From: Bacteroidales bacterium
GTDB lineage: Bacteria > Bacteroidota > Bacteroidia > Bacteroidales > FEN-979
Reading direction: 5' to 3'
NCBI GenBank assembly: GCA_028706295.1
Contig: JAQWBQ010000008.1
Coordinates: 34,215 to 98,214, forward strand
Length of the DNA: 64,000 bases
Every line of letters begins with the position of its first letter. Positions within the stretch are counted from its first letter, which is position 1. The position numbers and the translations under genes were made by a program. Of the stretch, positions 1-64,000 are shown one piece after another. The notes under the pieces were generated by a model. The model was not told the DNA's origin. It made no database searches and saw nothing but the letters and a program-made list of their open reading frames with translations.

Positions 1-1289
1 GAATACTGGATCCGGCCGTCGCCTCACCGGGGGCTTGGATCTTCAATTGGATCAAGTACGAAAATGGCAAACCTGCATTCACAACGCTGGATGATTCCAC
101 GCTAATTATTAAACTGAACAGGCCATTCCCGCCATTTCTCAGTTTGCTTACCATGCAATATTGTTCTGTCGTTCCAAAGGAAGCATTGGATTTTTATAAA
201 TCTGATTTTCGACGTCATCCGGTTGGAACGGGACCATTTCAGTTTAAAATGTGGCAGGAAGGAGTGAAGCTGGTCCTGTTAAAAAACCAGCGATATTTTG
301 AAACCCGGGAAGGTAAACACCTTCCATATTTAGACGCGGTTTCTATTACATTCGTTGCAGATAAACAATCAGCTTTTCTTGAATTCATCAAAGGCAACAC
401 CGATTTTCTATCCGGTCTTGACCCGGCCTATAAGGACGAACTCCTGACCCCCGATGGGACTTTACAGAAGAAATATTCCGGGAAGTTGCACCTGATCACC
501 CAAAACTATCTGAATACGGAGTACCTTGGGTTTGTCCTAAACCAGGGAGGCCCTGCTGCTCAAAAAAAACTAGTGCGGAACCGTTCTGTCAGGAAAGCAA
601 TTAATATTGCATTTGACCGGGGAAAAATGATACAGTACCTGCGTAACAATATCGGCACTCCCGGTCTTCAGGGGATTACCCCTAAAGGATTACCGTCATT
701 TGATTCGACAGCAATATTCAATGCCTATGATCCTGATCGTGCTAAAATACTGTTGGCAGAAGCTGGATACCCCGACGGGAAAGGTCTCGATCCTATTGTT
801 CTCACTTCGACCGCAGATTATCTTGACATTTGTAAATATATCCAGCATCAGGTTCAAAAAATCGGGATCAATCTGAGAATCGAAATAAGTCCGCCTGCCG
901 CAGTAAAAGAGATGAAAGCAATGGCGAATCTGACTTTTTTCAGGGCTTCGTGGATTGCTGATTATCCCGACGCCGAAAACTACCTTTCCATGTTTTACAG
1001 CCGGAATTTCTGCCCTAAAGGTCCGAATTACACACACTTCTCAAATCCTGAGTTCGACCAGCTCTATGAACAATCCTTATCAACCTTAAACGATTCCATT
1101 AGATTTTCACTTTACAGAAAAATGGACCGGATTATCATGGAGGAAGTGCCTGTTGTCATCCTGTATTATGACCAGGTTCTCAGATTTACCCAATTGGATA
1201 TCGAGGGTCTCGGAATCAACCCGATGAACCTGCTTACCCTGAAGTATGTCACAAAGAACCACTTAAACCATCATAGGCAAGAGAAATGA
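1..1289 (+). CDS. ABC transporter substrate-binding protein, peptide/oligopeptide type (SBP_bac_5), 5' truncated by window edge
   Basis: The frame is open from base 3 (ILDPAVASPGAWIFNWIKYENGK...) through ORF 144..1289. Typical SBP_bac_5 text: 'RHPVGTGPFQFKMWQEGVKLVLLKNQRYF', 'AINIAFDRGKMIQYLRNNIGTP', 'ANLTFFRASWIADYPDAENYLSMFYSRN'. Confidence 0.9.
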   Translation, partial: ILDPAVASPGAWIFNWIKYENGKPAFTTLDDSTLIIKLNRPFPPFLSLLTMQYCSVVPKEALDFYKSDFRRHPVGTGPFQFKMWQEGVKLVLLKNQRYFETREGKHLPYLDAVSITFVADKQSAFLEFIKGNTDFLSGLDPAYKDELLTPDGTLQKKYSGKLHLITQNYLNTEYLGFVLNQGGPAAQKKLVRNRSVRKAINIAFDRGKMIQYLRNNIGTPGLQGITPKGLPSFDSTAIFNAYDPDRAKILLAEAGYPDGKGLDPIVLTSTADYLDICKYIQHQVQKIGINLRIEISPPAAVKEMKAMANLTFFRASWIADYPDAENYLSMFYSRNFCPKGPNYTHFSNPEFDQLYEQSLSTLNDSIRFSLYRKMDRIIMEEVPVVILYYDQVLRFTQLDIEGLGINPMNLLTLKYVTKNHLNHHRQEK

Positions 1290-2016
1290 ATTGGGGTAAT
1301 TGGCCTCCAACCTCCTGATGCAAACCCATCTGGTGGCTGATGTGGGTGATAAATCCCTGCCGTGGCCGTAATTCTGTCAGTAATGCTATTGCCTCCTCGA
1401 GGTTAAAATGTGAATAGTGTTTTTTTTCACGTAAAGCATTGACAATAACTACTTCAGATCCCCGTATCTTTTTTTTCTCCGGTTCCTCTATTTTGACGGC
1501 ATCCGTTATATAGGTTAATTCCTTAATCCGATAACCGAAAACAAAATTTGAGGTTCCGTAATGCAGGGCTTTGATTGGTATTATTTGTAAATCGCCGATA
1601 TGGAATGGTTTGTTATTTATCTTGCGCAAATTTATCTCCGGAACCCCTGGATACGGCTCCTTGTGAAATGCATAGGAGAATTCACGCCTGATCGATCGCT
1701 GTACCCCGGGTGTCGAATAAACATCTGTCGGCCGGCCGTTGAAATAATTAAATGCCCTTACATCATCAAGCCCTCCCAAATGATCTTTATGATCATGGGT
1801 GATCAGGATGGCATCAATGGTACTTACCCTTTCACGTAACATCTGTTGCCTGAAGTCGGGACCACAATCTATAACGATCCGGAGACCGTCTGTCTCTACC
1901 ATAAACGATGAACGAAGCCGCTTGTCACAGGGATCTTCTGAACAACAAACGCTGCAATTACAAGCTATAACAGGTACCCCCTGTGAAGTGCCTGTGCCAA
2001 GAAAAGTGAATTTCAT
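1249..2016 (-). CDS. MBL-fold metallo-hydrolase (PhnP-like)
   Basis: MKFTFLGTGTSQGVPVIACNCSVC..., metal-binding THDHKDHLGGLD. Start moved to the internal ATG at 2016. Convergent overlap with the upstream SBP gene. Confidence 0.85.
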   Translation of the reverse strand: MKFTFLGTGTSQGVPVIACNCSVCCSEDPCDKRLRSSFMVETDGLRIVIDCGPDFRQQMLRERVSTIDAILITHDHKDHLGGLDDVRAFNYFNGRPTDVYSTPGVQRSIRREFSYAFHKEPYPGVPEINLRKINNKPFHIGDLQIIPIKALHYGTSNFVFGYRIKELTYITDAVKIEEPEKKKIRGSEVVIVNALREKKHYSHFNLEEAIALLTELRPRQGFITHISHQMGLHQEVGGQLPQFISLAYDGLSGSL

Positions 2017-2106
2017 TAAGGTTCTTTTCCGGCAAATATAGTGTCTTTGCTCTATCAGACCATACTTTTTCATGTGACTGGTCGTTAGGTGTAGGATCAT
2101 GAATGG

Positions 2107-2136
2107 TTGAATATTGATTAGATTCTCCTACCTTTG
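2107..2136 (+). promoter_or_regulatory. Bacteroidota sigma-ABfr-type promoter upstream of the DUF6913 gene
   Basis: TTG (2107-2109), 19-nt spacer, TACCTTTG (2129-2136), matching TTTG-N19-TAnnTTTG. Confidence 0.6.
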
Positions 2137-2161
2137 CACAACCTGAAAATATCAGAGAAAA

Positions 2162-2719
2162 ATGTTTCGGAAAATCAGAATCAGGATTGGTAAATATTAC
2201 TTCAGAAAAGAACAGGAACATCGCCAGCGAAATTGTAAGCTGATGAATCTTGGGGAAGCCAAAAGAATTGGGATTCTATATACACTGGATGATGTCCCCG
2301 ATTATGAAAGGGTGTCGGATTTTGTTACCCGCCTTCAGGGAGACCATAAAGAAGTTAAAGCCCTTGGATTTGTCAAGAATAAAAACCTGGTTCAACGATT
2401 CCTCCCAAAGCTTTCTTACGATTTCTTTAGCCGCAGGGACTTGACCTGGTTCTATAAACCCATTCACAGCCAGGTTCGCGATTTCATTGAAAAGGAATTT
2501 GATTTGCTTATTGACCTGAGTATTGGCGATAATTTTCCCCTGAAATACATTTCGGGACTTTCAAATGCCTTGCTTAAAGTGGGATGCTTCTCATCTGAGA
2601 ACACCAGCTATTACGACCTGATGATCGATCCGAAACCCACAATGTCATCCGATGAATACCTTGGACAAATCCAGCATTATCTCACCATAATCAATTCCCA
2701 TGCGAAAAGGATTCAATAA
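2162..2719 (+). CDS. DUF6913 family protein
   Basis: 185 aa ORF directly upstream of dapA with a 20-bp overlap; typical Bacteroidota DUF6913-like sequence (RIGILYTLDDVPDYERVSDFVTRLQ...). Confidence 0.65.
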   Translation: MFRKIRIRIGKYYFRKEQEHRQRNCKLMNLGEAKRIGILYTLDDVPDYERVSDFVTRLQGDHKEVKALGFVKNKNLVQRFLPKLSYDFFSRRDLTWFYKPIHSQVRDFIEKEFDLLIDLSIGDNFPLKYISGLSNALLKVGCFSSENTSYYDLMIDPKPTMSSDEYLGQIQHYLTIINSHAKRIQ

Positions 2720-3599
2720 ATTCAAAGGTACAGGGGTGGCTATCGTCACACCATTTAAAAAGTCAGGAGCCATCGACTTCCAGTCATATGAAAAGATTCT
2801 AAACCATGTCATCCAAGGAGGGGTTGATTTTATCGTAGTTTTAGGTACCACAGGTGAAGCCCCTACCATTTCGAAGCAGGAAAAGAAGGCGTTGATTGAG
2901 TTTTCGGTTGAAAAAATTGAGAAAAGGGTTCCGGTCCTTGTCGGAATCGGTGGAAACAGTACTTCTGATACTATTTTGACAATCCACGGTTCTCCATTTA
3001 AAGGTGTTGATGGAATACTTTCTGTATGTCCCTATTATAATAAACCACAACAGGAAGGACTTTACCAACACTTTAAAACAATCGCAGAAGCAAGTCCCGT
3101 TCCGGTTATTCTATACACCGTGCCTGGAAGGACAGGCAGCAATCTTAACGCTAATACAACCCTGAGATTGGCAAACGATTTTGAAAATATTATCGGAATT
3201 AAAGAAGCCTCCGCCAATTTTGATCAGATCTTTCAGGTCTTAAAAAACCGGCCAAAGGATTTTTTGGTCCTATCAGGTGATGATGCATTGACATTGCCAC
3301 TTGTTGCCAGCGGCGCTGATGGCGTGATCTCCGTAACTGCCAATGCATTCCCGCATGAGGTTTCACAAATGGTCAGATATGGTTTGGCTGGTCAGATGAA
3401 AGCAGCCCGGTCGATTCATTATCAACTACTCGACTTCACAAACACGTTGTTTGCCGATGGAAGCCCGGCAGGGATAAAAGCTGCGCTTGAAATCAAAAAA
3501 TTATGCCAGAATAACTTGCGCTTGCCTTTGGTGAACGCAAATCATGAAGTTTATAAAAAAATCCGTTCACTTCTCCAAAAACTTGAACAATCCAACTAA
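2700..3599 (+). CDS. dapA: 4-hydroxy-tetrahydrodipicolinate synthase
   Basis: GTGVAIVTPFKKSGAIDFQSYEKILNHVIQGGVDFIVVLGTTGEAPTIS, YNKPQQEGLYQHFKTIAEASPVPVILYTVPGRTG, GIKEASANFDQ. Confidence 0.95.
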   Translation: MRKGFNKFKGTGVAIVTPFKKSGAIDFQSYEKILNHVIQGGVDFIVVLGTTGEAPTISKQEKKALIEFSVEKIEKRVPVLVGIGGNSTSDTILTIHGSPFKGVDGILSVCPYYNKPQQEGLYQHFKTIAEASPVPVILYTVPGRTGSNLNANTTLRLANDFENIIGIKEASANFDQIFQVLKNRPKDFLVLSGDDALTLPLVASGADGVISVTANAFPHEVSQMVRYGLAGQMKAARSIHYQLLDFTNTLFADGSPAGIKAALEIKKLCQNNLRLPLVNANHEVYKKIRSLLQKLEQSN

Positions 3600-3622
3600 C
3601 CGACCCGAACAACCTACTTTCT

Positions 3623-5374
3623 ATGAAAATGAATTGTCAACCAAATCTTCTTGTTATCACGTCCCTATTCCTTATTCTGTGCATGAATCCTTCTGGCGGA
3701 TTTTCACAATTCCTTGATCCGGTTAACACGGATAGTGTTCTAAATGAAAGGGGAGAGGTTTATTTCACATTTGAGATTAAAGACCGGGAAGAAATCGGAT
3801 TTCTTACGAAAATTATTTCATTGGATCATGTAAATAATGCAACCGTGTTTGCTTACGCCAATAAAGATGAGTTCGCTTCCTTTCTCAGGCTGAATATTCC
3901 ATACAGGATCCTGCCGGCACCGGGCCTTAGCCTGTCAAAAGAAGAACTGGATTACAGATCCACCGGGAAAATGGATAATGAAACGACCATCTGGAACTAC
4001 TACCCCAATTATAATGAGTACCTTACTTTGATGACGGGGTTCGCAACTGCCCATCCTGACCTCTGCCAACTTGACACCGTTGGCACGTCCGTTCAAAATC
4101 GCCTGATTCTTTGTTTAAAGATCAGCGACAATGTGGAACAGACCGAAGCAGAACCTCAATTTCTTTACACATCCTCCATCCATGGAGACGAACTTACCGG
4201 TTACGTACTGATGTTGCATTTCATCGACTATCTTCTTATCAATTATGGCACTGATCCTGCCATTACAGAATTGGTAAATAATACGGAGATATTTATCAAT
4301 CCGCTTGCGAACCCCGATGGCACTTTTAATGGTGGAAACAATTCCGTGTATGGCGCAATTCGTTTTAATGCAAATTACATCGATCTGAATAGGAATTTTC
4401 CCGATCCTAAAGTGGGCCAGCACCCCGACGGCAATGCATGGCAGAAGGAAACAGTAGCATGGATGGATTATGCATCTCAACATCATTTTTCACTCTCAGC
4501 AAATTTTCATGGCGGTGCCGAAGTCTTTAATTATCCATGGGACACCTGGTCAAAATTTACTGCTGATGATGACTGGTGGCAGTTTGTCGGAAGAGAATGG
4601 GCAGATACGGTACATCAATATGCCCCGGCCGGCTATTTTACCTATATGAACAACGGAATCTCCAACGGAAATGCTTGGTATGAGATCAATGGTGGACGAC
4701 AGGATTATATGAACTACTGGCATCATTGTCGTGAAGTCACAGTCGAAATTTCAGATATTAAATTATTGCCAACAAGTCAACTATTGAATCATTGGGAATA
4801 CAACTACCGGACATTTCTGAATTTTATGAGACAAGCACAGTATGGCATCAATGGTATAGTTTCCGATACCGTCACGGATGAACCGGTAGAAGCTAAAGTA
4901 CTGATACACAATCACGATAAGGATAATTCAGAAGTATACTCACATTTACCCACTGGGTTTTATTCTCGTCCTATCTTTGAGGGAACCTATAACCTGACAT
5001 TTTCAGCCCCGGGTTATTACACCAAAACTGTGACAAATGTGGAGGTAACCAACTGGGAAACAACACCTCTCGACGTCCAACTTCGTCCGCTTACTTTTGA
5101 TGCTCAGGATAAAACCACCCGGAAAACTATGATATTTCCCAATCCATCAGACGGGCATTTTAAATTGGTGTTCCCTGAACATCCGGTCAATCCATCCTGT
5201 GCGATTCAACTCCTGAACGAAATGGGTGTTGTAGTTTACTCCGACGACCTTTCCTGCGAAAAAGGCTGTACCCAAATCAGCATTTCACTGCCCTCATTGG
5301 CTCCGGGAGTCTATTTCCTGAAATTCAATACCGGTTACAGGATCTATTTTGATAAACTGATCCTGAGAAACTAG
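3623..5374 (+). CDS. M14 family zinc carboxypeptidase with C-terminal T9SS sorting domain
   Basis: Signal peptide; SIHGDELTGYVL (HxxE), NYIDLNRNFPDP; C-terminal IFPNPSDGHFKLVF...PGVYFLKF type A sorting domain. Confidence 0.88.
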   Translation: MKMNCQPNLLVITSLFLILCMNPSGGFSQFLDPVNTDSVLNERGEVYFTFEIKDREEIGFLTKIISLDHVNNATVFAYANKDEFASFLRLNIPYRILPAPGLSLSKEELDYRSTGKMDNETTIWNYYPNYNEYLTLMTGFATAHPDLCQLDTVGTSVQNRLILCLKISDNVEQTEAEPQFLYTSSIHGDELTGYVLMLHFIDYLLINYGTDPAITELVNNTEIFINPLANPDGTFNGGNNSVYGAIRFNANYIDLNRNFPDPKVGQHPDGNAWQKETVAWMDYASQHHFSLSANFHGGAEVFNYPWDTWSKFTADDDWWQFVGREWADTVHQYAPAGYFTYMNNGISNGNAWYEINGGRQDYMNYWHHCREVTVEISDIKLLPTSQLLNHWEYNYRTFLNFMRQAQYGINGIVSDTVTDEPVEAKVLIHNHDKDNSEVYSHLPTGFYSRPIFEGTYNLTFSAPGYYTKTVTNVEVTNWETTPLDVQLRPLTFDAQDKTTRKTMIFPNPSDGHFKLVFPEHPVNPSCAIQLLNEMGVVVYSDDLSCEKGCTQISISLPSLAPGVYFLKFNTGYRIYFDKLILRN

Positions 5375-6624
5375 AATTTTTCAGCAAATGCAGGGATTCC
5401 GCCGTTTGCATACCGGCCTTCATCCAGTTTTTTCCTGACTTCTGCAAATGAATTAATGGTATATGTCACGTCTTCCAAGGTGTGAGCTGCGGTAGGAATC
5501 AACCGTAACATGATCACATCTTTAGGAACAACCGGATAAATAACCACACTGCAGAAAATACCATAGTTCTCGCGAAGATCCGCAACGACCTGAGTGGCTT
5601 CAGGGATGCCACCTTTGAAAAAGACCGGGGTGACGGGTGATTGGGTCTTTCCGATATCAAATCCTTGTTCACGTAATCCTGCCTGCAATGCCTTGACGAT
5701 GGTCCATAACCTTTCCCTGAGTTCAGGCCGTGTTCTGATCAGATCCAAACGTTTTAGCGAACCCACGACCATGGGCATTGGTAATGATTTGGCAAAAATC
5801 TGTGATCGCATATTATACGCCAATGCCTTAATGATGCGCTTTTCGCTGGCAACAAAAGCACCGATACCGGCCATGGCTTTGGCGAAAGTTCCGAAATAAA
5901 CATCCACACCATCCATCACATTCTGTTCCTCACTGGTGCCTGCACCTGTACTTCCCATGGTTCCGAATCCATGAGCATCATCCACAAGTAAACGAAAACC
6001 GTATTTATCCTTAAATTGAAGAATCCCCTTAAGATTACCAAGATCCCCGGGCATGCCAAATACCCCTTCGGTAATGACCAGTATTCCGCCACCGGTTTCA
6101 TCGGCTACCTTCCGGGCATGCTTGATCTGCGCCTCAAACCGATCCAGATTGTTGTGGGGAAAAACAAACCTTTTGCCGATATGCAACCTCAGTCCGTCAA
6201 GAATACACGCATGCGACTCAGAATCGTACACAACAACATCATGACGGTCAAGCAGGGAATCAATTATAGAGACCATTCCCATGTAACCGAAATTTAATAA
6301 ATAAGCAGCCTCCTTCCTTTCAAAAGCAGCCAGTTCATGCTCTAATTGTTCATGATATTTTGTTTGCCCCGACATCATGCGTGCCCCCATGGGAGAAGCC
6401 AGCCCGAATTTTTCAGCAGCTTCCGAATCTGCCTTCCTTACTTCGGGATGATTGGCCAATCCCAGGTAATTATTAAGGCTCCACACAAGGACAGGCTTTC
6501 CCCTGAAAAACATCCGGTTAGAAATTTCCCCTTCAAGCTTGGGAAAATAGTAATATCCATGACCCTGATCGGCAAGCTGCCCCAGCGGCCCCATGTTGCT
6601 CTCAACTTTATTAAAAAGATCCAC
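5371..6624 (-). CDS. PLP-dependent alpha-oxoamine synthase family protein (KBL/BioF/serine palmitoyltransferase-like)
   Basis: SLNNYLGLANHPEVRKADSEAAEKFGLASPMGARMMSGQTKYHEQLE, LLVDDAHGFGTMG, FGTFAKAMAGIGAF (PLP lysine region). Confidence 0.85.
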   Translation of the reverse strand: MDLFNKVESNMGPLGQLADQGHGYYYFPKLEGEISNRMFFRGKPVLVWSLNNYLGLANHPEVRKADSEAAEKFGLASPMGARMMSGQTKYHEQLEHELAAFERKEAAYLLNFGYMGMVSIIDSLLDRHDVVVYDSESHACILDGLRLHIGKRFVFPHNNLDRFEAQIKHARKVADETGGGILVITEGVFGMPGDLGNLKGILQFKDKYGFRLLVDDAHGFGTMGSTGAGTSEEQNVMDGVDVYFGTFAKAMAGIGAFVASEKRIIKALAYNMRSQIFAKSLPMPMVVGSLKRLDLIRTRPELRERLWTIVKALQAGLREQGFDIGKTQSPVTPVFFKGGIPEATQVVADLRENYGIFCSVVIYPVVPKDVIMLRLIPTAAHTLEDVTYTINSFAEVRKKLDEGRYANGGIPAFAEKF

Positions 6625-6750
6625 GATACAATAAGTTTATAGGGTGTGATTATATAAAGATTCTGATTGCAAAATTACCAAAAAATAATACTATAAACCA
6701 TGGAAAACCGTTACTATCTGCGAACATTATGATTTTTCAATTAATCTTTG

Positions 6751-6758
6751 TACTTTTG
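6751..6758 (+). promoter_or_regulatory. -7 element TACTTTTG directly upstream of bamD
   Basis: Exact match to TAnnTTTG ending 5 nt before the bamD ATG. Confidence 0.45.
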
Positions 6759-6762
6759 CAAA

Positions 6763-7611
6763 ATGAAATATAAGGCCTTATCTGCACTGTGTATCTGCCT
6801 TTTACTGTTCGCTTCTTCATGTAAATTTCAAAAGGTACTGAAAAATGGCACAGCAGATGAAAAATACGAACAGGCGTTGAAGCTTTACGCAGAAAAAGAC
6901 TATTCCAGGGCACTTCAACTGTTCGATCAACTTATCGGAACTTTACGGGCAACTGAAAAAGCCCAGAAAATTGCCTATATGTATGCCTATAGTTATTATC
7001 ATCAAAAAGACTATACTCTGGCTTCTTATTATTTTAAAAGATATTCAAACAATTATCCCAACGCTCCCGAAACTGAAGAATGTTTGTTCATGAGTGCATA
7101 CTGTAATTTCCTCAATTCACCGGAGTACAGCCTGGATCAATCCATAACACAGGAAGCGATCAAAGATCTTCAGCTTTTCACCAATACCTATCCAAATAGT
7201 AAACGCGTGTCCGAATGTAATGACTTGATGGATCAGCTCAGGTTTAAACTGGAACTGAAGGACTATAAAATGGCTAAACTCTATTACCGGATGGATGATT
7301 ATGCCGCATCAATTCAGGCCTTCGGCAGCATCTTAAAGGAGTTTCCAGATACTCCGCACCGTGAAGAAATCCTCTTCCTCATCTTTAAGTCCTACTACAA
7401 ATACGCAAAAGAGAGTATCGACTCAAAGAAAAAAGACCGCCATTCAAAAGCACTTATCTCTTATAATGAATTTGTATCGCAATTCCCCGAAAGCGAGTTC
7501 TTAAAAGAGGCAACCGATCTAAAAGAACGCTCCAAAAAAGAATTGGATGCACTATACCTGAAAGACCAGAAATTATTGAATTCCGAAAAATTTAAAGAGT
7601 CAACCAAATAA
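6763..7611 (+). CDS. bamD: Outer membrane protein assembly factor BamD (lipoprotein, TPR)
   Basis: Lipobox-like LLLFASSC; KNGTADEKYEQALKLYAEKDYSRALQLFDQLIG..., YLFMSAYCNFLNSPEYSLDQ. Start corrected from TTG 6748 to ATG 6763. Confidence 0.88.
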   Translation: MKYKALSALCICLLLFASSCKFQKVLKNGTADEKYEQALKLYAEKDYSRALQLFDQLIGTLRATEKAQKIAYMYAYSYYHQKDYTLASYYFKRYSNNYPNAPETEECLFMSAYCNFLNSPEYSLDQSITQEAIKDLQLFTNTYPNSKRVSECNDLMDQLRFKLELKDYKMAKLYYRMDDYAASIQAFGSILKEFPDTPHREEILFLIFKSYYKYAKESIDSKKKDRHSKALISYNEFVSQFPESEFLKEATDLKERSKKELDALYLKDQKLLNSEKFKESTK

Positions 7612-7626
7612 TAAACCGAAGTAATT

Positions 7627-7962
7627 ATGGATTACAAAAGAGTGAAAACGGATATCAACGCAGTTACCAGAAACATTGAAGATTTTACTGAAGGCACCAA
7701 CAATATTTATGAAACTGTTGCTGTCATTTCAAAAAGAGCCAATCAGATTGGACTGGAAATCAAGGAAGAATTAAATCAAAAACTTTCTGAATTTGCAACC
7801 ACCTCCGATAATCTTGAAGAAGTTTTTGAGAACAGAGAGCAGATTGAGATCGCCAAGTTCTATGAACATCTTCCAAAACCTACACTGATTGCAATTCATG
7901 AATATCTGGGCAGTGATATATATTTCAGAAATCCTCACAAAGAAAGACCTGAAGATTTCTGA
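7627..7962 (+). CDS. rpoZ: DNA-directed RNA polymerase subunit omega (Bacteroidota type)
   Basis: MDYKRVKTDINAVTRNIEDFTEGTNNIYETVAVISKRANQIG..., in the conserved bamD-omega-coaBC order. Confidence 0.8.
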   Translation: MDYKRVKTDINAVTRNIEDFTEGTNNIYETVAVISKRANQIGLEIKEELNQKLSEFATTSDNLEEVFENREQIEIAKFYEHLPKPTLIAIHEYLGSDIYFRNPHKERPEDF

Positions 7963-7976
7963 AAAACATCCGGAAC

Positions 7977-9167
7977 ATGCTCAAAGGAAAAAAAATAGTT
8001 ATTGGTATAACGGGCAGCATTGCTGCTTATAAAATCCCATTCCTGATAAGATTACTCATCAGAAATGGAGCTGAAATTCAGGTGATCATGACACCTGCGG
8101 CAAAAGAATTTGTCACGCCACTGACACTTTCGACACTTTCTCAGCGTCCTGTTATTATCGATCCTTTCGTTACCGGTACCGGTGAATGGAACAACCATGT
8201 GGAACTTGGCCAATGGGCTGATTTAATGCTTTTTGCTCCCGTAACTGCAAACACACTAAGCAAGATGGCAAGAGGAAATGCCGACAACTTCCTCATTACG
8301 GCCTATCTGTCAGCAAAATGCCCGGTTTATATTGCCCCCGCCATGGACCTGGACATGTACGCTCATCCATCGACGCAACAAAATATCAGGATGTTGCGAT
8401 CATACGGAAATGCTGTTATTGAACCTCAGACCGGTGAGCTTGCAAGCGGACTGACGGGTCAGGGAAGGCTCGAAGAACCTGCTGTCATCTTTGATACTAT
8501 TGTCGGACATTTCAGAAAAACAACCCTCCTGAAAAATAAAAAGGTCATGATAACGGCTGGTCCGACTCATGAAAAAATTGATCCGGTAAGATATATCTCA
8601 AATTACTCTACAGGGCAAATGGGTTTCTGTCTGGCCGAGGAAGCAGCATTACGGGGGGCTAAAGTTACACTGATCTCGGGGCCGGTGAACCTTTCAATCT
8701 CCCATAACTCCATAACGCAAATACCCGTTGAATCAGCCACTGAAATGCATAAAGAGTGCCTTAAAGCCGCCCCGGATTCGGATATCCTGATTATGGCAGC
8801 GGCAGTGGCAGATTTTAAACCGCAACATGCAGCAATTCAGAAAATCAAGAAAGATGGTCACCCCCTGCCACTCAGTCTTGAACCAACAATCGACATTTTA
8901 AAGGATCTTGGCAACCTGAAGAAAAAAAATCAGATTCTTGTAGGTTTTGCACTTGAAACCAATCAGGAACTTGCCCACGCCAAGAAAAAGCTTAAAGAAA
9001 AAAAACTGGATCTAATCGTTTTAAATTCCTTACAGGACCCGGGTGCAGGATTCGGTCATCTTACAAATAAGGTGACGGTAATTGAAAAGAACGGGAAGGT
9101 GCACGACGGCGTACTGAAACTAAAAAGCGAAGTTGCGGCCGATATTTGGGATATTATTACTGCTTAG
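7977..9167 (+). CDS. coaBC: Bifunctional phosphopantothenoylcysteine decarboxylase/phosphopantothenate--cysteine ligase
   Basis: MLKGKKIVIGITGSIAAYKIPFLIRLLIRNGAEIQVIMT, TAGPTHEKIDPVRYISNYSTGQMG. Confidence 0.95.
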   Translation: MLKGKKIVIGITGSIAAYKIPFLIRLLIRNGAEIQVIMTPAAKEFVTPLTLSTLSQRPVIIDPFVTGTGEWNNHVELGQWADLMLFAPVTANTLSKMARGNADNFLITAYLSAKCPVYIAPAMDLDMYAHPSTQQNIRMLRSYGNAVIEPQTGELASGLTGQGRLEEPAVIFDTIVGHFRKTTLLKNKKVMITAGPTHEKIDPVRYISNYSTGQMGFCLAEEAALRGAKVTLISGPVNLSISHNSITQIPVESATEMHKECLKAAPDSDILIMAAAVADFKPQHAAIQKIKKDGHPLPLSLEPTIDILKDLGNLKKKNQILVGFALETNQELAHAKKKLKEKKLDLIVLNSLQDPGAGFGHLTNKVTVIEKNGKVHDGVLKLKSEVAADIWDIITA

Positions 9168-9180
9168 TAGTTCGACCCTT

Positions 9181-10095
9181 ATGATTAAATATACCTGTTA
9201 CGCTATCGTAACCCTGTTACTTGTCTTCTCAAAAACCCTGGTTGCCCAGGAACTAAACTGCATGGTTAATATCTCCACACAGAAAGTTGAAGGCACTGAC
9301 AAAAGAGTATTTGAGACGCTCCAAACTGCCATTTTCGAATTTATGAATAATCGGAAATGGACTAACTACAATATTAAGGTTGAAGAGCGGATCGAATGTT
9401 CGCTTCTACTGACCATTAATGACCGGCTGAGTGCGGATGAGTTCCGGGGAACACTCAATGTGGTTTTGCGCCGACCTGTACTGAATTCAGCCTATAATTC
9501 AGTGCTTATTAACTATATTGATAAAGCAATTCAATTCCGTTACGCTGAGTTTCAACCACTCGATTATTCCGACGGCACATTCTCCTCTAATCTGACCTCG
9601 ATTCTTGCTTATTATGCCTACACGATCCTTGGATTTTATTTTGACTCCTTCTCGCAAAATGGTGGAACCCCTTATTATGAAAAAGCTCAGGAGGTTGTTA
9701 ACGCGGCACAAAACACCTCAGAACCGGGATGGAAAGCTTTTGAAAGTGAGAAAAACCGATGGTGGATCGTTGGCAGCTATCTCAATCCCGCGAACTCAGG
9801 TTTAAGAAATTTTGCTTACAGATATCACCACATGGGATTGGACATGATGTATGATAAAGTTGACCAGGGGAGAGCAAGTGTCAGTGAAAGCATTGAAATC
9901 CTGCAGAAGGTTTATAACGAGAAACCAAATTTATACATACTCCAAATGATATTTGATGCTAAAAGGGATGAACTTGTAAATATTTTTGCGGATCAACGGG
10001 TTCCCCCGATGGAAAAATCAAATGTTGTGAACATTCTTAAAGATATTGACCCTTCAAACAGCTCAAAATACCAATCGATCCTTGACTCTAAATAG
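9181..10095 (+). CDS. DUF4835 family protein
   Basis: Start set to ATG 9181 (signal peptide MIKYTCYAIVTLLLVF). ELNCMVNISTQKVEGTDKRVFETLQTAIFEFMNNRKWTN, in the coaBC-DUF4835-recN order. Confidence 0.8.
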   Translation: MIKYTCYAIVTLLLVFSKTLVAQELNCMVNISTQKVEGTDKRVFETLQTAIFEFMNNRKWTNYNIKVEERIECSLLLTINDRLSADEFRGTLNVVLRRPVLNSAYNSVLINYIDKAIQFRYAEFQPLDYSDGTFSSNLTSILAYYAYTILGFYFDSFSQNGGTPYYEKAQEVVNAAQNTSEPGWKAFESEKNRWWIVGSYLNPANSGLRNFAYRYHHMGLDMMYDKVDQGRASVSESIEILQKVYNEKPNLYILQMIFDAKRDELVNIFADQRVPPMEKSNVVNILKDIDPSNSSKYQSILDSK

Positions 10096-10132
10096 CAACT
10101 GCCGGATACATTATCATTAACCAAGCCAGCCG

Positions 10133-11791
10133 ATGCTGTTAAAATTATCCATTCAAAATTACCTGCTGATTAAAGATCTGGAGCTTGATTTTGCTTCCGG
10201 ATTTACCGTGATTACAGGTGAAACAGGGGCAGGGAAATCAATTATTCTTGGAGCATTAAACCTTATCTTGGGACAGCGGAACGATTCGTCAGTCGTATTC
10301 GATAAAACAAGAAAATGCATTATCGAAGGCCTTTTCAGGATATCTGGATACGTTCTTGATGACTTTTTTAAAAAAAATGATCTCGATTATGATGAACTGC
10401 TGACAGTGCGGAAAGAAATCAGCGATAATGGAAAATCCAGATCCTTTATTAACGATTCACCGGTGACACTTTCCGTACTTAAAGAACTTGGGGAACGGCT
10501 CGTCAATATCCATTCCCAGAATTCAATTATTACTTTACATAACGCTGATTTTCAGATTGCAGTAATCGATAGCTTTGCCAGAATTCAGGAAAAAGTATCA
10601 GCTTTCCGCAGTACCTTTCAAAACTGGAACTCTAAAAAAAATACCCTTGAAGAATTAATCAGGAAAGAAGCGAAACTAGCATTGTCACGCGATTATGATC
10701 AATTTTTGTATGATGAGCTGTCCTCAGCACGACTGAATTCTCAGGAATTATTGGACCTGGAAGAAAAACAACGCATTTTAATCAACCTGGAAGAAATAAG
10801 AGGAAATCTTCGTCGTGCATCTCAAGTTCTTTCAGGAGATGAAGTAAATATCCTCTCACAACTTAAAGAGGTATCCCAAGCATTAAACCAGGTTTCCGGG
10901 TTTCAGGCAGATATTAAACTATTAGCTGAAAGAATTAATTATAACTACATTGATATCAAGGATTTATCAAATGATATTTCATTGATCGGAAACCGCCTGG
11001 ATGGCGATCCCGGTGAACTTGAATCCATTTCACAGCGACTCGATCAATTGTACCGGCTCCTAAAAAAACATCAAAAAAGTAATATCGATGATTTAATTGA
11101 CCTTTACCATGAAATCGAATCGAAATTGTCCAGAACAGATAACCTGGGCCAGGAGATTCGTGAATTAAAAAAAGAGGTGACCGATCTTAAAACTGATCTG
11201 TTGACAAAAGCTAAAGAAATTTCAATCCTTCGAAAAAATATCATCCCTGTATTTACGTCAAAAGTTGAAAATTCTCTGGTGCAACTCGGGATTCCGTTTC
11301 CTACCTTCAGAGTAGAGTTACAATCAGCTGACGATCTTTTGACCTCCGATGGTTTAGATAAAGTAAAATTTCTATTCAGTGCAAATAAAGGTCTTGAAGC
11401 CAGTGATATAGAAACATCCATTTCAGGAGGTGAATCATCCCGACTCATGCTCACCATTAAATCGATGATAAGCCAAAAGAACCTTTTACCAACAATCTTT
11501 TTCGATGAAATCGATTCCGGTGTATCTGGAAAAATTGCCGGTATGGTGGGAAAAATTCTGAATGAAATGGGCAGTACCATGCAGGTAATCGCCATCACCC
11601 ACCTTCCTCAGATTGCCGCAAAATCATCACAGCATTTTTTAGTATATAAAATTAATAATCAAGATATTACACAAACAAATATAAAGAAATTATCTAATAA
11701 AGAACGCATTGAGGAAATAGCAAAAATGTTGAGCAATGAAAAGGTTACACCTTCAGCAATAAAAAATGCTAAAGATTTATTAAACAATTAA
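10133..11791 (+). CDS. recN: DNA repair protein RecN
   Basis: MLLKLSIQNYLLIKDLELDFASGFTVITGETGAGKSIILGALNLILGQR ... ISGGESSRLMLTIKSMIS ... FFDEIDSGVSG. Confidence 0.95.
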   Translation: MLLKLSIQNYLLIKDLELDFASGFTVITGETGAGKSIILGALNLILGQRNDSSVVFDKTRKCIIEGLFRISGYVLDDFFKKNDLDYDELLTVRKEISDNGKSRSFINDSPVTLSVLKELGERLVNIHSQNSIITLHNADFQIAVIDSFARIQEKVSAFRSTFQNWNSKKNTLEELIRKEAKLALSRDYDQFLYDELSSARLNSQELLDLEEKQRILINLEEIRGNLRRASQVLSGDEVNILSQLKEVSQALNQVSGFQADIKLLAERINYNYIDIKDLSNDISLIGNRLDGDPGELESISQRLDQLYRLLKKHQKSNIDDLIDLYHEIESKLSRTDNLGQEIRELKKEVTDLKTDLLTKAKEISILRKNIIPVFTSKVENSLVQLGIPFPTFRVELQSADDLLTSDGLDKVKFLFSANKGLEASDIETSISGGESSRLMLTIKSMISQKNLLPTIFFDEIDSGVSGKIAGMVGKILNEMGSTMQVIAITHLPQIAAKSSQHFLVYKINNQDITQTNIKKLSNKERIEEIAKMLSNEKVTPSAIKNAKDLLNN

Positions 11792-11841
11792 TTATTTATT
11801 ATAATTAAACTTTTACTTAAGTTAAATTTGATCTTTAAACT

Positions 11842-12678
11842 ATGGGACATAATTTGCTTCAAGGGAAGAAAGGTATCATTTTCGGGGCGCTTGATGAAAA
11901 ATCGATTGCTTGGAAGATCGCTGAACGGGCTCATGATGAAGGTGCTGTCTTCACGCTGTCTAACACTCCTGTTGCATTGCGTTTTGGTGAAATACAAATG
12001 TTGGCTGACAAATGCCAATCCGAAATAATTCCTGCTGATGCAACTGTTGTTTCAGACCTCGAAAATGTGTTTACTAAATCCATGACAATATTGGGAGGAA
12101 AAATTGATTTCGTTCTCCACTCTATTGGTATGTCTTTGAATGTAAGAAAACACCGCGAATATGATGATCTGGATTACGATTATTTTCAGAAAACCATTGA
12201 CATCTCAGCACTTTCGTTTCATAAAATGCTCCAGGTAGCAAAAAAGTTAAATGCCATTAATGAGTGGGGATCCGTTCTTGCCCTATCTTATATTGCAGCT
12301 CAGCGGACATTGGTTGGTTATAACGACATGGCAGATGCAAAATCACTGCTTGAATCAATAGCCAGAAGTTTCGGCTATATTTATGGTCGCGAAAAAAGGA
12401 TCCGGATTAATACCATTTCACAGTCACCAACCCGAACCACCGCAGGTAGCGGAATAAAAGGAATTGATGGTCTGCTCGATTTCACCGACCGGATGTCTCC
12501 CCTTGGTAATGCAACGGCCGATGAATGTGCTGATTTCTCAATCGTGCTCTTTTCCGACCTTTCCCGCAAAGTCACCATGCAAAATATCTACCATGACGGA
12601 GGCTTCTCAAGTATGGCTATGAGTCTCAGGGCTATGACTCAATATAACAAATGCCTGGACGAGGATGAAATTAAATGA
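11842..12678 (+). CDS. fabI: Enoyl-[acyl-carrier-protein] reductase (NADH)
   Basis: LLQGKKGIIFGALDEKSIAWKIAERAHDEGA, SYIAAQRTLVGYNDMADAKSLLESIARSFG, INTISQSPTRTTAGSGI. Confidence 0.93.
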   Translation: MGHNLLQGKKGIIFGALDEKSIAWKIAERAHDEGAVFTLSNTPVALRFGEIQMLADKCQSEIIPADATVVSDLENVFTKSMTILGGKIDFVLHSIGMSLNVRKHREYDDLDYDYFQKTIDISALSFHKMLQVAKKLNAINEWGSVLALSYIAAQRTLVGYNDMADAKSLLESIARSFGYIYGREKRIRINTISQSPTRTTAGSGIKGIDGLLDFTDRMSPLGNATADECADFSIVLFSDLSRKVTMQNIYHDGGFSSMAMSLRAMTQYNKCLDEDEIK

Positions 12679-12744
12679 CCATCTTTGACCCTTTTTCTTA
12701 ACTTTGCACCCCAAAATTTAGTTTGTCATTCAACCTGATTTTCA

Positions 12745-13494
12745 ATGAAAATATTAGTTTGTATTAGCAACGTCCCCGATACGACCACGAAGGTAAAATT
12801 TGTGGATGACCTTAAAAGACTTGATACAAACGGGATACAGTGGGTTATTAACCCATGGGATGAACTATCCCTGACCCGTGCACTTGAATTGAGAGATGAT
12901 CCCGCCTCCGGGATAACCTCTGTTACAGTGGCCCATGTTGGTTTGATATCATCAGAACCTACTATTCGCAAAGCACTGGCTCTCGGTGCCGACGATGCAA
13001 TAAGAGTAAATGCCGACCCAGCCGACGCTTTTTATGTCGCCAATCAGCTTTCAGAGATTATTAAGGCTACACCATTTGATCTCATTTTATGTGGAATCGA
13101 ATCAAGCGATTACAATGGCTCAACGGTTGGAGGTATGCTGGCAGAATTTCTCGAAATCCCTTCTATATCATCCGTATCGTCGGTGTACATTGAAAATGGA
13201 AAATTTCTGATCCACAGGGAAATCGATGGTGGTAAAGAAATCCTCTCCGTTGATGGCCCTTTTGTCGCAATTGTTCAGAAAGGCATTGCAAAGGAACCAA
13301 GAATAGCAGCAATGCGTGGAATCATGTTGGCTCGCACAAAACCCATGAAAGTCGTTGAACCGGTACCCTGTGACCTCCTTATCAATCTGGTGAGCTTTGA
13401 ATTACCTGCCCCCAGGACCGCCTGCCAATTTATCGATCCCGACCATCCGGGGCAACTGATCGCATTGTTACAAAATGAAGCAAAAGTTATTTAA
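12745..13494 (+). CDS. etfB: Electron transfer flavoprotein subunit beta
   Basis: MKILVCISNVPDTTTKVKF..., ALALGADDAIRVNAD..., GIESSDYNGSTVGGMLAEFL. Confidence 0.92.
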   Translation: MKILVCISNVPDTTTKVKFVDDLKRLDTNGIQWVINPWDELSLTRALELRDDPASGITSVTVAHVGLISSEPTIRKALALGADDAIRVNADPADAFYVANQLSEIIKATPFDLILCGIESSDYNGSTVGGMLAEFLEIPSISSVSSVYIENGKFLIHREIDGGKEILSVDGPFVAIVQKGIAKEPRIAAMRGIMLARTKPMKVVEPVPCDLLINLVSFELPAPRTACQFIDPDHPGQLIALLQNEAKVI

Positions 13495-13516
13495 TCGTTG
13501 ACCAATCAAAGATCCT

Positions 13517-14488
13517 ATGTCAGTTTTAATATTCGTTGAGCACTGGGAAGGGAAGTTTAAGAAGTTAAGTTTTGAACTTGTTTCCTATGGAATTAAGATT
13601 GCCGAATCGCTCCAGACAGAAGCAATCGTATTATGTATCGGAGATATTGATCCTTCTGAGATGGACAAATTATCCCTGTATGGTCCGGATCGGATTATCA
13701 ATGTCAAACCGGGAAATTTAAGCCATTTCGACAGTAAGATTTACACCGCAGTTATTGCTGGTCAGGCTGAAAAGAATTCAGCCTCATTGTTGATACTTTC
13801 CAACAATATTACAGGGAAAGCACTAGCTCCCCGATTATCAGTAAAATTAAAAGCAGCAATCGCATCAGGGGTTAGCCGTTTACCAATCAGCATCAACCCA
13901 TTCATCGTATATAAAAAGGTTTTCTCAGGAAATGCCTATGCACACCTTGAACTCAAATCTGAAATCAAAATCCTGACACTGGCTCAGAATTCCTTCGAAC
14001 TAATCACCCGCGATAAAGTACCTGCAGTCGAAACAATCACCGTCGAAGCTGATGCTGAAGCGTTAAAAACGAAACTGCTAGAAACCCTGAAACAATCAGG
14101 AAAGATATTATTGACCGATGCTGAAATTGTAGTATCTGGTGGAAGAGGCATGAAATCACCTGACAATTGGGGCCCGATCATCGAACTTGCCGGACTTCTT
14201 GGTGCTGCCACTGCATGTTCACGGCCCGTATCTGATGAGGGTTGGCGTCCGCATGAAGAGCACACCGGTCAGACGGGTAAGATCATCGCTCCGAACCTCT
14301 ATTTTGCCATTGGCATCTCCGGAGCAACACAACACTTAGCCGGCGTTAGTTCTTCAAAATATATCGTTGCCATTAACACTGACAAAGATGCACCTATCTT
14401 TTCTACTGCCCAGTATGGTATTGTTGGAGATGCCGGAAAAGTGCTTCCCAAATTGGTAGATGCTGTTAAAGAATTGAAGACGAAATAA
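13517..14488 (+). CDS. etfA: Electron transfer flavoprotein subunit alpha
   Basis: C-terminal FAD domain: [91 protein letters not shown]. Confidence 0.93.
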
Positions 14489-14495
14489 ATCGGAG

Positions 14496-15818
14496 ATGTT
14501 AAAACAAATTATTTTTGCTCTGACCCTGGTTGCAACGTTAGGTTTTTTTACTTATACCGTGCTTAGAATTGCGGAATTCGTAAAACTTACAAAACCAGCA
14601 TTCCCTGTCAGGAAGATCGGACAACGCTTTTTAGTGACCCTCCGGGTCGCCCTTGGCCAGACAAAAATCTTCCGCCGACCAATCATAGGCCTGCTTCATG
14701 CATTGGTCTTTTGGGGTTTTTGCGTTATTCTTTTCGGAAGTATAGAAATGGTTATCGATGGTCTGACAGGCCAGGAACGATCACTTAGATTTTTGGGGGG
14801 ATTCTATGACTTCATGATCGCTTTCGGAGATATCTTCGCTCTTCTTGTCGCCATTTCTATTCTTGTTTTTCTGGTACGACGCATTTTCTTCCATATCGCT
14901 CGTTTTGAAGGAGTCGAAATGAAAAGGATCTCACATATCGACGCCAATATTGCATTGACCATGATTCTTTTATTGATGGTTTCCCTACTTGGCATGAACT
15001 GCTCATATTACGAAGGACTTGATTTTTCGGGGCAACCTCAGGCAGGTATCTATCCGGTGAGTAGCCTGCTATCCGTACTTTTTTCAACGCTCAGCCATGA
15101 CCAGCTCCGTATTCTGAACGAGTTTTTCTGGTGGCTCCACATACTTCTGATCTTCATTTTTGCAAATATTCTTCCGTATTCGAAACATTTTCATGTATTC
15201 ATGTCCGTTCCAAATGTTTTTTTATCACGTCTTGAACCTTTGGGAAAATTGACAAATATGGATTCTATTACCAGGGAAGTGAAAATGATGTTAAATCCCA
15301 CCTCAGATTTCTCAACAGATCAGGAAGGGCAATCACCACCAGAACGTTTCGGTATCAAGGATGTTGAAGACATCACCTGGAAAAATTATCTGGATTCACT
15401 ATCATGTACTGAATGTGGTCGTTGCACTTCAGTTTGTCCTGCCAATCTGACCGGGAAACGACTTTCTCCACGGAAAATACTCATGGATGTAAGGGCACGA
15501 ATGAAAGAAAAGGGTCCGGGTCTGGTTAAAAATGGCAGGTCGTTTGACGATACTAAATCATTATTGCGCAACTATATTTCCGAGGAGGAATTGTGGGCTT
15601 GCACAACCTGCAACGCATGCGCAAAGGAGTGTCCGATCAATATTAACCATCCCTCCATTATCGTTGACATGCGTCGGTACCTTGTGATGGAAGAGGCTTC
15701 GGCGCCTGGTGGACTTAAAAGCGTCTTTAACAATATTGAAAATAATGGGGCTCCCTGGCAATTCTCACCGGAAGACCGGTTGCTTTGGGCACAAAACCTG
15801 GAAATACGGATCAATTAA
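14496..15818 (+). CDS. Membrane-bound (Fe-S)-binding oxidoreductase subunit (heme-b/NarI-like TM region plus 2x[4Fe-4S])
   Basis: N-terminal TM helices; [22 protein letters not shown] and [18 protein letters not shown] cluster motifs. Confidence 0.85.
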
Positions 15819-15832
15819 ACGAACACCCTAAA

Positions 15833-16627
15833 ATGGAAGTACAAAAGCTTGAAATTCCGGTGATGGCCGACCTTTTCGCAAAGGGAGAAAAACCTGAATA
15901 CCTTTTCTGGGTGGGTTGCGCCGGCGCATTCGACGACCGCTATAAAAAGGTCACTCAGGCATTCGCCAAAATTTTATCATTTCTCCATGTCAGTTACGCT
16001 GTTCTGGGTAAAGAAGAATCATGTACCGGCGATCCGGCTCGTCGTGCAGGAAATGAAATGCTATATCAGATGCAGGCTTTGCAAAATATTGCGACCTTCG
16101 AACGATACGGAATTACCAGGATCATTACCATTTGTCCGCATTGCTATAATATTTTCAAAAATGAATATCCCGATCTGGGAGGCAAGTATACGGTGATCAA
16201 CTATCTTCAATTTATTGAGAAAATGATTGCAGAGAAGAAACTGAAATTGGATACTACCAGATTCAAAGGGAAAACCATTACCTATCATGATCCTTGCTAC
16301 CTGGGCCGTGCAAACAATATTTATAATGAACCCCGGATTATCCTCCAAAACCTTACATCGGGAATTTCGGAAATGGAACGGCATAAAAGTTTTGCGCTTT
16401 GCTGTGGCGCAGGGGGCGCTCAGATGTTTAAAGAAGCTGAGGCCGGTAATAAAGAAATTTTTATTGAACGAACCGAAGAGGCACTGCGAACGCATGCTGA
16501 TATTATTGCCACCGCATGCCCATTCTGCATGACCATGATTACTGATGGGATTAAATATAAGAACCATGAGGAACTCGTGAAAAACTATGATATTGCCGAG
16601 TTAATTGTACAGTCCTTAGATATTTAG
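15833..16627 (+). CDS. (Fe-S)-binding protein with two CCG (DUF224/HdrB-like) domains
   Basis: ATG at 15833 preferred over TTG 15785. YHDPCYLGRANNIYNEPR, FALCCGAGGAQMFKE, ATACPFCMTMI. Confidence 0.85.
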   Translation: MEVQKLEIPVMADLFAKGEKPEYLFWVGCAGAFDDRYKKVTQAFAKILSFLHVSYAVLGKEESCTGDPARRAGNEMLYQMQALQNIATFERYGITRIITICPHCYNIFKNEYPDLGGKYTVINYLQFIEKMIAEKKLKLDTTRFKGKTITYHDPCYLGRANNIYNEPRIILQNLTSGISEMERHKSFALCCGAGGAQMFKEAEAGNKEIFIERTEEALRTHADIIATACPFCMTMITDGIKYKNHEELVKNYDIAELIVQSLDI

Positions 16628-16645
16628 CAACTTAAAAGCAATAAA

Positions 16646-18427
16646 ATGGAGCAAAAAAAAGTATTGAAGAGTGGAGAATTTCTGGTAGATGAAATTGCAG
16701 CCTCTGATGTCTTTATTCCTGAAGAATTTGATGAAGAACAAAAAATGATCGCTCAGACCTGTCAGGACTTTCTGGATACAGAGTTGTATCCCAATCTTGA
16801 CCAGATCGACACTCCCGACGTATCTTTAATGAAAACGATCCTGAAAAAAGCCGGGGACCTGGGACTGATGGGTATTTCAATTCCTGAAGAATATGGTGGA
16901 TTCGGGCAATCTTTTGTCACCCAAATGTTGGCTGCCGAAACCATTGGTGCAGGTCACTCTTTCTCTGTTGCATTTATGGCCCACACGGGAATCGGTACGT
17001 TGCCCATAATGTATTACGGAAATGAGGATCAGCGGCAACGATATGTCACACGGTTGGCCGCCGGTGAATTATTAGGAGCCTATTGCCTTACAGAACCCGG
17101 TGCCGGTAGTGATGCAAACTCCGGAAAAACCCAGGCTGTGTTATCCGAAGATGGCAAACACTATATTCTGAATGGTCAGAAAATGTGGATCACCAACGCT
17201 GGATTTGCCGACACCCAGGTGGTTTTTGCAAAGATTGATAAAGACCGGGTATTGAGCGCTTTTATTGTCGAACGCAGTTTCCCGGGCGTGGTAATCAATC
17301 CCGATGAACACAAAATGGGTATCAAAGGTTCATCGACAGCTCAAATATTTTATAACGACGTGAAGGTGCCGGTTGAAAATCTCATTGGAAATAGGGGCGA
17401 GGGCTTCAGGATTGCTCTAAGCATCCTTCATATGGGACGAATAAAACTGGGAGCAAATGTACTTGGCGCCTCTAAAAAAGCAATTAACGACTCGGTCAAA
17501 TATGCAAACGAACGCAAACAGTTCGGGGTATTGATCTCTTCATTCGGAGCAATTAAACATAAACTCGCTGAACAAGTAATAAAAACCTATGCTCTTGAAT
17601 GTTCTATTTACAGGCTAAGTAAAGATATCGACGAACTAATAGAGAAAAATAAACAATCAGGAATGGATAAAGGCAGGGCTTCCATTGAAGCAATTAGCCA
17701 TTATGCTGTCGAAGCTGCCATTCTAAAGGTTTATGGATCGGAAGTTCTTGATTTTGTAATTGATGAAGCTGTCCAAATCCATGGCGGAATGGGTTACTCC
17801 GCTGAAATGGCTGTCGAAAGAGGCTATCGCGATTCACGCATCAATCGGATATTTGAAGGAACCAACGAAATAAACAGGTTGCTTGTTGTCGACACCGCGA
17901 TGAAACGAGCATTGAAAGGCGATTTTGATCTCTTCGGTAAAGCTGCCGCCTTATCCGAGGCCCTTGAAACGATTGCCATAGAAGCTGCCTCTGAGGAATC
18001 CTTCTTTAATGAAAAAGCCCGGATCATTAAAAATTTCAAGAATTTAGTTCTGGTACTTATCCACGCTGCAGTTAAAAAATTCGAGAAAAAACTCGTGTCG
18101 GAACAGGAAATCCAAAATAACCTTACCGATATAATCATGGAGATATATCTGGCTGAATCAATGTCACTAAGAATTCAAAAAGTGGAAGCATTAAAAGGAA
18201 ATTCCGGTGAAGTATACCGTAATATGCTCGATGTTTTCATTTATGATGCTGCCGGGAAAATCAGGAAAGCGGGATTCGATGCCATAAATTCTATTGAACC
18301 GACAAACCTCGCAGATAAGTATTATAACGCCATCAACAAACTTACAATGGTTCCCGGTATCAATGTTAAAGAGCGTCGCAGAAATATTGCTGACACTTTA
18401 ATTGAACAGAATAAATACCGTTTCTAA
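16646..18427 (+). CDS. Acyl-CoA dehydrogenase (long, VLCAD-like C-terminal extension)
   Basis: CLTEPGAGSDANSGKTQAVLSEDGKHYILNGQKMWITNAGFAD, IHGGMGYSAEMAVERGYRDSRINRIFEGTNEINRLL. Confidence 0.93.
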   Translation: MEQKKVLKSGEFLVDEIAASDVFIPEEFDEEQKMIAQTCQDFLDTELYPNLDQIDTPDVSLMKTILKKAGDLGLMGISIPEEYGGFGQSFVTQMLAAETIGAGHSFSVAFMAHTGIGTLPIMYYGNEDQRQRYVTRLAAGELLGAYCLTEPGAGSDANSGKTQAVLSEDGKHYILNGQKMWITNAGFADTQVVFAKIDKDRVLSAFIVERSFPGVVINPDEHKMGIKGSSTAQIFYNDVKVPVENLIGNRGEGFRIALSILHMGRIKLGANVLGASKKAINDSVKYANERKQFGVLISSFGAIKHKLAEQVIKTYALECSIYRLSKDIDELIEKNKQSGMDKGRASIEAISHYAVEAAILKVYGSEVLDFVIDEAVQIHGGMGYSAEMAVERGYRDSRINRIFEGTNEINRLLVVDTAMKRALKGDFDLFGKAAALSEALETIAIEAASEESFFNEKARIIKNFKNLVLVLIHAAVKKFEKKLVSEQEIQNNLTDIIMEIYLAESMSLRIQKVEALKGNSGEVYRNMLDVFIYDAAGKIRKAGFDAINSIEPTNLADKYYNAINKLTMVPGINVKERRRNIADTLIEQNKYRF

Positions 18428-18484
18428 AATTCATTTTATACTACTTCTCCTGATTTTCGCACAGGAAGCAACAATAATAACAGA

Positions 18485-18523
18485 CACGGCAACAAGTGAA
18501 AACTTGTTGCCGTGATCTTTTTT
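18485..18523 (+). terminator. Rho-independent terminator after the etf/acyl-CoA dehydrogenase operon
   Basis: Perfect 13-bp stem cacggcaacaagt-GAAA-acttgttgccgtg (18485-18514) followed by atctttttt. Confidence 0.88.
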
Positions 18524-18543
18524 AAACAGAATGGTAACCTGGA

Positions 18544-21096
18544 TTATCCGGTTGGTAAAGCATCTGTACTGTCAGACTTTTTAACGACAACCAGGATTTC
18601 TTCCTTTTCCTTTGAATAATCTACCAGGATCGTATCCGTTTCAGAAATTTTTGTCTTGATGATCTCCTCAGCAAGAGTATCTTCGACATATTTTTGAATT
18701 GCACGTTTCAAAGGTCTTGCTCCAAACTGTGCATCCCAACCTTTATCAGCAATGAAGTCTTTTGCAGTTTCTGTAATAACAATTTGATAACCAAGTCCTT
18801 TGATACGATCGTACAATTGTTTCAACTCAATGTCAATGATCCTGTGAATATCTTCTCTTTCCAATGAATCAAAGATCACGATATCGTCGATACGATTGAG
18901 AAACTCGGGTGCAAATGCTTTCTTCAATGCATTTTCAATAACACCCCGTGCATAATCTCCGGAGGAAGCTTGTTTTGCTGAAGTTGAAAATCCGACACCC
19001 TGCCCAAAATCTTTTAATTGTCTTGATCCGATGTTCGAAGTCATGATCACAATAGTATTTTTGAAGTCGACCCGCCGGCCAAAACTATCCGTGAGCACAC
19101 CGTCATCCAAAACCTGAAGCAGGAGGTGAAAAACATCAGGATGTGCCTTCTCAATCTCATCCAGTAATACAATTGCATAAGGTCGCCTCCTTATTTTTTC
19201 AGTAAGTTGCCCCCCTTCTTCATAACCCACGTACCCCGGAGGAGCTCCTATCAGGCGCGAAACAGCAAATTTTTCCATGTATTCGCTCATATCAATCCTG
19301 ACAAGTGCATCCTCGGTATCGAAAAGATATTTTGAAAGAACTTTTGCCAGATGGGTCTTTCCGACTCCGGTAGGACCTAAAAAGATAAATGTTCCAATAG
19401 GTTTGTTGGGATCCTTCAATCCGGCTCTGTTGCGACGGATCGCCTTTACAACCTTCTTTATTGCTTCATTCTGTCCGATAACGGATCCCTCAAGTTCGGC
19501 CTCCATATGGATCAATCGATCACTTTCATTCTTTGCAATTCGTTGGACAGGAATACCGGTCATCATGGCTACGACTTCTGCTACATTTTCTTCGCCAACA
19601 ACCTGCCGGTTCAATTTTGCATTTTCTTCCCACTTTTTCTTCTCCCGCTCAAGGCCTTCCTGTAGTTTTCGCTCTGTATCTCTCAGGTCGGCAGCCTCTT
19701 CAAACTTCTGGCTGTTGATTGCAGCCATCTTCTTCTTCCGTGTCTCCTCAATCTGATTTTCAATGGTTACAATCTCAGAGGGCACATTTATATTTGAAAT
19801 ATGCACCCTCGCTCCGGCCTCATCAAGCGCATCAATGGCCTTATCAGGCAGATACCGGTCGGTAATGTATCTGTTGGTCAGGGATACACAGGTTTTAATA
19901 GCTTCATCAGTATATTTGACAAGATGGTGGTCCTCGTATTTTTCTTTTATATTATGTAGAATCTCCACGGTTTCTTCAGGAGTCGTCGGATCAACCAATA
20001 CCTTCTGGAATCGCCGTTCAAGAGCTCCGTCCTTTTCGATGTATTGACGATATTCATCCAGCGTGGTCGCCCCGATGCACTGTATGTCACCCCGGGCAAG
20101 AGCGGGTTTAAACATGTTGGAAGCATCCAGTGATCCGGATGCATTACCTGCTCCAACGATTGTATGAATCTCATCAATGAAAACAATTATATTGGGATTT
20201 TTCTCCAACTCATTCAAAACCGCTTTCATGCGTTCTTCAAATTGACCACGGTATTTCGTACCGGCTACCAGTGAAGCAAGGTCAAGAGAAACAAGTCGCT
20301 TGTTGAATAAAGCCCGTGATACTTTTCTCTGCACAATACGTAAGGCAAGTCCTTCAGCGATAGCAGATTTGCCCACGCCGGGTTCACCAATCAGAATGGG
20401 ATTATTCTTTTTCCTTCGGCTCAGGATCTGCGCAATCCTTTGCAACTCCGTTTCGCGGCCGACAATGGGGTCCAGACGGCCTTCTTCGGCAGCCTTGGTT
20501 ATATCTCGTCCGAAATTATCTAGGACCGGAGTTTTCGATTTTGAATCCTGGCCTTTTTTCTGATTGGCAGAAAAACCCTTTCCGCCTTCATCCGACTCCT
20601 CATCCTCTTCATCTTTCGGAAGAATGTCCTGCGGTTCAAAATTAACTTCATTGCTGCCACTGGCAAGAATTGATTTTAACTCTTCTTTTACGCTCCCATA
20701 GGTCGCACCATAGGTGGCAAGTGTCTTGGTTACCAGATTGTTCTCATCCTTTAAAATTGCCATCAACAAATGCTCTGTTCCAATCAATTCACTGTTAAAC
20801 AGTTTTGCCTCAAGATAGGTTATTTTTAAGGCACGCTCAGCTTGTTTAATCAAAGGAATGTTCTCACCGGAAATTTGAACCTCTTTGTGACTGGCAACAG
20901 CCATTTCAAGTTTTTTCCGGACAACTGACAGTTCAACCCCAAGAATCTTCATAATTCTGATGGCAAGTCCTTCACCTTCACGAATAATCCCCAGTAATAG
21001 ATGCTCAAGCCCAATATAATCATTTCCCAGTCGCTGAGCCTCTTCCCGACTATAAATCAAAACATCCTTAACACGTTGTGAGAATTTTGCTTCCAT
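18544..21096 (-). CDS. clpC: ATP-dependent Clp protease ATP-binding subunit ClpC
   Basis: Clp_N repeats ([36 protein letters not shown]), two AAA+ domains ([27 protein letters not shown]), UVR-like linker, C-terminal ClpB_D2-small. Confidence 0.95.
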
Positions 21097-21360
21097 AATA
21101 ATTTCAATAATTAGATGGCATACGACAAAAAGTGAACCATGTTATTTCCGGTAATTCTGTCATGTTTTTCAAAAATACAATCCTTATCATCAAAATGTTG
21201 CAGAAATGCCTTTATTTATGAACACTTTCATGTTAGTAAGACCATAAAAATCTCAATAAAAAAGCATGGTTTTCTGCCTGAAATTTCTTACTTTCGTATG
21301 CACTATTCGGATATTATATCTATCTGATTATTAAACTCATAAATCACAGAAAAAGACAAT

Positions 21361-23898
21361 ATGGAATCGGGTGAAAAGATCATTCAGGTAAACATCGAGA
21401 ATCAGATGAAAACCGCTTACATTGATTACTCAATGTCGGTTATTGTACAGCGCGCTTTACCTGATGTCAGAGACGGACTAAAACCCGTTCATCGTCGGGT
21501 ATTGTATGGTATGTATGAACTCGGTGTCTTATCAAACCGTTCCTATAAAAAATCAGCAAGAATTGTTGGTGAGGTACTGGGTAAATATCACCCCCATGGC
21601 GATACTTCGGTTTATGATGCTATGGCAAGGATGGCTCAGGACTGGAGTTTACGATATCCATTGGTTGATGGTCAGGGTAATTTCGGCTCTATGGATGGAG
21701 ATAATCCTGCAGCCATGCGGTATACAGAAGCCCGTCTGCAAAAAATTGCCGAAGAAATGGTTGCCGATATTGAAAAGGACACAGTAGAATTCCGGAATAA
21801 TTTCGATGATTCACTACAGGAACCTACCGTCATGCCTTCACGGATACCAAATTTACTGGTTAATGGGGCATCTGGAATTGCAGTAGGAATGGCAACCAAC
21901 ATGGCTCCTCATAATCTGAGTGAGGTCTCTGATGGAATTATAGCCTATATTGATAACCGGGAAATCACCATTCCAGAGCTCATGAAATTCATAAAGGCCC
22001 CCGATTTCCCAACCGGAGGAATTATTTACGGATATGAAGGAGTTAAAGATGCTTTTGAAACGGGGAGGGGAAGAATTATTTTAAGAGGAGAAACAAAAAT
22101 TGAACAAGATGATCATGGCCGGGAAAAAATAGTTGTCACATCGGTTCCCTACCAGGTAAATAAAGCCGACATGATCAAAAAAACTGCTGATCTGATCAAT
22201 GATAAAAAAATTGAAGGAATATCGGATATCCGGGATGAATCAGACCGCAATGGCGTCAGAATCGTTTATGAATTAAAACGTGAGGCAATTACCAATGTAG
22301 TTCTCAATAAATTATTTCGATTGACTCCTTTGCAAACCTCGTTCAATGTCAATAACATAGCGCTGGTTAAAGGCCGTCCAATGATGTTAAATCTAAAGGA
22401 CATGATTCATCATTATGTGGAACACCGACATGATGTGATAACACGACGAACCAGATTCGAGCTCGAGGAGGCGGAAAAAAGAGCCCATATTCTCGAAGGG
22501 CTTCTTATTGCACTGGATAATCTGGATGCTGTCATTACGCTCATCCGGGCGAGTGAAACACCCGAGGAGGCAAAGCTGGGCTTGATGAACAATTTTGGTC
22601 TCACTGAAATACAGGCTAAAGCAATACTTGATATGAGGTTGCAAAGGCTGACCGGTCTTGAACGTGAAAAGATCAAGGAAGAGTATGCTGAACTGATGAA
22701 ACTGATACAACATCTCAAAGAGATTCTCTCAGATGAATCATTGCGGTTGGGTATCGTCAAAGATGAGCTTCGCGAGATCAAAGAAAAGTATGGAGATGAA
22801 CCTAAAACCCAAATTGTTTACTCTGCTTCCGATTTCAGAATTGAAGATACCATTGCTGATGAAAATGTAGTAATCACCATCTCACACATGGGCTATATCA
22901 AGAGGACCCCCCTGACCGAATACAGGCGTCAGAACAGGGGAGGAAGAGGAACAAAAGGAAGTGAGATAAGAGATGAAGATTTTCTTGAACATTTGTTTAT
23001 CGCTACCAACCACAATTATCTGTTGCTTTTCACAGAAAAGGGAAAGTGCTTTTGGTTAAGAGTTTTTGAAATTCCGGAAGGCGGAAAGACCTCTAAAGGT
23101 CGCGCTATTCAAAACCTGGTAAATCTGGATGTTGACAATAAAGTCAGGGCAATCATTAATGTTAAAGATTTGAAGGACAATGAGTACGCATCATCTAATT
23201 TTATCATACTAGCCACTAAAAAAGGAACGATTAAAAAAACTTCACTCGAAGCATATTCACGACCACGTCAGAATGGTATCAACGCAATCACCATCAATGA
23301 AGGGGATCAGCTTTTAGAGGCAAGACTGACACAAGGAACCGACGAAGTTGTCCTCGCATTGAAATCAGGAAGAGCAATCAGGTTCAATGAAAAGACGGTG
23401 AGACCAATGGGTCGGAATGCGATCGGCGTGAGAGGTATCACTTTGGCCGGGTCCAATGATGAAGTGATCGGTATGATTTGCATTCCTTTAGACCGTAAAG
23501 CTGAAGTCCTTGTAGTATCCGAAAACGGGTATGGTAAAAGGTCTGATCTTGATGATTACCGAATTACAAACCGTGGCGGTAAGGGTGTGAAAACCCTAAA
23601 CATCACAGATAAAACAGGTGCTTTAATTGCAATAAATGATGTTACTGATAATGATGATATTATGATCATTAATAAGTCCGGGGTTATTATTCGGATGGCC
23701 GTTTCGGATTTACGGATAATAGGCAGGGCAACTCAGGGAGTCAGGTTGATTAAAATAGATGAAGGCGATGCAATAGCCGCTGTTGCAAAAGTTGATGTGG
23801 AGGTTGGCACAGAAAATAGTGAAGGGGAGGTTGGCACAGAAAATGGTGAAGGGGAGGAGTCCCATGATGAAAGTGATAACACCAACTTAGAAAATTAA
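21361..23898 (+). CDS. gyrA: DNA gyrase subunit A
   Basis: [88 protein letters not shown]-type text. Confidence 0.95.
23800..23853 (+). repeat. Two 27-bp in-frame tandem repeats in the gyrA 3' end (EVGTEN[S/G]EG)
   Basis: GAGGTTGGCACAGAAAATAGTGAAGGG / GAGGTTGGCACAGAAAATGGTGAAGGG, one mismatch. Confidence 0.9.
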
Positions 23899-23933
23899 TT
23901 TTATGATACGAATATAAAATCAGCGGGCTTGTT

Positions 23934-23941
23934 TATCTTTG
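23934..23941 (+). promoter_or_regulatory. -7 element TATCTTTG upstream of the TPR gene
   Basis: Matches TAnnTTTG, 50 nt upstream of ATG 23991; no clear -33 element. Confidence 0.4.
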
Positions 23942-23990
23942 CAGTCTGCAAATCAATTCAATGTAATCATCTATAACAACACACAAACCA

Positions 23991-25175
23991 ATGAAAAAAT
24001 TTGCTTTATTTCTGTTTTTCGCGGTCTCAGTTACCCTTGTATTCGGACAGAAGAATGTTCGGCAATCGGCCTCCAACTATCTGAAAGATGGTAAATTAGA
24101 TAAAGCCATGGAAGCCATAAACCAATGTATTCTGGATCCCAACACCGCCCAGGATGCCAAAGCATGGTTCCTTCGTGGCAATATTTATCTGGAGTTATCA
24201 AACACCCAGGATGTCAAATTTAAGGCACTCGATCCGGACCCACTAACAAAAGCCCTCGAATCCTATAAAAAGGCTGTTGAATTTGACACCAAAAAAGAGT
24301 ACTATGATGATATTGTTGCCAAACTGAACTGGCAGCGTAATAATTATTATAATGCTGCGGTGGATAATTACAACAAAAAAATGTTTAAAGACGCTATGAT
24401 AAATTTTTCGAGAGGGGCAGAGGTTCTTGAAATGGCAAATGTTCCCGATACGGTATCATTATTGAATGCCGCCACCTGCGCTTCGCTTGCCAATGAGAAA
24501 GAAGCAGCAAAGGATCTTTATCTTAAATTATTGAAGTTGAACTACAAATCACCGCAAGTATTTATAACTATATCAGATATTTATCGTCAGGATAAAGATT
24601 CTGTGAATGCTTTGAGATTTATTAAAATGGGGCAGCAGCTGTACCCATCCGATTTTCGTTTGTTTTTGTCTGAGACAAATATTTACTTGACCTTTAACAG
24701 GACAGAAAAGGCTTTAAATAACCTGAAATTTGCTTTAAAACAGGATTCAACAAATTCCTCTGTTGCTTTTGCCCTTGGAACCATTTATGATAACCTTTCT
24801 AATGATACAACACGTACAACCGAACAACGGGCTGCGTCGTTCGGGAATGCCGTCGACACTTATAAAAATGCAATAAGGCTAAATCCTGATTACTTTGATG
24901 CTATTTATAACCTTGGCGCCATTTACGTCAATAAAGCTGCTGTGATTGAAGAAGAAGCCAATAAACTTCCGCTTGATGCTACTACAAAATACGAACAACT
25001 CAAATCTGAAGCAAATACACTGCTTTCAAATGCGTTGCCTTATCTTGAAAAGGCCACCATATTACAACCTACCGATATCAACACGCTGGTAACATTAAAG
25101 CAAATTTATGCAAGGACAAACCAGAATGATAAAGTTAAGGCTATTCAGGAAAAAATCAATGAACTAAAAAAATAG
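23991..25175 (+). CDS. Tetratricopeptide repeat protein, secreted
   Basis: Signal peptide MKKFALFLFFAVSVTLVFGQ; repeated TPR-like helices (NPDYFDAIYNLGAIYVNKA). Confidence 0.8.
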   Translation: MKKFALFLFFAVSVTLVFGQKNVRQSASNYLKDGKLDKAMEAINQCILDPNTAQDAKAWFLRGNIYLELSNTQDVKFKALDPDPLTKALESYKKAVEFDTKKEYYDDIVAKLNWQRNNYYNAAVDNYNKKMFKDAMINFSRGAEVLEMANVPDTVSLLNAATCASLANEKEAAKDLYLKLLKLNYKSPQVFITISDIYRQDKDSVNALRFIKMGQQLYPSDFRLFLSETNIYLTFNRTEKALNNLKFALKQDSTNSSVAFALGTIYDNLSNDTTRTTEQRAASFGNAVDTYKNAIRLNPDYFDAIYNLGAIYVNKAAVIEEEANKLPLDATTKYEQLKSEANTLLSNALPYLEKATILQPTDINTLVTLKQIYARTNQNDKVKAIQEKINELKK

Positions 25176-25213
25176 TAAAACGTTTTCATACCATTCGGTA
25201 GGAGGTCGATATC

Positions 25214-25245
25214 AAAGCCAGGTATTTTTTCCTGGCTTTTTTATA
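25214..25245 (+). terminator. Rho-independent terminator after the TPR gene
   Basis: aaagccagg-tatttttt-cctggcttt followed by ttttatac (9-bp stem, T-rich tail). Confidence 0.8.
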
Positions 25246-25301
25246 CTTTTTCTATTTAACATAATATTAATTATAGGAAATAATGAAGTTATTCATTCAA
25301 A

Positions 25302-26303
25302 TCATTTTAAAGGAAATAAAATAGTTGTCTGCCATTTCATGGTATCCTTTTCTTGATGCGGATCTGTAACATAGATTTCCCAAGGAGTTTCAACAGGAAT
25401 CCTGCCTATTTCTTTTATATATTGGTCGAGAATATTATACACGATTCCGGTCTTACTGTAGGATCCAAAATATTGAGCAGCGACGACATCCTGCTCTGGG
25501 ATATTGAGAACCTTAACCCTTCCTGATCCTTTGGATACATTCTCAACCGGAACCCCAATGTTCATGGTGGATTGTTGGCTGACAGAATCCCATTTCAAAA
25601 AAATTGCCAATGGTGCCCCGGAAACTTGAATCTGGTGTGTGTTGATATATGAATATATTTCATTATATGCTTTTGACATGATTTCAGGATACGTGTCAGG
25701 TCCGGCTGAATCTGTCACCACCAAAATAACCTGGGGTGTCATCCGAAATTCTTCAATTTTTGGCCATTTCGAACGTGCTTCTGCAACATATTTGAGTTTG
25801 AGAAGCCCTTTTTCAAAATCCAGTCCCATCATTCTGTCCATTAATAGTCCCATGTATCTTGAAACTGGATTATATCCAAGGTCTCCCTGGTCAGTCCACA
25901 CCACTTTACAACTGTCGCCGGTACGTTCGATTGATATCCTGCCTTTCGATTTATGAGCGCCATTATTAAAAGCTAAATCGTATTCAACCAATTCATTTTC
26001 TATAGTTTCTGTTAAGATCATCTCACCTTGTCCAAACTTTTTTCCACTCCATCTCCATGATGAACCGACCAGCCCTCCGGTACCTTTCAATACAAAAACA
26101 GCAGTTGAATCAGCCTGTTTGGTCCATGGTACCCACAAGTACCAACGGTAGAAATTGCTGGTCAGTTGATATAAAATAGCTGGGGTTGAATTCACATACC
26201 GAACCCGTTCGACTTTATAACTCTTTGGTAATAAATATGATATTATCACCAAGACAGCAAGGATTCCCAGAATCCAGTATAAAATTTTCAACATTGTTTT
26301 CAT
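25302..26303 (-). CDS. SRPBCC/GyrI-like domain protein with N-terminal TM helix
   Basis: Start set to ATG 26303 (MKTMLKILYWILGILAVLVIISYLLP). SRPBCC-like N-terminal half and GyrI-like C-terminal half (PEIMSKAYNEIYSYINTHQIQVSGAPLAIFLKWD). Confidence 0.7.
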   Translation of the reverse strand: MKTMLKILYWILGILAVLVIISYLLPKSYKVERVRYVNSTPAILYQLTSNFYRWYLWVPWTKQADSTAVFVLKGTGGLVGSSWRWSGKKFGQGEMILTETIENELVEYDLAFNNGAHKSKGRISIERTGDSCKVVWTDQGDLGYNPVSRYMGLLMDRMMGLDFEKGLLKLKYVAEARSKWPKIEEFRMTPQVILVVTDSAGPDTYPEIMSKAYNEIYSYINTHQIQVSGAPLAIFLKWDSVSQQSTMNIGVPVENVSKGSGRVKVLNIPEQDVVAAQYFGSYSKTGIVYNILDQYIKEIGRIPVETPWEIYVTDPHQEKDTMKWQTTILFPLK

Positions 26304-26402
26304 ATGGCAAAATTTTATTTGTGTAAAATTAATCCGTATTATGATGAAATGCAAAACAATCGGGAAATAATACTATTTTTGCCTTTACTCTAAAACACTC
26401 TG

Positions 26403-27383
26403 ATGAAAATTGCTGTAACAGGCGCCAATGGTCACGTTGGAGTCAATCTTTGCAAAAGATTATTGGAATCAGGGCACGAAGTGAATGCCCTGATCCATCA
26501 AAATGCTGAAAATCTTAAAAATCTTCCGATCCGACTCTTTCAGGGTGATCTGCTAAAAAAAGAAACTTTACTTCCCTTTGCAGATGGCTGTGAGGTCATG
26601 TTTCATCTTGCTGCAAGGATTTCCATTACGGGCGACCAAAACAGTTTAGTGACCGAAACCAATGCCACCGGAACAAGGAATATCATTGAAACGGTAAAAT
26701 ACTGTAAAATAAAGCGATTGGTACATTTCAGTTCCATTCATGCTTTTTCACAGTCACCTTCAGATGAGGTGCTGGATGAGACCCGTCCGTTAGTTTCTCA
26801 TAGAGGCTTCTCCTATGATTGTTCTAAAGCAGATGGTGAAAAATCAGTTTTAGAAGCTGTGAAAACCGGAATTGATGCTGTTGTTGTCAGCCCTACAGCC
26901 ATCATAGGACCTGAAGATCCCGAACCTTCACTTGTAGGAAAAGCGGTGATAGACATTTATAATCATAAAATTCCTTCCTTAATACCTGGCGGTTATGACT
27001 GGGTTGATGTCAGAGATGTTGTTACCGGTGCAATTTCTGCAATGGAAAATGGTAAAAAAGGTGAAAAGTATTTATTGTCAGGACATTATCACAGCCTAAA
27101 AGAATTTTCAGCGAGTATTTCGCAGGCAACCGGGAGGAAAACTGTTCAGACTGTAGTCCCTGTATGGCTTGCAAGAGTAGGATTGCCATTTACTACACTT
27201 TACTCCAGGATTCTTGGAACTATTCCCCTGTACACGCATGAGTCATTAACGATTATTACGGAAGGAAGCCGATTGATCAGTCATGCAAAAGCCAAGAAAG
27301 AACTAAATTACCATCCCCGTCCGTTAACGGACACGATCGCTGATCTTGTTGATTGGTTCAAGCAGCAAAAACGAATCATTTAA
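26403..27383 (+). CDS. NAD(P)-dependent extended SDR, 3beta-hydroxysteroid dehydrogenase-like
   Basis: VTGANGHVGVNLCKRLLESGHEV (Rossmann), HLAA, YDCSKADGEK (YxxxK); 11 bp upstream of the SRD5A-like gene. Confidence 0.8.
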   Translation: MKIAVTGANGHVGVNLCKRLLESGHEVNALIHQNAENLKNLPIRLFQGDLLKKETLLPFADGCEVMFHLAARISITGDQNSLVTETNATGTRNIIETVKYCKIKRLVHFSSIHAFSQSPSDEVLDETRPLVSHRGFSYDCSKADGEKSVLEAVKTGIDAVVVSPTAIIGPEDPEPSLVGKAVIDIYNHKIPSLIPGGYDWVDVRDVVTGAISAMENGKKGEKYLLSGHYHSLKEFSASISQATGRKTVQTVVPVWLARVGLPFTTLYSRILGTIPLYTHESLTIITEGSRLISHAKAKKELNYHPRPLTDTIADLVDWFKQQKRII

Positions 27384-27394
27384 ATACATACTGA

Positions 27395-28159
27395 ATGAAA
27401 GAATCAACTTTCTATCTGCTCGTGTATCTTTGGATAGCCATTGCACTGGTTTCATTTCCTTTTATACTCAAAATTGCTGCCCCGTATGGAAGACATGCTT
27501 CAAAACGATGGGGTGGCATGATTGACAACCGGATCGGATGGATTATCATGGAGTTACCTGCTTTAATTGTGTTTGCAGGTTTTTATATTTTTGGAACAGG
27601 AGCGCATCCACCCGTTACCTGGGTCTTTTTCGGATTTTGGGTTTTTCATTATATAAACCGTACCCTCATTTTTCCTTTCAGATTACGGACTAAAGGAAAA
27701 AAAATGCCACTGGCAATAGTTCTCATGGCAATTTTCTTCAACCTCGTAAATGGCTCCATCAATGGATATTTTCTGGGAACAATTGCAACTGAAGCGAGAT
27801 ATCCCCTGTCATATTTTGGAGATCCCAGATTCATAGCCGGGGTAGTATTTTTTATTTCAGGGTTAGCAATTAACTGGAACTCCGATTATATTTTAATTCA
27901 TTTAAGAAAACTCGGGGAATCAGGCTATGTCATTCCTCAAAAAGGATTGTTCAAATACATCTCCTGCCCGAATCATTTCGGAGAGATTGTTGAATGGTCG
28001 GGATTTGCACTGATGACATGGTGTTCACCTGCACTAGCTTTTGCTATGTGGACCATGGTAAACTTACTACCCCGGGCATTGCACCATCACAAATGGTATC
28101 AGACTACCTTTCCGGAATATCCTCCAGAGAGAAAAGCGGTTATCCCATTTATCCTGTAA
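27395..28159 (+). CDS. Steroid 5-alpha-reductase family (SRD5A-like, 3-oxo-5-alpha-steroid 4-dehydrogenase) membrane protein
   Basis: YGRHAS..., ELPALIVF, HYINRTLIFPFRLR, DPRFIAGVVFFISGLAINWNSDYILIHLRKLGESGYVIPQKGLFKYISCPNHFGEIVEWSGFAL, HHKWYQTTFPEYPPERKAVIPFIL: close collinear match to mammalian SRD5A1 as I remember it. Confidence 0.88.
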   Translation: MKESTFYLLVYLWIAIALVSFPFILKIAAPYGRHASKRWGGMIDNRIGWIIMELPALIVFAGFYIFGTGAHPPVTWVFFGFWVFHYINRTLIFPFRLRTKGKKMPLAIVLMAIFFNLVNGSINGYFLGTIATEARYPLSYFGDPRFIAGVVFFISGLAINWNSDYILIHLRKLGESGYVIPQKGLFKYISCPNHFGEIVEWSGFALMTWCSPALAFAMWTMVNLLPRALHHHKWYQTTFPEYPPERKAVIPFIL

Positions 28160-28224
28160 TCCGGCGCTGTATAATTTTGTAATCCAGAACCGATTTTTGA
28201 TTTTTTACCAGGTTTTTGGATTGA

Positions 28225-28560
28225 ACCTCTTTCAGACCACTATATAACAACGATGGGAACCTCCTCTGGCCGAAGCTGTTCCCATCCCGCATCCAGTCGA
28301 CCGTAGTCTTCCGGGGCGTCCAAGCTACAGTTATTGTGGGTGATCTTCTCAGTCAGGGTCTCCCCTTTCTGTTCGTTCCGGCTTCCGGTTTGAAAAATCC
28401 TTTCGGATCCATCTCCCTTTCGTCCCCGCTGTGAACTCCCCCGTGTTGTCGGCACCTTTCGGAGCGTGACTTATCGGGCTTTGCCAGGAGTGCATGTCGC
28501 CTTTCGGTTCCTGCTTTCACCAGCGTGTTTTCCAGCGTCCCTTTTATCTCTCGCTTGAGT
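28225..28560 (-). ncRNA. Candidate large structured non-coding RNA, family not recognised (3' end uncertain)
   Basis: GC-rich island in AT-rich flanks; several short stem-loops capped by GAAA/GAGA tetraloops; 9-bp terminal hairpin (28252-28286); preceded by a minus-strand TATATTTG promoter; no credible ORF. Confidence 0.65.
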
Positions 28561-28563
28561 TTC

Positions 28564-28595
28564 CAAATATACTGCAGACCATACAGGTAAAGCAA
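28564..28595 (-). promoter_or_regulatory. Bacteroidota-type promoter for the candidate ncRNA
   Basis: On the minus strand: TTG (28593-28595), 21-nt spacer, TATATTTG (28564-28571). Confidence 0.55.
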
Positions 28596-28754
28596 GTTTC
28601 AATCTCAGCAGTTACCAACTCCCTTTCAACAAATGTTTTAAACAAAATGTTAATAAACAATTTTTTTAATATATTTATTTACAGAATATTAGAACAATCA
28701 AAAAGGATTGTGTTAATAAAATGTCAGTAAGTTGTTAGTAGGAAAAATTCTTAA

Positions 28755-29027
28755 TTATTCGATTGTTACTGTTAAACCGCGAACGGTCATCTCTTCGAAC
28801 AGGGGTTTAATTTCATCATAATCACCGCTTTTAACTGCACATTTTCCCGTGTAATGGGCTATGAGTGCGCACTGTTCAGCTTGTATAGGTTCATGATTGC
28901 AGATTTCGATCAGCGATTGAATTACGAAATCAAACGTATTCACATCATCATTATACAATACCAGATTTTTTGGAATAAGGTCCTTTGTAAAGGGATGTGA
29001 TACTGGTCGGTTTTCTTCTGCTGGCAT
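28755..29027 (-). CDS. clpS: ATP-dependent Clp protease adaptor ClpS
   Basis: PKNLVLYNDDVNTFDFVIQSLIEICNHEPIQAEQCALIAHYTGKCAVKSGDYDEIKPLFEEMTVRGLTVTIE. Confidence 0.93.
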   Translation of the reverse strand: MPAEENRPVSHPFTKDLIPKNLVLYNDDVNTFDFVIQSLIEICNHEPIQAEQCALIAHYTGKCAVKSGDYDEIKPLFEEMTVRGLTVTIE

Positions 29028-29046
29028 GAGTAAATTTTATTTGCCA

Positions 29047-29075
29047 CAAAGTTAAGCATTAACAAGCCAAACCAA
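29047..29075 (-). promoter_or_regulatory. Promoter of clpS
   Basis: Minus strand TTG (29073-29075), N18, TAACTTTG (29047-29054). Confidence 0.5.
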
Positions 29076-29083
29076 TAACTTTG
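29076..29083 (+). promoter_or_regulatory. -7 element TAACTTTG of the Nudix gene
   Basis: TAnnTTTG match 17 nt before the Nudix ATG. Confidence 0.45.
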
Positions 29084-29099
29084 GTAAAAAAAGAAGCAT

Positions 29100-29759
29100 A
29101 TGAATTTTGGTCCGTCTATTTATGCTCTTGAACAACGATTAAAGAAGCCTTTGCCAGGACGCAATGCTCAGTTGAAAATGGCATCCATGGTCAGAATTCA
29201 GAAGATGATTAAAAGTGGTGTTCCTAAGAATGCTATTCAGAGCAGCGTGCTTATTCTGCTCTATCCACACCTGGATACAATCGGAATGGTTCTTATGCTA
29301 CGTCCGCAATACCAGGGCATTCACAGCGGACAGATTAGTTTACCAGGCGGAAAGGCAGAGCATGCCGATAAAGATTCCAGAGATACAGCACTTCGTGAAT
29401 CAAAGGAAGAAATCGGCATTAATCCGACCCAAATAAAGCTTTTGGGAAAACTGACTGATTTATATATTCCACCCAGCAACTATTTGGTATCTCCATATAT
29501 CGGGTATCAGGAGTCCCATCCGAAATTTCATCCGGATCCCGCTGAAGTTGCAAAAATTATTGAAATAACCTTGGATGAACTTCTTGACAGTAGGAATATC
29601 AGGAAGAAGAGGGTAAAATTAGTTTTTGGATTATCACTAACGGTGCCAGCATTTTACATTGATCACAACATAATTTGGGGTGCCACTGCAATGATTCTCA
29701 GTGAATTCAGGGAATTATTTTTAGAAGCATTAAATATTGCGTGCGAGGAAACCGGGTAG
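29100..29759 (+). CDS. NUDIX hydrolase, CoA pyrophosphatase-like
   Basis: HSGQISLPGGKAEHADKDSRDTALRESKEEIGI (Nudix box of the CoAse type). Confidence 0.88.
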   Translation: MNFGPSIYALEQRLKKPLPGRNAQLKMASMVRIQKMIKSGVPKNAIQSSVLILLYPHLDTIGMVLMLRPQYQGIHSGQISLPGGKAEHADKDSRDTALRESKEEIGINPTQIKLLGKLTDLYIPPSNYLVSPYIGYQESHPKFHPDPAEVAKIIEITLDELLDSRNIRKKRVKLVFGLSLTVPAFYIDHNIIWGATAMILSEFRELFLEALNIACEETG

Positions 29760-30878
29760 TTATTTCGATTTGGATTCGGAAAAACAAAAGGAACCAGGAA
29801 TTCTTCCGGTTTGAAATTCCTTGAGGAGAGTACCAGTGTGATTATATTGATACGCAGTTCCATTTTGTACGTAATCTTTTGCATCGCTAACGAAAATATG
29901 ACCTGTCAGTGGATGAATTGCCAGTCCATAAAGTAACCTTCCTTCGGACGGAATCAGGGATTGTGAAGGTAAAGCAGAAGCGCTGACGGCCATCATATAA
30001 ACTCCCCCATTTAAATAATAAAGTGTATCACCGGTCGGGTTTATACAAAGTTTACTCGGTACTTTACCAATTTCAGTAAATGTGAATTTCTTTTCAATAA
30101 TCCTGAGTTCAGGATTAATTCTTAACAAGGAAGGCTGTTCAAAATTATCATATCCACCTGAACATAATACCCATACTTTCTGCTTTTTATCAATTACCAT
30201 TCCAATAGGTTCTTTTCCAGTGAGAATGCTATCGATTATCTGATCTGTCTGGGTATCGATAACGTAAACCACCGGAACCCTGTCGGAAGTCGGATCGCTG
30301 AATTTTCCGATACTGGTCACCAGCATGTATCTATCATATTTCAATAAATTTTCAGTCCAGGTGGCAGTTTTGATCACTTTAGAAATGGTATTGGATCTCA
30401 AGTCAATGACAGTAATATTTTTCTGAAGATTTGTAATATATGCCTTGGTTGAGTCAACAAATTCCATGAATCTGGGTGAGTTCAGGCCGGGAATGGTAGT
30501 CAATGATTTAAAATTGTCGACTGTTACCACTTCAATACGGTTTGAGTTATTTACAATCAGATATCCAAGATTATTTTTGATTTTCATTGATTCAGCAACG
30601 TCACCCAAACTCCGTGAGTTCGCTTTCTGAAAAATATCCTGGATCACCAAATTCTTATCAGGAAGGATGACGCTAACGGAAGCATTTCCCCAATTATAAT
30701 TACCCTCATTAATGATAAAAATTCCGTTTTTATAACTAACCGGTACTGTAGTGGTATCGGGTGGACTAACCGTAACTTCTCGCACGGGATCTTTTGTACA
30801 ACTGGCAATCAATCCAAAAAAAAGAAGAAGTTTTGTATATAAAATGTACCTATGGATCAGTGGGGTAGGAATCTTCAC
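29760..30878 (-). CDS. YncE-family beta-propeller surface lipoprotein (BtuG-like / DUF5074-like)
   Basis: Lipobox LIASC; NGIFIINEGNYNWGNASVSVILPD, GDVAESMKIKNNLGYLIVNNSNRIEVV, repeated propeller-like blades. Last gene of a three-gene operon with a TonB receptor. Confidence 0.75.
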   Translation of the reverse strand: MKIPTPLIHRYILYTKLLLFFGLIASCTKDPVREVTVSPPDTTTVPVSYKNGIFIINEGNYNWGNASVSVILPDKNLVIQDIFQKANSRSLGDVAESMKIKNNLGYLIVNNSNRIEVVTVDNFKSLTTIPGLNSPRFMEFVDSTKAYITNLQKNITVIDLRSNTISKVIKTATWTENLLKYDRYMLVTSIGKFSDPTSDRVPVVYVIDTQTDQIIDSILTGKEPIGMVIDKKQKVWVLCSGGYDNFEQPSLLRINPELRIIEKKFTFTEIGKVPSKLCINPTGDTLYYLNGGVYMMAVSASALPSQSLIPSEGRLLYGLAIHPLTGHIFVSDAKDYVQNGTAYQYNHTGTLLKEFQTGRIPGSFCFSESKSK

Positions 30879-30894
30879 GATTTAAATTTTTCCA

Positions 30895-32835
30895 TTAATT
30901 CTTTGTGCCTGAAAAACCAAGTTTAACCGTAATGGAGTAATTAATTCCCGGCATCGGCCGGCTGGCAACAGATTGATAGTCGAGATCAAACAGGTTATTA
31001 ATATCAAGTTGTAAAGATAGAATAAAATTTTTCAATGTAATATTCTTTCCGAAAATAATATTTGACAAGTTATAACCTGGCATCATGGTCAGGTTATCTT
31101 TTCCAGTGTATCTTGCACTGACATAGAAGAAGTTATAATTTAGAAAAAACTTCCATTTCTCAATCGATAGGGTACTGTTGAGGGTGTTTTCCGGAATATA
31201 AATTTGTTGCTTACCAATTTTTTGATCATAGGTCGAATTTGCTTTTTCATAGGTCGACCTGCAAAAGTGGTAGTTGTTCTTCCATCCGATTGTAAACCCT
31301 GATATTCTTAAAAGCAGATTCAAGCCTGCTTCGATTCCGCGGGCATGGATCTCATCAATATTTTCGGGTTTAAACAAGGCGCTATTACCTTCAACCGGAC
31401 TCCAGGTGATCATGTCGTACAACCAGGTATAATATCCGGTGATGTTTGATTCGAGATAGACAATTTTATTTTTTGATTCCCAATTAAATGTTGTTCCTGC
31501 TTCGGTTGAATAACTCAGCTCAGGTTTCAGATCGGGGTTCCCAGCACCTTGCCAATAAAGATCATTAAGGGTCGGATACCGATAATTCCGGGCTAAATTC
31601 AGATTCAGCATGAAATTGTATTTATTGAACGGTTTGTATTCAACTCCAAGAGCGGCAATCAATGGATTCAGGGAAAAATCGATGATATCCTCACGGAGAA
31701 CTAGGGATGAATGAAAATGTTTGTTAAAACTGTAGTTTAGTTCTACAAAAAGACTTGTCAGCGATCTTGTTTTTCGTCCGGAATAATCATCAGAACGTAC
31801 CCAGTCATAAGTAAAATCGATGCCTGGCTTTATTTTTAGATTTTTAATTTTCGACCAGGTAAATCGGATCCGGTTGATCCAGGAATAAGTCTGATGAACA
31901 GAATTCATGTCAATCGTACTGTTTGAATAGTTCATATACTGGTCATTCAATGCCGATCGAATGAGAAGGTTGTAACCTTTATCAACCAGTTTATATTCCA
32001 GTACAGCCCTGACGGCACGATCATGAATTTTTTCCGTTTTGTTGGTGTCAAGATTCGATGTTGTCGGCGGTAGATTTCTGTTATCTTCACTTAACCAAAC
32101 CTTTGCCGAGAAAAGGTGACGGTTTTTAAATTTCCAGAAAAGTTCCTGTGATAACCCATATTGATAATAAGATGCATTTTCCTGTTTAACTTCCACCCCG
32201 TTGTTGTTGGTAAAGGGAAAATCATTCTGAGCCGACGTAAAGTTCCATTTTGTATGCGATTGAAGCTTTTCCGACCCAAAGCAAAGGTTAAGATTGGTTG
32301 TATAGATCGAGAAACTGCCAATCGATTGTGAAGCCAGCACATTGATCCGGTTATTCCAATCGGGCATTGTAATCAGATCAACAATTCCGCCAAAAGCGCC
32401 AGAGGTACGGGCTATGCCGGCGGCACCATACAGAATTTCCAGACCATCGAACTGGGAAACAGGTACCTGAGAAAAATCCATCTGCCCCAACATCGGTGAG
32501 TTAAGGCTGATTCCGTTCCATTCGACCTGGGTATGCTGCGCAGAAGTACCTCTGAATGATGGCGTTGCCAGGGTACCATTACCATAGGACTTGATAAATA
32601 TCGTAGAGTGTTCAGAAATTATTCGTGAAAGATCAGACCGCAGGTTGGGGATAAAAAGGCCTGAGTCCATGTGGATCTTTTTAAATCCTTCATTATCTAT
32701 AACAAAGTTTGATTTAACTTCTAATTCGGGTAGCCGGAGCGTATCCCTTAGTACCTGGGCTTGACCAGAGACAAGCGAACAAATTGAGAATAGTGCCAAA
32801 ATTCTCCGAAAGAAATATTTACGAAAGCTTATCAA
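30895..32835 (-). CDS. TonB-dependent receptor (BtuB-like)
   Basis: Plug: TPSFRGTSAQHTQVEWNGISLNSPMLGQMDFSQVPVSQFDGLEILYGAAGIARTSGAFGGIVDLIT; C-terminal beta-barrel strand ending SITVKLGFSGTKN. Confidence 0.88.
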   Translation of the reverse strand: MISFRKYFFRRILALFSICSLVSGQAQVLRDTLRLPELEVKSNFVIDNEGFKKIHMDSGLFIPNLRSDLSRIISEHSTIFIKSYGNGTLATPSFRGTSAQHTQVEWNGISLNSPMLGQMDFSQVPVSQFDGLEILYGAAGIARTSGAFGGIVDLITMPDWNNRINVLASQSIGSFSIYTTNLNLCFGSEKLQSHTKWNFTSAQNDFPFTNNNGVEVKQENASYYQYGLSQELFWKFKNRHLFSAKVWLSEDNRNLPPTTSNLDTNKTEKIHDRAVRAVLEYKLVDKGYNLLIRSALNDQYMNYSNSTIDMNSVHQTYSWINRIRFTWSKIKNLKIKPGIDFTYDWVRSDDYSGRKTRSLTSLFVELNYSFNKHFHSSLVLREDIIDFSLNPLIAALGVEYKPFNKYNFMLNLNLARNYRYPTLNDLYWQGAGNPDLKPELSYSTEAGTTFNWESKNKIVYLESNITGYYTWLYDMITWSPVEGNSALFKPENIDEIHARGIEAGLNLLLRISGFTIGWKNNYHFCRSTYEKANSTYDQKIGKQQIYIPENTLNSTLSIEKWKFFLNYNFFYVSARYTGKDNLTMMPGYNLSNIIFGKNITLKNFILSLQLDINNLFDLDYQSVASRPMPGINYSITVKLGFSGTKN

Positions 32836-32860
32836 AAACCAGGGTTAAGCTTATAGAGAG

Positions 32861-33847
32861 TCATTTAACAATTTTCCTGATAAAAGGTTGCATCCCGTCA
32901 AACTTAATGTCAACGAAGTAAACACCCTGTGCGAGGTTACCCAGATTGAGGGTGGTTTTATTTTCGAATACAAATGAGTAATACCGGCGGCCGTTCATAT
33001 CGAACAAAGTCAGCGTACCCGGAGTGTGAAATCCACAGATCACATTGAGTTGATCCCTTACGGGATTGGGATACAGGATGACCGTCAATAAGGAATCCGG
33101 GGTAGGGTAATGGTCTAAAACTGAAACTGCATCCAGGTCAAAGCCGCCAGTTCCAAAAGGTGTCGGCCACGGGTCGTTAATAATCCTCCCCTCTGAATCA
33201 ACACTTTGAAACCCAGGGTTCAGACATCCCCCGACATCAATTATTTTAACATGGGTTATGTTTGAAGGATCAATTCCAGTGCTATCAATAACATCCTCCA
33301 GGTCGAAGGGAGTACCATAACCCATCCGGTACTTTCCAGCAAGGTTATTTATCTTAGTCGCATCCAGGGTATCAAAGGTTCCAACCTGTACTGATGACTG
33401 GGTCAAGGATGTTGACGGAAATCTGACAAACCTTTTACCATCGGAACTGACTTCCACAAAAGCCAGTTCAAGAAAGGAGTTGCTAAAGGAGTTTTCAAAT
33501 ACAGAGAAGTCGGGACCAACGCCATTTTTTATCGGCGGATCAAAGGTCAAAATTGCTATCCCTTGATCGCCCAAGCTAACAACCAGATCATCAGCCGGTC
33601 CGCTTCCATAAAGACTACTTCCATAAGTTGCCTTATTTGATCCTTCAAAGGTAACAGTCGTATCGGTCTGATCAATATAACCCCTGAATATTGAGCAGGT
33701 ATTTGCCCAGTCGATATTGATCAGGCTGTCTTTGTAAATTGCTGTAGATCCATATTTTCCTGCTGGGGGAGGAAACTGTGCAGATGCCAGAGAGACAGAA
33801 AATGAAAAACAAATCAGAAGAAAAGTGTAAATAATGGCTTTATACAT
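32861..33847 (-). CDS. Secreted cell-surface protein with T9SS type A sorting domain
   Basis: Start set to ATG 33847 (signal peptide MYKAIIYTFLLICFSFSVSLASA). GPDFSVFENSFSNSFLELAFVEVSSDGKRFVRFPS; C-terminal LYPNPVRDQLNVICGF...GVYFVDIKF. Confidence 0.8.
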   Translation of the reverse strand: MYKAIIYTFLLICFSFSVSLASAQFPPPAGKYGSTAIYKDSLINIDWANTCSIFRGYIDQTDTTVTFEGSNKATYGSSLYGSGPADDLVVSLGDQGIAILTFDPPIKNGVGPDFSVFENSFSNSFLELAFVEVSSDGKRFVRFPSTSLTQSSVQVGTFDTLDATKINNLAGKYRMGYGTPFDLEDVIDSTGIDPSNITHVKIIDVGGCLNPGFQSVDSEGRIINDPWPTPFGTGGFDLDAVSVLDHYPTPDSLLTVILYPNPVRDQLNVICGFHTPGTLTLFDMNGRRYYSFVFENKTTLNLGNLAQGVYFVDIKFDGMQPFIRKIVK

Positions 33848-34003
33848 TTCTAAATTGTTCCGGGATCCTGTTGATAACATAAGTCGATTCAGTGGGAAAC
33901 GATATTGTTGTTGACAAGAACAAACAAAAGTAGGAAAAAATGTCCTTACTGGCATTAATTTCTTAACTTTGCTTAATCCAATTATCCCTATTCAGACTGT
34001 GTA

Positions 34004-34219
34004 ATGAGTTTAAAACGAGTTCTTTCCTATGGGATTGTCTGGGTGTTTTGCTTCACCCTTTTAACGGGAACGGGTTGTTCCTCAAGAAAATCGGTATGTA
34101 GCTCAAACAATCAATATTCCGTTAAAAAGCATAAGAAAAACAAAAGTGCATACAATATCCGCTATGAGTACAAATCAAAGCCTGTAAAAAAATCCTATGT
34201 TATCAGGAATAGGAGATAA
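34004..34219 (+). CDS. Small, highly basic putative lipoprotein
   Basis: Signal/lipobox LLTGTGC then a Lys/Arg/Tyr-rich 50-aa tail; preceded by TAACTTTG (33964-33971). Confidence 0.6.
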   Translation: MSLKRVLSYGIVWVFCFTLLTGTGCSSRKSVCSSNNQYSVKKHKKNKSAYNIRYEYKSKPVKKSYVIRNRR

Positions 34220-34232
34220 TAGGAAAACCGGG

Positions 34233-35018
34233 TCACTTTTTCTTCTGTTCGATCCCGTTTTTATACTTGATTACAGCCTGGATTTTACCAACTTCATCGT
34301 ACTCAGTCCAGGTTCCATCTTTCAAACCCATTAAATGTGTACCTGAAACTTTTACCCTGCCATTCCTGTAATATTCTTTTGATTCACCAGAAAGCAGATC
34401 ATTAGTGTAAAAGTTCAAAGATTGTAAAGAATCATTTTCGTAGTAAGTTTTTTGGGGCCCTTCGAATTTCCCGTTTTTATAATTATATTCCGCTATTAAT
34501 TTTCCTGATTTATTATACCATTTTGAAGCGCCATCTTTCATATCATCCTTGAAATTTGTCTCTTCCTGTATTTTCCCATTATCAGCAAATTTTCTAAAAG
34601 TACCATTCTTTATACCATTTTTGTATTCACCATCAGAGAGCGGAAAATCATTATATTGTCCATATGATACCGTTTCCCCATTTAAAAGTCCGTCCTTATA
34701 ATTCTCAACAAGGCTTACTTTTCCTTTACGATCAAATTGAATAGAAATTCCGTCCTTATTGCCGTTGGTGTAATAGTCGATCCGATAAATCATTTTGTTT
34801 GGATAGTATCCGACCCAGTTTTTTATTTTTCTATTGTTCAGGTATTCCCCTTTAAAGGTCGCATCACCCTGTTTTTCGATCCAATAACCATATTTATTTC
34901 CCTGATTATCAGATTTATTTGTTGTGTCAGAAATTTTGTTGTCTCTTGAAGGAGTTTGTGCTTTCATGGTTACTGAAAGCATTAGGAGGATCACTAAAAA
35001 AAGGATTTTGTTCTTCAT
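34233..35018 (-). CDS. MORN-repeat protein, YwqK-family antitoxin-like
   Basis: Repeated YxNGxxxGxxxxYxxNG units: YKDGLLNGETVSYGQYND, YKNGIKNGTFRKFADNGKIQEETNFKDDMKDGASKWYNKSGKLIAEYNYKNGKFEG. Confidence 0.8.
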   Translation of the reverse strand: MKNKILFLVILLMLSVTMKAQTPSRDNKISDTTNKSDNQGNKYGYWIEKQGDATFKGEYLNNRKIKNWVGYYPNKMIYRIDYYTNGNKDGISIQFDRKGKVSLVENYKDGLLNGETVSYGQYNDFPLSDGEYKNGIKNGTFRKFADNGKIQEETNFKDDMKDGASKWYNKSGKLIAEYNYKNGKFEGPQKTYYENDSLQSLNFYTNDLLSGESKEYYRNGRVKVSGTHLMGLKDGTWTEYDEVGKIQAVIKYKNGIEQKKK

Positions 35019-35046
35019 AAAGTAAAATATTGATAGATTGTCAAAA

Positions 35047-36357
35047 TTACATTATTACCGCAAATAAATCAAAGCTTTCATTTCCTGTTACGCGCACTGT
35101 ACAAAAAGTTCCGGGTGCAATTACCTGATCCTGCCTTTTTATCAGGATCTCATTATCAACCTCGGGTGAATCGAATTCTGACCGGCCAATGAAATAGTCG
35201 CCTTCACTGCGGTCAATGATAACAGTCATGATTTTGCCTATCTTGTTTTGGTTCAGTTCATGAGATATCTGATCCTGCGTATTCATAAGTTCTTCGAGTC
35301 GGTTTTCTTTGGTTCGGGTGGTAACGGAATCCTTGAAAGTAAATGCTGACGTGCCCTCTTCGGCTGAGTAGGTAAAAGCCCCGAGACGATCGAATTTGAA
35401 TTCTTCTACAAACTTTTTCAGTTCAAGAAATTCAGACCTTGTTTCTCCCGGGTAGCCCACAATGAGCGTTGTTCGGATTGCAACCCCGGGTATCCTGTTT
35501 CGAATTTTTTCAATAAGCATCCGTGTTTCTTTCCCGTTTATGCCCCGTCGCATTGACTTCAGGATACGATCGCTGATATGTTGCAGCGGAATATCAATGT
35601 ATTTGCAGATATTTTGGTATGAATTTATTACCTCGAAGAGTTCATCTGGAAATCCATCGGGATAGGTATAGTGAAGACGAATCCAGTCCAATCCCTTGAT
35701 TTCTGCCAAATTGCGCAAGAGATTCGGAAGGCGCCTTGTATGATGGGTGTCAAGTCCAAAATAAGTCGTGTCCTGGGAAATGATATTAAGTTCTTTGACT
35801 CCACCTTCCACAAGGATTCTTGCTTCCCGGAGGATCTCATCTTCCGGTCGGCTAACGTGGTTTCCACGGATAGATGGAATGGCGCAGAAAGAGCATCTAC
35901 GGTCACATCCTTCAGCAATTTTCAGGTAGGCATAGTGGCGGGGAGTGGTTAACCATCTCTCACCGACCAACTCTTGCCGGTAGGTTCCCCCGAGCCGTTC
36001 AAGGACTCTCTTAAAATCATTGACTCCAAAAAAGCCATCCACTTCCGGGATTTCTTCTGTTAGCTCTGATTTATACCGCTCGGACAGGCATCCCATGACA
36101 AAGAGCCGACCTATCCTGTCATTCTTTTTAGCTGTTACAAATTCCAGGATGGTATCGATGGATTCTTTTTTGGCATCGTGAATAAAACCACAGGTATTAA
36201 TAATTGCAGCATCGATATAATCTCTGCCATCCGGGTTATATTGGATATCAAAACCGTTGTGTTCTGCCTGTTTCATCAGCGCCTCGGTATCGACGAGGTT
36301 TTTAGCACATCCGAGGGATACAAATCCGATTTTCCGAAAGTTCGGTTTTGTTTTCAA
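35047..36357 (-). CDS. rimO: Ribosomal protein uS12 methylthiotransferase RimO
   Basis: IGFVSLGCAKNLVDTEALM, KIAEGCDRRCSFCAIPSIRG (radical SAM CxxxCxxC), C-terminal TRAM-like domain. Confidence 0.95.
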   Translation of the reverse strand: MKTKPNFRKIGFVSLGCAKNLVDTEALMKQAEHNGFDIQYNPDGRDYIDAAIINTCGFIHDAKKESIDTILEFVTAKKNDRIGRLFVMGCLSERYKSELTEEIPEVDGFFGVNDFKRVLERLGGTYRQELVGERWLTTPRHYAYLKIAEGCDRRCSFCAIPSIRGNHVSRPEDEILREARILVEGGVKELNIISQDTTYFGLDTHHTRRLPNLLRNLAEIKGLDWIRLHYTYPDGFPDELFEVINSYQNICKYIDIPLQHISDRILKSMRRGINGKETRMLIEKIRNRIPGVAIRTTLIVGYPGETRSEFLELKKFVEEFKFDRLGAFTYSAEEGTSAFTFKDSVTTRTKENRLEELMNTQDQISHELNQNKIGKIMTVIIDRSEGDYFIGRSEFDSPEVDNEILIKRQDQVIAPGTFCTVRVTGNESFDLFAVIM

Positions 36358-36362
36358 TGAAA

Positions 36363-37316
36363 TCAGTTATTGAACAGGCTGTCGACGAATTCGATCCGGT
36401 TAAATACCTGGAGGTCATCAATTCCTTCGCCCACACCAATATATTTAACCGGAATTTTAAACTGATCTGAAATCCCGATCACAACACCTCCCTTGGCAGT
36501 ACCATCAAGCTTGGTCAGAGCCAGTGCATTCACTTCGGTGGCAGCCGTAAACTGTTTAGCCTGTTCGAAAGCATTCTGTCCGGTAGAAGCATCTAAGATG
36601 AGCAATATTTCATGGGGCGCTTCCGGCATTAATTTTTGCATAACTTTTCTGATTTTCGAAAGTTCGTTCATCAGGTTGACTTTGTTATGTAATCGGCCGG
36701 CTGTATCGATAATGACGACATCGGTATCACGGGCTATTGCTGATTTCAACGTATCGAAAGCGACCGAGGCAGGATCGGCGCCCATTCCCTGGGTAATAAC
36801 GGGGACCCCTACCCTATCGGCCCAGATGGTGATCTGGTCGACCGCGGCTGCGCGAAAAGTATCTGCTGCGCCCAGCAATACACTTTTTCCCGACTTAACA
36901 AATTGATTGGCCAGTTTGCCAATGGTTGTAGTTTTACCCACGCCGTTGACCCCAACCACCATGATAACATAAGGTTTTTTCCCTTCAGGAATCAAAAATT
37001 CAGTAAAATCCTGAATATTGTTTTCCTGGAGTAACGCTGCAATCTCTTCTCTCAGAATTGAATTCAATTCCCCGGTTCCAAGATACTTATCCATGGAGAC
37101 ACGTTTCTGAATCCGGTCGATAATCTTCAGAGTCGTTTCAACGCCAACATCCGATGTGACCAGTATCTCTTCCAGGTTATCTAGGACCTCATCATCAATG
37201 GTTGATTTCCCAATGATGGATTTAGAAATTCTGGTAATGATGTTTGATTTCGTTTTCTGGAGCCCCTGGTCAAGGCGTTCTTTCTTATCCCGTGAAAATA
37301 TATTGAAGAGACCCAT
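36363..37316 (-). CDS. ftsY: Signal recognition particle receptor FtsY
   Basis: MVVGVNGVGKTTTIGKLANQFVKSGKSVLLGAADTFRAAAVDQ, VIIDTAGRLHNK, LTKLDGTAKGG. Confidence 0.95.
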   Translation of the reverse strand: MGLFNIFSRDKKERLDQGLQKTKSNIITRISKSIIGKSTIDDEVLDNLEEILVTSDVGVETTLKIIDRIQKRVSMDKYLGTGELNSILREEIAALLQENNIQDFTEFLIPEGKKPYVIMVVGVNGVGKTTTIGKLANQFVKSGKSVLLGAADTFRAAAVDQITIWADRVGVPVITQGMGADPASVAFDTLKSAIARDTDVVIIDTAGRLHNKVNLMNELSKIRKVMQKLMPEAPHEILLILDASTGQNAFEQAKQFTAATEVNALALTKLDGTAKGGVVIGISDQFKIPVKYIGVGEGIDDLQVFNRIEFVDSLFNN

Positions 37317-37331
37317 ATTGAAAACCTCATA

Positions 37332-37366
37332 TATAAAAAAAGCTTTTTTCCGAAGAAAAAAGCTTT
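37332..37366 (-). terminator. Rho-independent terminator between the DUF4295 gene and ftsY
   Basis: On the minus strand: AAAGCTTTTTTC-TTCG-GAAAAAAGCTTT (37366-37339) followed by TTTTATA; C(UUCG)G tetraloop. Confidence 0.8.
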
Positions 37367-37387
37367 ACAGTAAAATGGTTGACTTTA

Positions 37388-37549
37388 CTAATTTTCTTTA
37401 TTGGCTAAAAAATCCTTAACCATATCGTTGGCGACAATCGTTTCTTTAAAAACATAAGCTCCGGTTTTGGGAGACTTAACCATCCGGATAACTTTCGTGA
37501 AATCTTTTCCAGAGGTAGCTTTAAATGATGCAACAACTTTCTTTGCCAT
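37388..37549 (-). CDS. DUF4295 small protein (53 aa; Bacteroidota-specific ribosome-associated family)
   Basis: Read directly; below the ORF-track cutoff: MAKKVVASFKATSGKDFTKVIRMVKSPKTGAYVFKETIVANDMVKDFLANKEN, between rpmG and ftsY. Confidence 0.88.
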   Translation of the reverse strand: MAKKVVASFKATSGKDFTKVIRMVKSPKTGAYVFKETIVANDMVKDFLANKEN

Positions 37550-37557
37550 ATCTTGAA

Positions 37558-37746
37558 TTATTTAATTTCTTTGTGAACCGTGACTTTTTTCAGGTAAGGG
37601 TTGAATTTTTTCAATTCAATTCTCTCCGGTGTATTTTTCTTATTTTTCGTAGTGATGTACCGTGATACACCTGGGACACCGCTTGTTTTTTGTTCGGTAC
37701 ATTCGAGGATCACCTGAATCCGTTGATCTTTACTCTTCTTTGCCAT
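37558..37746 (-). CDS. rpmG: 50S ribosomal protein bL33
   Basis: Start set to ATG 37746: [62 protein letters not shown]. Confidence 0.93.
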
Positions 37747-37863
37747 CTTTAAACGCTTTATTTTTCGGGACTGCAAAATTAAACGATTCCCTCGAAAAAA
37801 CAAAATATATTTCAGGCTAAAATAAATTTCCTAATTTGGCCTGATTGAATTGTTTTCTCATTT

Positions 37864-38766
37864 ATGATGTGGCAATCTTATATCAATGGATTTAAATCTT
37901 TCCTTCGGCTTGAAAGGTCGTTGTCGGTCCATTCGGTGGAGGCATATGTTCATGATGTCACAAAGATCTTACAATTTCTTGAATCCCGTGGATTGAATGT
38001 CACGCCGGAAACGATTGAATTGCAACATTTTCAGGATTTTCTTAAATGGGTAACTGAACTGGGAATGACAGCCCGGACACAAGCCCGGGTAATTTCAGGA
38101 TTAAGATCATTCTTCAGATATCTTTTGCTTGAAAACCTGATCGACAAGGATCCGACCGAATTGTTGGAATTGCCAAAAATAGGGCGGAAACTTCCCGTTT
38201 TCCTCAGTGTGGAGGAGATCGACCGGCTCATTGCTCAGATCGACCAAAGCAAACCCGAAGGAAGGCGGAATAAAGCTATGCTTGAGACCCTTTATGGATG
38301 CGGACTCAGGGTTTCAGAACTGATTACGCTTAAGATATCCAATCTTCATTTTCATGAAGGGTTTGTCAAAATCACTGGAAAAGGTGATAAAGAACGGCTG
38401 GTTCCAGTCGGGCGGGTTGCTCAGAAGGAACTTGAATACTATCTTCAGGAGGTTCGACCTCTGGGGAAAATTGCTTATGGTCAGGAAGATTTTGTATTTC
38501 TAAACAGGCGCGGGAGTCACCTTTCGCGGGTCATGGTATTCCATATCATCAGGGAACTAGCGATTCTCGGAGGAATAAAAAAGAAGATCAGTCCTCATAC
38601 CTTCCGGCACTCCTTTGCTACCCATCTGGTTGAAGGCGGAGCTGACCTGAGGGCGGTGCAGGAAATGCTCGGACATGAATCCATTACCACGACCGAAATC
38701 TATACCCATTTGGATCGCAACTATTTACGCAGCACAATCATTCAGTTCCATCCAAGATCAAAATAA
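37864..38766 (+). CDS. xerD: Tyrosine recombinase XerC/XerD family (XerD-like)
   Basis: ETLYGCGLRVSELITLKISNL, KGDKERLVPVG, HTFRHSFATHLVEGGADLRAVQEMLGHESITTTEIYTHLD. Confidence 0.88.
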   Translation: MMWQSYINGFKSFLRLERSLSVHSVEAYVHDVTKILQFLESRGLNVTPETIELQHFQDFLKWVTELGMTARTQARVISGLRSFFRYLLLENLIDKDPTELLELPKIGRKLPVFLSVEEIDRLIAQIDQSKPEGRRNKAMLETLYGCGLRVSELITLKISNLHFHEGFVKITGKGDKERLVPVGRVAQKELEYYLQEVRPLGKIAYGQEDFVFLNRRGSHLSRVMVFHIIRELAILGGIKKKISPHTFRHSFATHLVEGGADLRAVQEMLGHESITTTEIYTHLDRNYLRSTIIQFHPRSK

Positions 38767-38781
38767 ACTGACGATCCCAGG

Positions 38782-39576
38782 TTATTTGAAAGGTGAGTTG
38801 GGTTCTTTTGCCATATGGTTATAGACCATCCGGTCCATGAATTTTGGGAAGAATTTATTGAGAAGGACGGTCATCCTTCCCGTTGTGGTTAGAACAATAC
38901 GGTCTTGTCTTTTTTCAATTGCGCGGATGATGTGAGCTGCAACTGACTCGGCCGTCATCAGCATGCTTTCGTCGAGTGGGGTCTCTCCCTGTGCTGATCC
39001 ATCTTTAGAGAGTGCCACATTGCGGATGTTGGATGCTGTGAATCCCGGGCAGGCAATCAGAACATGCAAATTTTTCTTCATGTTTTCGATCCGGACGACT
39101 TCAAGAAAACCCTGCATGGCAAATTTGGAGGCAGAATATCCTGTTCGTCCTGGCAATCCTTTATAACCGGCTACCGATGAGACTCCAACCAGTGAACCAT
39201 GGGACAGGAGCAGATAGGGCAATGCGAATTTTGAACAATACACGGTTCCCCAAAAGTTGGTATCCATTAGTTTCCGGATTACATTCAGGTCAACATCTTC
39301 AAACAATGCCCTCATCGAGATCCCGGCATTGTTGATCAGGATATCGATACGGCCGAATTTTTCGATGGTTTGGTTTATCAGGTTTTTGCAATCTTCTTCA
39401 CGGGTTACGTCGGTCTTCACGAACAATATTTCCGGATGATCTCCTGAAAACTCCGGTTGGTTTACGGGTGTGCGTGATGCAAGTACCAGTTTGGCTCCCC
39501 GGCGGGCCAATTCCAGCGCCAGGGCTTTCCCTATTCCGGATGATGCGCCGGTGATGATGACAACTTTATTTTTCAT
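38782..39576 (-). CDS. SDR family oxidoreductase
   Basis: VVIITGASSGIGKALALELARRGAKLVLASR, NNAGISM, GYSASKFAM. Confidence 0.92.
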   Translation of the reverse strand: MKNKVVIITGASSGIGKALALELARRGAKLVLASRTPVNQPEFSGDHPEILFVKTDVTREEDCKNLINQTIEKFGRIDILINNAGISMRALFEDVDLNVIRKLMDTNFWGTVYCSKFALPYLLLSHGSLVGVSSVAGYKGLPGRTGYSASKFAMQGFLEVVRIENMKKNLHVLIACPGFTASNIRNVALSKDGSAQGETPLDESMLMTAESVAAHIIRAIEKRQDRIVLTTTGRMTVLLNKFFPKFMDRMVYNHMAKEPNSPFK

Positions 39577-39794
39577 GGGTTAAATCTTTTGAGAAACGAT
39601 TTAGATGTGTTGAAAGAATGCAACGGCTCTCTCCCACTGCAAATGTATCCAATCTATACGATTTTATATCTTTGGCCTGTTATATACCGGATCAGAACAG
39701 GTTTGCAATAATGAAACCCTTCTCTTCACCTTATGAAATCATAGCAAAGTAAATGTTTCGCATTTTTGTTGAAATACAGTTTTAATTCTATTTT

Positions 39795-40985
39795 ATGACC
39801 GACAGAGAAATCTTTTATCGTCACCTGGGATTACCCTCCTTTAATGCCATGGATCTTGAAATCGTGAAAGCAGACGGTATCTGGTTTTATGACCGAACAG
39901 GAAAAAAATTCATGGATCTGGTGTCGGGGATCACTGTAAGCAATGTGGGGCACCGTCATCCGAAAGTCATTCAGGCAATCATTGAACAGACAGACAAATA
40001 TTTGCATCTTAATGTTTATGGTGAATTTATTCAATCCCCACAAGTGAAATTGGCTAAGAAACTGGTGTCGCTGCTCCCTGAAACACTTAGTAACGTTTTT
40101 TTCGTTAATTCAGGGAGTGAAGCCATAGAAGGAGCCTTAAAGCTAGCCAAACGATATACAGGTCGGAGCGGGATCATCTCATTTTACAATGCCTATCACG
40201 GGAGCACCCACGGAAGCCTGAGTATAACAGGCAATGAATCATTGAAAAACGCTTTCCGCCCCCTACTTCCGGGTATCAGACAAATTGAATTCAACAACCT
40301 TAGCCATCTGGAAACCATCACTTCCGACACGGCATGTGTGGTGCTGGAAACAGTGCAGGCGGAAGCCGGAATTGTATCAATTCATCAGGAATTCATCGAC
40401 TGTTTGGTAAAAAGATGTCGTGATCTGAAAGTTCTGATCCTGTTGGATGATATTCAAATGGGCCTGGGTAGGACCGGTAAGATGTTCAGTTTTGAGCATT
40501 TCGGTTTTATACCTGATATTCTGGCCCTGGCTAAAGCGCTTGGCGCCGGGATGCCACTAGGAGCCTTCATTTCATCAAAAGAGATCATGGATACCCTTGC
40601 ATATAATCCTGAATTGGGTCATATCACCACTTTTGGCGGGCATCCGGTTTCTTGTGCTGCGGCAATAGCCGGATTGGATGTATTGTTGTCAGAAAATCTG
40701 CTCGGGCAGGTGGAAGGGAAAGGCAGGATCCTCGAAGAAAAACTGGGGCATCATCCCGGGTTCAGTGCAGTACGCCGGGCAGGACTTGCACTTGGGATTG
40801 ATCTTAAAAATCCGGATAAGAAAGAGCACTTTATGAGGTCGGCGATCGGCCATGGAGCCATCATTGATTGGTATATGTTCCGACCCGCTACCTTCCGGAT
40901 TGCACCTCCGTTAACAATAACTCCTGATGAGCTGGAAGAAGCCTGTCAAAGGATACTTGCTGCCGCTCATGAAAGCCTTGAATAA
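39795..40985 (+). CDS. Class III aminotransferase (acetylornithine/ornithine aminotransferase-like)
   Basis: FMDLVSGITVSNVGHRHPKVIQAI, FFVNSGSEAIEGALKLAKRYTGRSGIISFYNAYHGSTHG, LLDDIQMGLGRTGKMFSFEHFGFIPDILALAKALGAGMPLGAFIS. Confidence 0.9.
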   Translation: MTDREIFYRHLGLPSFNAMDLEIVKADGIWFYDRTGKKFMDLVSGITVSNVGHRHPKVIQAIIEQTDKYLHLNVYGEFIQSPQVKLAKKLVSLLPETLSNVFFVNSGSEAIEGALKLAKRYTGRSGIISFYNAYHGSTHGSLSITGNESLKNAFRPLLPGIRQIEFNNLSHLETITSDTACVVLETVQAEAGIVSIHQEFIDCLVKRCRDLKVLILLDDIQMGLGRTGKMFSFEHFGFIPDILALAKALGAGMPLGAFISSKEIMDTLAYNPELGHITTFGGHPVSCAAAIAGLDVLLSENLLGQVEGKGRILEEKLGHHPGFSAVRRAGLALGIDLKNPDKKEHFMRSAIGHGAIIDWYMFRPATFRIAPPLTITPDELEEACQRILAAAHESLE

Positions 40986-41025
40986 ACGCAATAGATAAAG
41001 TAAACTTTTTAAGATTTCATTCGGA

Positions 41026-41700
41026 ATGACAGTTTTTCTTTTACCGGATGAGCCGGTATTTCCACCGGCAGAAGAGGCTGACCCTGACGGGTTAATTGCC
41101 ATCGGTGGAGATCTTTCGCCTGTCCGGTTATTGAATGCATACGCTCAAGGTATATTCCCCTGGTTCGATGATGGTTCTGATATTTTCTGGTATTCTCCCG
41201 ACCCCCGAATGATCTTGTTTCCGGATCGATTCAAGGCTCCGAAAAGTCTGATCAGAACTGTACAGAAAAATATCTTTGAAATTCGGTTCGACACCTCTTT
41301 TTACGAGGTGATCCGCGCATGTGCCGATACTGCAAGGCCAGATCAGGAAGGTACCTGGATCAGTGACAGGTTCATTGAGGCTTACAGCACATTATATGAT
41401 ATGGGCATTGGGCATTCAGTCGAAGTTTTCCTGAACGATTCACTGGCAGGCGGATTATATGGCATTTCACTCGGTGAAGTATTTTTCGGTGAAAGTATGT
41501 TCCACACTGTCAATGATGCATCCAAGGTAGCTTTTTATGCACTCGTTGAGCGCAGCAAACAATGGAGGATCAGGCTCATCGATTGTCAGATTTCAACCAA
41601 GCATCTGGCCAATCTCGGCGCGACTGAGGTACCCAGGGCAGAATATTTACTTCTGCTGAAGGAATCGCTGAACCGCCCGACACAAAAAGGCCGATGGTAA
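41026..41700 (+). CDS. aat: Leucyl/phenylalanyl-tRNA--protein transferase
   Basis: FPPAEEADPDGLIAIGGDLSPVRLLNAYAQGIFPWFDDGSDIFWYSPDPRMILFPD, GGLYGISLGEVFFGESMFHTVNDASKVAF. Confidence 0.95.
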   Translation: MTVFLLPDEPVFPPAEEADPDGLIAIGGDLSPVRLLNAYAQGIFPWFDDGSDIFWYSPDPRMILFPDRFKAPKSLIRTVQKNIFEIRFDTSFYEVIRACADTARPDQEGTWISDRFIEAYSTLYDMGIGHSVEVFLNDSLAGGLYGISLGEVFFGESMFHTVNDASKVAFYALVERSKQWRIRLIDCQISTKHLANLGATEVPRAEYLLLLKESLNRPTQKGRW

Positions 41701-41774
41701 GCTCTGTGAATCGGAATATTTCACCACCAGACACACAGTGTATTAAAATCAGAAGGATTATTCCGGTTGTCTGA

Positions 41775-42983
41775 TTATTTCATTTCAAGCTTATTTCTTA
41801 AATCCTTTGGTACAGCATTTTTATGGACCATAAGATCCATAGTTTTCAGTCGGATATAAGCTTCTGAAACATAAATATAACCATTGTAAGGACTGCCGTC
41901 GAGGCCCCAGGAGTTTTTTACAAGATAATATTTGGTACCGTTCTGGTCTCTGGCAATTCCAACGAGATGAAGCCCATGGTCATCGGTGGTCTGGTAGTTG
42001 TCAAATTCTACCTGACGCATCTCCTGGGTTATATCTTTTTCCTTGACGGGATGTTCAAATTTTAACAACATCTTTTCCTTCTCTGCATCACTGAGCTTGC
42101 CCCAACGGTCTTTATCCATTCCCGTTATTTCACTGACATTTTTATCGGGCACGATGGCAATTCCGTTTTTCCAGGCAAAGCCTTTTTCACTGACATCGGC
42201 ACCCCAGGCTACCGTGTAGCCCTGGTCAATTGAATTGTCAATGATCCTGATCATGTCATCAAGGGGAACATTATAAACCTCATCCATGGCCCAGTTATCG
42301 GGAATTTCAATAATGAATTTTGAATAAAACGGATGGTGAGTATAAGATGTAATCTCAACATAATCATCCGGATTTATTCCGAGCATATCGGCAAATGAAC
42401 GGGGGGTGTACTCGGTGCCTTTGTAGGTAAATTTATCCGGAATGGTTCCAAGGTACGCGTCAACCAGGCCGTTGAATCCCTTCTGCCAAACCGGTGTAAG
42501 TTTCCGATTAGGGTTTTTTGCAACGGCTTCGACTGTTGCTTCCAGTACGGCATCCATTTCACCATGAACCGGATTCACTTCACCAATCACATGTCCGGAG
42601 TATGCCGACTCGGGTGTTATACCATATTTGCGCAACATATTGATTACATCATGCGCTGCCCCGCCTGGTCCGAAATTATGCTTTCCGTTAAACCGAATGT
42701 ACATCTCTGCTTTCTCCGGATAGGCTTTGTGAACCGGGAACATGTCGGAAAGATCAAAGGTATCCTTTCCCATACGCAAAAGTTCCGACTCAAGGAACGA
42801 AATCGTTGAATAACTCCAGCATGTGCTCGAACGATATTGATTTTTTACAGAAGTAGCAGGTAATTTCTTGACCAGCGTAAACTGATAACCGGAATCAGAT
42901 TTTTTTTCTTTTTCCTGCGCAGAAAGTCCCGTAGTGGCTAAGATGAACAATGCAAGGAATGACAATGTAAACAAATTCTTCAT
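41775..42983 (-). CDS. C1 family aminopeptidase (PepC / bleomycin hydrolase-like), secreted
   Basis: Signal peptide; VKNQYRSSTCWSYSTISFLESELLRMGK (catalytic Cys), DDHGLHLVGIARDQNGTKYYLVKNSWG (His/Asn). Confidence 0.9.
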   Translation of the reverse strand: MKNLFTLSFLALFILATTGLSAQEKEKKSDSGYQFTLVKKLPATSVKNQYRSSTCWSYSTISFLESELLRMGKDTFDLSDMFPVHKAYPEKAEMYIRFNGKHNFGPGGAAHDVINMLRKYGITPESAYSGHVIGEVNPVHGEMDAVLEATVEAVAKNPNRKLTPVWQKGFNGLVDAYLGTIPDKFTYKGTEYTPRSFADMLGINPDDYVEITSYTHHPFYSKFIIEIPDNWAMDEVYNVPLDDMIRIIDNSIDQGYTVAWGADVSEKGFAWKNGIAIVPDKNVSEITGMDKDRWGKLSDAEKEKMLLKFEHPVKEKDITQEMRQVEFDNYQTTDDHGLHLVGIARDQNGTKYYLVKNSWGLDGSPYNGYIYVSEAYIRLKTMDLMVHKNAVPKDLRNKLEMK

Positions 42984-43104
42984 GACAAATTTTTTAAAGG
43001 AGATTTTTGATAATTGAATCGGGTTTCAAAAATAAACAGATTTCAACAAGCAGGCAAAGAAATTAGTTGAATCCTCCGGATTTATCCGACTTTGATCTAC
43101 CGCA

Positions 43105-44052
43105 TTATAATTCAAATGGATGGTCACGGTTAAAATCGGGGCGGTAAAAGTCACTGCTGTCGAATTCCTGAATCCATCCATGGTGCATTCCAAGCTTCTC
43201 CATGGCACTTATGACTTCACGGTACTCTTTGGAGGTCACTCTCCTGCCAAGTTGCGGATGATTGCATACCCGCGGTGTTGGATAATACTGTGCCATAAGT
43301 GAAACATGAATTCTTGGAGAGAGTTCTTCAGCAAGAAAACGAAGTACCTGAATGCTGTTTTCAACCGCTCCCGGAAGAACCAAATGACGTACTACCATTC
43401 CTGATTCTGCGTTCCTGTTTTCATCCAGAATCAGGGTGGAACCTTTCTGCCGAAACATCTCTTTCAGGGCATTTCCGGCCACTTTCGGATAATCGTGAGC
43501 ATCAGAAAGAGCAGCGCCCAATGAGGAATCACTATATTTAAAATCAGGAAGATAGACATCTATAATTCCTTCCAGCATCCTTAAAGTTGTTACCTTATCA
43601 TATCCATTTGAATTATAGACCCATACAGGCCGAAAACCCAATGATCTGACACTTTCAATAATCATCAGCATCTGTGGTATGAAATGAGAGGGTGAAACGA
43701 AACCGACGCGGTTTATGCCATTCTCCAGTATTCTGACGACATTCTTCACCGTTTCTTCCAGGGTCAAATCCTGGTCTGAACGGTCAGAAGTGTTATCGCT
43801 GATCTGGTAATTCTGACAATAGACACATTGAAGGTTACAGTTGGTGAAAAAGATGTTACAGATACCTTTTTCACCGCTAATAACCGGTTCCTCCCCCCTG
43901 TGTATGCATATCGACCCGATATTCAGGCCAGCGTCACTTCTGCAATAGCCCAGTTCACCCTTCAACCGGTTAACATGGCATTCGCGCGGGCACCATGCAC
44001 AGTTTTCAAGCATAGTCAAAGGTTTTATTCCAGATTGATTTATAGTCATCAT
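43105..44052 (-). CDS. Radical SAM protein, PflX/COG1313-like
   Basis: CNIFFTNCNLQCVYCQNYQIS (CxxxCxxC), ENCAWCPRECHVNRLKGELGYC. Start chosen at ATG 44052; exact start uncertain. Confidence 0.85.
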   Translation of the reverse strand: MMTINQSGIKPLTMLENCAWCPRECHVNRLKGELGYCRSDAGLNIGSICIHRGEEPVISGEKGICNIFFTNCNLQCVYCQNYQISDNTSDRSDQDLTLEETVKNVVRILENGINRVGFVSPSHFIPQMLMIIESVRSLGFRPVWVYNSNGYDKVTTLRMLEGIIDVYLPDFKYSDSSLGAALSDAHDYPKVAGNALKEMFRQKGSTLILDENRNAESGMVVRHLVLPGAVENSIQVLRFLAEELSPRIHVSLMAQYYPTPRVCNHPQLGRRVTSKEYREVISAMEKLGMHHGWIQEFDSSDFYRPDFNRDHPFEL

Positions 44053-44143
44053 TTTTGAGAATAAAATCACCACACATGAAGGAACTTTACGAACTTAGCG
44101 CCGGTTTTATACACAATCTGCACTTTTACAAAAATACAAGGAA

Positions 44144-44809
44144 ATGATGAACCAGTACCGGTACACCCATGTTATCTGGGATTGGAACGGAACTTTACTT
44201 GATGATGCCTGGCTTTGTGTAGCCGTGATGAATGGAATGTTGCGGGAAAGGGATCTGCCAACCAGGACCCTCCGGCAGTACAAGGAGGTATTTGATTTTC
44301 CGGTCCGGGATTATTACGAAAAATTAGGTTATGATTTTTCCAGCGAGCCTTTTGAGGAGGTCGGACTGGAGTTCATGGTCCTTTACAACCGGCGCCAACA
44401 TGAAGCCCGGCTCCATACAGGTGTTATTGATATTTTGTCATGGTTACGGGATCGGGGAATCAGGCAATCCATACTTTCCGCAAGGGAACAGTCAGAACTC
44501 ATTGATGAAATAAGTGCAGCAGGAATTTCCCCATTTTTTGACCATATTTACGGACTAGAGGATCACTATGCCCATGGGAAGACTGAAGTCGGATTCCGTT
44601 TAATCAATGACATCCACGTTCCAAAAGATCAGATCCTTTTTATCGGTGATACAAAGCATGATGCTGAGGTTGCCCGGGAAGTCGGGATTGATTGTCTACT
44701 GATGCCAAATGGGCATCACAGCAGGAAAAGACTTGAATTGACAGGAATTCCGATTGTAAAACAATTTGAGGATTTAAAAGAAAGGTTATACAGAAGGCAA
44801 CCTGATTGA
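44144..44809 (+). CDS. HAD family hydrolase (phosphoglycolate phosphatase-like)
   Basis: HVIWDWNGTLLDD, SILSAREQSELIDE, FIGDTKHDAEVAREVGIDCLLMPNGHHSRKRL. Confidence 0.88.
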   Translation: MMNQYRYTHVIWDWNGTLLDDAWLCVAVMNGMLRERDLPTRTLRQYKEVFDFPVRDYYEKLGYDFSSEPFEEVGLEFMVLYNRRQHEARLHTGVIDILSWLRDRGIRQSILSAREQSELIDEISAAGISPFFDHIYGLEDHYAHGKTEVGFRLINDIHVPKDQILFIGDTKHDAEVAREVGIDCLLMPNGHHSRKRLELTGIPIVKQFEDLKERLYRRQPD

Positions 44810-44873
44810 ATGGTCGAAAAAATCGTGTATATCGCATAATTATCAACTATCACTTCCTTTGTTACTTGATAAT

Positions 44874-47800
44874 ATGAATAAGCTTTTCATACTTTTCATA
44901 ATAGGATCTCTTCAGGTTTCACCGGTTCAGATTTTATTCGGACAATCGGTTAAAGGAAAGAGCATGCAAATGCATACCATCCATTTGGATAAGAAAAATC
45001 CCGATTCTGGTCAAAAATCCTGCAACCACCCAATCGCTTTTATCAATATTTCAGATTCCGACAAGGTAAATCCCGAGACAAGATCAGTGTCAGCTTTTCT
45101 TAATAAGCAAAGTGAATTATCGGCAGAAATTCTTTCGTTTAGCAATTTCGTAAGTTTAAAAAAGCAATATAAAAAGTACCGGATCATATGGATACACGCT
45201 GCGGGATCTTTTCCATTAACCGGGATTGACGGCGCCGCCGACTGGATCGTACGATTAAAAAAGTACGTAGAATCAGGAGGAAAACTTCTGCTGACCGGTC
45301 AGGCAGTTCATTTTCTTAATATTTTAGGATTTGAACCAATGACCATTGAAGACAGTACAAAACAATGTATTGATGAGGGGTATGGGAGAAGGCTTGGTTT
45401 TCATGCATTCCGCAATCATCCCGTTTTCGATGGATTGAACGGTGGCGCTTATATTTTATGGCCCTTATCGGACATGACCACGCAGATTTCAGGTTTTTTC
45501 GGTGAAAAGGCACCTGTTAACGGACGCGTGGTGGCTGTTGACTGGGATTACATTTTTTTAAGGGAGCAGACCAAACTTCTGTTCGAGTATAGTCCCGGCT
45601 ATGGGAAAGTCCTTGCAGTGGGTGGGTATATGAATTTCAGTCTCCCGAACAGGAACCGGGCGCATCTGGAGCTTTTTTCGGAAAACTGTCTGAAGTACCT
45701 GTTTGAAGACGGGCGACATGGTCATTACTGGGATTTTTCTCCAGCCAAAGTAATCGCATGTGATTCAGTACCCTATGTTGATAAACATCCCGACATAATT
45801 CCTCCTGCAGTTCCATGGATTACGGGTGATCAGGAACTGTCACTCCGGAACCCGTCGGGTGGAGGGAACTTCTGGGATGTTGCAGGTAAAAGAATGGTAA
45901 CAATGGGAAATGAAAGACATGGGATTGAAGAGGTCTGGACCCATCCATTCATGGCGCTCCGGGATTATGAAGCAGGTTTGAAATTTAAAGATACTGACAC
46001 CATATTGTGGTTATCTGACCTTCAACCGGCTGTAACTGTGGATCCTTCCTTCTTCAGAAGAGATTATCAAGTCGGAGGAGGCAGATTAACCGAAATCATC
46101 GTGAATGACCCTGAACGACCCATCGGGATAGTGCATTATCAATATGAAGGCAACAATGATCCGGACCTGGTAATTCAGTTCAAATCGAACCTCAGATGGA
46201 TGTGGCCTTATTCAGAACAGGCAACCGGGAGTCTTTACCACTGGTGGGATCCCACATTGCAGGCTATCGGGATAAGGGATCAGACCGGGGACCTCAATGT
46301 GATCGTTGGCGCTAACAGTCCGGCACTTATCTATCTTGAAGGTCATTACAATGGATATAAGCCGGATCAAAATCATAATAAGTACTCAGGTATTCCGACT
46401 GACCGGATGCAGGTTGCAGGCCTTCTGCAGTACCAGATCCAGCAGGAAAAACCACTCGATGTGATTTTTTGCGGAACCAGTGAAGGAACTGATTCAGCCT
46501 ATCAGTATTTCAAATATGCCTGCAGCAATCCGCATGACATCCTGATCAGGGCACAACAGAATTCAATGGCGAATCTGAAGGATAGACTTATGGTTACTAC
46601 TCCCGATTCTGATTTTAATACGGGTTACAGATGGGCGTTAGTCGCTACCGATCGTTTCATGGTGAAGACACCCACGATGGGAGAAGCTTTGGTAGCCGGG
46701 TATGCGACAACGCGGCCGGGTTGGGATGGCGGGCATAAAATAAACGGGAGGCCGGGTTACGCCTGGTATTTCGGCCGTGACGCGGTATGGAGTAGTTTTG
46801 CTTTACTTGATTATGGTGATTTTACAAAAGTGAATTCCCAGCTCGAATTCTTCAATAAATATCAGGATCTGACCGGGAAAATATTTCATGAAGCATCAAC
46901 ATCCGGATTTATTCATTATGATGCGGCAGATGCTACTCCGCTGTATGTCGTTCTGGCCGGCAGATATTTCAGATATTCCAATGATACAGCCTTTCTTCGA
47001 AAATCGTGGGACCATGTAAAAAACGCCATCGATTTTTGCTATTCGACCGACACTGATCAGGACCATCTGATCGAAAACACCAATGTAGGTCATGGTTGGG
47101 TTGAAGGCGGCGAATTGTACGGTTCTCATGCGACCCTATACATGGCAGGGATCTGGTCATCAGCCCTGTCAGAGGCAGCGAATATGGCTTCGTTCATGAA
47201 TGACCGTGATGCAGAAAAATACAGGATGGAGGCCGTTACTGTAAAAAACATCATCAATAACCGGTTTTGGAATGAGGAAAAACGCTTTTTCGCTTATGGA
47301 ATGAATCAGGACGGTTCTTTCCGACACGAGCCCACAGCTTTACCTGCAGTTCCGATCTTATTGGGAATCACTGATCTTGAAAAGGCCGAACCATGCCTTC
47401 AGCAATATGCATCAAATCTCTTTTCGACCAACTGGGGTATCAGGATTGTGCGGGACGACAGTAAAATGTATAAACCAACCGGATACCATCACGGAAGTGT
47501 ATGGCCCTTATTCACCGGATGGGCATCACTTGCAGCATACAAAACCGGGTATGAGGTTCAGGGATTCACACACCTGATGAACAATCTGAAAGTATATAAA
47601 AACTGGGGACTTGGTTTTGTTGAAGAGGTACTGAATGGTGCGGTCTACAAACCCACCGGTGTTTGTCCGCACCAATGCTGGTCAGAAACCATGGTTCTTC
47701 AGCCAGCCATTGAAGGGCTTCTTGGGTTGAATCCTGATGCCGGGAGCCAGCGGCTGACCTTCGCCCCTGCCCTGCCTGCAAGTTGGGATTCTTTAAAGGT

Positions 47801-48434
47801 TAATAATATCCGGATCGGGGATCAAAGAATTGATTACAGTTATAAAAGAAATACAATCCTCCAATTGTCACAAGAGGCATCGGAAACTCAGGGTAATAAT
47901 CCCGGCAGAATTAAAGATGATTCTCAGGTTTACCTGGAGTCAGAATTTTCTTTTTCATTTGACCGGGGAAAACCTGTAAGGGTCGAATTCATGCCCACCT
48001 TCCCGGCCGGGACGCGTTTCATCAGGGTCACCCTCGATGGCATTGAAGTATCCCATTCTACATTCAAAACTGCACATTCGATGAAATTGGTTGTAAACTT
48101 TGTTTTAAAATCCAAGTCCCGTCTGATTGTTCAGTCTACCGGCGGTATCTCCGTTCTTCCTGTGATCGCCGATCCGAATCCGGGAGATTCTGCTGAAGGA
48201 TTGCGGATCATATCGTCGTATCTCAAAGGAAATGAATACGTTGTCGGTGTGGAAGGAGCAGGATCAACTTCCGGATCGTTCGAAATATGGAGTCAGCGAC
48301 CTTTCAGTACCCTTTCTGACAATGTACATTTTTTAGGTCAAAAGCTGAATATCAGCCGGTTCTCTGTAGGTTTCGAACCTTCAGGACAGAAATATTCCCA
48401 AAGAACAATCATTTTCAAATATGACGATTATTGA
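44874..48434 (+). CDS. Large secreted multidomain glycoside hydrolase: N-terminal GATase1-like domain plus amylo-alpha-1,6-glucosidase-like (alpha/alpha)6 barrel
   Basis: Start set to ATG 44874 (signal peptide). Barrel motifs GYAWYFGRDAVWSSFALLDYGDFTKV, GHGWVEGGELYGSHATLYMAGIWSSAL, YHHGSVWPLFTGWASLA, CPHQCWSETMVLQPAIEGLLGL. Confidence 0.8.
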   Translation: MNKLFILFIIGSLQVSPVQILFGQSVKGKSMQMHTIHLDKKNPDSGQKSCNHPIAFINISDSDKVNPETRSVSAFLNKQSELSAEILSFSNFVSLKKQYKKYRIIWIHAAGSFPLTGIDGAADWIVRLKKYVESGGKLLLTGQAVHFLNILGFEPMTIEDSTKQCIDEGYGRRLGFHAFRNHPVFDGLNGGAYILWPLSDMTTQISGFFGEKAPVNGRVVAVDWDYIFLREQTKLLFEYSPGYGKVLAVGGYMNFSLPNRNRAHLELFSENCLKYLFEDGRHGHYWDFSPAKVIACDSVPYVDKHPDIIPPAVPWITGDQELSLRNPSGGGNFWDVAGKRMVTMGNERHGIEEVWTHPFMALRDYEAGLKFKDTDTILWLSDLQPAVTVDPSFFRRDYQVGGGRLTEIIVNDPERPIGIVHYQYEGNNDPDLVIQFKSNLRWMWPYSEQATGSLYHWWDPTLQAIGIRDQTGDLNVIVGANSPALIYLEGHYNGYKPDQNHNKYSGIPTDRMQVAGLLQYQIQQEKPLDVIFCGTSEGTDSAYQYFKYACSNPHDILIRAQQNSMANLKDRLMVTTPDSDFNTGYRWALVATDRFMVKTPTMGEALVAGYATTRPGWDGGHKINGRPGYAWYFGRDAVWSSFALLDYGDFTKVNSQLEFFNKYQDLTGKIFHEASTSGFIHYDAADATPLYVVLAGRYFRYSNDTAFLRKSWDHVKNAIDFCYSTDTDQDHLIENTNVGHGWVEGGELYGSHATLYMAGIWSSALSEAANMASFMNDRDAEKYRMEAVTVKNIINNRFWNEEKRFFAYGMNQDGSFRHEPTALPAVPILLGITDLEKAEPCLQQYASNLFSTNWGIRIVRDDSKMYKPTGYHHGSVWPLFTGWASLAAYKTGYEVQGFTHLMNNLKVYKNWGLGFVEEVLNGAVYKPTGVCPHQCWSETMVLQPAIEGLLGLNPDAGSQRLTFAPALPASWDSLKVNNIRIGDQRIDYSYKRNTILQLSQEASETQGNNPGRIKDDSQVYLESEFSFSFDRGKPVRVEFMPTFPAGTRFIRVTLDGIEVSHSTFKTAHSMKLVVNFVLKSKSRLIVQSTGGISVLPVIADPNPGDSAEGLRIISSYLKGNEYVVGVEGAGSTSGSFEIWSQRPFSTLSDNVHFLGQKLNISRFSVGFEPSGQKYSQRTIIFKYDDY

Positions 48435-49179
48435 TCTGATCATACTTACACTTGCATCCTTTCTTGCCGGGATCGTTAATGCACTTGCCGGAGGCGGTAC
48501 CCTGATCACTTTCCCTGCGCTTACTGCACTTGGAATTCCGGCATTGATCGCCAATGTCACCAATACGATCGCGTTAAGTCCAGGGTATCTTGCCGGCGCT
48601 TTGGCACAGCGAAAAGAGCTGTACGGACAGAAAAGGCTGTTATGGATACTTTTACCTGTAAGCCTGGCCGGAGGGGTAGGCGGAGGATTTCTGTTACTTC
48701 AGACCGGAGAACGGAGCTTCAGGGAAATTGTTCCCTGGCTGATTCTCTTTGCCACTGTATTGTTAATACTTCAGCCTTTAATACGTAAGTGGATCAACCA
48801 TTTACAGGAAGGATCACATCATAGGATAAGTATTTACTGGGTATTTCTTTTTATCCTGCCAGCGGCCTTCTATGGCGGTTATTTCGGTGCCGGAGTAAGT
48901 GTAATCATCATTGCAACCCTCGGAGTAATGATCAACGATACGCTGAACAGGCTGAATGCGCTGAAACAGGTCATTTCATTCGTGATTAATGTTGTAACTG
49001 CCCTGTTTTTCATTTTCACTACCTCCTTTAGCTGGACTATTGTTATCGTCATGGCAACTGGGTCCATTTTAGGTGGGATTGCTGGCGGACGGTTAGCCGG
49101 GATGATAAAACCTCAGGTGCTCCGATGGACCATCATTACTATTGGATTTATTGTGTCGATCATATATTTCATCAAATGA
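48421..49179 (+). CDS. TSUP / TauE-SafE family membrane transporter
   Basis: LASFLAGIVNALAGGGTLITFPALTALGIPALIANVTNTIALSPGYLAGAL; overlaps the upstream gene by 14 bp. Confidence 0.9.
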   Translation: MTIIDLIILTLASFLAGIVNALAGGGTLITFPALTALGIPALIANVTNTIALSPGYLAGALAQRKELYGQKRLLWILLPVSLAGGVGGGFLLLQTGERSFREIVPWLILFATVLLILQPLIRKWINHLQEGSHHRISIYWVFLFILPAAFYGGYFGAGVSVIIIATLGVMINDTLNRLNALKQVISFVINVVTALFFIFTTSFSWTIVIVMATGSILGGIAGGRLAGMIKPQVLRWTIITIGFIVSIIYFIK

Positions 49180-49345
49180 CCCGTTCTCTCAATACCAGTT
49201 TTAAAAGCCTGGTTCTCACATCAGATGATAAGAAAAATGTGTTCCCAATAAGCAAATAAGTAATCGGCATTTCTGCAGCTTACAAGTAAAATGAAGAAGT
49301 AATCGTTCAGACAGGATTCAGTCTTAATAATCAAATTTGAGTACT

Positions 49346-49780
49346 ATGAAATTCAAAATTCTTTTGTTGATCGCTGGTTTAGCATTCATGGCTGATGGAT
49401 GTGTTTCGAATCGTGAAAAGAATATTCTCGAAATACGGAAAGCGGAGGCAGCATTTGCCCAAATGGCGTCAGAAAAAGGAATTCCTGAAGCATTCTTTTT
49501 TTATGCCGCGGATAGCGGTGTCATCATGAGGAATAGCAAACTGATTGTGGGAAAAGATTCAATTCTCGGGTATTACAAAAGCCGGACTGTTGGAGAAGCT
49601 CAATTAAAATGGTCTCCCGACTTCATCGATGTAGCCGAATCGGGTGATCTCGGGTACACCTATGGAACCTACACATTCACCTTTCGCGACACAGCCGGAG
49701 TTATCAGAGAGAGCCGGGGATTCTTTCACACGGTTTGGAAGCGGCAGTCAGATGGAAGCTGGCGTTTCGTTTGGGATTAA
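49346..49780 (+). CDS. DUF4440/SnoaL-like NTF2-fold lipoprotein
   Basis: Lipobox LAFMADGC; RKAEAAFAQMASEKGIPEAFFFYAADSGVIMRN..., GDLGYTYGTYTFTFRD...WKRQSDGSWRFVWD. Confidence 0.8.
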   Translation: MKFKILLLIAGLAFMADGCVSNREKNILEIRKAEAAFAQMASEKGIPEAFFFYAADSGVIMRNSKLIVGKDSILGYYKSRTVGEAQLKWSPDFIDVAESGDLGYTYGTYTFTFRDTAGVIRESRGFFHTVWKRQSDGSWRFVWD

Positions 49781-50304
49781 TCCTTTTCGATTTTAAAAGC
49801 ATTGAAAATCATATCCATACCGACCTGGGTTGCGGCATGATATGTTGCTTCCAGGATATCCTTATCATTCCACCCGAGTTTCTTCAGCGCCTCAATGTCA
49901 GACTCGATTATTGAATTAGAATTATTTACCACTTTAAGTATAAATAGAAGCAACGCAAGTTCTTTTGCATCAAGGGGAGCCTTCTCAGGATCGCGCTTGA
50001 TCTCTCCTATCTGATCAGGTAAAACTCCATATTGAAACAAAATTCCCGTATTGGCACTTACACAGTAAGCACATTCTTCCTGTACCGAAACCAGCAGCCG
50101 GATAATAGCAAGCAGTTTTCCGCTCAGGGTTTTATGCCGCATGAAAAAACCAAGATTGTTTACCTGGGTTTCAAGAACATGCTCACTTGCACTGAATATT
50201 TTAAATGCATTTGGGACAAACCCCATTGCATTGATCATGTTTTCATAAATGGAGGCAACCTTTCCGGTAGCCTGATCCTTTTCAATAACGTTGAGGAGCG
50301 CCAT
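49777..50304 (-). CDS. Carboxymuconolactone decarboxylase / AhpD-like family protein
   Basis: VSVQEECAYCVSANTG (CxxC...), peroxidase-related enzyme architecture (MINAMGFVPNAFKIFSASEHVLE). Confidence 0.85.
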   Translation of the reverse strand: MALLNVIEKDQATGKVASIYENMINAMGFVPNAFKIFSASEHVLETQVNNLGFFMRHKTLSGKLLAIIRLLVSVQEECAYCVSANTGILFQYGVLPDQIGEIKRDPEKAPLDAKELALLLFILKVVNNSNSIIESDIEALKKLGWNDKDILEATYHAATQVGMDMIFNAFKIEKD

Positions 50305-50436
50305 AAGCCTGATTTTATGTGAAAATAAAAAGATATAAAATGAAAGTAACTTCCGTTCTCATTCTTTATTGTTAGGTCTTGAATTATTTTCAAAGAAAAA
50401 GCATACCTTCACCCCTTCCAATTCAATTCTGGTAAC

Positions 50437-52584
50437 ATGTTTAAAAAGGTCATCTTTACAGTATTTTTAGGATTTCAGATCGTTTTACTTTTTGCACAAA
50501 ACTTTAAACCTATTGAGGATTACATGCGGATCGATGCACGTGCAAGCGATCCTTTGTACACCACTTATGCCGCAGCGATGTCACGGTCGCACCTTTATGG
50601 TGACAAGGCATATAAAATGGATTATTATTCCGATTGCAACCCATTAAGTTATTCTTCTGACCATGCCGGCACTTTTTTCTGTATCTGGAAAGTTGATCAG
50701 GTGGTTATTCCCAGGATCGGAGAATTTAAATCAAAACCTGTAATACATTATTCATTTCCCGATATGGTAATTCTGGAATACGAACCCTTCCGTGGTATTC
50801 GTGTTAAGGAAACCTTTTTCGTGTACAGTTCAGCCATTGCACTGGTCAATATGGAAGTGCGAAACATCGACATGGTAAGTCATGAAGTTGCCGTTTATCC
50901 TATTCTTGATAATGGAACCGATTCCATCACGGTGAAAGAATATACCGGGGCATCAGATGGTTACCTGACCGAACGATTTGAAAGTCCTTACCGGTTGATC
51001 AGCAGTTTAAAGCTTGAATACGGGTACCCGCAAAATGTCAGGGATTTCTTCACATCCGGTTATCCCACCTCTTCTCATGGCGCCTATATCGGGAACATGG
51101 ATCATTTTTACAATCTGATCAAGACCGATTTTTATTCGGATCGCAGGAGTGATTCGCTTAAAATGAATGACACAGGATCATACAATTTCATTGCCTTGCA
51201 TCTGAAAAAAAGACTGAAACCGGGCGAGGTTGTAACGTTCAGATATTTACGTGGTTATCAGGATCAAAAATCCAACCCACTTGATCTTATACGTGAAGTA
51301 GATTCTGTCAAGAATCTGATGTTGAAGACCTATTATGAGGACAATCTGATCCTGTATTCCAAAATTCCGAAAATAAGATTCAATTCCACTGATGATAAGA
51401 TAACTTATATCAGCGCCTTCAACCTGGTTCGTGGCTGCATGTACCCTCCTTCAGGAAAGACCACTTACAATTTTTATGTTTTTTCAAGGAATCCAATTTG
51501 GGGATGGGGTCATGGCCATCAGGTACTGCATGAGTCTCTGTCGATGATAGCTTATGCCTATATGGATCCTGTCTCAGCCGAAGGATCGCAACGTGTTTAC
51601 ATTGAACAGCAGCGCGATGACGGGTTGATAGCTTATCGTCATGGTCCCCGTGGGCTACAGGATTACCCGCATAATAACATGAGTACTACCTCTGCGCCAT
51701 TTTTCAGCTGGATCAATCTGGAGGTTTATAAAGCAGGAAAAAGTAAACGATTTCTCAAGGATGCTTATACATCAGGGTGCCGTTACATGGAGTGGTTGTT
51801 GGCAAACCGTGATACCGATCATGACGGAACTTTTGAATGGGGTCCATATGGAATTATCGAAAATGTAAGGGACTGGTATAATGCTGTTTTCCAGGTTTCT
51901 GCCGAAAGATATCTCGATGTCGACAAAGAAGATATTTCGGATGAACTGGAATGCCTTGATCTGACCCTGATGATTATCAAGGAGTTTCGATGTCTATCGC
52001 AGATGGCTCAGGAATTGGGCCTTGTCGATGATGTCAGGAAATGGAAGCAACTGGCAGACCAGACTTCGGTTCTTGTTAATGAAAGAATGTGGGATGACAG
52101 CACTCATTTTTACTACTCGATAAACAAAAAGGATCATTCATTCCGGTTCATGACCCGTGATCTAAGGAGGCAGGAAATCATCGGATTTCTCGCTTTATGG
52201 GCCGGTGTTGCGCCAAAAGAACGGGCCGATCAGATTGTTGCGATTCTGACCGACACGACCAGATTCTGGCGACGGTACGGCATTCCGACATTATCGGCGC
52301 AGGATCCGTGGTACAGCCCCTATGTGGATTATTGCTGCAAATGGAACGGGCCGGTTTGGTTATTATGGAATTACATGGTGTACGAAGGGCTGCGGGATTA
52401 TGGATATCAAGAAGAAGCGCATGAATTGGCAGACAAGATGATAAAGAGTGCAGTTATACAACTAACCAAGAATCACAATTTCTGGGAGTCCTACTCGCCC
52501 GATAACGAAGTGTTGAATTGTCCATCCAACTATATCTGGGATGCCATTCTGGCAAAATTGTTCATTGATGAAAATCAGAAGTAG
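50437..52584 (+). CDS. Secreted (alpha/alpha)6-barrel glycoside hydrolase-like protein (GH63/MGH-like)
   Basis: Signal peptide; WGWGHGHQVLHESLSMIAYAYMDP, DHDGTFEWGPYGIIENVRDWYNAVF, YVDYCCKWNGPVWLLWNYMVYEGLRDYGY. Confidence 0.75.
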   Translation: MFKKVIFTVFLGFQIVLLFAQNFKPIEDYMRIDARASDPLYTTYAAAMSRSHLYGDKAYKMDYYSDCNPLSYSSDHAGTFFCIWKVDQVVIPRIGEFKSKPVIHYSFPDMVILEYEPFRGIRVKETFFVYSSAIALVNMEVRNIDMVSHEVAVYPILDNGTDSITVKEYTGASDGYLTERFESPYRLISSLKLEYGYPQNVRDFFTSGYPTSSHGAYIGNMDHFYNLIKTDFYSDRRSDSLKMNDTGSYNFIALHLKKRLKPGEVVTFRYLRGYQDQKSNPLDLIREVDSVKNLMLKTYYEDNLILYSKIPKIRFNSTDDKITYISAFNLVRGCMYPPSGKTTYNFYVFSRNPIWGWGHGHQVLHESLSMIAYAYMDPVSAEGSQRVYIEQQRDDGLIAYRHGPRGLQDYPHNNMSTTSAPFFSWINLEVYKAGKSKRFLKDAYTSGCRYMEWLLANRDTDHDGTFEWGPYGIIENVRDWYNAVFQVSAERYLDVDKEDISDELECLDLTLMIIKEFRCLSQMAQELGLVDDVRKWKQLADQTSVLVNERMWDDSTHFYYSINKKDHSFRFMTRDLRRQEIIGFLALWAGVAPKERADQIVAILTDTTRFWRRYGIPTLSAQDPWYSPYVDYCCKWNGPVWLLWNYMVYEGLRDYGYQEEAHELADKMIKSAVIQLTKNHNFWESYSPDNEVLNCPSNYIWDAILAKLFIDENQK

Positions 52585-52592
52585 TACCTTTG
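52585..52592 (+). promoter_or_regulatory. -7 element TACCTTTG upstream of the DUF2961 gene
   Basis: TAnnTTTG match at the intergenic junction; TTG at 52565-52567 with 17-nt spacing. Confidence 0.4.
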
Positions 52593-52610
52593 CAGATTGA
52601 CCATATTTTT

Positions 52611-54098
52611 ATGAAAAGGAATTTCCTCCCGTTGTTCACAGTATTTATACTGCTTTTATTTTCATTTTCCGGCTGTAATTCGGTGAACCGGACGGATATC
52701 CAGCACCTCATTTCTCCTTCAGCACTCCCATACCTTAAGAATAGTAAAATGATCCAGGTCTCAAGTTATGATACCTCGGGGGGAGATATGGACATGATCA
52801 ACATTCCGGCAGGGAAAAAAGCAACTATTCTTGATGTTGAGGGCCCCGGTATGATCGTTAGAATATGGTTTTCCATAAAGTCACACGATCCGTATTACCT
52901 CCGGCGTACCGTTTTGCGAATGTTTTGGGACAATGAACAGAAGCCGTCGGTTGAAGTACCTATTGGGGACTTTTTCGGTTGTGGATTTAAGTACACCCGT
53001 TATTCCTCACAATATCTGGGCATGACTGGTGACGGGTTCGTGTGTTATTTTCCGATGCCATTTGAACGTCAGGCTCGCATTGAAATTCTCAATGATACCC
53101 GGTATGATTTGCAGGGATTGTTCTATCAGGTCAATTACCAGAAATTCGAAGGCGCTCTCGAGCAGGATGTCGCCTATTTTCATGCATTTTGGAACCGAAG
53201 CGTGAGCACCCGGTACGATTCGAATTACACGCTGTTAAAGACCGAAGGAAAAGGACATTTAGTGGGCGTCAACCTGAATATCCAATCATACGATGGAAAA
53301 CTGGACTTTCTTTATGGCGATGAGATGATATATGTTGATGGAGAGAAAAAGCCCTCAATCAGGGGAACCGGAACAGCAGATTTCTTTTCAGGGGGATTGA
53401 ATTTTTCGAGCGGATCCTATAACACACCGTTCAATGGCCTGATATATAAAAATGATTCTTTGGGTCAGATCTCCGCTTACCGACTGTTTATTTCGGATCA
53501 GATTTCATTTAAAAAGAATATCCGGGTGACAATTGAACATGGGCACGGTAACAAGCTGACTGCTGATTACAGCTCCACTGTTTACTGGTATCATATGGAG
53601 ACGCATGCCCCCGTGACTTCGCTGACAAAACCGGGTCAACGAATCCCATTAAGGATTGTAAAACCTACCGGATTGATTGAAGCAGAAGCATTACAATTGA
53701 AATCGGGAGGACTCAGATCTAAAATCATGGATATGTCGGATGAAGGTGCTGACTGGAGCGGCAACCGTCAGCTATTTATAGAGGCGAGGAACAGTACTGA
53801 TTTTGAGCTTATTCTCTCCGGAATTAAGCAAGGGAGTTACTATGTTGACCTCTATTTTACGGTCGGGCCAGTTTATGGGAATGCCGATGTATACGTAAAT
53901 AGTATTAAGTCAGGGTCCCTAGCCGGTTATTCCCCCTATGTATTACCCCAGGGTAAAATCAGGCTGGAAGGTTCACCGACTGCTGAAGGGTTGATAAACC
54001 TGAAGTTCAGAATAACCGGAAAAGACCCCTCTTCAAACGGTTACAACGTGGGTATTGACGGGGTTTATCTGACTCCGATACTGTCTAAACCATTGTAA
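52611..54098 (+). CDS. DUF2961 (GH172) family lipoprotein
   Basis: Start set to ATG 52611; lipobox FSFSGC. ILDVEGPGMIVRIWFSIKSHDPYYLRRTVLRMFWDNEQKPSVEVPIGDFFGCGF is a canonical DUF2961 opening; C-terminal EAEALQLKSGGLRSK carbohydrate-binding-like domain. Confidence 0.88.
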   Translation: MKRNFLPLFTVFILLLFSFSGCNSVNRTDIQHLISPSALPYLKNSKMIQVSSYDTSGGDMDMINIPAGKKATILDVEGPGMIVRIWFSIKSHDPYYLRRTVLRMFWDNEQKPSVEVPIGDFFGCGFKYTRYSSQYLGMTGDGFVCYFPMPFERQARIEILNDTRYDLQGLFYQVNYQKFEGALEQDVAYFHAFWNRSVSTRYDSNYTLLKTEGKGHLVGVNLNIQSYDGKLDFLYGDEMIYVDGEKKPSIRGTGTADFFSGGLNFSSGSYNTPFNGLIYKNDSLGQISAYRLFISDQISFKKNIRVTIEHGHGNKLTADYSSTVYWYHMETHAPVTSLTKPGQRIPLRIVKPTGLIEAEALQLKSGGLRSKIMDMSDEGADWSGNRQLFIEARNSTDFELILSGIKQGSYYVDLYFTVGPVYGNADVYVNSIKSGSLAGYSPYVLPQGKIRLEGSPTAEGLINLKFRITGKDPSSNGYNVGIDGVYLTPILSKPL

Positions 54099-54114
54099 TT
54101 ATTATAATCATATA

Positions 54115-55110
54115 ATGAAATTCTATTTCCGACCTATTTTGTTTACCCTGATCCTGTTTGGATCCGCAGCCCATTTCCCTGTTCGGATCATGGGTCAATC
54201 TATGGGAAAAGGAAACCAGGTGCCTGTCAACTTCTGTATCGGGAGTAAGGAAATGAAGCTTTTTCAAATGGTCAACGAGTACAGAAGTATCTTTGAGCTT
54301 CCTGCTATTCCTTTATCAAAATCATTGTGTTACACTGCGTCACTTCATGTAAGAGATTTATTTCTGCACCATCCTGACCAGGGTTCCTGTAACCTTCATT
54401 CCTGGTCGGATAAAGGCTTCTGGAAAGCCTTTTGTTACCCTCGGGATGAGGATAAAAAAAACTCTGTATGGGATAAACCCAGGGAGTTGACAAAATATCC
54501 TGCGAAGGGTTACGAGATCGTCTATTGGGAGAACGAAACGCCTGACATTGACAGTATTATGTCGGTATGGAGGACTGAGACCTATTTTAATGATTTCCTG
54601 ATGAATACGGGAAAATGGGAGGGTAAAAAATGGAATGCTATCGGGTTGGCGGTTTATGAAAATTTCGCGTGCGCCTGGTTTGGAGAAGCCGCGGATCCGG
54701 AAGGTTCACCCTGGGTTTGCGGGAATCCGCCTGTTATAAGAGGTGCTGATAATGCTCAAACAAGTCCTCGACCGGTAAGTAAAGTGTCGAAAGTAAAAAT
54801 AAAAAATGATAGTGTTGTAGAATTACTCCAAGCCCCCGGTATCACCGGGAAAGGAGACTCCACCAAGGTTGTCAGATCTGACAGTACATTCACCTACTAC
54901 ATCATCGTCAGAACCAATGTTTCCAAGAAAATGGCTGAACAAATTTCTACTGATTATAAATCAAAAGGAAACAACAATGTCAGGGTCATCGAAAAGAATG
55001 GTAAAATCCGGATTTCAGTTTATGAAACCAAAGACCGGTTGGAAGCACTGACAAAATTGAAGGAGGTTAGGAAGACCCTTGTCAAAGATGCCTGGTTACT
55101 GAAAGAATGA
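54115..55110 (+). CDS. Secreted CAP/SCP-domain protein with C-terminal SPOR-like domain
   Basis: EMKLFQMVNEYRSIFELPAIPLSKSLCYTASLHVRDLF (CAP-like), NAIGLAVYENFACAWFGE; C-terminal TYYIIVRTNVSKKMAEQISTDYKSKGNNNVRVIEKNGKIRISVYETKDRLEALTKLKEVRK (SPOR-like). Confidence 0.75.
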   Translation: MKFYFRPILFTLILFGSAAHFPVRIMGQSMGKGNQVPVNFCIGSKEMKLFQMVNEYRSIFELPAIPLSKSLCYTASLHVRDLFLHHPDQGSCNLHSWSDKGFWKAFCYPRDEDKKNSVWDKPRELTKYPAKGYEIVYWENETPDIDSIMSVWRTETYFNDFLMNTGKWEGKKWNAIGLAVYENFACAWFGEAADPEGSPWVCGNPPVIRGADNAQTSPRPVSKVSKVKIKNDSVVELLQAPGITGKGDSTKVVRSDSTFTYYIIVRTNVSKKMAEQISTDYKSKGNNNVRVIEKNGKIRISVYETKDRLEALTKLKEVRKTLVKDAWLLKE

Positions 55111-55118
55111 ATGTTCAA

Positions 55119-57947
55119 TCATTCGCAATCTTTTACACATCTGAACCCCACCGTAGCATTTCGGTTCAGACCAGGTGCAATAAGCAACAGCATTTCAGGG
55201 TGATATGCCGGAAGTGGCCCACCGGTTACATACCAGATACTCTGTGTCGGATGAAAATAACTTCCTCCTCTGATGATGGTAAAATAATATGCCCCGTTGT
55301 CATAAATATCGTTTGTCATTTGCCATACATTACCAATCATATCCTGAACCCCGAAAGAACTTGCGCCTTCAGGGAACTGATTAACAGGAGTTAACAGATT
55401 CAGGTTATTATTACAACGGTTTTCAACCATTTTATCACCCCATGGGTATTTCTTCATTGCTGAACCCTGAGCCGCGTATTGCCATTCCACTTCTGATGGT
55501 AATCGTTTTGAATTCCAGTTAGCATAGGCCTTTGCATCTTCCGGATCTACATAAACGACCGGTAAATTTTCAGTTCCTGAAACAGGTTTCCCATTCAACC
55601 AATGCTTTAAGTAATTTGATGTATCTTTAGGTAAATAATTACTTTCAATCACAAAATTATAATACTGTGAATTGGTAACCGGAAAACGATCCATGTAGAA
55701 TTTATTCATTTTCACCTGCAGGGTATCGGAGAAATCGGGGAAAGCGATGAACGGTTCGAGTGTGGAGGAATCGCGTTGTGTATAAAAATTAAAAGTTCCG
55801 GCAGGAATTTCCACCATACCCGCCGGGATGGTCGCGGAACCTGCTGTTTTCCGGACAGTGTTGATCAGTTCGGGGATGCCCTGCCGGAGAAAGAGGACCT
55901 GTTCATCCAGCAGTTCCCGGTCGGAGAATAACTGAAGGACTAATTTCTTCGCAGTTTTCAACCCGAGCGACCTGATATCTACCGTCGATCCGGCAGGTGA
56001 AAATTCAAAGATTTTCGAATGATAATCCGGGTTTCCTGCTGTCAACACGATTCTGGAACCAGTATTTGCCGAGATTTTTAACAAATGCCCCCGATGTTCA
56101 GCCCGAAGTTGTTTGTTAAAGACAGCGAGGCAGCCTACATTTCCTTCTCTTCGGGTGTGAAGCCAACCCCGGTTAAACGACTCAATTTCAGCAGGGAGAT
56201 ATACCTTTCCTTTTAAATGTACCGTATCAACTTCCAGGTGATTCCATAAGTCGACAAAATGCAGTTCTGAACTTTTCTCTTTCAGTGCTGATTCCATTTC
56301 AAACGATGGACATTCGAACAAGAGACCGTTGAAGCCTTCAGGTTTCAGGCTGTATATGGTAAAGATTACTTTTTGATCAGATCTCCAGGAGTTCACATAG
56401 ATCGAATCGGTCAGCGTGGGAATCAACGGGACCCAATTATAATTATGAAAGACGGAATTATTTTCACGAAGAATCCGAAGTGTTCTGCCCAGGCATGCAT
56501 AGTCCTCCCCTATCCAATCAGGACGGCCCGGTCGCATGGTATTCACCTCAACCCCATAGCCATTGAAAAATGAGACCGCTATTTCCCTGTGAAGCCTGTC
56601 ATCTGCCAACTGAAGTACCCTGAAAATGGCAAAATCAGGCTTGATCAGTTTATTCAGATTAAGCGGTGGAGGCATTACCAGGGCATCATGAACCCTTCCG
56701 CTCACAATCCCGGGCATATCTTTCGGAACCGCCATCCCTTCACTATACATAATGATTCCGGGTTTCACGCTGTCGGCAGTTTCCTGCAAATCCCGACTGG
56801 ATTCTCCTTTTGTGTCAAGTACCACTCCATCGGCATCGGTCGCCCTCAGCAGTTCCTCCATACCAAATAACTGTTCTTCTTTCCGGGTTCCTTCATCCCA
56901 GGGATTATAGGATATGAAATATTTCTTACCGAGCCTGTGAACAAAGTCGGCCTGGCATTTCAATTCCGGTAATCCACCTGGTAAATCACGGTACATATCC
57001 CACTGATTCCGCGGATCAAGTCCGAGTCTTGGCCAGGTCGGCCACAAAGTGAATATGTCATACCCCCCGGTCAACGAATCAAACTCGGTAAAATTCTCAT
57101 AAAAAGTAAAACGTTGTTGTTCGTAATCATAAAACTTTTTATCCCAGGCGAACTGAAGCAACATAAAATAGGTATTCTTCATCCATCCCAGGTCATCTCT
57201 TTGGAAAAGCCTGTTATCAAAGGACTTCAGATCATAAAGCCACCGTTCCTGAAACATCATTTTCATTCCCTGATGCCAATCACCCGAATGAATATCAAAC
57301 CACAGGCTATATTCAGCCCATCCGCCTGGCTTCAGGGTCACCTTCCAGCGATCAATCGCTGTTCTTTCTTTATCCCTTTGACCTCTTCTGGCTAAAGCTG
57401 TCAATGAAATGGTATCATCCAATGTGATATCTGTAAACCCGAGGTGCCAGGCATTATCAGGTAAAACTACTCCGACCGGTCCGAACCCGGGGCGGTACAG
57501 GACTGACCGACACAGGTATCCGGGCCACTCTTTCGAACCTTCAGCAGTGATATAAACCCTGTCATCACCTTTTCCCAATGGGATTAAATTCTCGATAGAA
57601 TGATCACTGTGTCCAACATTCAGAAAGTGCAGAATGTACTTTAATCCGGGTCTGAAACGCTGATCCAATACCATCCATCCGATGATGGAATCATTCAGAT
57701 TAAAGTGAATGGTATCATAGATCATCTGCCATCCGGCCATTGCGGAACTGTAGTCCTTATCATCGATTAAAGCGGTAAAAAATTGTAATTTATATTTCTG
57801 TATATCAATGATATGACTATCAATACTTAAACTTTTTATTGATAATTCATTGCGATCTGCAAGAGGAATGAAAAGTTCCCGGGATTGAGAACAAACCGAC
57901 AAGGTGCCCAGGTTGATAAGGAGCAACAAGAGAAGGTTTTTAACCAT
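55119..57947 (-). CDS. Secreted fusion: GH-like (TIM-barrel) region plus C-terminal SUMF1/FGE-sulfatase fold
   Basis: YFISYNPWDEGTRKEEQLFGMEELLRATDADGVVLDTKGE (barrel-like); C-terminal GMVEIPAGTFNFY...DRFPVTNSQYYNFV...LPSEVEWQYAAQGS...YPWGDKM...VQDMIGNVWQMTND...IIRGGSYF...VGFRCVKD. Confidence 0.8.
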   Translation of the reverse strand: MVKNLLLLLLINLGTLSVCSQSRELFIPLADRNELSIKSLSIDSHIIDIQKYKLQFFTALIDDKDYSSAMAGWQMIYDTIHFNLNDSIIGWMVLDQRFRPGLKYILHFLNVGHSDHSIENLIPLGKGDDRVYITAEGSKEWPGYLCRSVLYRPGFGPVGVVLPDNAWHLGFTDITLDDTISLTALARRGQRDKERTAIDRWKVTLKPGGWAEYSLWFDIHSGDWHQGMKMMFQERWLYDLKSFDNRLFQRDDLGWMKNTYFMLLQFAWDKKFYDYEQQRFTFYENFTEFDSLTGGYDIFTLWPTWPRLGLDPRNQWDMYRDLPGGLPELKCQADFVHRLGKKYFISYNPWDEGTRKEEQLFGMEELLRATDADGVVLDTKGESSRDLQETADSVKPGIIMYSEGMAVPKDMPGIVSGRVHDALVMPPPLNLNKLIKPDFAIFRVLQLADDRLHREIAVSFFNGYGVEVNTMRPGRPDWIGEDYACLGRTLRILRENNSVFHNYNWVPLIPTLTDSIYVNSWRSDQKVIFTIYSLKPEGFNGLLFECPSFEMESALKEKSSELHFVDLWNHLEVDTVHLKGKVYLPAEIESFNRGWLHTRREGNVGCLAVFNKQLRAEHRGHLLKISANTGSRIVLTAGNPDYHSKIFEFSPAGSTVDIRSLGLKTAKKLVLQLFSDRELLDEQVLFLRQGIPELINTVRKTAGSATIPAGMVEIPAGTFNFYTQRDSSTLEPFIAFPDFSDTLQVKMNKFYMDRFPVTNSQYYNFVIESNYLPKDTSNYLKHWLNGKPVSGTENLPVVYVDPEDAKAYANWNSKRLPSEVEWQYAAQGSAMKKYPWGDKMVENRCNNNLNLLTPVNQFPEGASSFGVQDMIGNVWQMTNDIYDNGAYYFTIIRGGSYFHPTQSIWYVTGGPLPAYHPEMLLLIAPGLNRNATVGFRCVKDCE

Positions 57948-57949
57948 GA

Positions 57950-58441
57950 TCAGGCTTTTCCGTAAAAGAGATCCCGCTGGATAAAGGCATGCTCATGTTC
58001 GAGTAGCCATTTTTTCCTTTTCAAACCCGCTCGATAACCTACCAGTTTTCCATCGTGGCCAATAACCCTGTGGCACGGAACAATGATCGATATGGGATTG
58101 CTGCCATTTGCATGTCCTACGGCTCTGAGTGCATTTGAATTGCCTATCGTGGAAGCCAGGTCATGATATGTGATGGTTTTGCCGAACGGAATGCTTTGCA
58201 ACGCATTCCATACCTGAAGTTGAAATTCTGTTCCGTCGAGGTCAAGTTTAAGATCGAATGTTTGACGGGTTCCGTGGAAATACTCTTCCAATTGTGTTGC
58301 ACAATCTTTCAAAACTGCCGGTGTCCGGACAATTTTCACACGAAAATCAAGAAAATAGAGGTGCTTAATACCTTTTTCAGAGCCTGCAATTTCAATATAC
58401 CCAATTGGGGTTTTGAGAAAGGCCCTTTGGATCGGGTTCAT
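57950..58441 (-). CDS. ogt: Methylated-DNA--[protein]-cysteine S-methyltransferase
   Basis: FQLQVWNALQSIPFGKTITYHDLASTIGNSNALRAVGHANGSNPISIIVPCHRVIGHDGKLVGY (PCHRV). Confidence 0.93.
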   Translation of the reverse strand: MNPIQRAFLKTPIGYIEIAGSEKGIKHLYFLDFRVKIVRTPAVLKDCATQLEEYFHGTRQTFDLKLDLDGTEFQLQVWNALQSIPFGKTITYHDLASTIGNSNALRAVGHANGSNPISIIVPCHRVIGHDGKLVGYRAGLKRKKWLLEHEHAFIQRDLFYGKA

Positions 58442-58442
58442 A

Positions 58443-58655
58443 TCAGGTGTGTTTTGACTTTTTGCTTTTCCAGGCTAAAAACAGCATGATACCACCGAAC
58501 AGCAGCATACCAATGCCAGACCACAGGTTCACATTGACCCCTAGGGAGCGGGAATAGAGCATGGCATCAGAACTGGTAAAAAGGCCATAAACTGTAAGGA
58601 ACAATCCCAGGATGCTGAACATCAAACCAATCGGAAATTTTATATCTATGCCCAT
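58443..58655 (-). CDS. Small two-TM membrane protein of unknown function
   Basis: MGIDIKFPIGLMFSILGLFLTVYGLFTSSDAMLYSRSLGVNVNLWSGIGMLLFGGIMLFLAWKSKKSKHT; lies between ogt and the SSS symporter on the same strand. Confidence 0.7.
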   Translation of the reverse strand: MGIDIKFPIGLMFSILGLFLTVYGLFTSSDAMLYSRSLGVNVNLWSGIGMLLFGGIMLFLAWKSKKSKHT

Positions 58656-58715
58656 CTGAATCTTTAGATTAAAAATATTGAAGGTTACGACAATTTAAGA
58701 TTTACAAATTTTATC

Positions 58716-60449
58716 CTACCAGAATAAGATAGTGAGAACGGTTAAGATGATCAATACCAGGATAGCAAGGGAAGTTGATCTTTTATACCAGGGCACATGA
58801 TCGTCTTTTATTTTTGGTGTAAGCGAATAGACCAGTCCCTTGAGTTCTTCGTCTGTTTTTTTCTGTTTGGTTGAAAGGGATACGACAAGGGTGACCAGTG
58901 CGCTGGTGGTGCAGGCGTAGATGGCAGTCCAGAAATTCTGTGCCATCTCAACAGGATAGGCATAGCACTTACAGAGCCATCCACCTTTGACCAGTGTATC
59001 GGCGCCTTCGGGATAGGTAATTCCATGATGAATCAGAGCGATCAGGAAACCTGCAAGGAGCCCTGTAAAAGCAGCATGACCGGTTGATTGTTTCCAGAAC
59101 ATTCCAAGGAATATTACAGCAAACAACGGGGCATTAATCATGGAGAAGATGGTTTGCAGAAAATCCATGATGTTTCCAAACAAACTGGCGAGGTAGGCTG
59201 CACCGATGCTTACCAGAACACCGAAAACGGTCGCCAACCTGCCGACCTTCAGGTAGTGGTTATCATCAGAGGTTTTATCACCGGTTGGCGGTCGTAAATA
59301 GCTCTGATAGATGTCGTAAGTCCACACGGTATTGAAAGCAGATACATTTCCTGCCATGCCCGACATAAAAGAGGCCAGCAACGCGGTTATTCCAAGTCCG
59401 AGTACACCTGCCGGCAGATATTGTTTCAACAACATTATGATGGTGTAGTCCCAGATTGGCTGGCCTGCTTCATTCATTGGCAGCACAAATCCCTTTCCCG
59501 GGGTATTCATCAGCACCAGCGCTGCGATTCCAGGAACGATAATCAGGAACGGAATAAACATCTTCGGGATGGCGCCGATCAGCGGGGTATTCCGGGCTGC
59601 GGTAAGAGAATGGGCCGACATGGCGCGTTGAACGATGAGGAAATTGGTACACCAGTAACCAAATGAGAGTACGAAACCAAGTCCGGCAAAAATGCCATAC
59701 CACTCTACCCCTAAGGGGTTTGCCCGGGCCGATCCGGTATATTTCCAGGTTGTGGTCCAGGTATCCGGTGCAAATCCCTTCCCTGAAACTATCGGGGCAA
59801 GCTGGTCCTGCAAACCGTTCCACCCTCCAAGATCCTTCAGACTCAACAGAACGATAGGCAGCAATCCGATGACGATAATGAAAAACTGGAGGACTTCATT
59901 ATAGATGGCTGAAGACAACCCGCCAAGGTAGGTATAAGCAAGAACTATAGCCGCTGATAACAGAAGGCTCAGGTGGAAGTTCCATCCCAACACTTTTTCC
60001 ATAAGGATTGCCAGGGCGTACATCGATATACCTGAAGCGAGAATGGTCATCACGGCAAACAAAATCGCATTCAGTCCACGGGTTTTTTCATCATACCGAA
60101 GCTTCAGATATTCAGGGACAGACCGCGCTTTTGATCCATAGTAAAATGGCATCATGAACAGGGCCAGGAATACCATGGCCGGAATAGCTCCGATCCAGTA
60201 AAAGTGTGTCGTCAACATTCCGTATTTTGCGCCTGATCCGGTCATTCCCATCACTTCAAGCGCCCCGAGGTTGGTCGAAATGAAAGCCAGTCCGGCAACC
60301 CATGCCGGCATGGAACGACCTGCTTCAAGAAAGGCATTGGCATCTTTCATATAACGTTTCAGCGCCCATCCGATCCCCAGGACAAAGACAAAATAGACGA
60401 TCATGATGGCATAATCGATCCAACTCAGAACAAACCCGGTATCAACCAT
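58716..60449 (-). CDS. Sodium:solute symporter (SSS, SGLT-like)
   Basis: MKDANAFLEAGRSMPAWVAGLAFISTNLGALEVMGMTGSGAKYGM, YTYLGGLSSAIYNEVLQFFIIV, ASFMSGMAGNVSAFNTVWTYDIYQ. Confidence 0.92.
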   Translation of the reverse strand: MVDTGFVLSWIDYAIMIVYFVFVLGIGWALKRYMKDANAFLEAGRSMPAWVAGLAFISTNLGALEVMGMTGSGAKYGMLTTHFYWIGAIPAMVFLALFMMPFYYGSKARSVPEYLKLRYDEKTRGLNAILFAVMTILASGISMYALAILMEKVLGWNFHLSLLLSAAIVLAYTYLGGLSSAIYNEVLQFFIIVIGLLPIVLLSLKDLGGWNGLQDQLAPIVSGKGFAPDTWTTTWKYTGSARANPLGVEWYGIFAGLGFVLSFGYWCTNFLIVQRAMSAHSLTAARNTPLIGAIPKMFIPFLIIVPGIAALVLMNTPGKGFVLPMNEAGQPIWDYTIIMLLKQYLPAGVLGLGITALLASFMSGMAGNVSAFNTVWTYDIYQSYLRPPTGDKTSDDNHYLKVGRLATVFGVLVSIGAAYLASLFGNIMDFLQTIFSMINAPLFAVIFLGMFWKQSTGHAAFTGLLAGFLIALIHHGITYPEGADTLVKGGWLCKCYAYPVEMAQNFWTAIYACTTSALVTLVVSLSTKQKKTDEELKGLVYSLTPKIKDDHVPWYKRSTSLAILVLIILTVLTILFW

Positions 60450-60553
60450 TTCTGTATTGTTAAAATATTAATATTGAATTTATTATTGAACAGATAAATC
60501 TGTCATGATTTGGAATAATGAAACAAATTTAACAGGATATTTTTATGAATCGA

Positions 60554-60561
60554 TATCTTTG
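60554..60561 (+). promoter_or_regulatory. -7 element TATCTTTG upstream of the metallophosphoesterase gene
   Basis: TAnnTTTG match 33 nt before the TTG start. Confidence 0.4.
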
Positions 60562-60594
60562 CAGCCATAAAATCAAGAATAAGAGAAAAAAAAA

Positions 60595-61752
60595 TTGAAG
60601 ACCGGAGCGTTTATTATCTTCTTTACCATTGTTATTACCGTTTACGGTTTACTTAACAGCTACATTTTTATTCGCGGATTACAAGCTTTGCCGGCAGGTT
60701 CATGCTGGCGATCCTGGTATAGTGTCGGTTTCTGGTTGATCGCATCGACCTTTATTCTTGCACGGGTATTGGAACGTGCTTATCCGTGCGGATTTACGGG
60801 TGTCATCACCTGGATCGGATCGTTCTGGCTCGCATTCCTTCTCTATTTCACCCTGGCCGCCCTGCTGGCCGATTTAGTGAGGTTTCTCAACCATTTTATT
60901 CATTTTTTACCGTCGGCATTGCTTGCCGATTACGGGAAAACCAAAATGATCCTGTTGATCAGTGTTATTGGAATGGTTGCTATGGTTGTTGTTGCCGGAT
61001 ACATCAATGCCAGAAATCCGCGGATTAAAAAGCTAAACCTTCATATTTCCAAGACGGTAACAGGGTCGCGTGAGCTCAACCTGGTGATGGCATCGGATAT
61101 TCATCTCGGAACCCTGATTGCGAAGAGGAAAGCCAATAAACTGGTTGCTACCATTAACAGTCTGAATCCCGATCTCGTTCTCTTTGCAGGAGATGTGGTG
61201 GATGAAGATCTGACGCCGGTAATCATGAATAACCTGGGTGCAAACCTCAGTCAGATCAGGGCAAAGCTGGGCGTTTACGCAATCCCCGGCAACCACGAGT
61301 ACATCGGAGGCGCCGAACCGGCCATCCGGTATCTGGAGGAACACGGTGTGAAAGTGTTGCGTGATACGTCCATCCGGATCGATAACCGGTTTTACCTGGT
61401 AGGTCGGGACGATCGCGATAAAAAGCGTTTTACAGGCAAGGCAAGACGTGAACTGGGTGAACTTATGAAAGGCGTTGACCATTCCTGTCCGGTTATCCTT
61501 ATGGATCATCAACCCTTTTATCTTGATCAGACGGTTCACGAAAACGTAGATCTGCAACTTTCAGGGCATACCCATCATGGTCAGATATGGCCGCTCAACC
61601 TGATAACATCAGCAATGTATGAGATCAGCAGCGGATACCTGAAAAAGGGAAATACCCATTTCTATGTCTCTAACGGATTCGGCACGTGGGGACCTCCTAT
61701 CAGACTTGGTAATCGTCCCGAGATCGTGCAAATTAAACTGACTTTTGACTGA
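60595..61752 (+). CDS. Membrane-anchored metallophosphoesterase (YkuE/calcineurin-like)
   Basis: N-terminal TM helices; LNLVMASDIHLGTLIAKRKANKLVATINSLNPDLVLFAGDVVDEDL, IPGNHEYIGG, LSGHTHHGQIWPLNLITSAMY. TTG start. Confidence 0.9.
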   Translation: MKTGAFIIFFTIVITVYGLLNSYIFIRGLQALPAGSCWRSWYSVGFWLIASTFILARVLERAYPCGFTGVITWIGSFWLAFLLYFTLAALLADLVRFLNHFIHFLPSALLADYGKTKMILLISVIGMVAMVVVAGYINARNPRIKKLNLHISKTVTGSRELNLVMASDIHLGTLIAKRKANKLVATINSLNPDLVLFAGDVVDEDLTPVIMNNLGANLSQIRAKLGVYAIPGNHEYIGGAEPAIRYLEEHGVKVLRDTSIRIDNRFYLVGRDDRDKKRFTGKARRELGELMKGVDHSCPVILMDHQPFYLDQTVHENVDLQLSGHTHHGQIWPLNLITSAMYEISSGYLKKGNTHFYVSNGFGTWGPPIRLGNRPEIVQIKLTFD

Positions 61753-61756
61753 CCCT

Positions 61757-62983
61757 ATGTATAAAACTCGTTTCAGACTTGTTACGCTCATAACCCTGTT
61801 TACGGTATTGGGAATCATCCTCCTGATCTGGTCGCTGTTTCCGTTGTTCCATCAAAAAGAACCAGTCAAAGCCAGTGTTCCAAAATCGCACATCGCCTAC
61901 AACCTGGCCCTCGACTCCGTTGATATAACTTACGGCAAGGTGAAGGGCAACCAGAATCTGTCGGCGTTGCTGGCCAAACTGGTATCACCCCAGATCATTG
62001 ACCGGATCGGTAAATCTACCTGTGAAATATTCGACGTCAGGAAAATCCGTTCAGGAAATACCTATGCACGTATAACATCCCGGGATTCGGCAAGACGTAC
62101 CCTCTTCTTCATTTATGAAATCAATCCCATTGATTTTGTTGTTTATGATTTCAGGGATTCGCTCCGGGTTTACCGTGATAAGAAGAACGTTAAAATGAAT
62201 GTTAAGACTGCAACGGGAACCATTACTTCTTCATTGTGGAACTGTTTCGCGGAGCAAAACCTTGACGTTGAGCTGGGGTTGGCGCTTTCGGATGTTTATG
62301 CCTGGACGGTCGATTTTTATGGGTTACAACGGGGTGATCACTTTAAAGTAATCTATGAAGAAGTTCATGTAGATGGAAGGATGGTAGGGATTGAAAAGAT
62401 TCTTGCTGCGGTATTCAGCAGTGGCAATAAGGATTTTTTCGCATTTTATTTCCCGCAACAGGGTAAGCCGGCATATTTCGATGAAAAGGGACAAAGCCTG
62501 CAGCGATCTTTTCTGAAGGCTCCCTTGAAATTTTCCCGGATCAGTTCCCGGTTTTCCAGAGCCCGCAAACATCCCATCCTTAGGATTGTGAGGCCCCACT
62601 ATGGCGTCGATTATTCCGCACCACGCGGCACTCCGGTTGTATCGCTCGGAGACGGACGTGTGGGTGAGGCAGGTTTTAAAGGCGGCTACGGACGATTTAT
62701 CAGCATTCACCACAATTCGTCGTATACCACAACCTATGCACATCTTTCGGGCTATGCAAAAGGGTTAAAGGCCGGAAATCATGTGAGTCAGGGTGAGGTA
62801 ATTGGTTATGTCGGGAGCAGCGGACTGTCGACCGGCCCCCATCTCGACTTCAGGGTGTATAAAAACGGGAAACCCATCGATCCGTTGAGATTGGAGTCAC
62901 CGCATGCGAAACCGGTAGATTCCAGGGATATCCCTTCTTTTTCAAAGACCGTCCAAAAGTATAGAAATCAATTATCCGATTAA
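61757..62983 (+). CDS. M23 family metallopeptidase (LytM), membrane-anchored
   Basis: Start set to ATG 61757. HYGVDYSAPRGTPVVSLGDGRVGEAGFKGGYGRFISIHHNSSYTTTYAHLSGYAKGLKAGNHVSQGEVIGYVGSSGLSTGPHLDFRVYKNGKPIDPL. Confidence 0.93.
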   Translation: MYKTRFRLVTLITLFTVLGIILLIWSLFPLFHQKEPVKASVPKSHIAYNLALDSVDITYGKVKGNQNLSALLAKLVSPQIIDRIGKSTCEIFDVRKIRSGNTYARITSRDSARRTLFFIYEINPIDFVVYDFRDSLRVYRDKKNVKMNVKTATGTITSSLWNCFAEQNLDVELGLALSDVYAWTVDFYGLQRGDHFKVIYEEVHVDGRMVGIEKILAAVFSSGNKDFFAFYFPQQGKPAYFDEKGQSLQRSFLKAPLKFSRISSRFSRARKHPILRIVRPHYGVDYSAPRGTPVVSLGDGRVGEAGFKGGYGRFISIHHNSSYTTTYAHLSGYAKGLKAGNHVSQGEVIGYVGSSGLSTGPHLDFRVYKNGKPIDPLRLESPHAKPVDSRDIPSFSKTVQKYRNQLSD

Positions 62984-63495
62984 TCGTACGACTCCACCGT
63001 AAAAGGATGTTCGTGTTTCCACATTTTCAGTATCAGAAATACCGGGAAGAGGCACCACGGCGCATTTGCCAGGGTAACAATCAGGGGTGAATGGGTTGCA
63101 TAAGGGCCCCAGTATTCCTCACTCATAATGATAAAAACGTTTGTAAATAACATGGTGGAGTATATAATTGTAGGTATCCTTATCCAATCCTTACCCCTGA
63201 TAAAAGCAAAGATCGCAAAAGCATAATAAGGCCCGAAGAATACTACATCTAACCAGATTGTGGCTTTCCACCAAACCGGACGGGCCCATTGGAGGGGATC
63301 AAAATTACTGCCCCACCAGTGCACCATATCGACCAGGAACGGCAAGGGCCAAATCGGATAATTGAACTGAGCAGGATTAAAAATCACAATTTGCTCAATA
63401 TCTACCACGTAAGTTATGAAAGATAAATTCAGAACGAAAAATGAAAGGTAGATATAGTCAGATTTTCGTTTCTTCAGTGGAATCGGGCTCCTCAT
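62980..63495 (-). CDS. EXPERA-domain membrane protein, TMEM97/sigma-2 receptor-like
   Basis: YVVDIEQIV ... VHWWGSNFDPLQWARPVWWKATIWLDVVFFGPYYAFAIFAFIRGKDWIRIPTIIYSTM is collinear with remembered human TMEM97 ([60 protein letters not shown]). Confidence 0.82.
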   Translation of the reverse strand: MRSPIPLKKRKSDYIYLSFFVLNLSFITYVVDIEQIVIFNPAQFNYPIWPLPFLVDMVHWWGSNFDPLQWARPVWWKATIWLDVVFFGPYYAFAIFAFIRGKDWIRIPTIIYSTMLFTNVFIIMSEEYWGPYATHSPLIVTLANAPWCLFPVFLILKMWKHEHPFTVESYD

Positions 63496-63754
63496 AGATG
63501 AATATTGGTTAAATAATGATATGAATGTGTTGAAATTGCCGATCTGATAAACCGATATAATTTCCTGATTGAACTTTCAAATTCATTTGAAATTCACAGT
63601 TTCCTTTTGAATTCTGCACAAAAATAAACTTTTGAATGCATTGAATACGTCATTTACAATTTCTTTTGCAGTGGTCGCTGATTCTGAAAATAAAATTCTT
63701 AGGTTTGTATCATGATATATTTGGGTTAGAACTTATCAGCCTTTTAAACCAGTT

Positions 63755-64000
63755 ATGAATTTCCTCAGAAACATTTTTCTTTACCTGTTTCTAATGGGTA
63801 TTGTTTCGTGTCATATTAATATGAACAACCAGGAATGGGGTTCCAGCGACACACATAAAAAGCCGGCCATCATGAAAAAATCGTTCGGAACTGTTGATAA
63901 CAAAGAGGTATTTTTATATACCCTTCAAAATGCAAACGGGATTAAAGTCTCGATTACCAATTACGGCGGAATCATCACCTCTATTTTGACTCCCGATAAA
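63755..64000 (+). CDS. Aldose 1-epimerase (GalM-like) lipoprotein, 3' truncated by window edge
   Basis: ATG 63755, lipobox-like MGIVSC; FGTVDNKEVFLYTLQNANGIKVSITNYGGIITSILTPDK is a canonical mutarotase N-terminus; frame open to base 64000. Confidence 0.85.
   Translation, partial: MNFLRNIFLYLFLMGIVSCHINMNNQEWGSSDTHKKPAIMKKSFGTVDNKEVFLYTLQNANGIKVSITNYGGIITSILTPDK

Follow-up and report, generated by a model that had tools for sequence, protein, structure and literature searches.

A 64,000-nucleotide stretch of DNA from a Bacteroidales bacterium (the window; contig JAQWBQ010000008.1 of assembly GCA_028706295.1) almost certainly encodes, as judged from sequence comparisons, a member of a previously undescribed class of structured RNA that extends across the Bacteroidia. 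Members of this RNA class demonstrably share a predicted Bacteroidota promoter of their own, a core of two helices (P1 and P2) enclosing an internal loop, a 3′ hairpin of the UNCG type, a middle region lying beyond P2 and an intrinsic-type terminator. The best explanation overall, held here with moderate confidence, is that of an independent, trans-acting RNA class that would act as a protein-binding regulatory RNA under the control of a site-specific activator. A previous sequence-only reading of the same DNA had already proposed a structured RNA with its own expression, possibly from a family not yet described, and this probable assignment stands in view of the lack of any Rfam match, the compensatory changes and the conservation of promoter and terminator. 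The reach of the RNA had been underestimated, since it is found in much of the order and in several other families of the class.

The RNA gene and its locus

The RNA gene is located on the minus strand of the window, between clpS (28755-29027; Pfam ClpS), which lies upstream on the same strand, and a convergent steroid-reductase-like gene (27395-28159; Pfam Steroid_dh). The sequence, strand and coordinates given in the sequence-only reading were correct, as was its description of a GC-rich island (52-59% GC) set in AT-rich flanks that drop to 18-37% GC. The region proposed at that time (28190-28600) does contain the RNA, but the predicted transcript is shorter, and comprises the following features:

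28245-28559, minus strand: RNA gene of about 315 nt, with a predicted +1 at about 28559 and a 3′ end at about 28245, both placed from promoter and terminator
28612-28656, minus strand: upstream site array, degenerate in the window copy, with TTATTAACA (28656-28648), TGTTTAAAA (28644-28636), TGTTGAAAG (28631-28623) and AGTTGGTAA (28620-28612) at 11-13 bp spacing
28593-28595, minus strand: promoter -33 element TTG, positionally conserved in homologues
28564-28571, minus strand: promoter -7 element TATATTTG, consensus TAnnTTTG
28553-28558, minus strand: P1 5′ strand UCAAGC, paired with 28325-28320; covariation
28540-28548, minus strand: internal-loop 5′ strand GAUAAAAGG, consensus of 69 RNAs (GATAA being an anchor of the alignment), invariant in the mafft alignment A1
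28539-28541, minus strand: P2 5′ strand GGG, paired with 28340-28338; covariation
28341-28538, minus strand: variable middle domain with GNRA-capped hairpins and an GGGGAGACCC hairpin, in the subgroup form given by the A1 fold
28338-28340, minus strand: P2 3′ strand CCC; covariation
28326-28335, minus strand: internal-loop 3′ strand AAUAACUGUA (AAUAACnGUA), consensus of 69 RNAs (AATAAC being an anchor), invariant in A1
28320-28325, minus strand: P1 3′ strand GCUUGG; covariation
28299-28308, minus strand: P3 hairpin GAC-UACG-GUC with a UNCG-type loop (helix 8), both partners having changed in 5 of 7 pairs
28252-28286, minus strand: terminator-type hairpin GAUGGGAAC...GUUCCCAUC (helix 9), 96.8% paired

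The minus-strand promoter advanced from the sequence, a TTG (28595-28593) separated by 21 nt from TATATTTG (28571-28564), is indeed present and kept in homologues. Its TAnnTTTG motif, which is the consensus of the sigma-A factor of Flavobacterium psychrophilum (PMC9723704), precedes the 5′ motif in the 69 RNAs compared below, which were selected with it. At the other end, the GAUGGGAAC/GUUCCCAUC hairpin already listed at 28286-28252 was recovered as a covarying helix. The U run of the window terminator is poor and interrupted (GUUGUUAUAU, region 28240-28251); most homologues show UGUUUU, and a relative 98% identical (L002) carries GUUGUUUUAU where the window has its interrupted run. Terminator read-through may be higher in the window strain.

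Folded as a single sequence, the window copy is modestly better than chance on the minus strand (z = -2.05, matched or beaten by 3 of 100 shuffles), against z = 0.14 for the plus strand, and this would be unconvincing by itself. The short open reading frames of the region had been regarded as non-coding, in agreement with what is found among homologues, where no reading frame is conserved, most relatives have broken frames and the anchor-to-anchor distance shifts modulo 3. A coding ORF was rejected on these grounds.

Covariation and the conserved core

A total of 69 distinct RNAs were aligned without gaps or structural fitting, with GATAA and AATAAC as sole anchors, and all column pairs were ranked by corrected mutual information in a run of 71 rows that included two spurious ones, removed afterwards. 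The columns of the 5′ and 3′ blocks with the strongest covariation in this structure-free alignment were those of P1 and P2, with 90-99% standard pairs. Over the 69 RNAs, P1 is paired in 98.0% and P2 in 96.1% of the cases, figures that fall to 6-43% in slid registers, and double-changed cells in both helices amount to 78 against 24.5 in shuffles, with none of 1000 shuffles as good. The subgroup of the window (alignment A1) shows 46 pairs in nine helices. Of their cells, 93.2% are paired, and double changes affect 94 cells where shuffles give 34.0 (none of 500 shuffles as good), in a test flattered by the derivation of the structure from the very alignment under test. Moreover, compensatory switches in P1 recur inside single genera, such as UCAAG/CUUGA together with UCAGG/CCUGA in g1, or CCAAG/CUUGG together with CCAGG/CCUGG in g75, so that shared ancestry alone does not explain the covariation.

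The features common to members are P1 (UCAAGC/GCUUGR), P2 (GGY/RCC), the loop GAG.GAUAAAA / AAUAACnGUA, a UACG-type hairpin and the terminator. From 5′ to 3′, the +1 is followed by the 5′ strand of P1 (UCAAGc or CCAAGu), GAG.GAUAAAA, the 5′ strand of P2 and the variable middle, after which come the 3′ strand of P2, cAnAAUAACnGUA, the 3′ strand of P1, a hairpin mostly capped by C(UACG)G and the terminator. The window RNA shows the complete set that defines the class, namely the TAnnTTTG promoter, P1 and P2 with the GAUAAA / AAUAAC loop, the UACG-type hairpin and the terminator.

Regarding the local helices listed in the sequence-only reading, the dense structure they suggested is supported by covariation among homologues, but several hairpins of the middle domain are peculiar to the subgroup of the window. 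Another listed helix, CUGUAG/CUACGG (28330-28301), is incompatible with both P1 and the conserved GAC-UACG-GUC hairpin and does not represent the conserved pairing. The reading had missed the long-range P1 (28558-28553 / 28325-28320) and P2 (28541-28539 / 28340-28338), which are the helices with the highest conservation.

The middle ranges from about 20 nt, with a 7-bp hairpin in 127-nt minimal RNAs, to about 500 nt elsewhere, and in other families it is swapped for other sequences or nearly absent. The two conserved blocks stand 26 nt apart in L108-L110, which are the minimal forms; otherwise the distance is 129 nt (once), 187-230, 291-303 or 370-526 nt. Because the minimal forms keep the core despite such a variation in the length of the middle, this domain looks dispensable in evolution and the core would be the functional unit; the clamped internal loop is therefore the conserved business end of the RNA class. 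The 127-nt RNAs fold unaided into P1, internal loop, P2 hairpin, P3 and terminator (z = -2.5 and -4.8).

Distribution and genomic context

A search for homologues had been suggested as a check by the sequence-only reading, and it was successful, with abundant compensatory changes among the sequences found. Matches by blastn occurred in 19 of 61 relatives, the window's own genome included. The nearest relative reaches 98% identity, and most full-length matches lie at 67-70%. GTDB species genomes scanned for the exact pattern gave 31 loci, nearly all of them labelled Bacteroidales, Bacteroidetes or Bacteroidota, among which there are four Maribellus strains and MAGs labelled Draconibacterium. 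Cultured carriers include Maribellus sediminis Y2-1-60, M. luteus XSD2 and Maribellus sp. YY47 and CM-23. Two covariance models, R1 (3′ core) and the broader R2, extended the survey to 31 of 43 genomes and all 8 genera of the window's family, and to 91/393 genomes and 51/207 genera of the order, counts that are probably a lower bound since detection rests on a 96-nt 3′ core. In the class sample, 40 of 345 genomes gave matches, and in the phylum sample the covariance model found none outside the class; counts outside the order are approximate, as the raw tallies for class and phylum contain a few spurious matches. Strong matches share the 5′ motif (CCAAGUGAGnGAUAAAAGG), mostly with TAnnTTTG ahead as seen by hand, whereas several weak ones at the class level (E > 1e-5, with rough model E-values) are spurious or undecided. 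On hand inspection L156 turned out to be a tRNA plus a terminator, and L228-L232 look spurious; none of these is counted as belonging to the new class. Altogether, the RNA class occurs in about 35 groups at family level within the order, plus several others in the class; among the well-assembled genomes sampled, those of two families of this order (f60 and f105) yielded no credible copy. Some genomes carry two copies, either in tandem, 0.5-1.5 kb apart, or on separate contigs. Tandem pairs were observed at L083 (7-97 and 1501-1591) and in G074, G108, G191 and G302.

All blastn copies but one show the order clpS, RNA and convergent reductase gene as far as contigs extend, the exception being G022 (L012), with neither gene nearby. 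The synteny expected from the window thus holds within its family and fails in others, where the neighbours are PhoH (in one family) or RelA/SpoT (in several). In four loci of genera g3 and g4 (L011, L015, L016 and L019), clpS and the reductase gene lie 1.1-1.6 kb apart, apparently with an additional gene next to the RNA. The same-strand position downstream of clpS, found in the window and most of its family, would suit a cis element, be it a clpS attenuator or long 3′ UTR or the leader of a neighbouring gene, but this is extremely unlikely: the RNA has its own conserved promoter after clpS, other neighbours appear in other families and in G022, the downstream gene is convergent, and no constant position before same-strand genes of one function, as typical for cis elements and riboswitches, was found. 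Since neighbours differ between families, the downstream gene is convergent here and a terminator ends the gene, the RNA gene is predicted to be trans-acting.

Neither of the covariance models found a copy in eight congeners. In five of these RNA-less congeners (G002, G004, G012, G016 and G018), where both genes are on one contig, clpS and the reductase gene are separated by 6-68 bp, compared to 440-600 bp in congeners carrying the RNA. Because the gap is closed in the former, the RNA, its promoter and the upstream array appear to come and go together, and such presence/absence among congeners points to an accessory gene and argues against an essential housekeeping role. Two apparently eroding copies, L226 (G032) and L112 (G025), keep P3 and the terminator with a degraded GAUAAA/AAUAAC core. 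A mobile or defence-associated RNA gene would account for the patchy distribution, the clean presence or absence at one site, the several contexts and the tandem copies; we regard it as very improbable, as phages and viral contigs gave no match, no recurrent defence or transposase partner was noticed among the recurrent neighbour clusters inspected, and the synteny in the window's family is vertical.

The upstream site array

Ahead of the promoter, between about -106 and -42, there are three to five sites resembling TGTTNATAA, spaced by 11-12 bp and in a register fixed to the promoter (68 RNA genes). The motif TTATNAACA, which is TGTTNATAA on the other strand, occurs in the 125-bp upstream stretch of 68 out of 74 RNA genes, at a density of 12.3 per kb versus 0.069 per kb in the flanks, or about 175-fold. 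The canonical DnaA-box pattern TTATNCACA reaches 0.66 versus 0.048 per kb, with six hits only, and exact TGTGGATAA or TTATCCACA sites are present upstream of some distant members (L116, L127). Direct repeats one helical turn apart just upstream of -33 fit an activator of the PhoB/OmpR type. The sites are therefore described here as candidates for either DnaA-box-like sites or direct repeats of the PhoB/OmpR type, and the array may belong to another regulator.

An AT-rich stretch with DnaA-like boxes brought up the idea that the locus is oriC, which was set aside given the existence of genomes with two copies. No origin-type switch in GC skew was detected at the RNA locus in the window, G336 or G746, in genomes where the skew is weak; the putative origin finds no support here, and this does not amount to disproof. 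The dnaA gene (L142; G000 C83:16583-16789) is on the contig of the RNA gene, about 46 kb off, and no cluster of DnaA boxes was found beside dnaA in the window's genus. In L144, from another family, dnaA is preceded by two TTATTAACA sites.

Search for known RNA families

The search against 4227 Rfam families with cmscan, another check proposed by the sequence-only reading, gave no match in the window at gathering thresholds, and nothing credible either at the locus up to E = 5 or in 42 homologue loci up to E = 1. The names nearest to threshold, tfoR (L065, E = 0.037) and miRNAs, correspond to chance matches of terminators or hairpins far below the cut-off. Earlier motifs of Bacteroidota with Rfam entries, such as 6S-Flavo, Bacteroidales-1, Bacteroides-1 and Flavo-1 (PMC2864571), were all covered, and no matching description was found in the open-access literature searched. 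By these Rfam and literature tests, the RNA class is new.

The earlier failure to recognise landmarks of known RNAs is consistent with these results. RNase P RNA (RF00010, 249.5 bits at G000 C32) and tmRNA (RF00023, 166.8 bits at G000 C17) lie on other contigs of the window's genome and have no match at the RNA locus, where neither tRNA-like ends nor a tag ORF were found. Models for 6S RNA (RF00013, RF01685, RF01693) matched neither the locus (E up to 5) nor the 42 homologue loci (E up to 1). If the RNA were a known housekeeping RNA in diverged form (RNase P, tmRNA, 6S or SRP), the size range would fit, and a closing stem with a bubble in the manner of 6S is imaginable. Nevertheless, RNase P RNA and tmRNA have their own loci elsewhere, none of the models, 6S and SRP included, matches any homologue, and some congeners are entirely devoid of the RNA, so that this origin has hardly any probability left.

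On the other hand, size, complexity, nearly invariant core bases and the many CG-nRA tetraloops (9 versus 5.6 in shuffles) recall catalytic or self-assembling "ornate" RNAs of the OLE, ROOL, GOLLD or raiA type, with the core being a ribozyme or an oligomerisation element. The covariance models of these classes gave no match at the locus or in the 42 homologue loci, and a minimal form of 127 nt is small for such RNAs, which makes this identity quite unlikely. A GGA sponge like CsrB is not favoured here: GGA motifs, which CsrB/RsmZ carry in many hairpin loops, are not clearly enriched (17 versus 13.5 in shuffles, 32/300 shuffles), and AGGA motifs number 3 against 3.6 expected.

Proposed function

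In the model favoured here, a DNA-binding activator, with a regulator of the PhoB/OmpR family or DnaA as first candidates, would recognise the helically phased TGTTNATAA repeats and switch the promoter on, so that the RNA would be made in response to a condition or to a cell-cycle state. The transcript would fold with its ends closed by P1, and its core would present one specific surface, the purine-rich GAG.GAUAAAA / AAUAACnGUA loop between P1 and P2. This clamped loop might be bound by a protein, or less likely by a small ligand, resulting in a regulatory or scaffold RNP, whereas the middle would be a lineage-specific extension adding size or further contacts. The chances of the protein-binding mechanism, taken on its own, are considered roughly even.

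Instead of contacting a protein, the conserved unpaired bases could engage in base pairing. In this line, the main rival is a base-pairing (antisense) sRNA, whose loop strands or middle domain would pair with mRNAs, as is the case for the majority of bacterial trans sRNAs that have a promoter and a terminator to themselves, and as proposed for the conserved flavobacterial sRNA Rfp18 (PMC9723704). Throughout the class, conservation falls on an internal loop held between two covarying helices and not on an exposed seed, and the middle, the likely place for exposed seeds, is not conserved between families; antisense action is thus rather unlikely, if still the foremost rival. A bolder version of the protein-binding reading, in which the RNA is the core of a Bacteroidia-specific regulatory RNP, a DnaA-type box array drives its promoter, DnaA or a factor of the same site links its synthesis with the replication cycle, and the clamped loop represents a new motif for protein or ligand recognition, seems a long shot.

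Few large structured RNA classes are found in bacteria, and unexpected biochemistry often lies behind them. In the present case, the natural 127-nt forms can serve directly as minimal constructs for probing, pull-down and structure determination, the promoter-phased array gives a handle for finding the regulator, and the presence or absence between congeners at a single site provides a clean natural genetic comparison. Absence from f60 and f105 would explain the lack of a library entry, if those are well-studied families.

Comparison with known systems

Sponge RNAs of the CsrB/RsmZ type have activator sites at a fixed distance upstream, variable length, sometimes several copies and a terminator. 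The new class, with its putative activator sites, resembles them in all these aspects, but repeated GGA hairpin loops are the conserved feature there and an internal loop is conserved here. In Y RNAs, the ends pair around a conserved internal loop and the distal part is expandable, a general plan shared by the new class, which differs in giving no Rfam match, in being much larger and in having its own intrinsic terminator hairpin. A closing stem, an internal bubble and an upper stem are also found in 6S RNA, including the 6S-Flavo and Bacteroidales-1 motifs of Bacteroidota (RF01685, RF01693; PMC2864571), whose covariance models give no match to the new class, with members from 127 to >600 nt that are missing from many congeners. 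Rfp18 is likewise a structured independent sRNA of Bacteroidota, but one widely conserved in the genus Flavobacterium (PMC9723704), the comparison with the new class being by description only. Finally, OLE, ROOL, GOLLD and raiA/ModT (PMC12286853, PMC11706538) are, like the RNA reported here, independently expressed, large, GNRA-rich and covarying, with a biochemical function mostly unsettled; those classes belong to other phyla and their models give no match, whereas the new class is built on a small two-helix core with a middle that can shrink to a hairpin.
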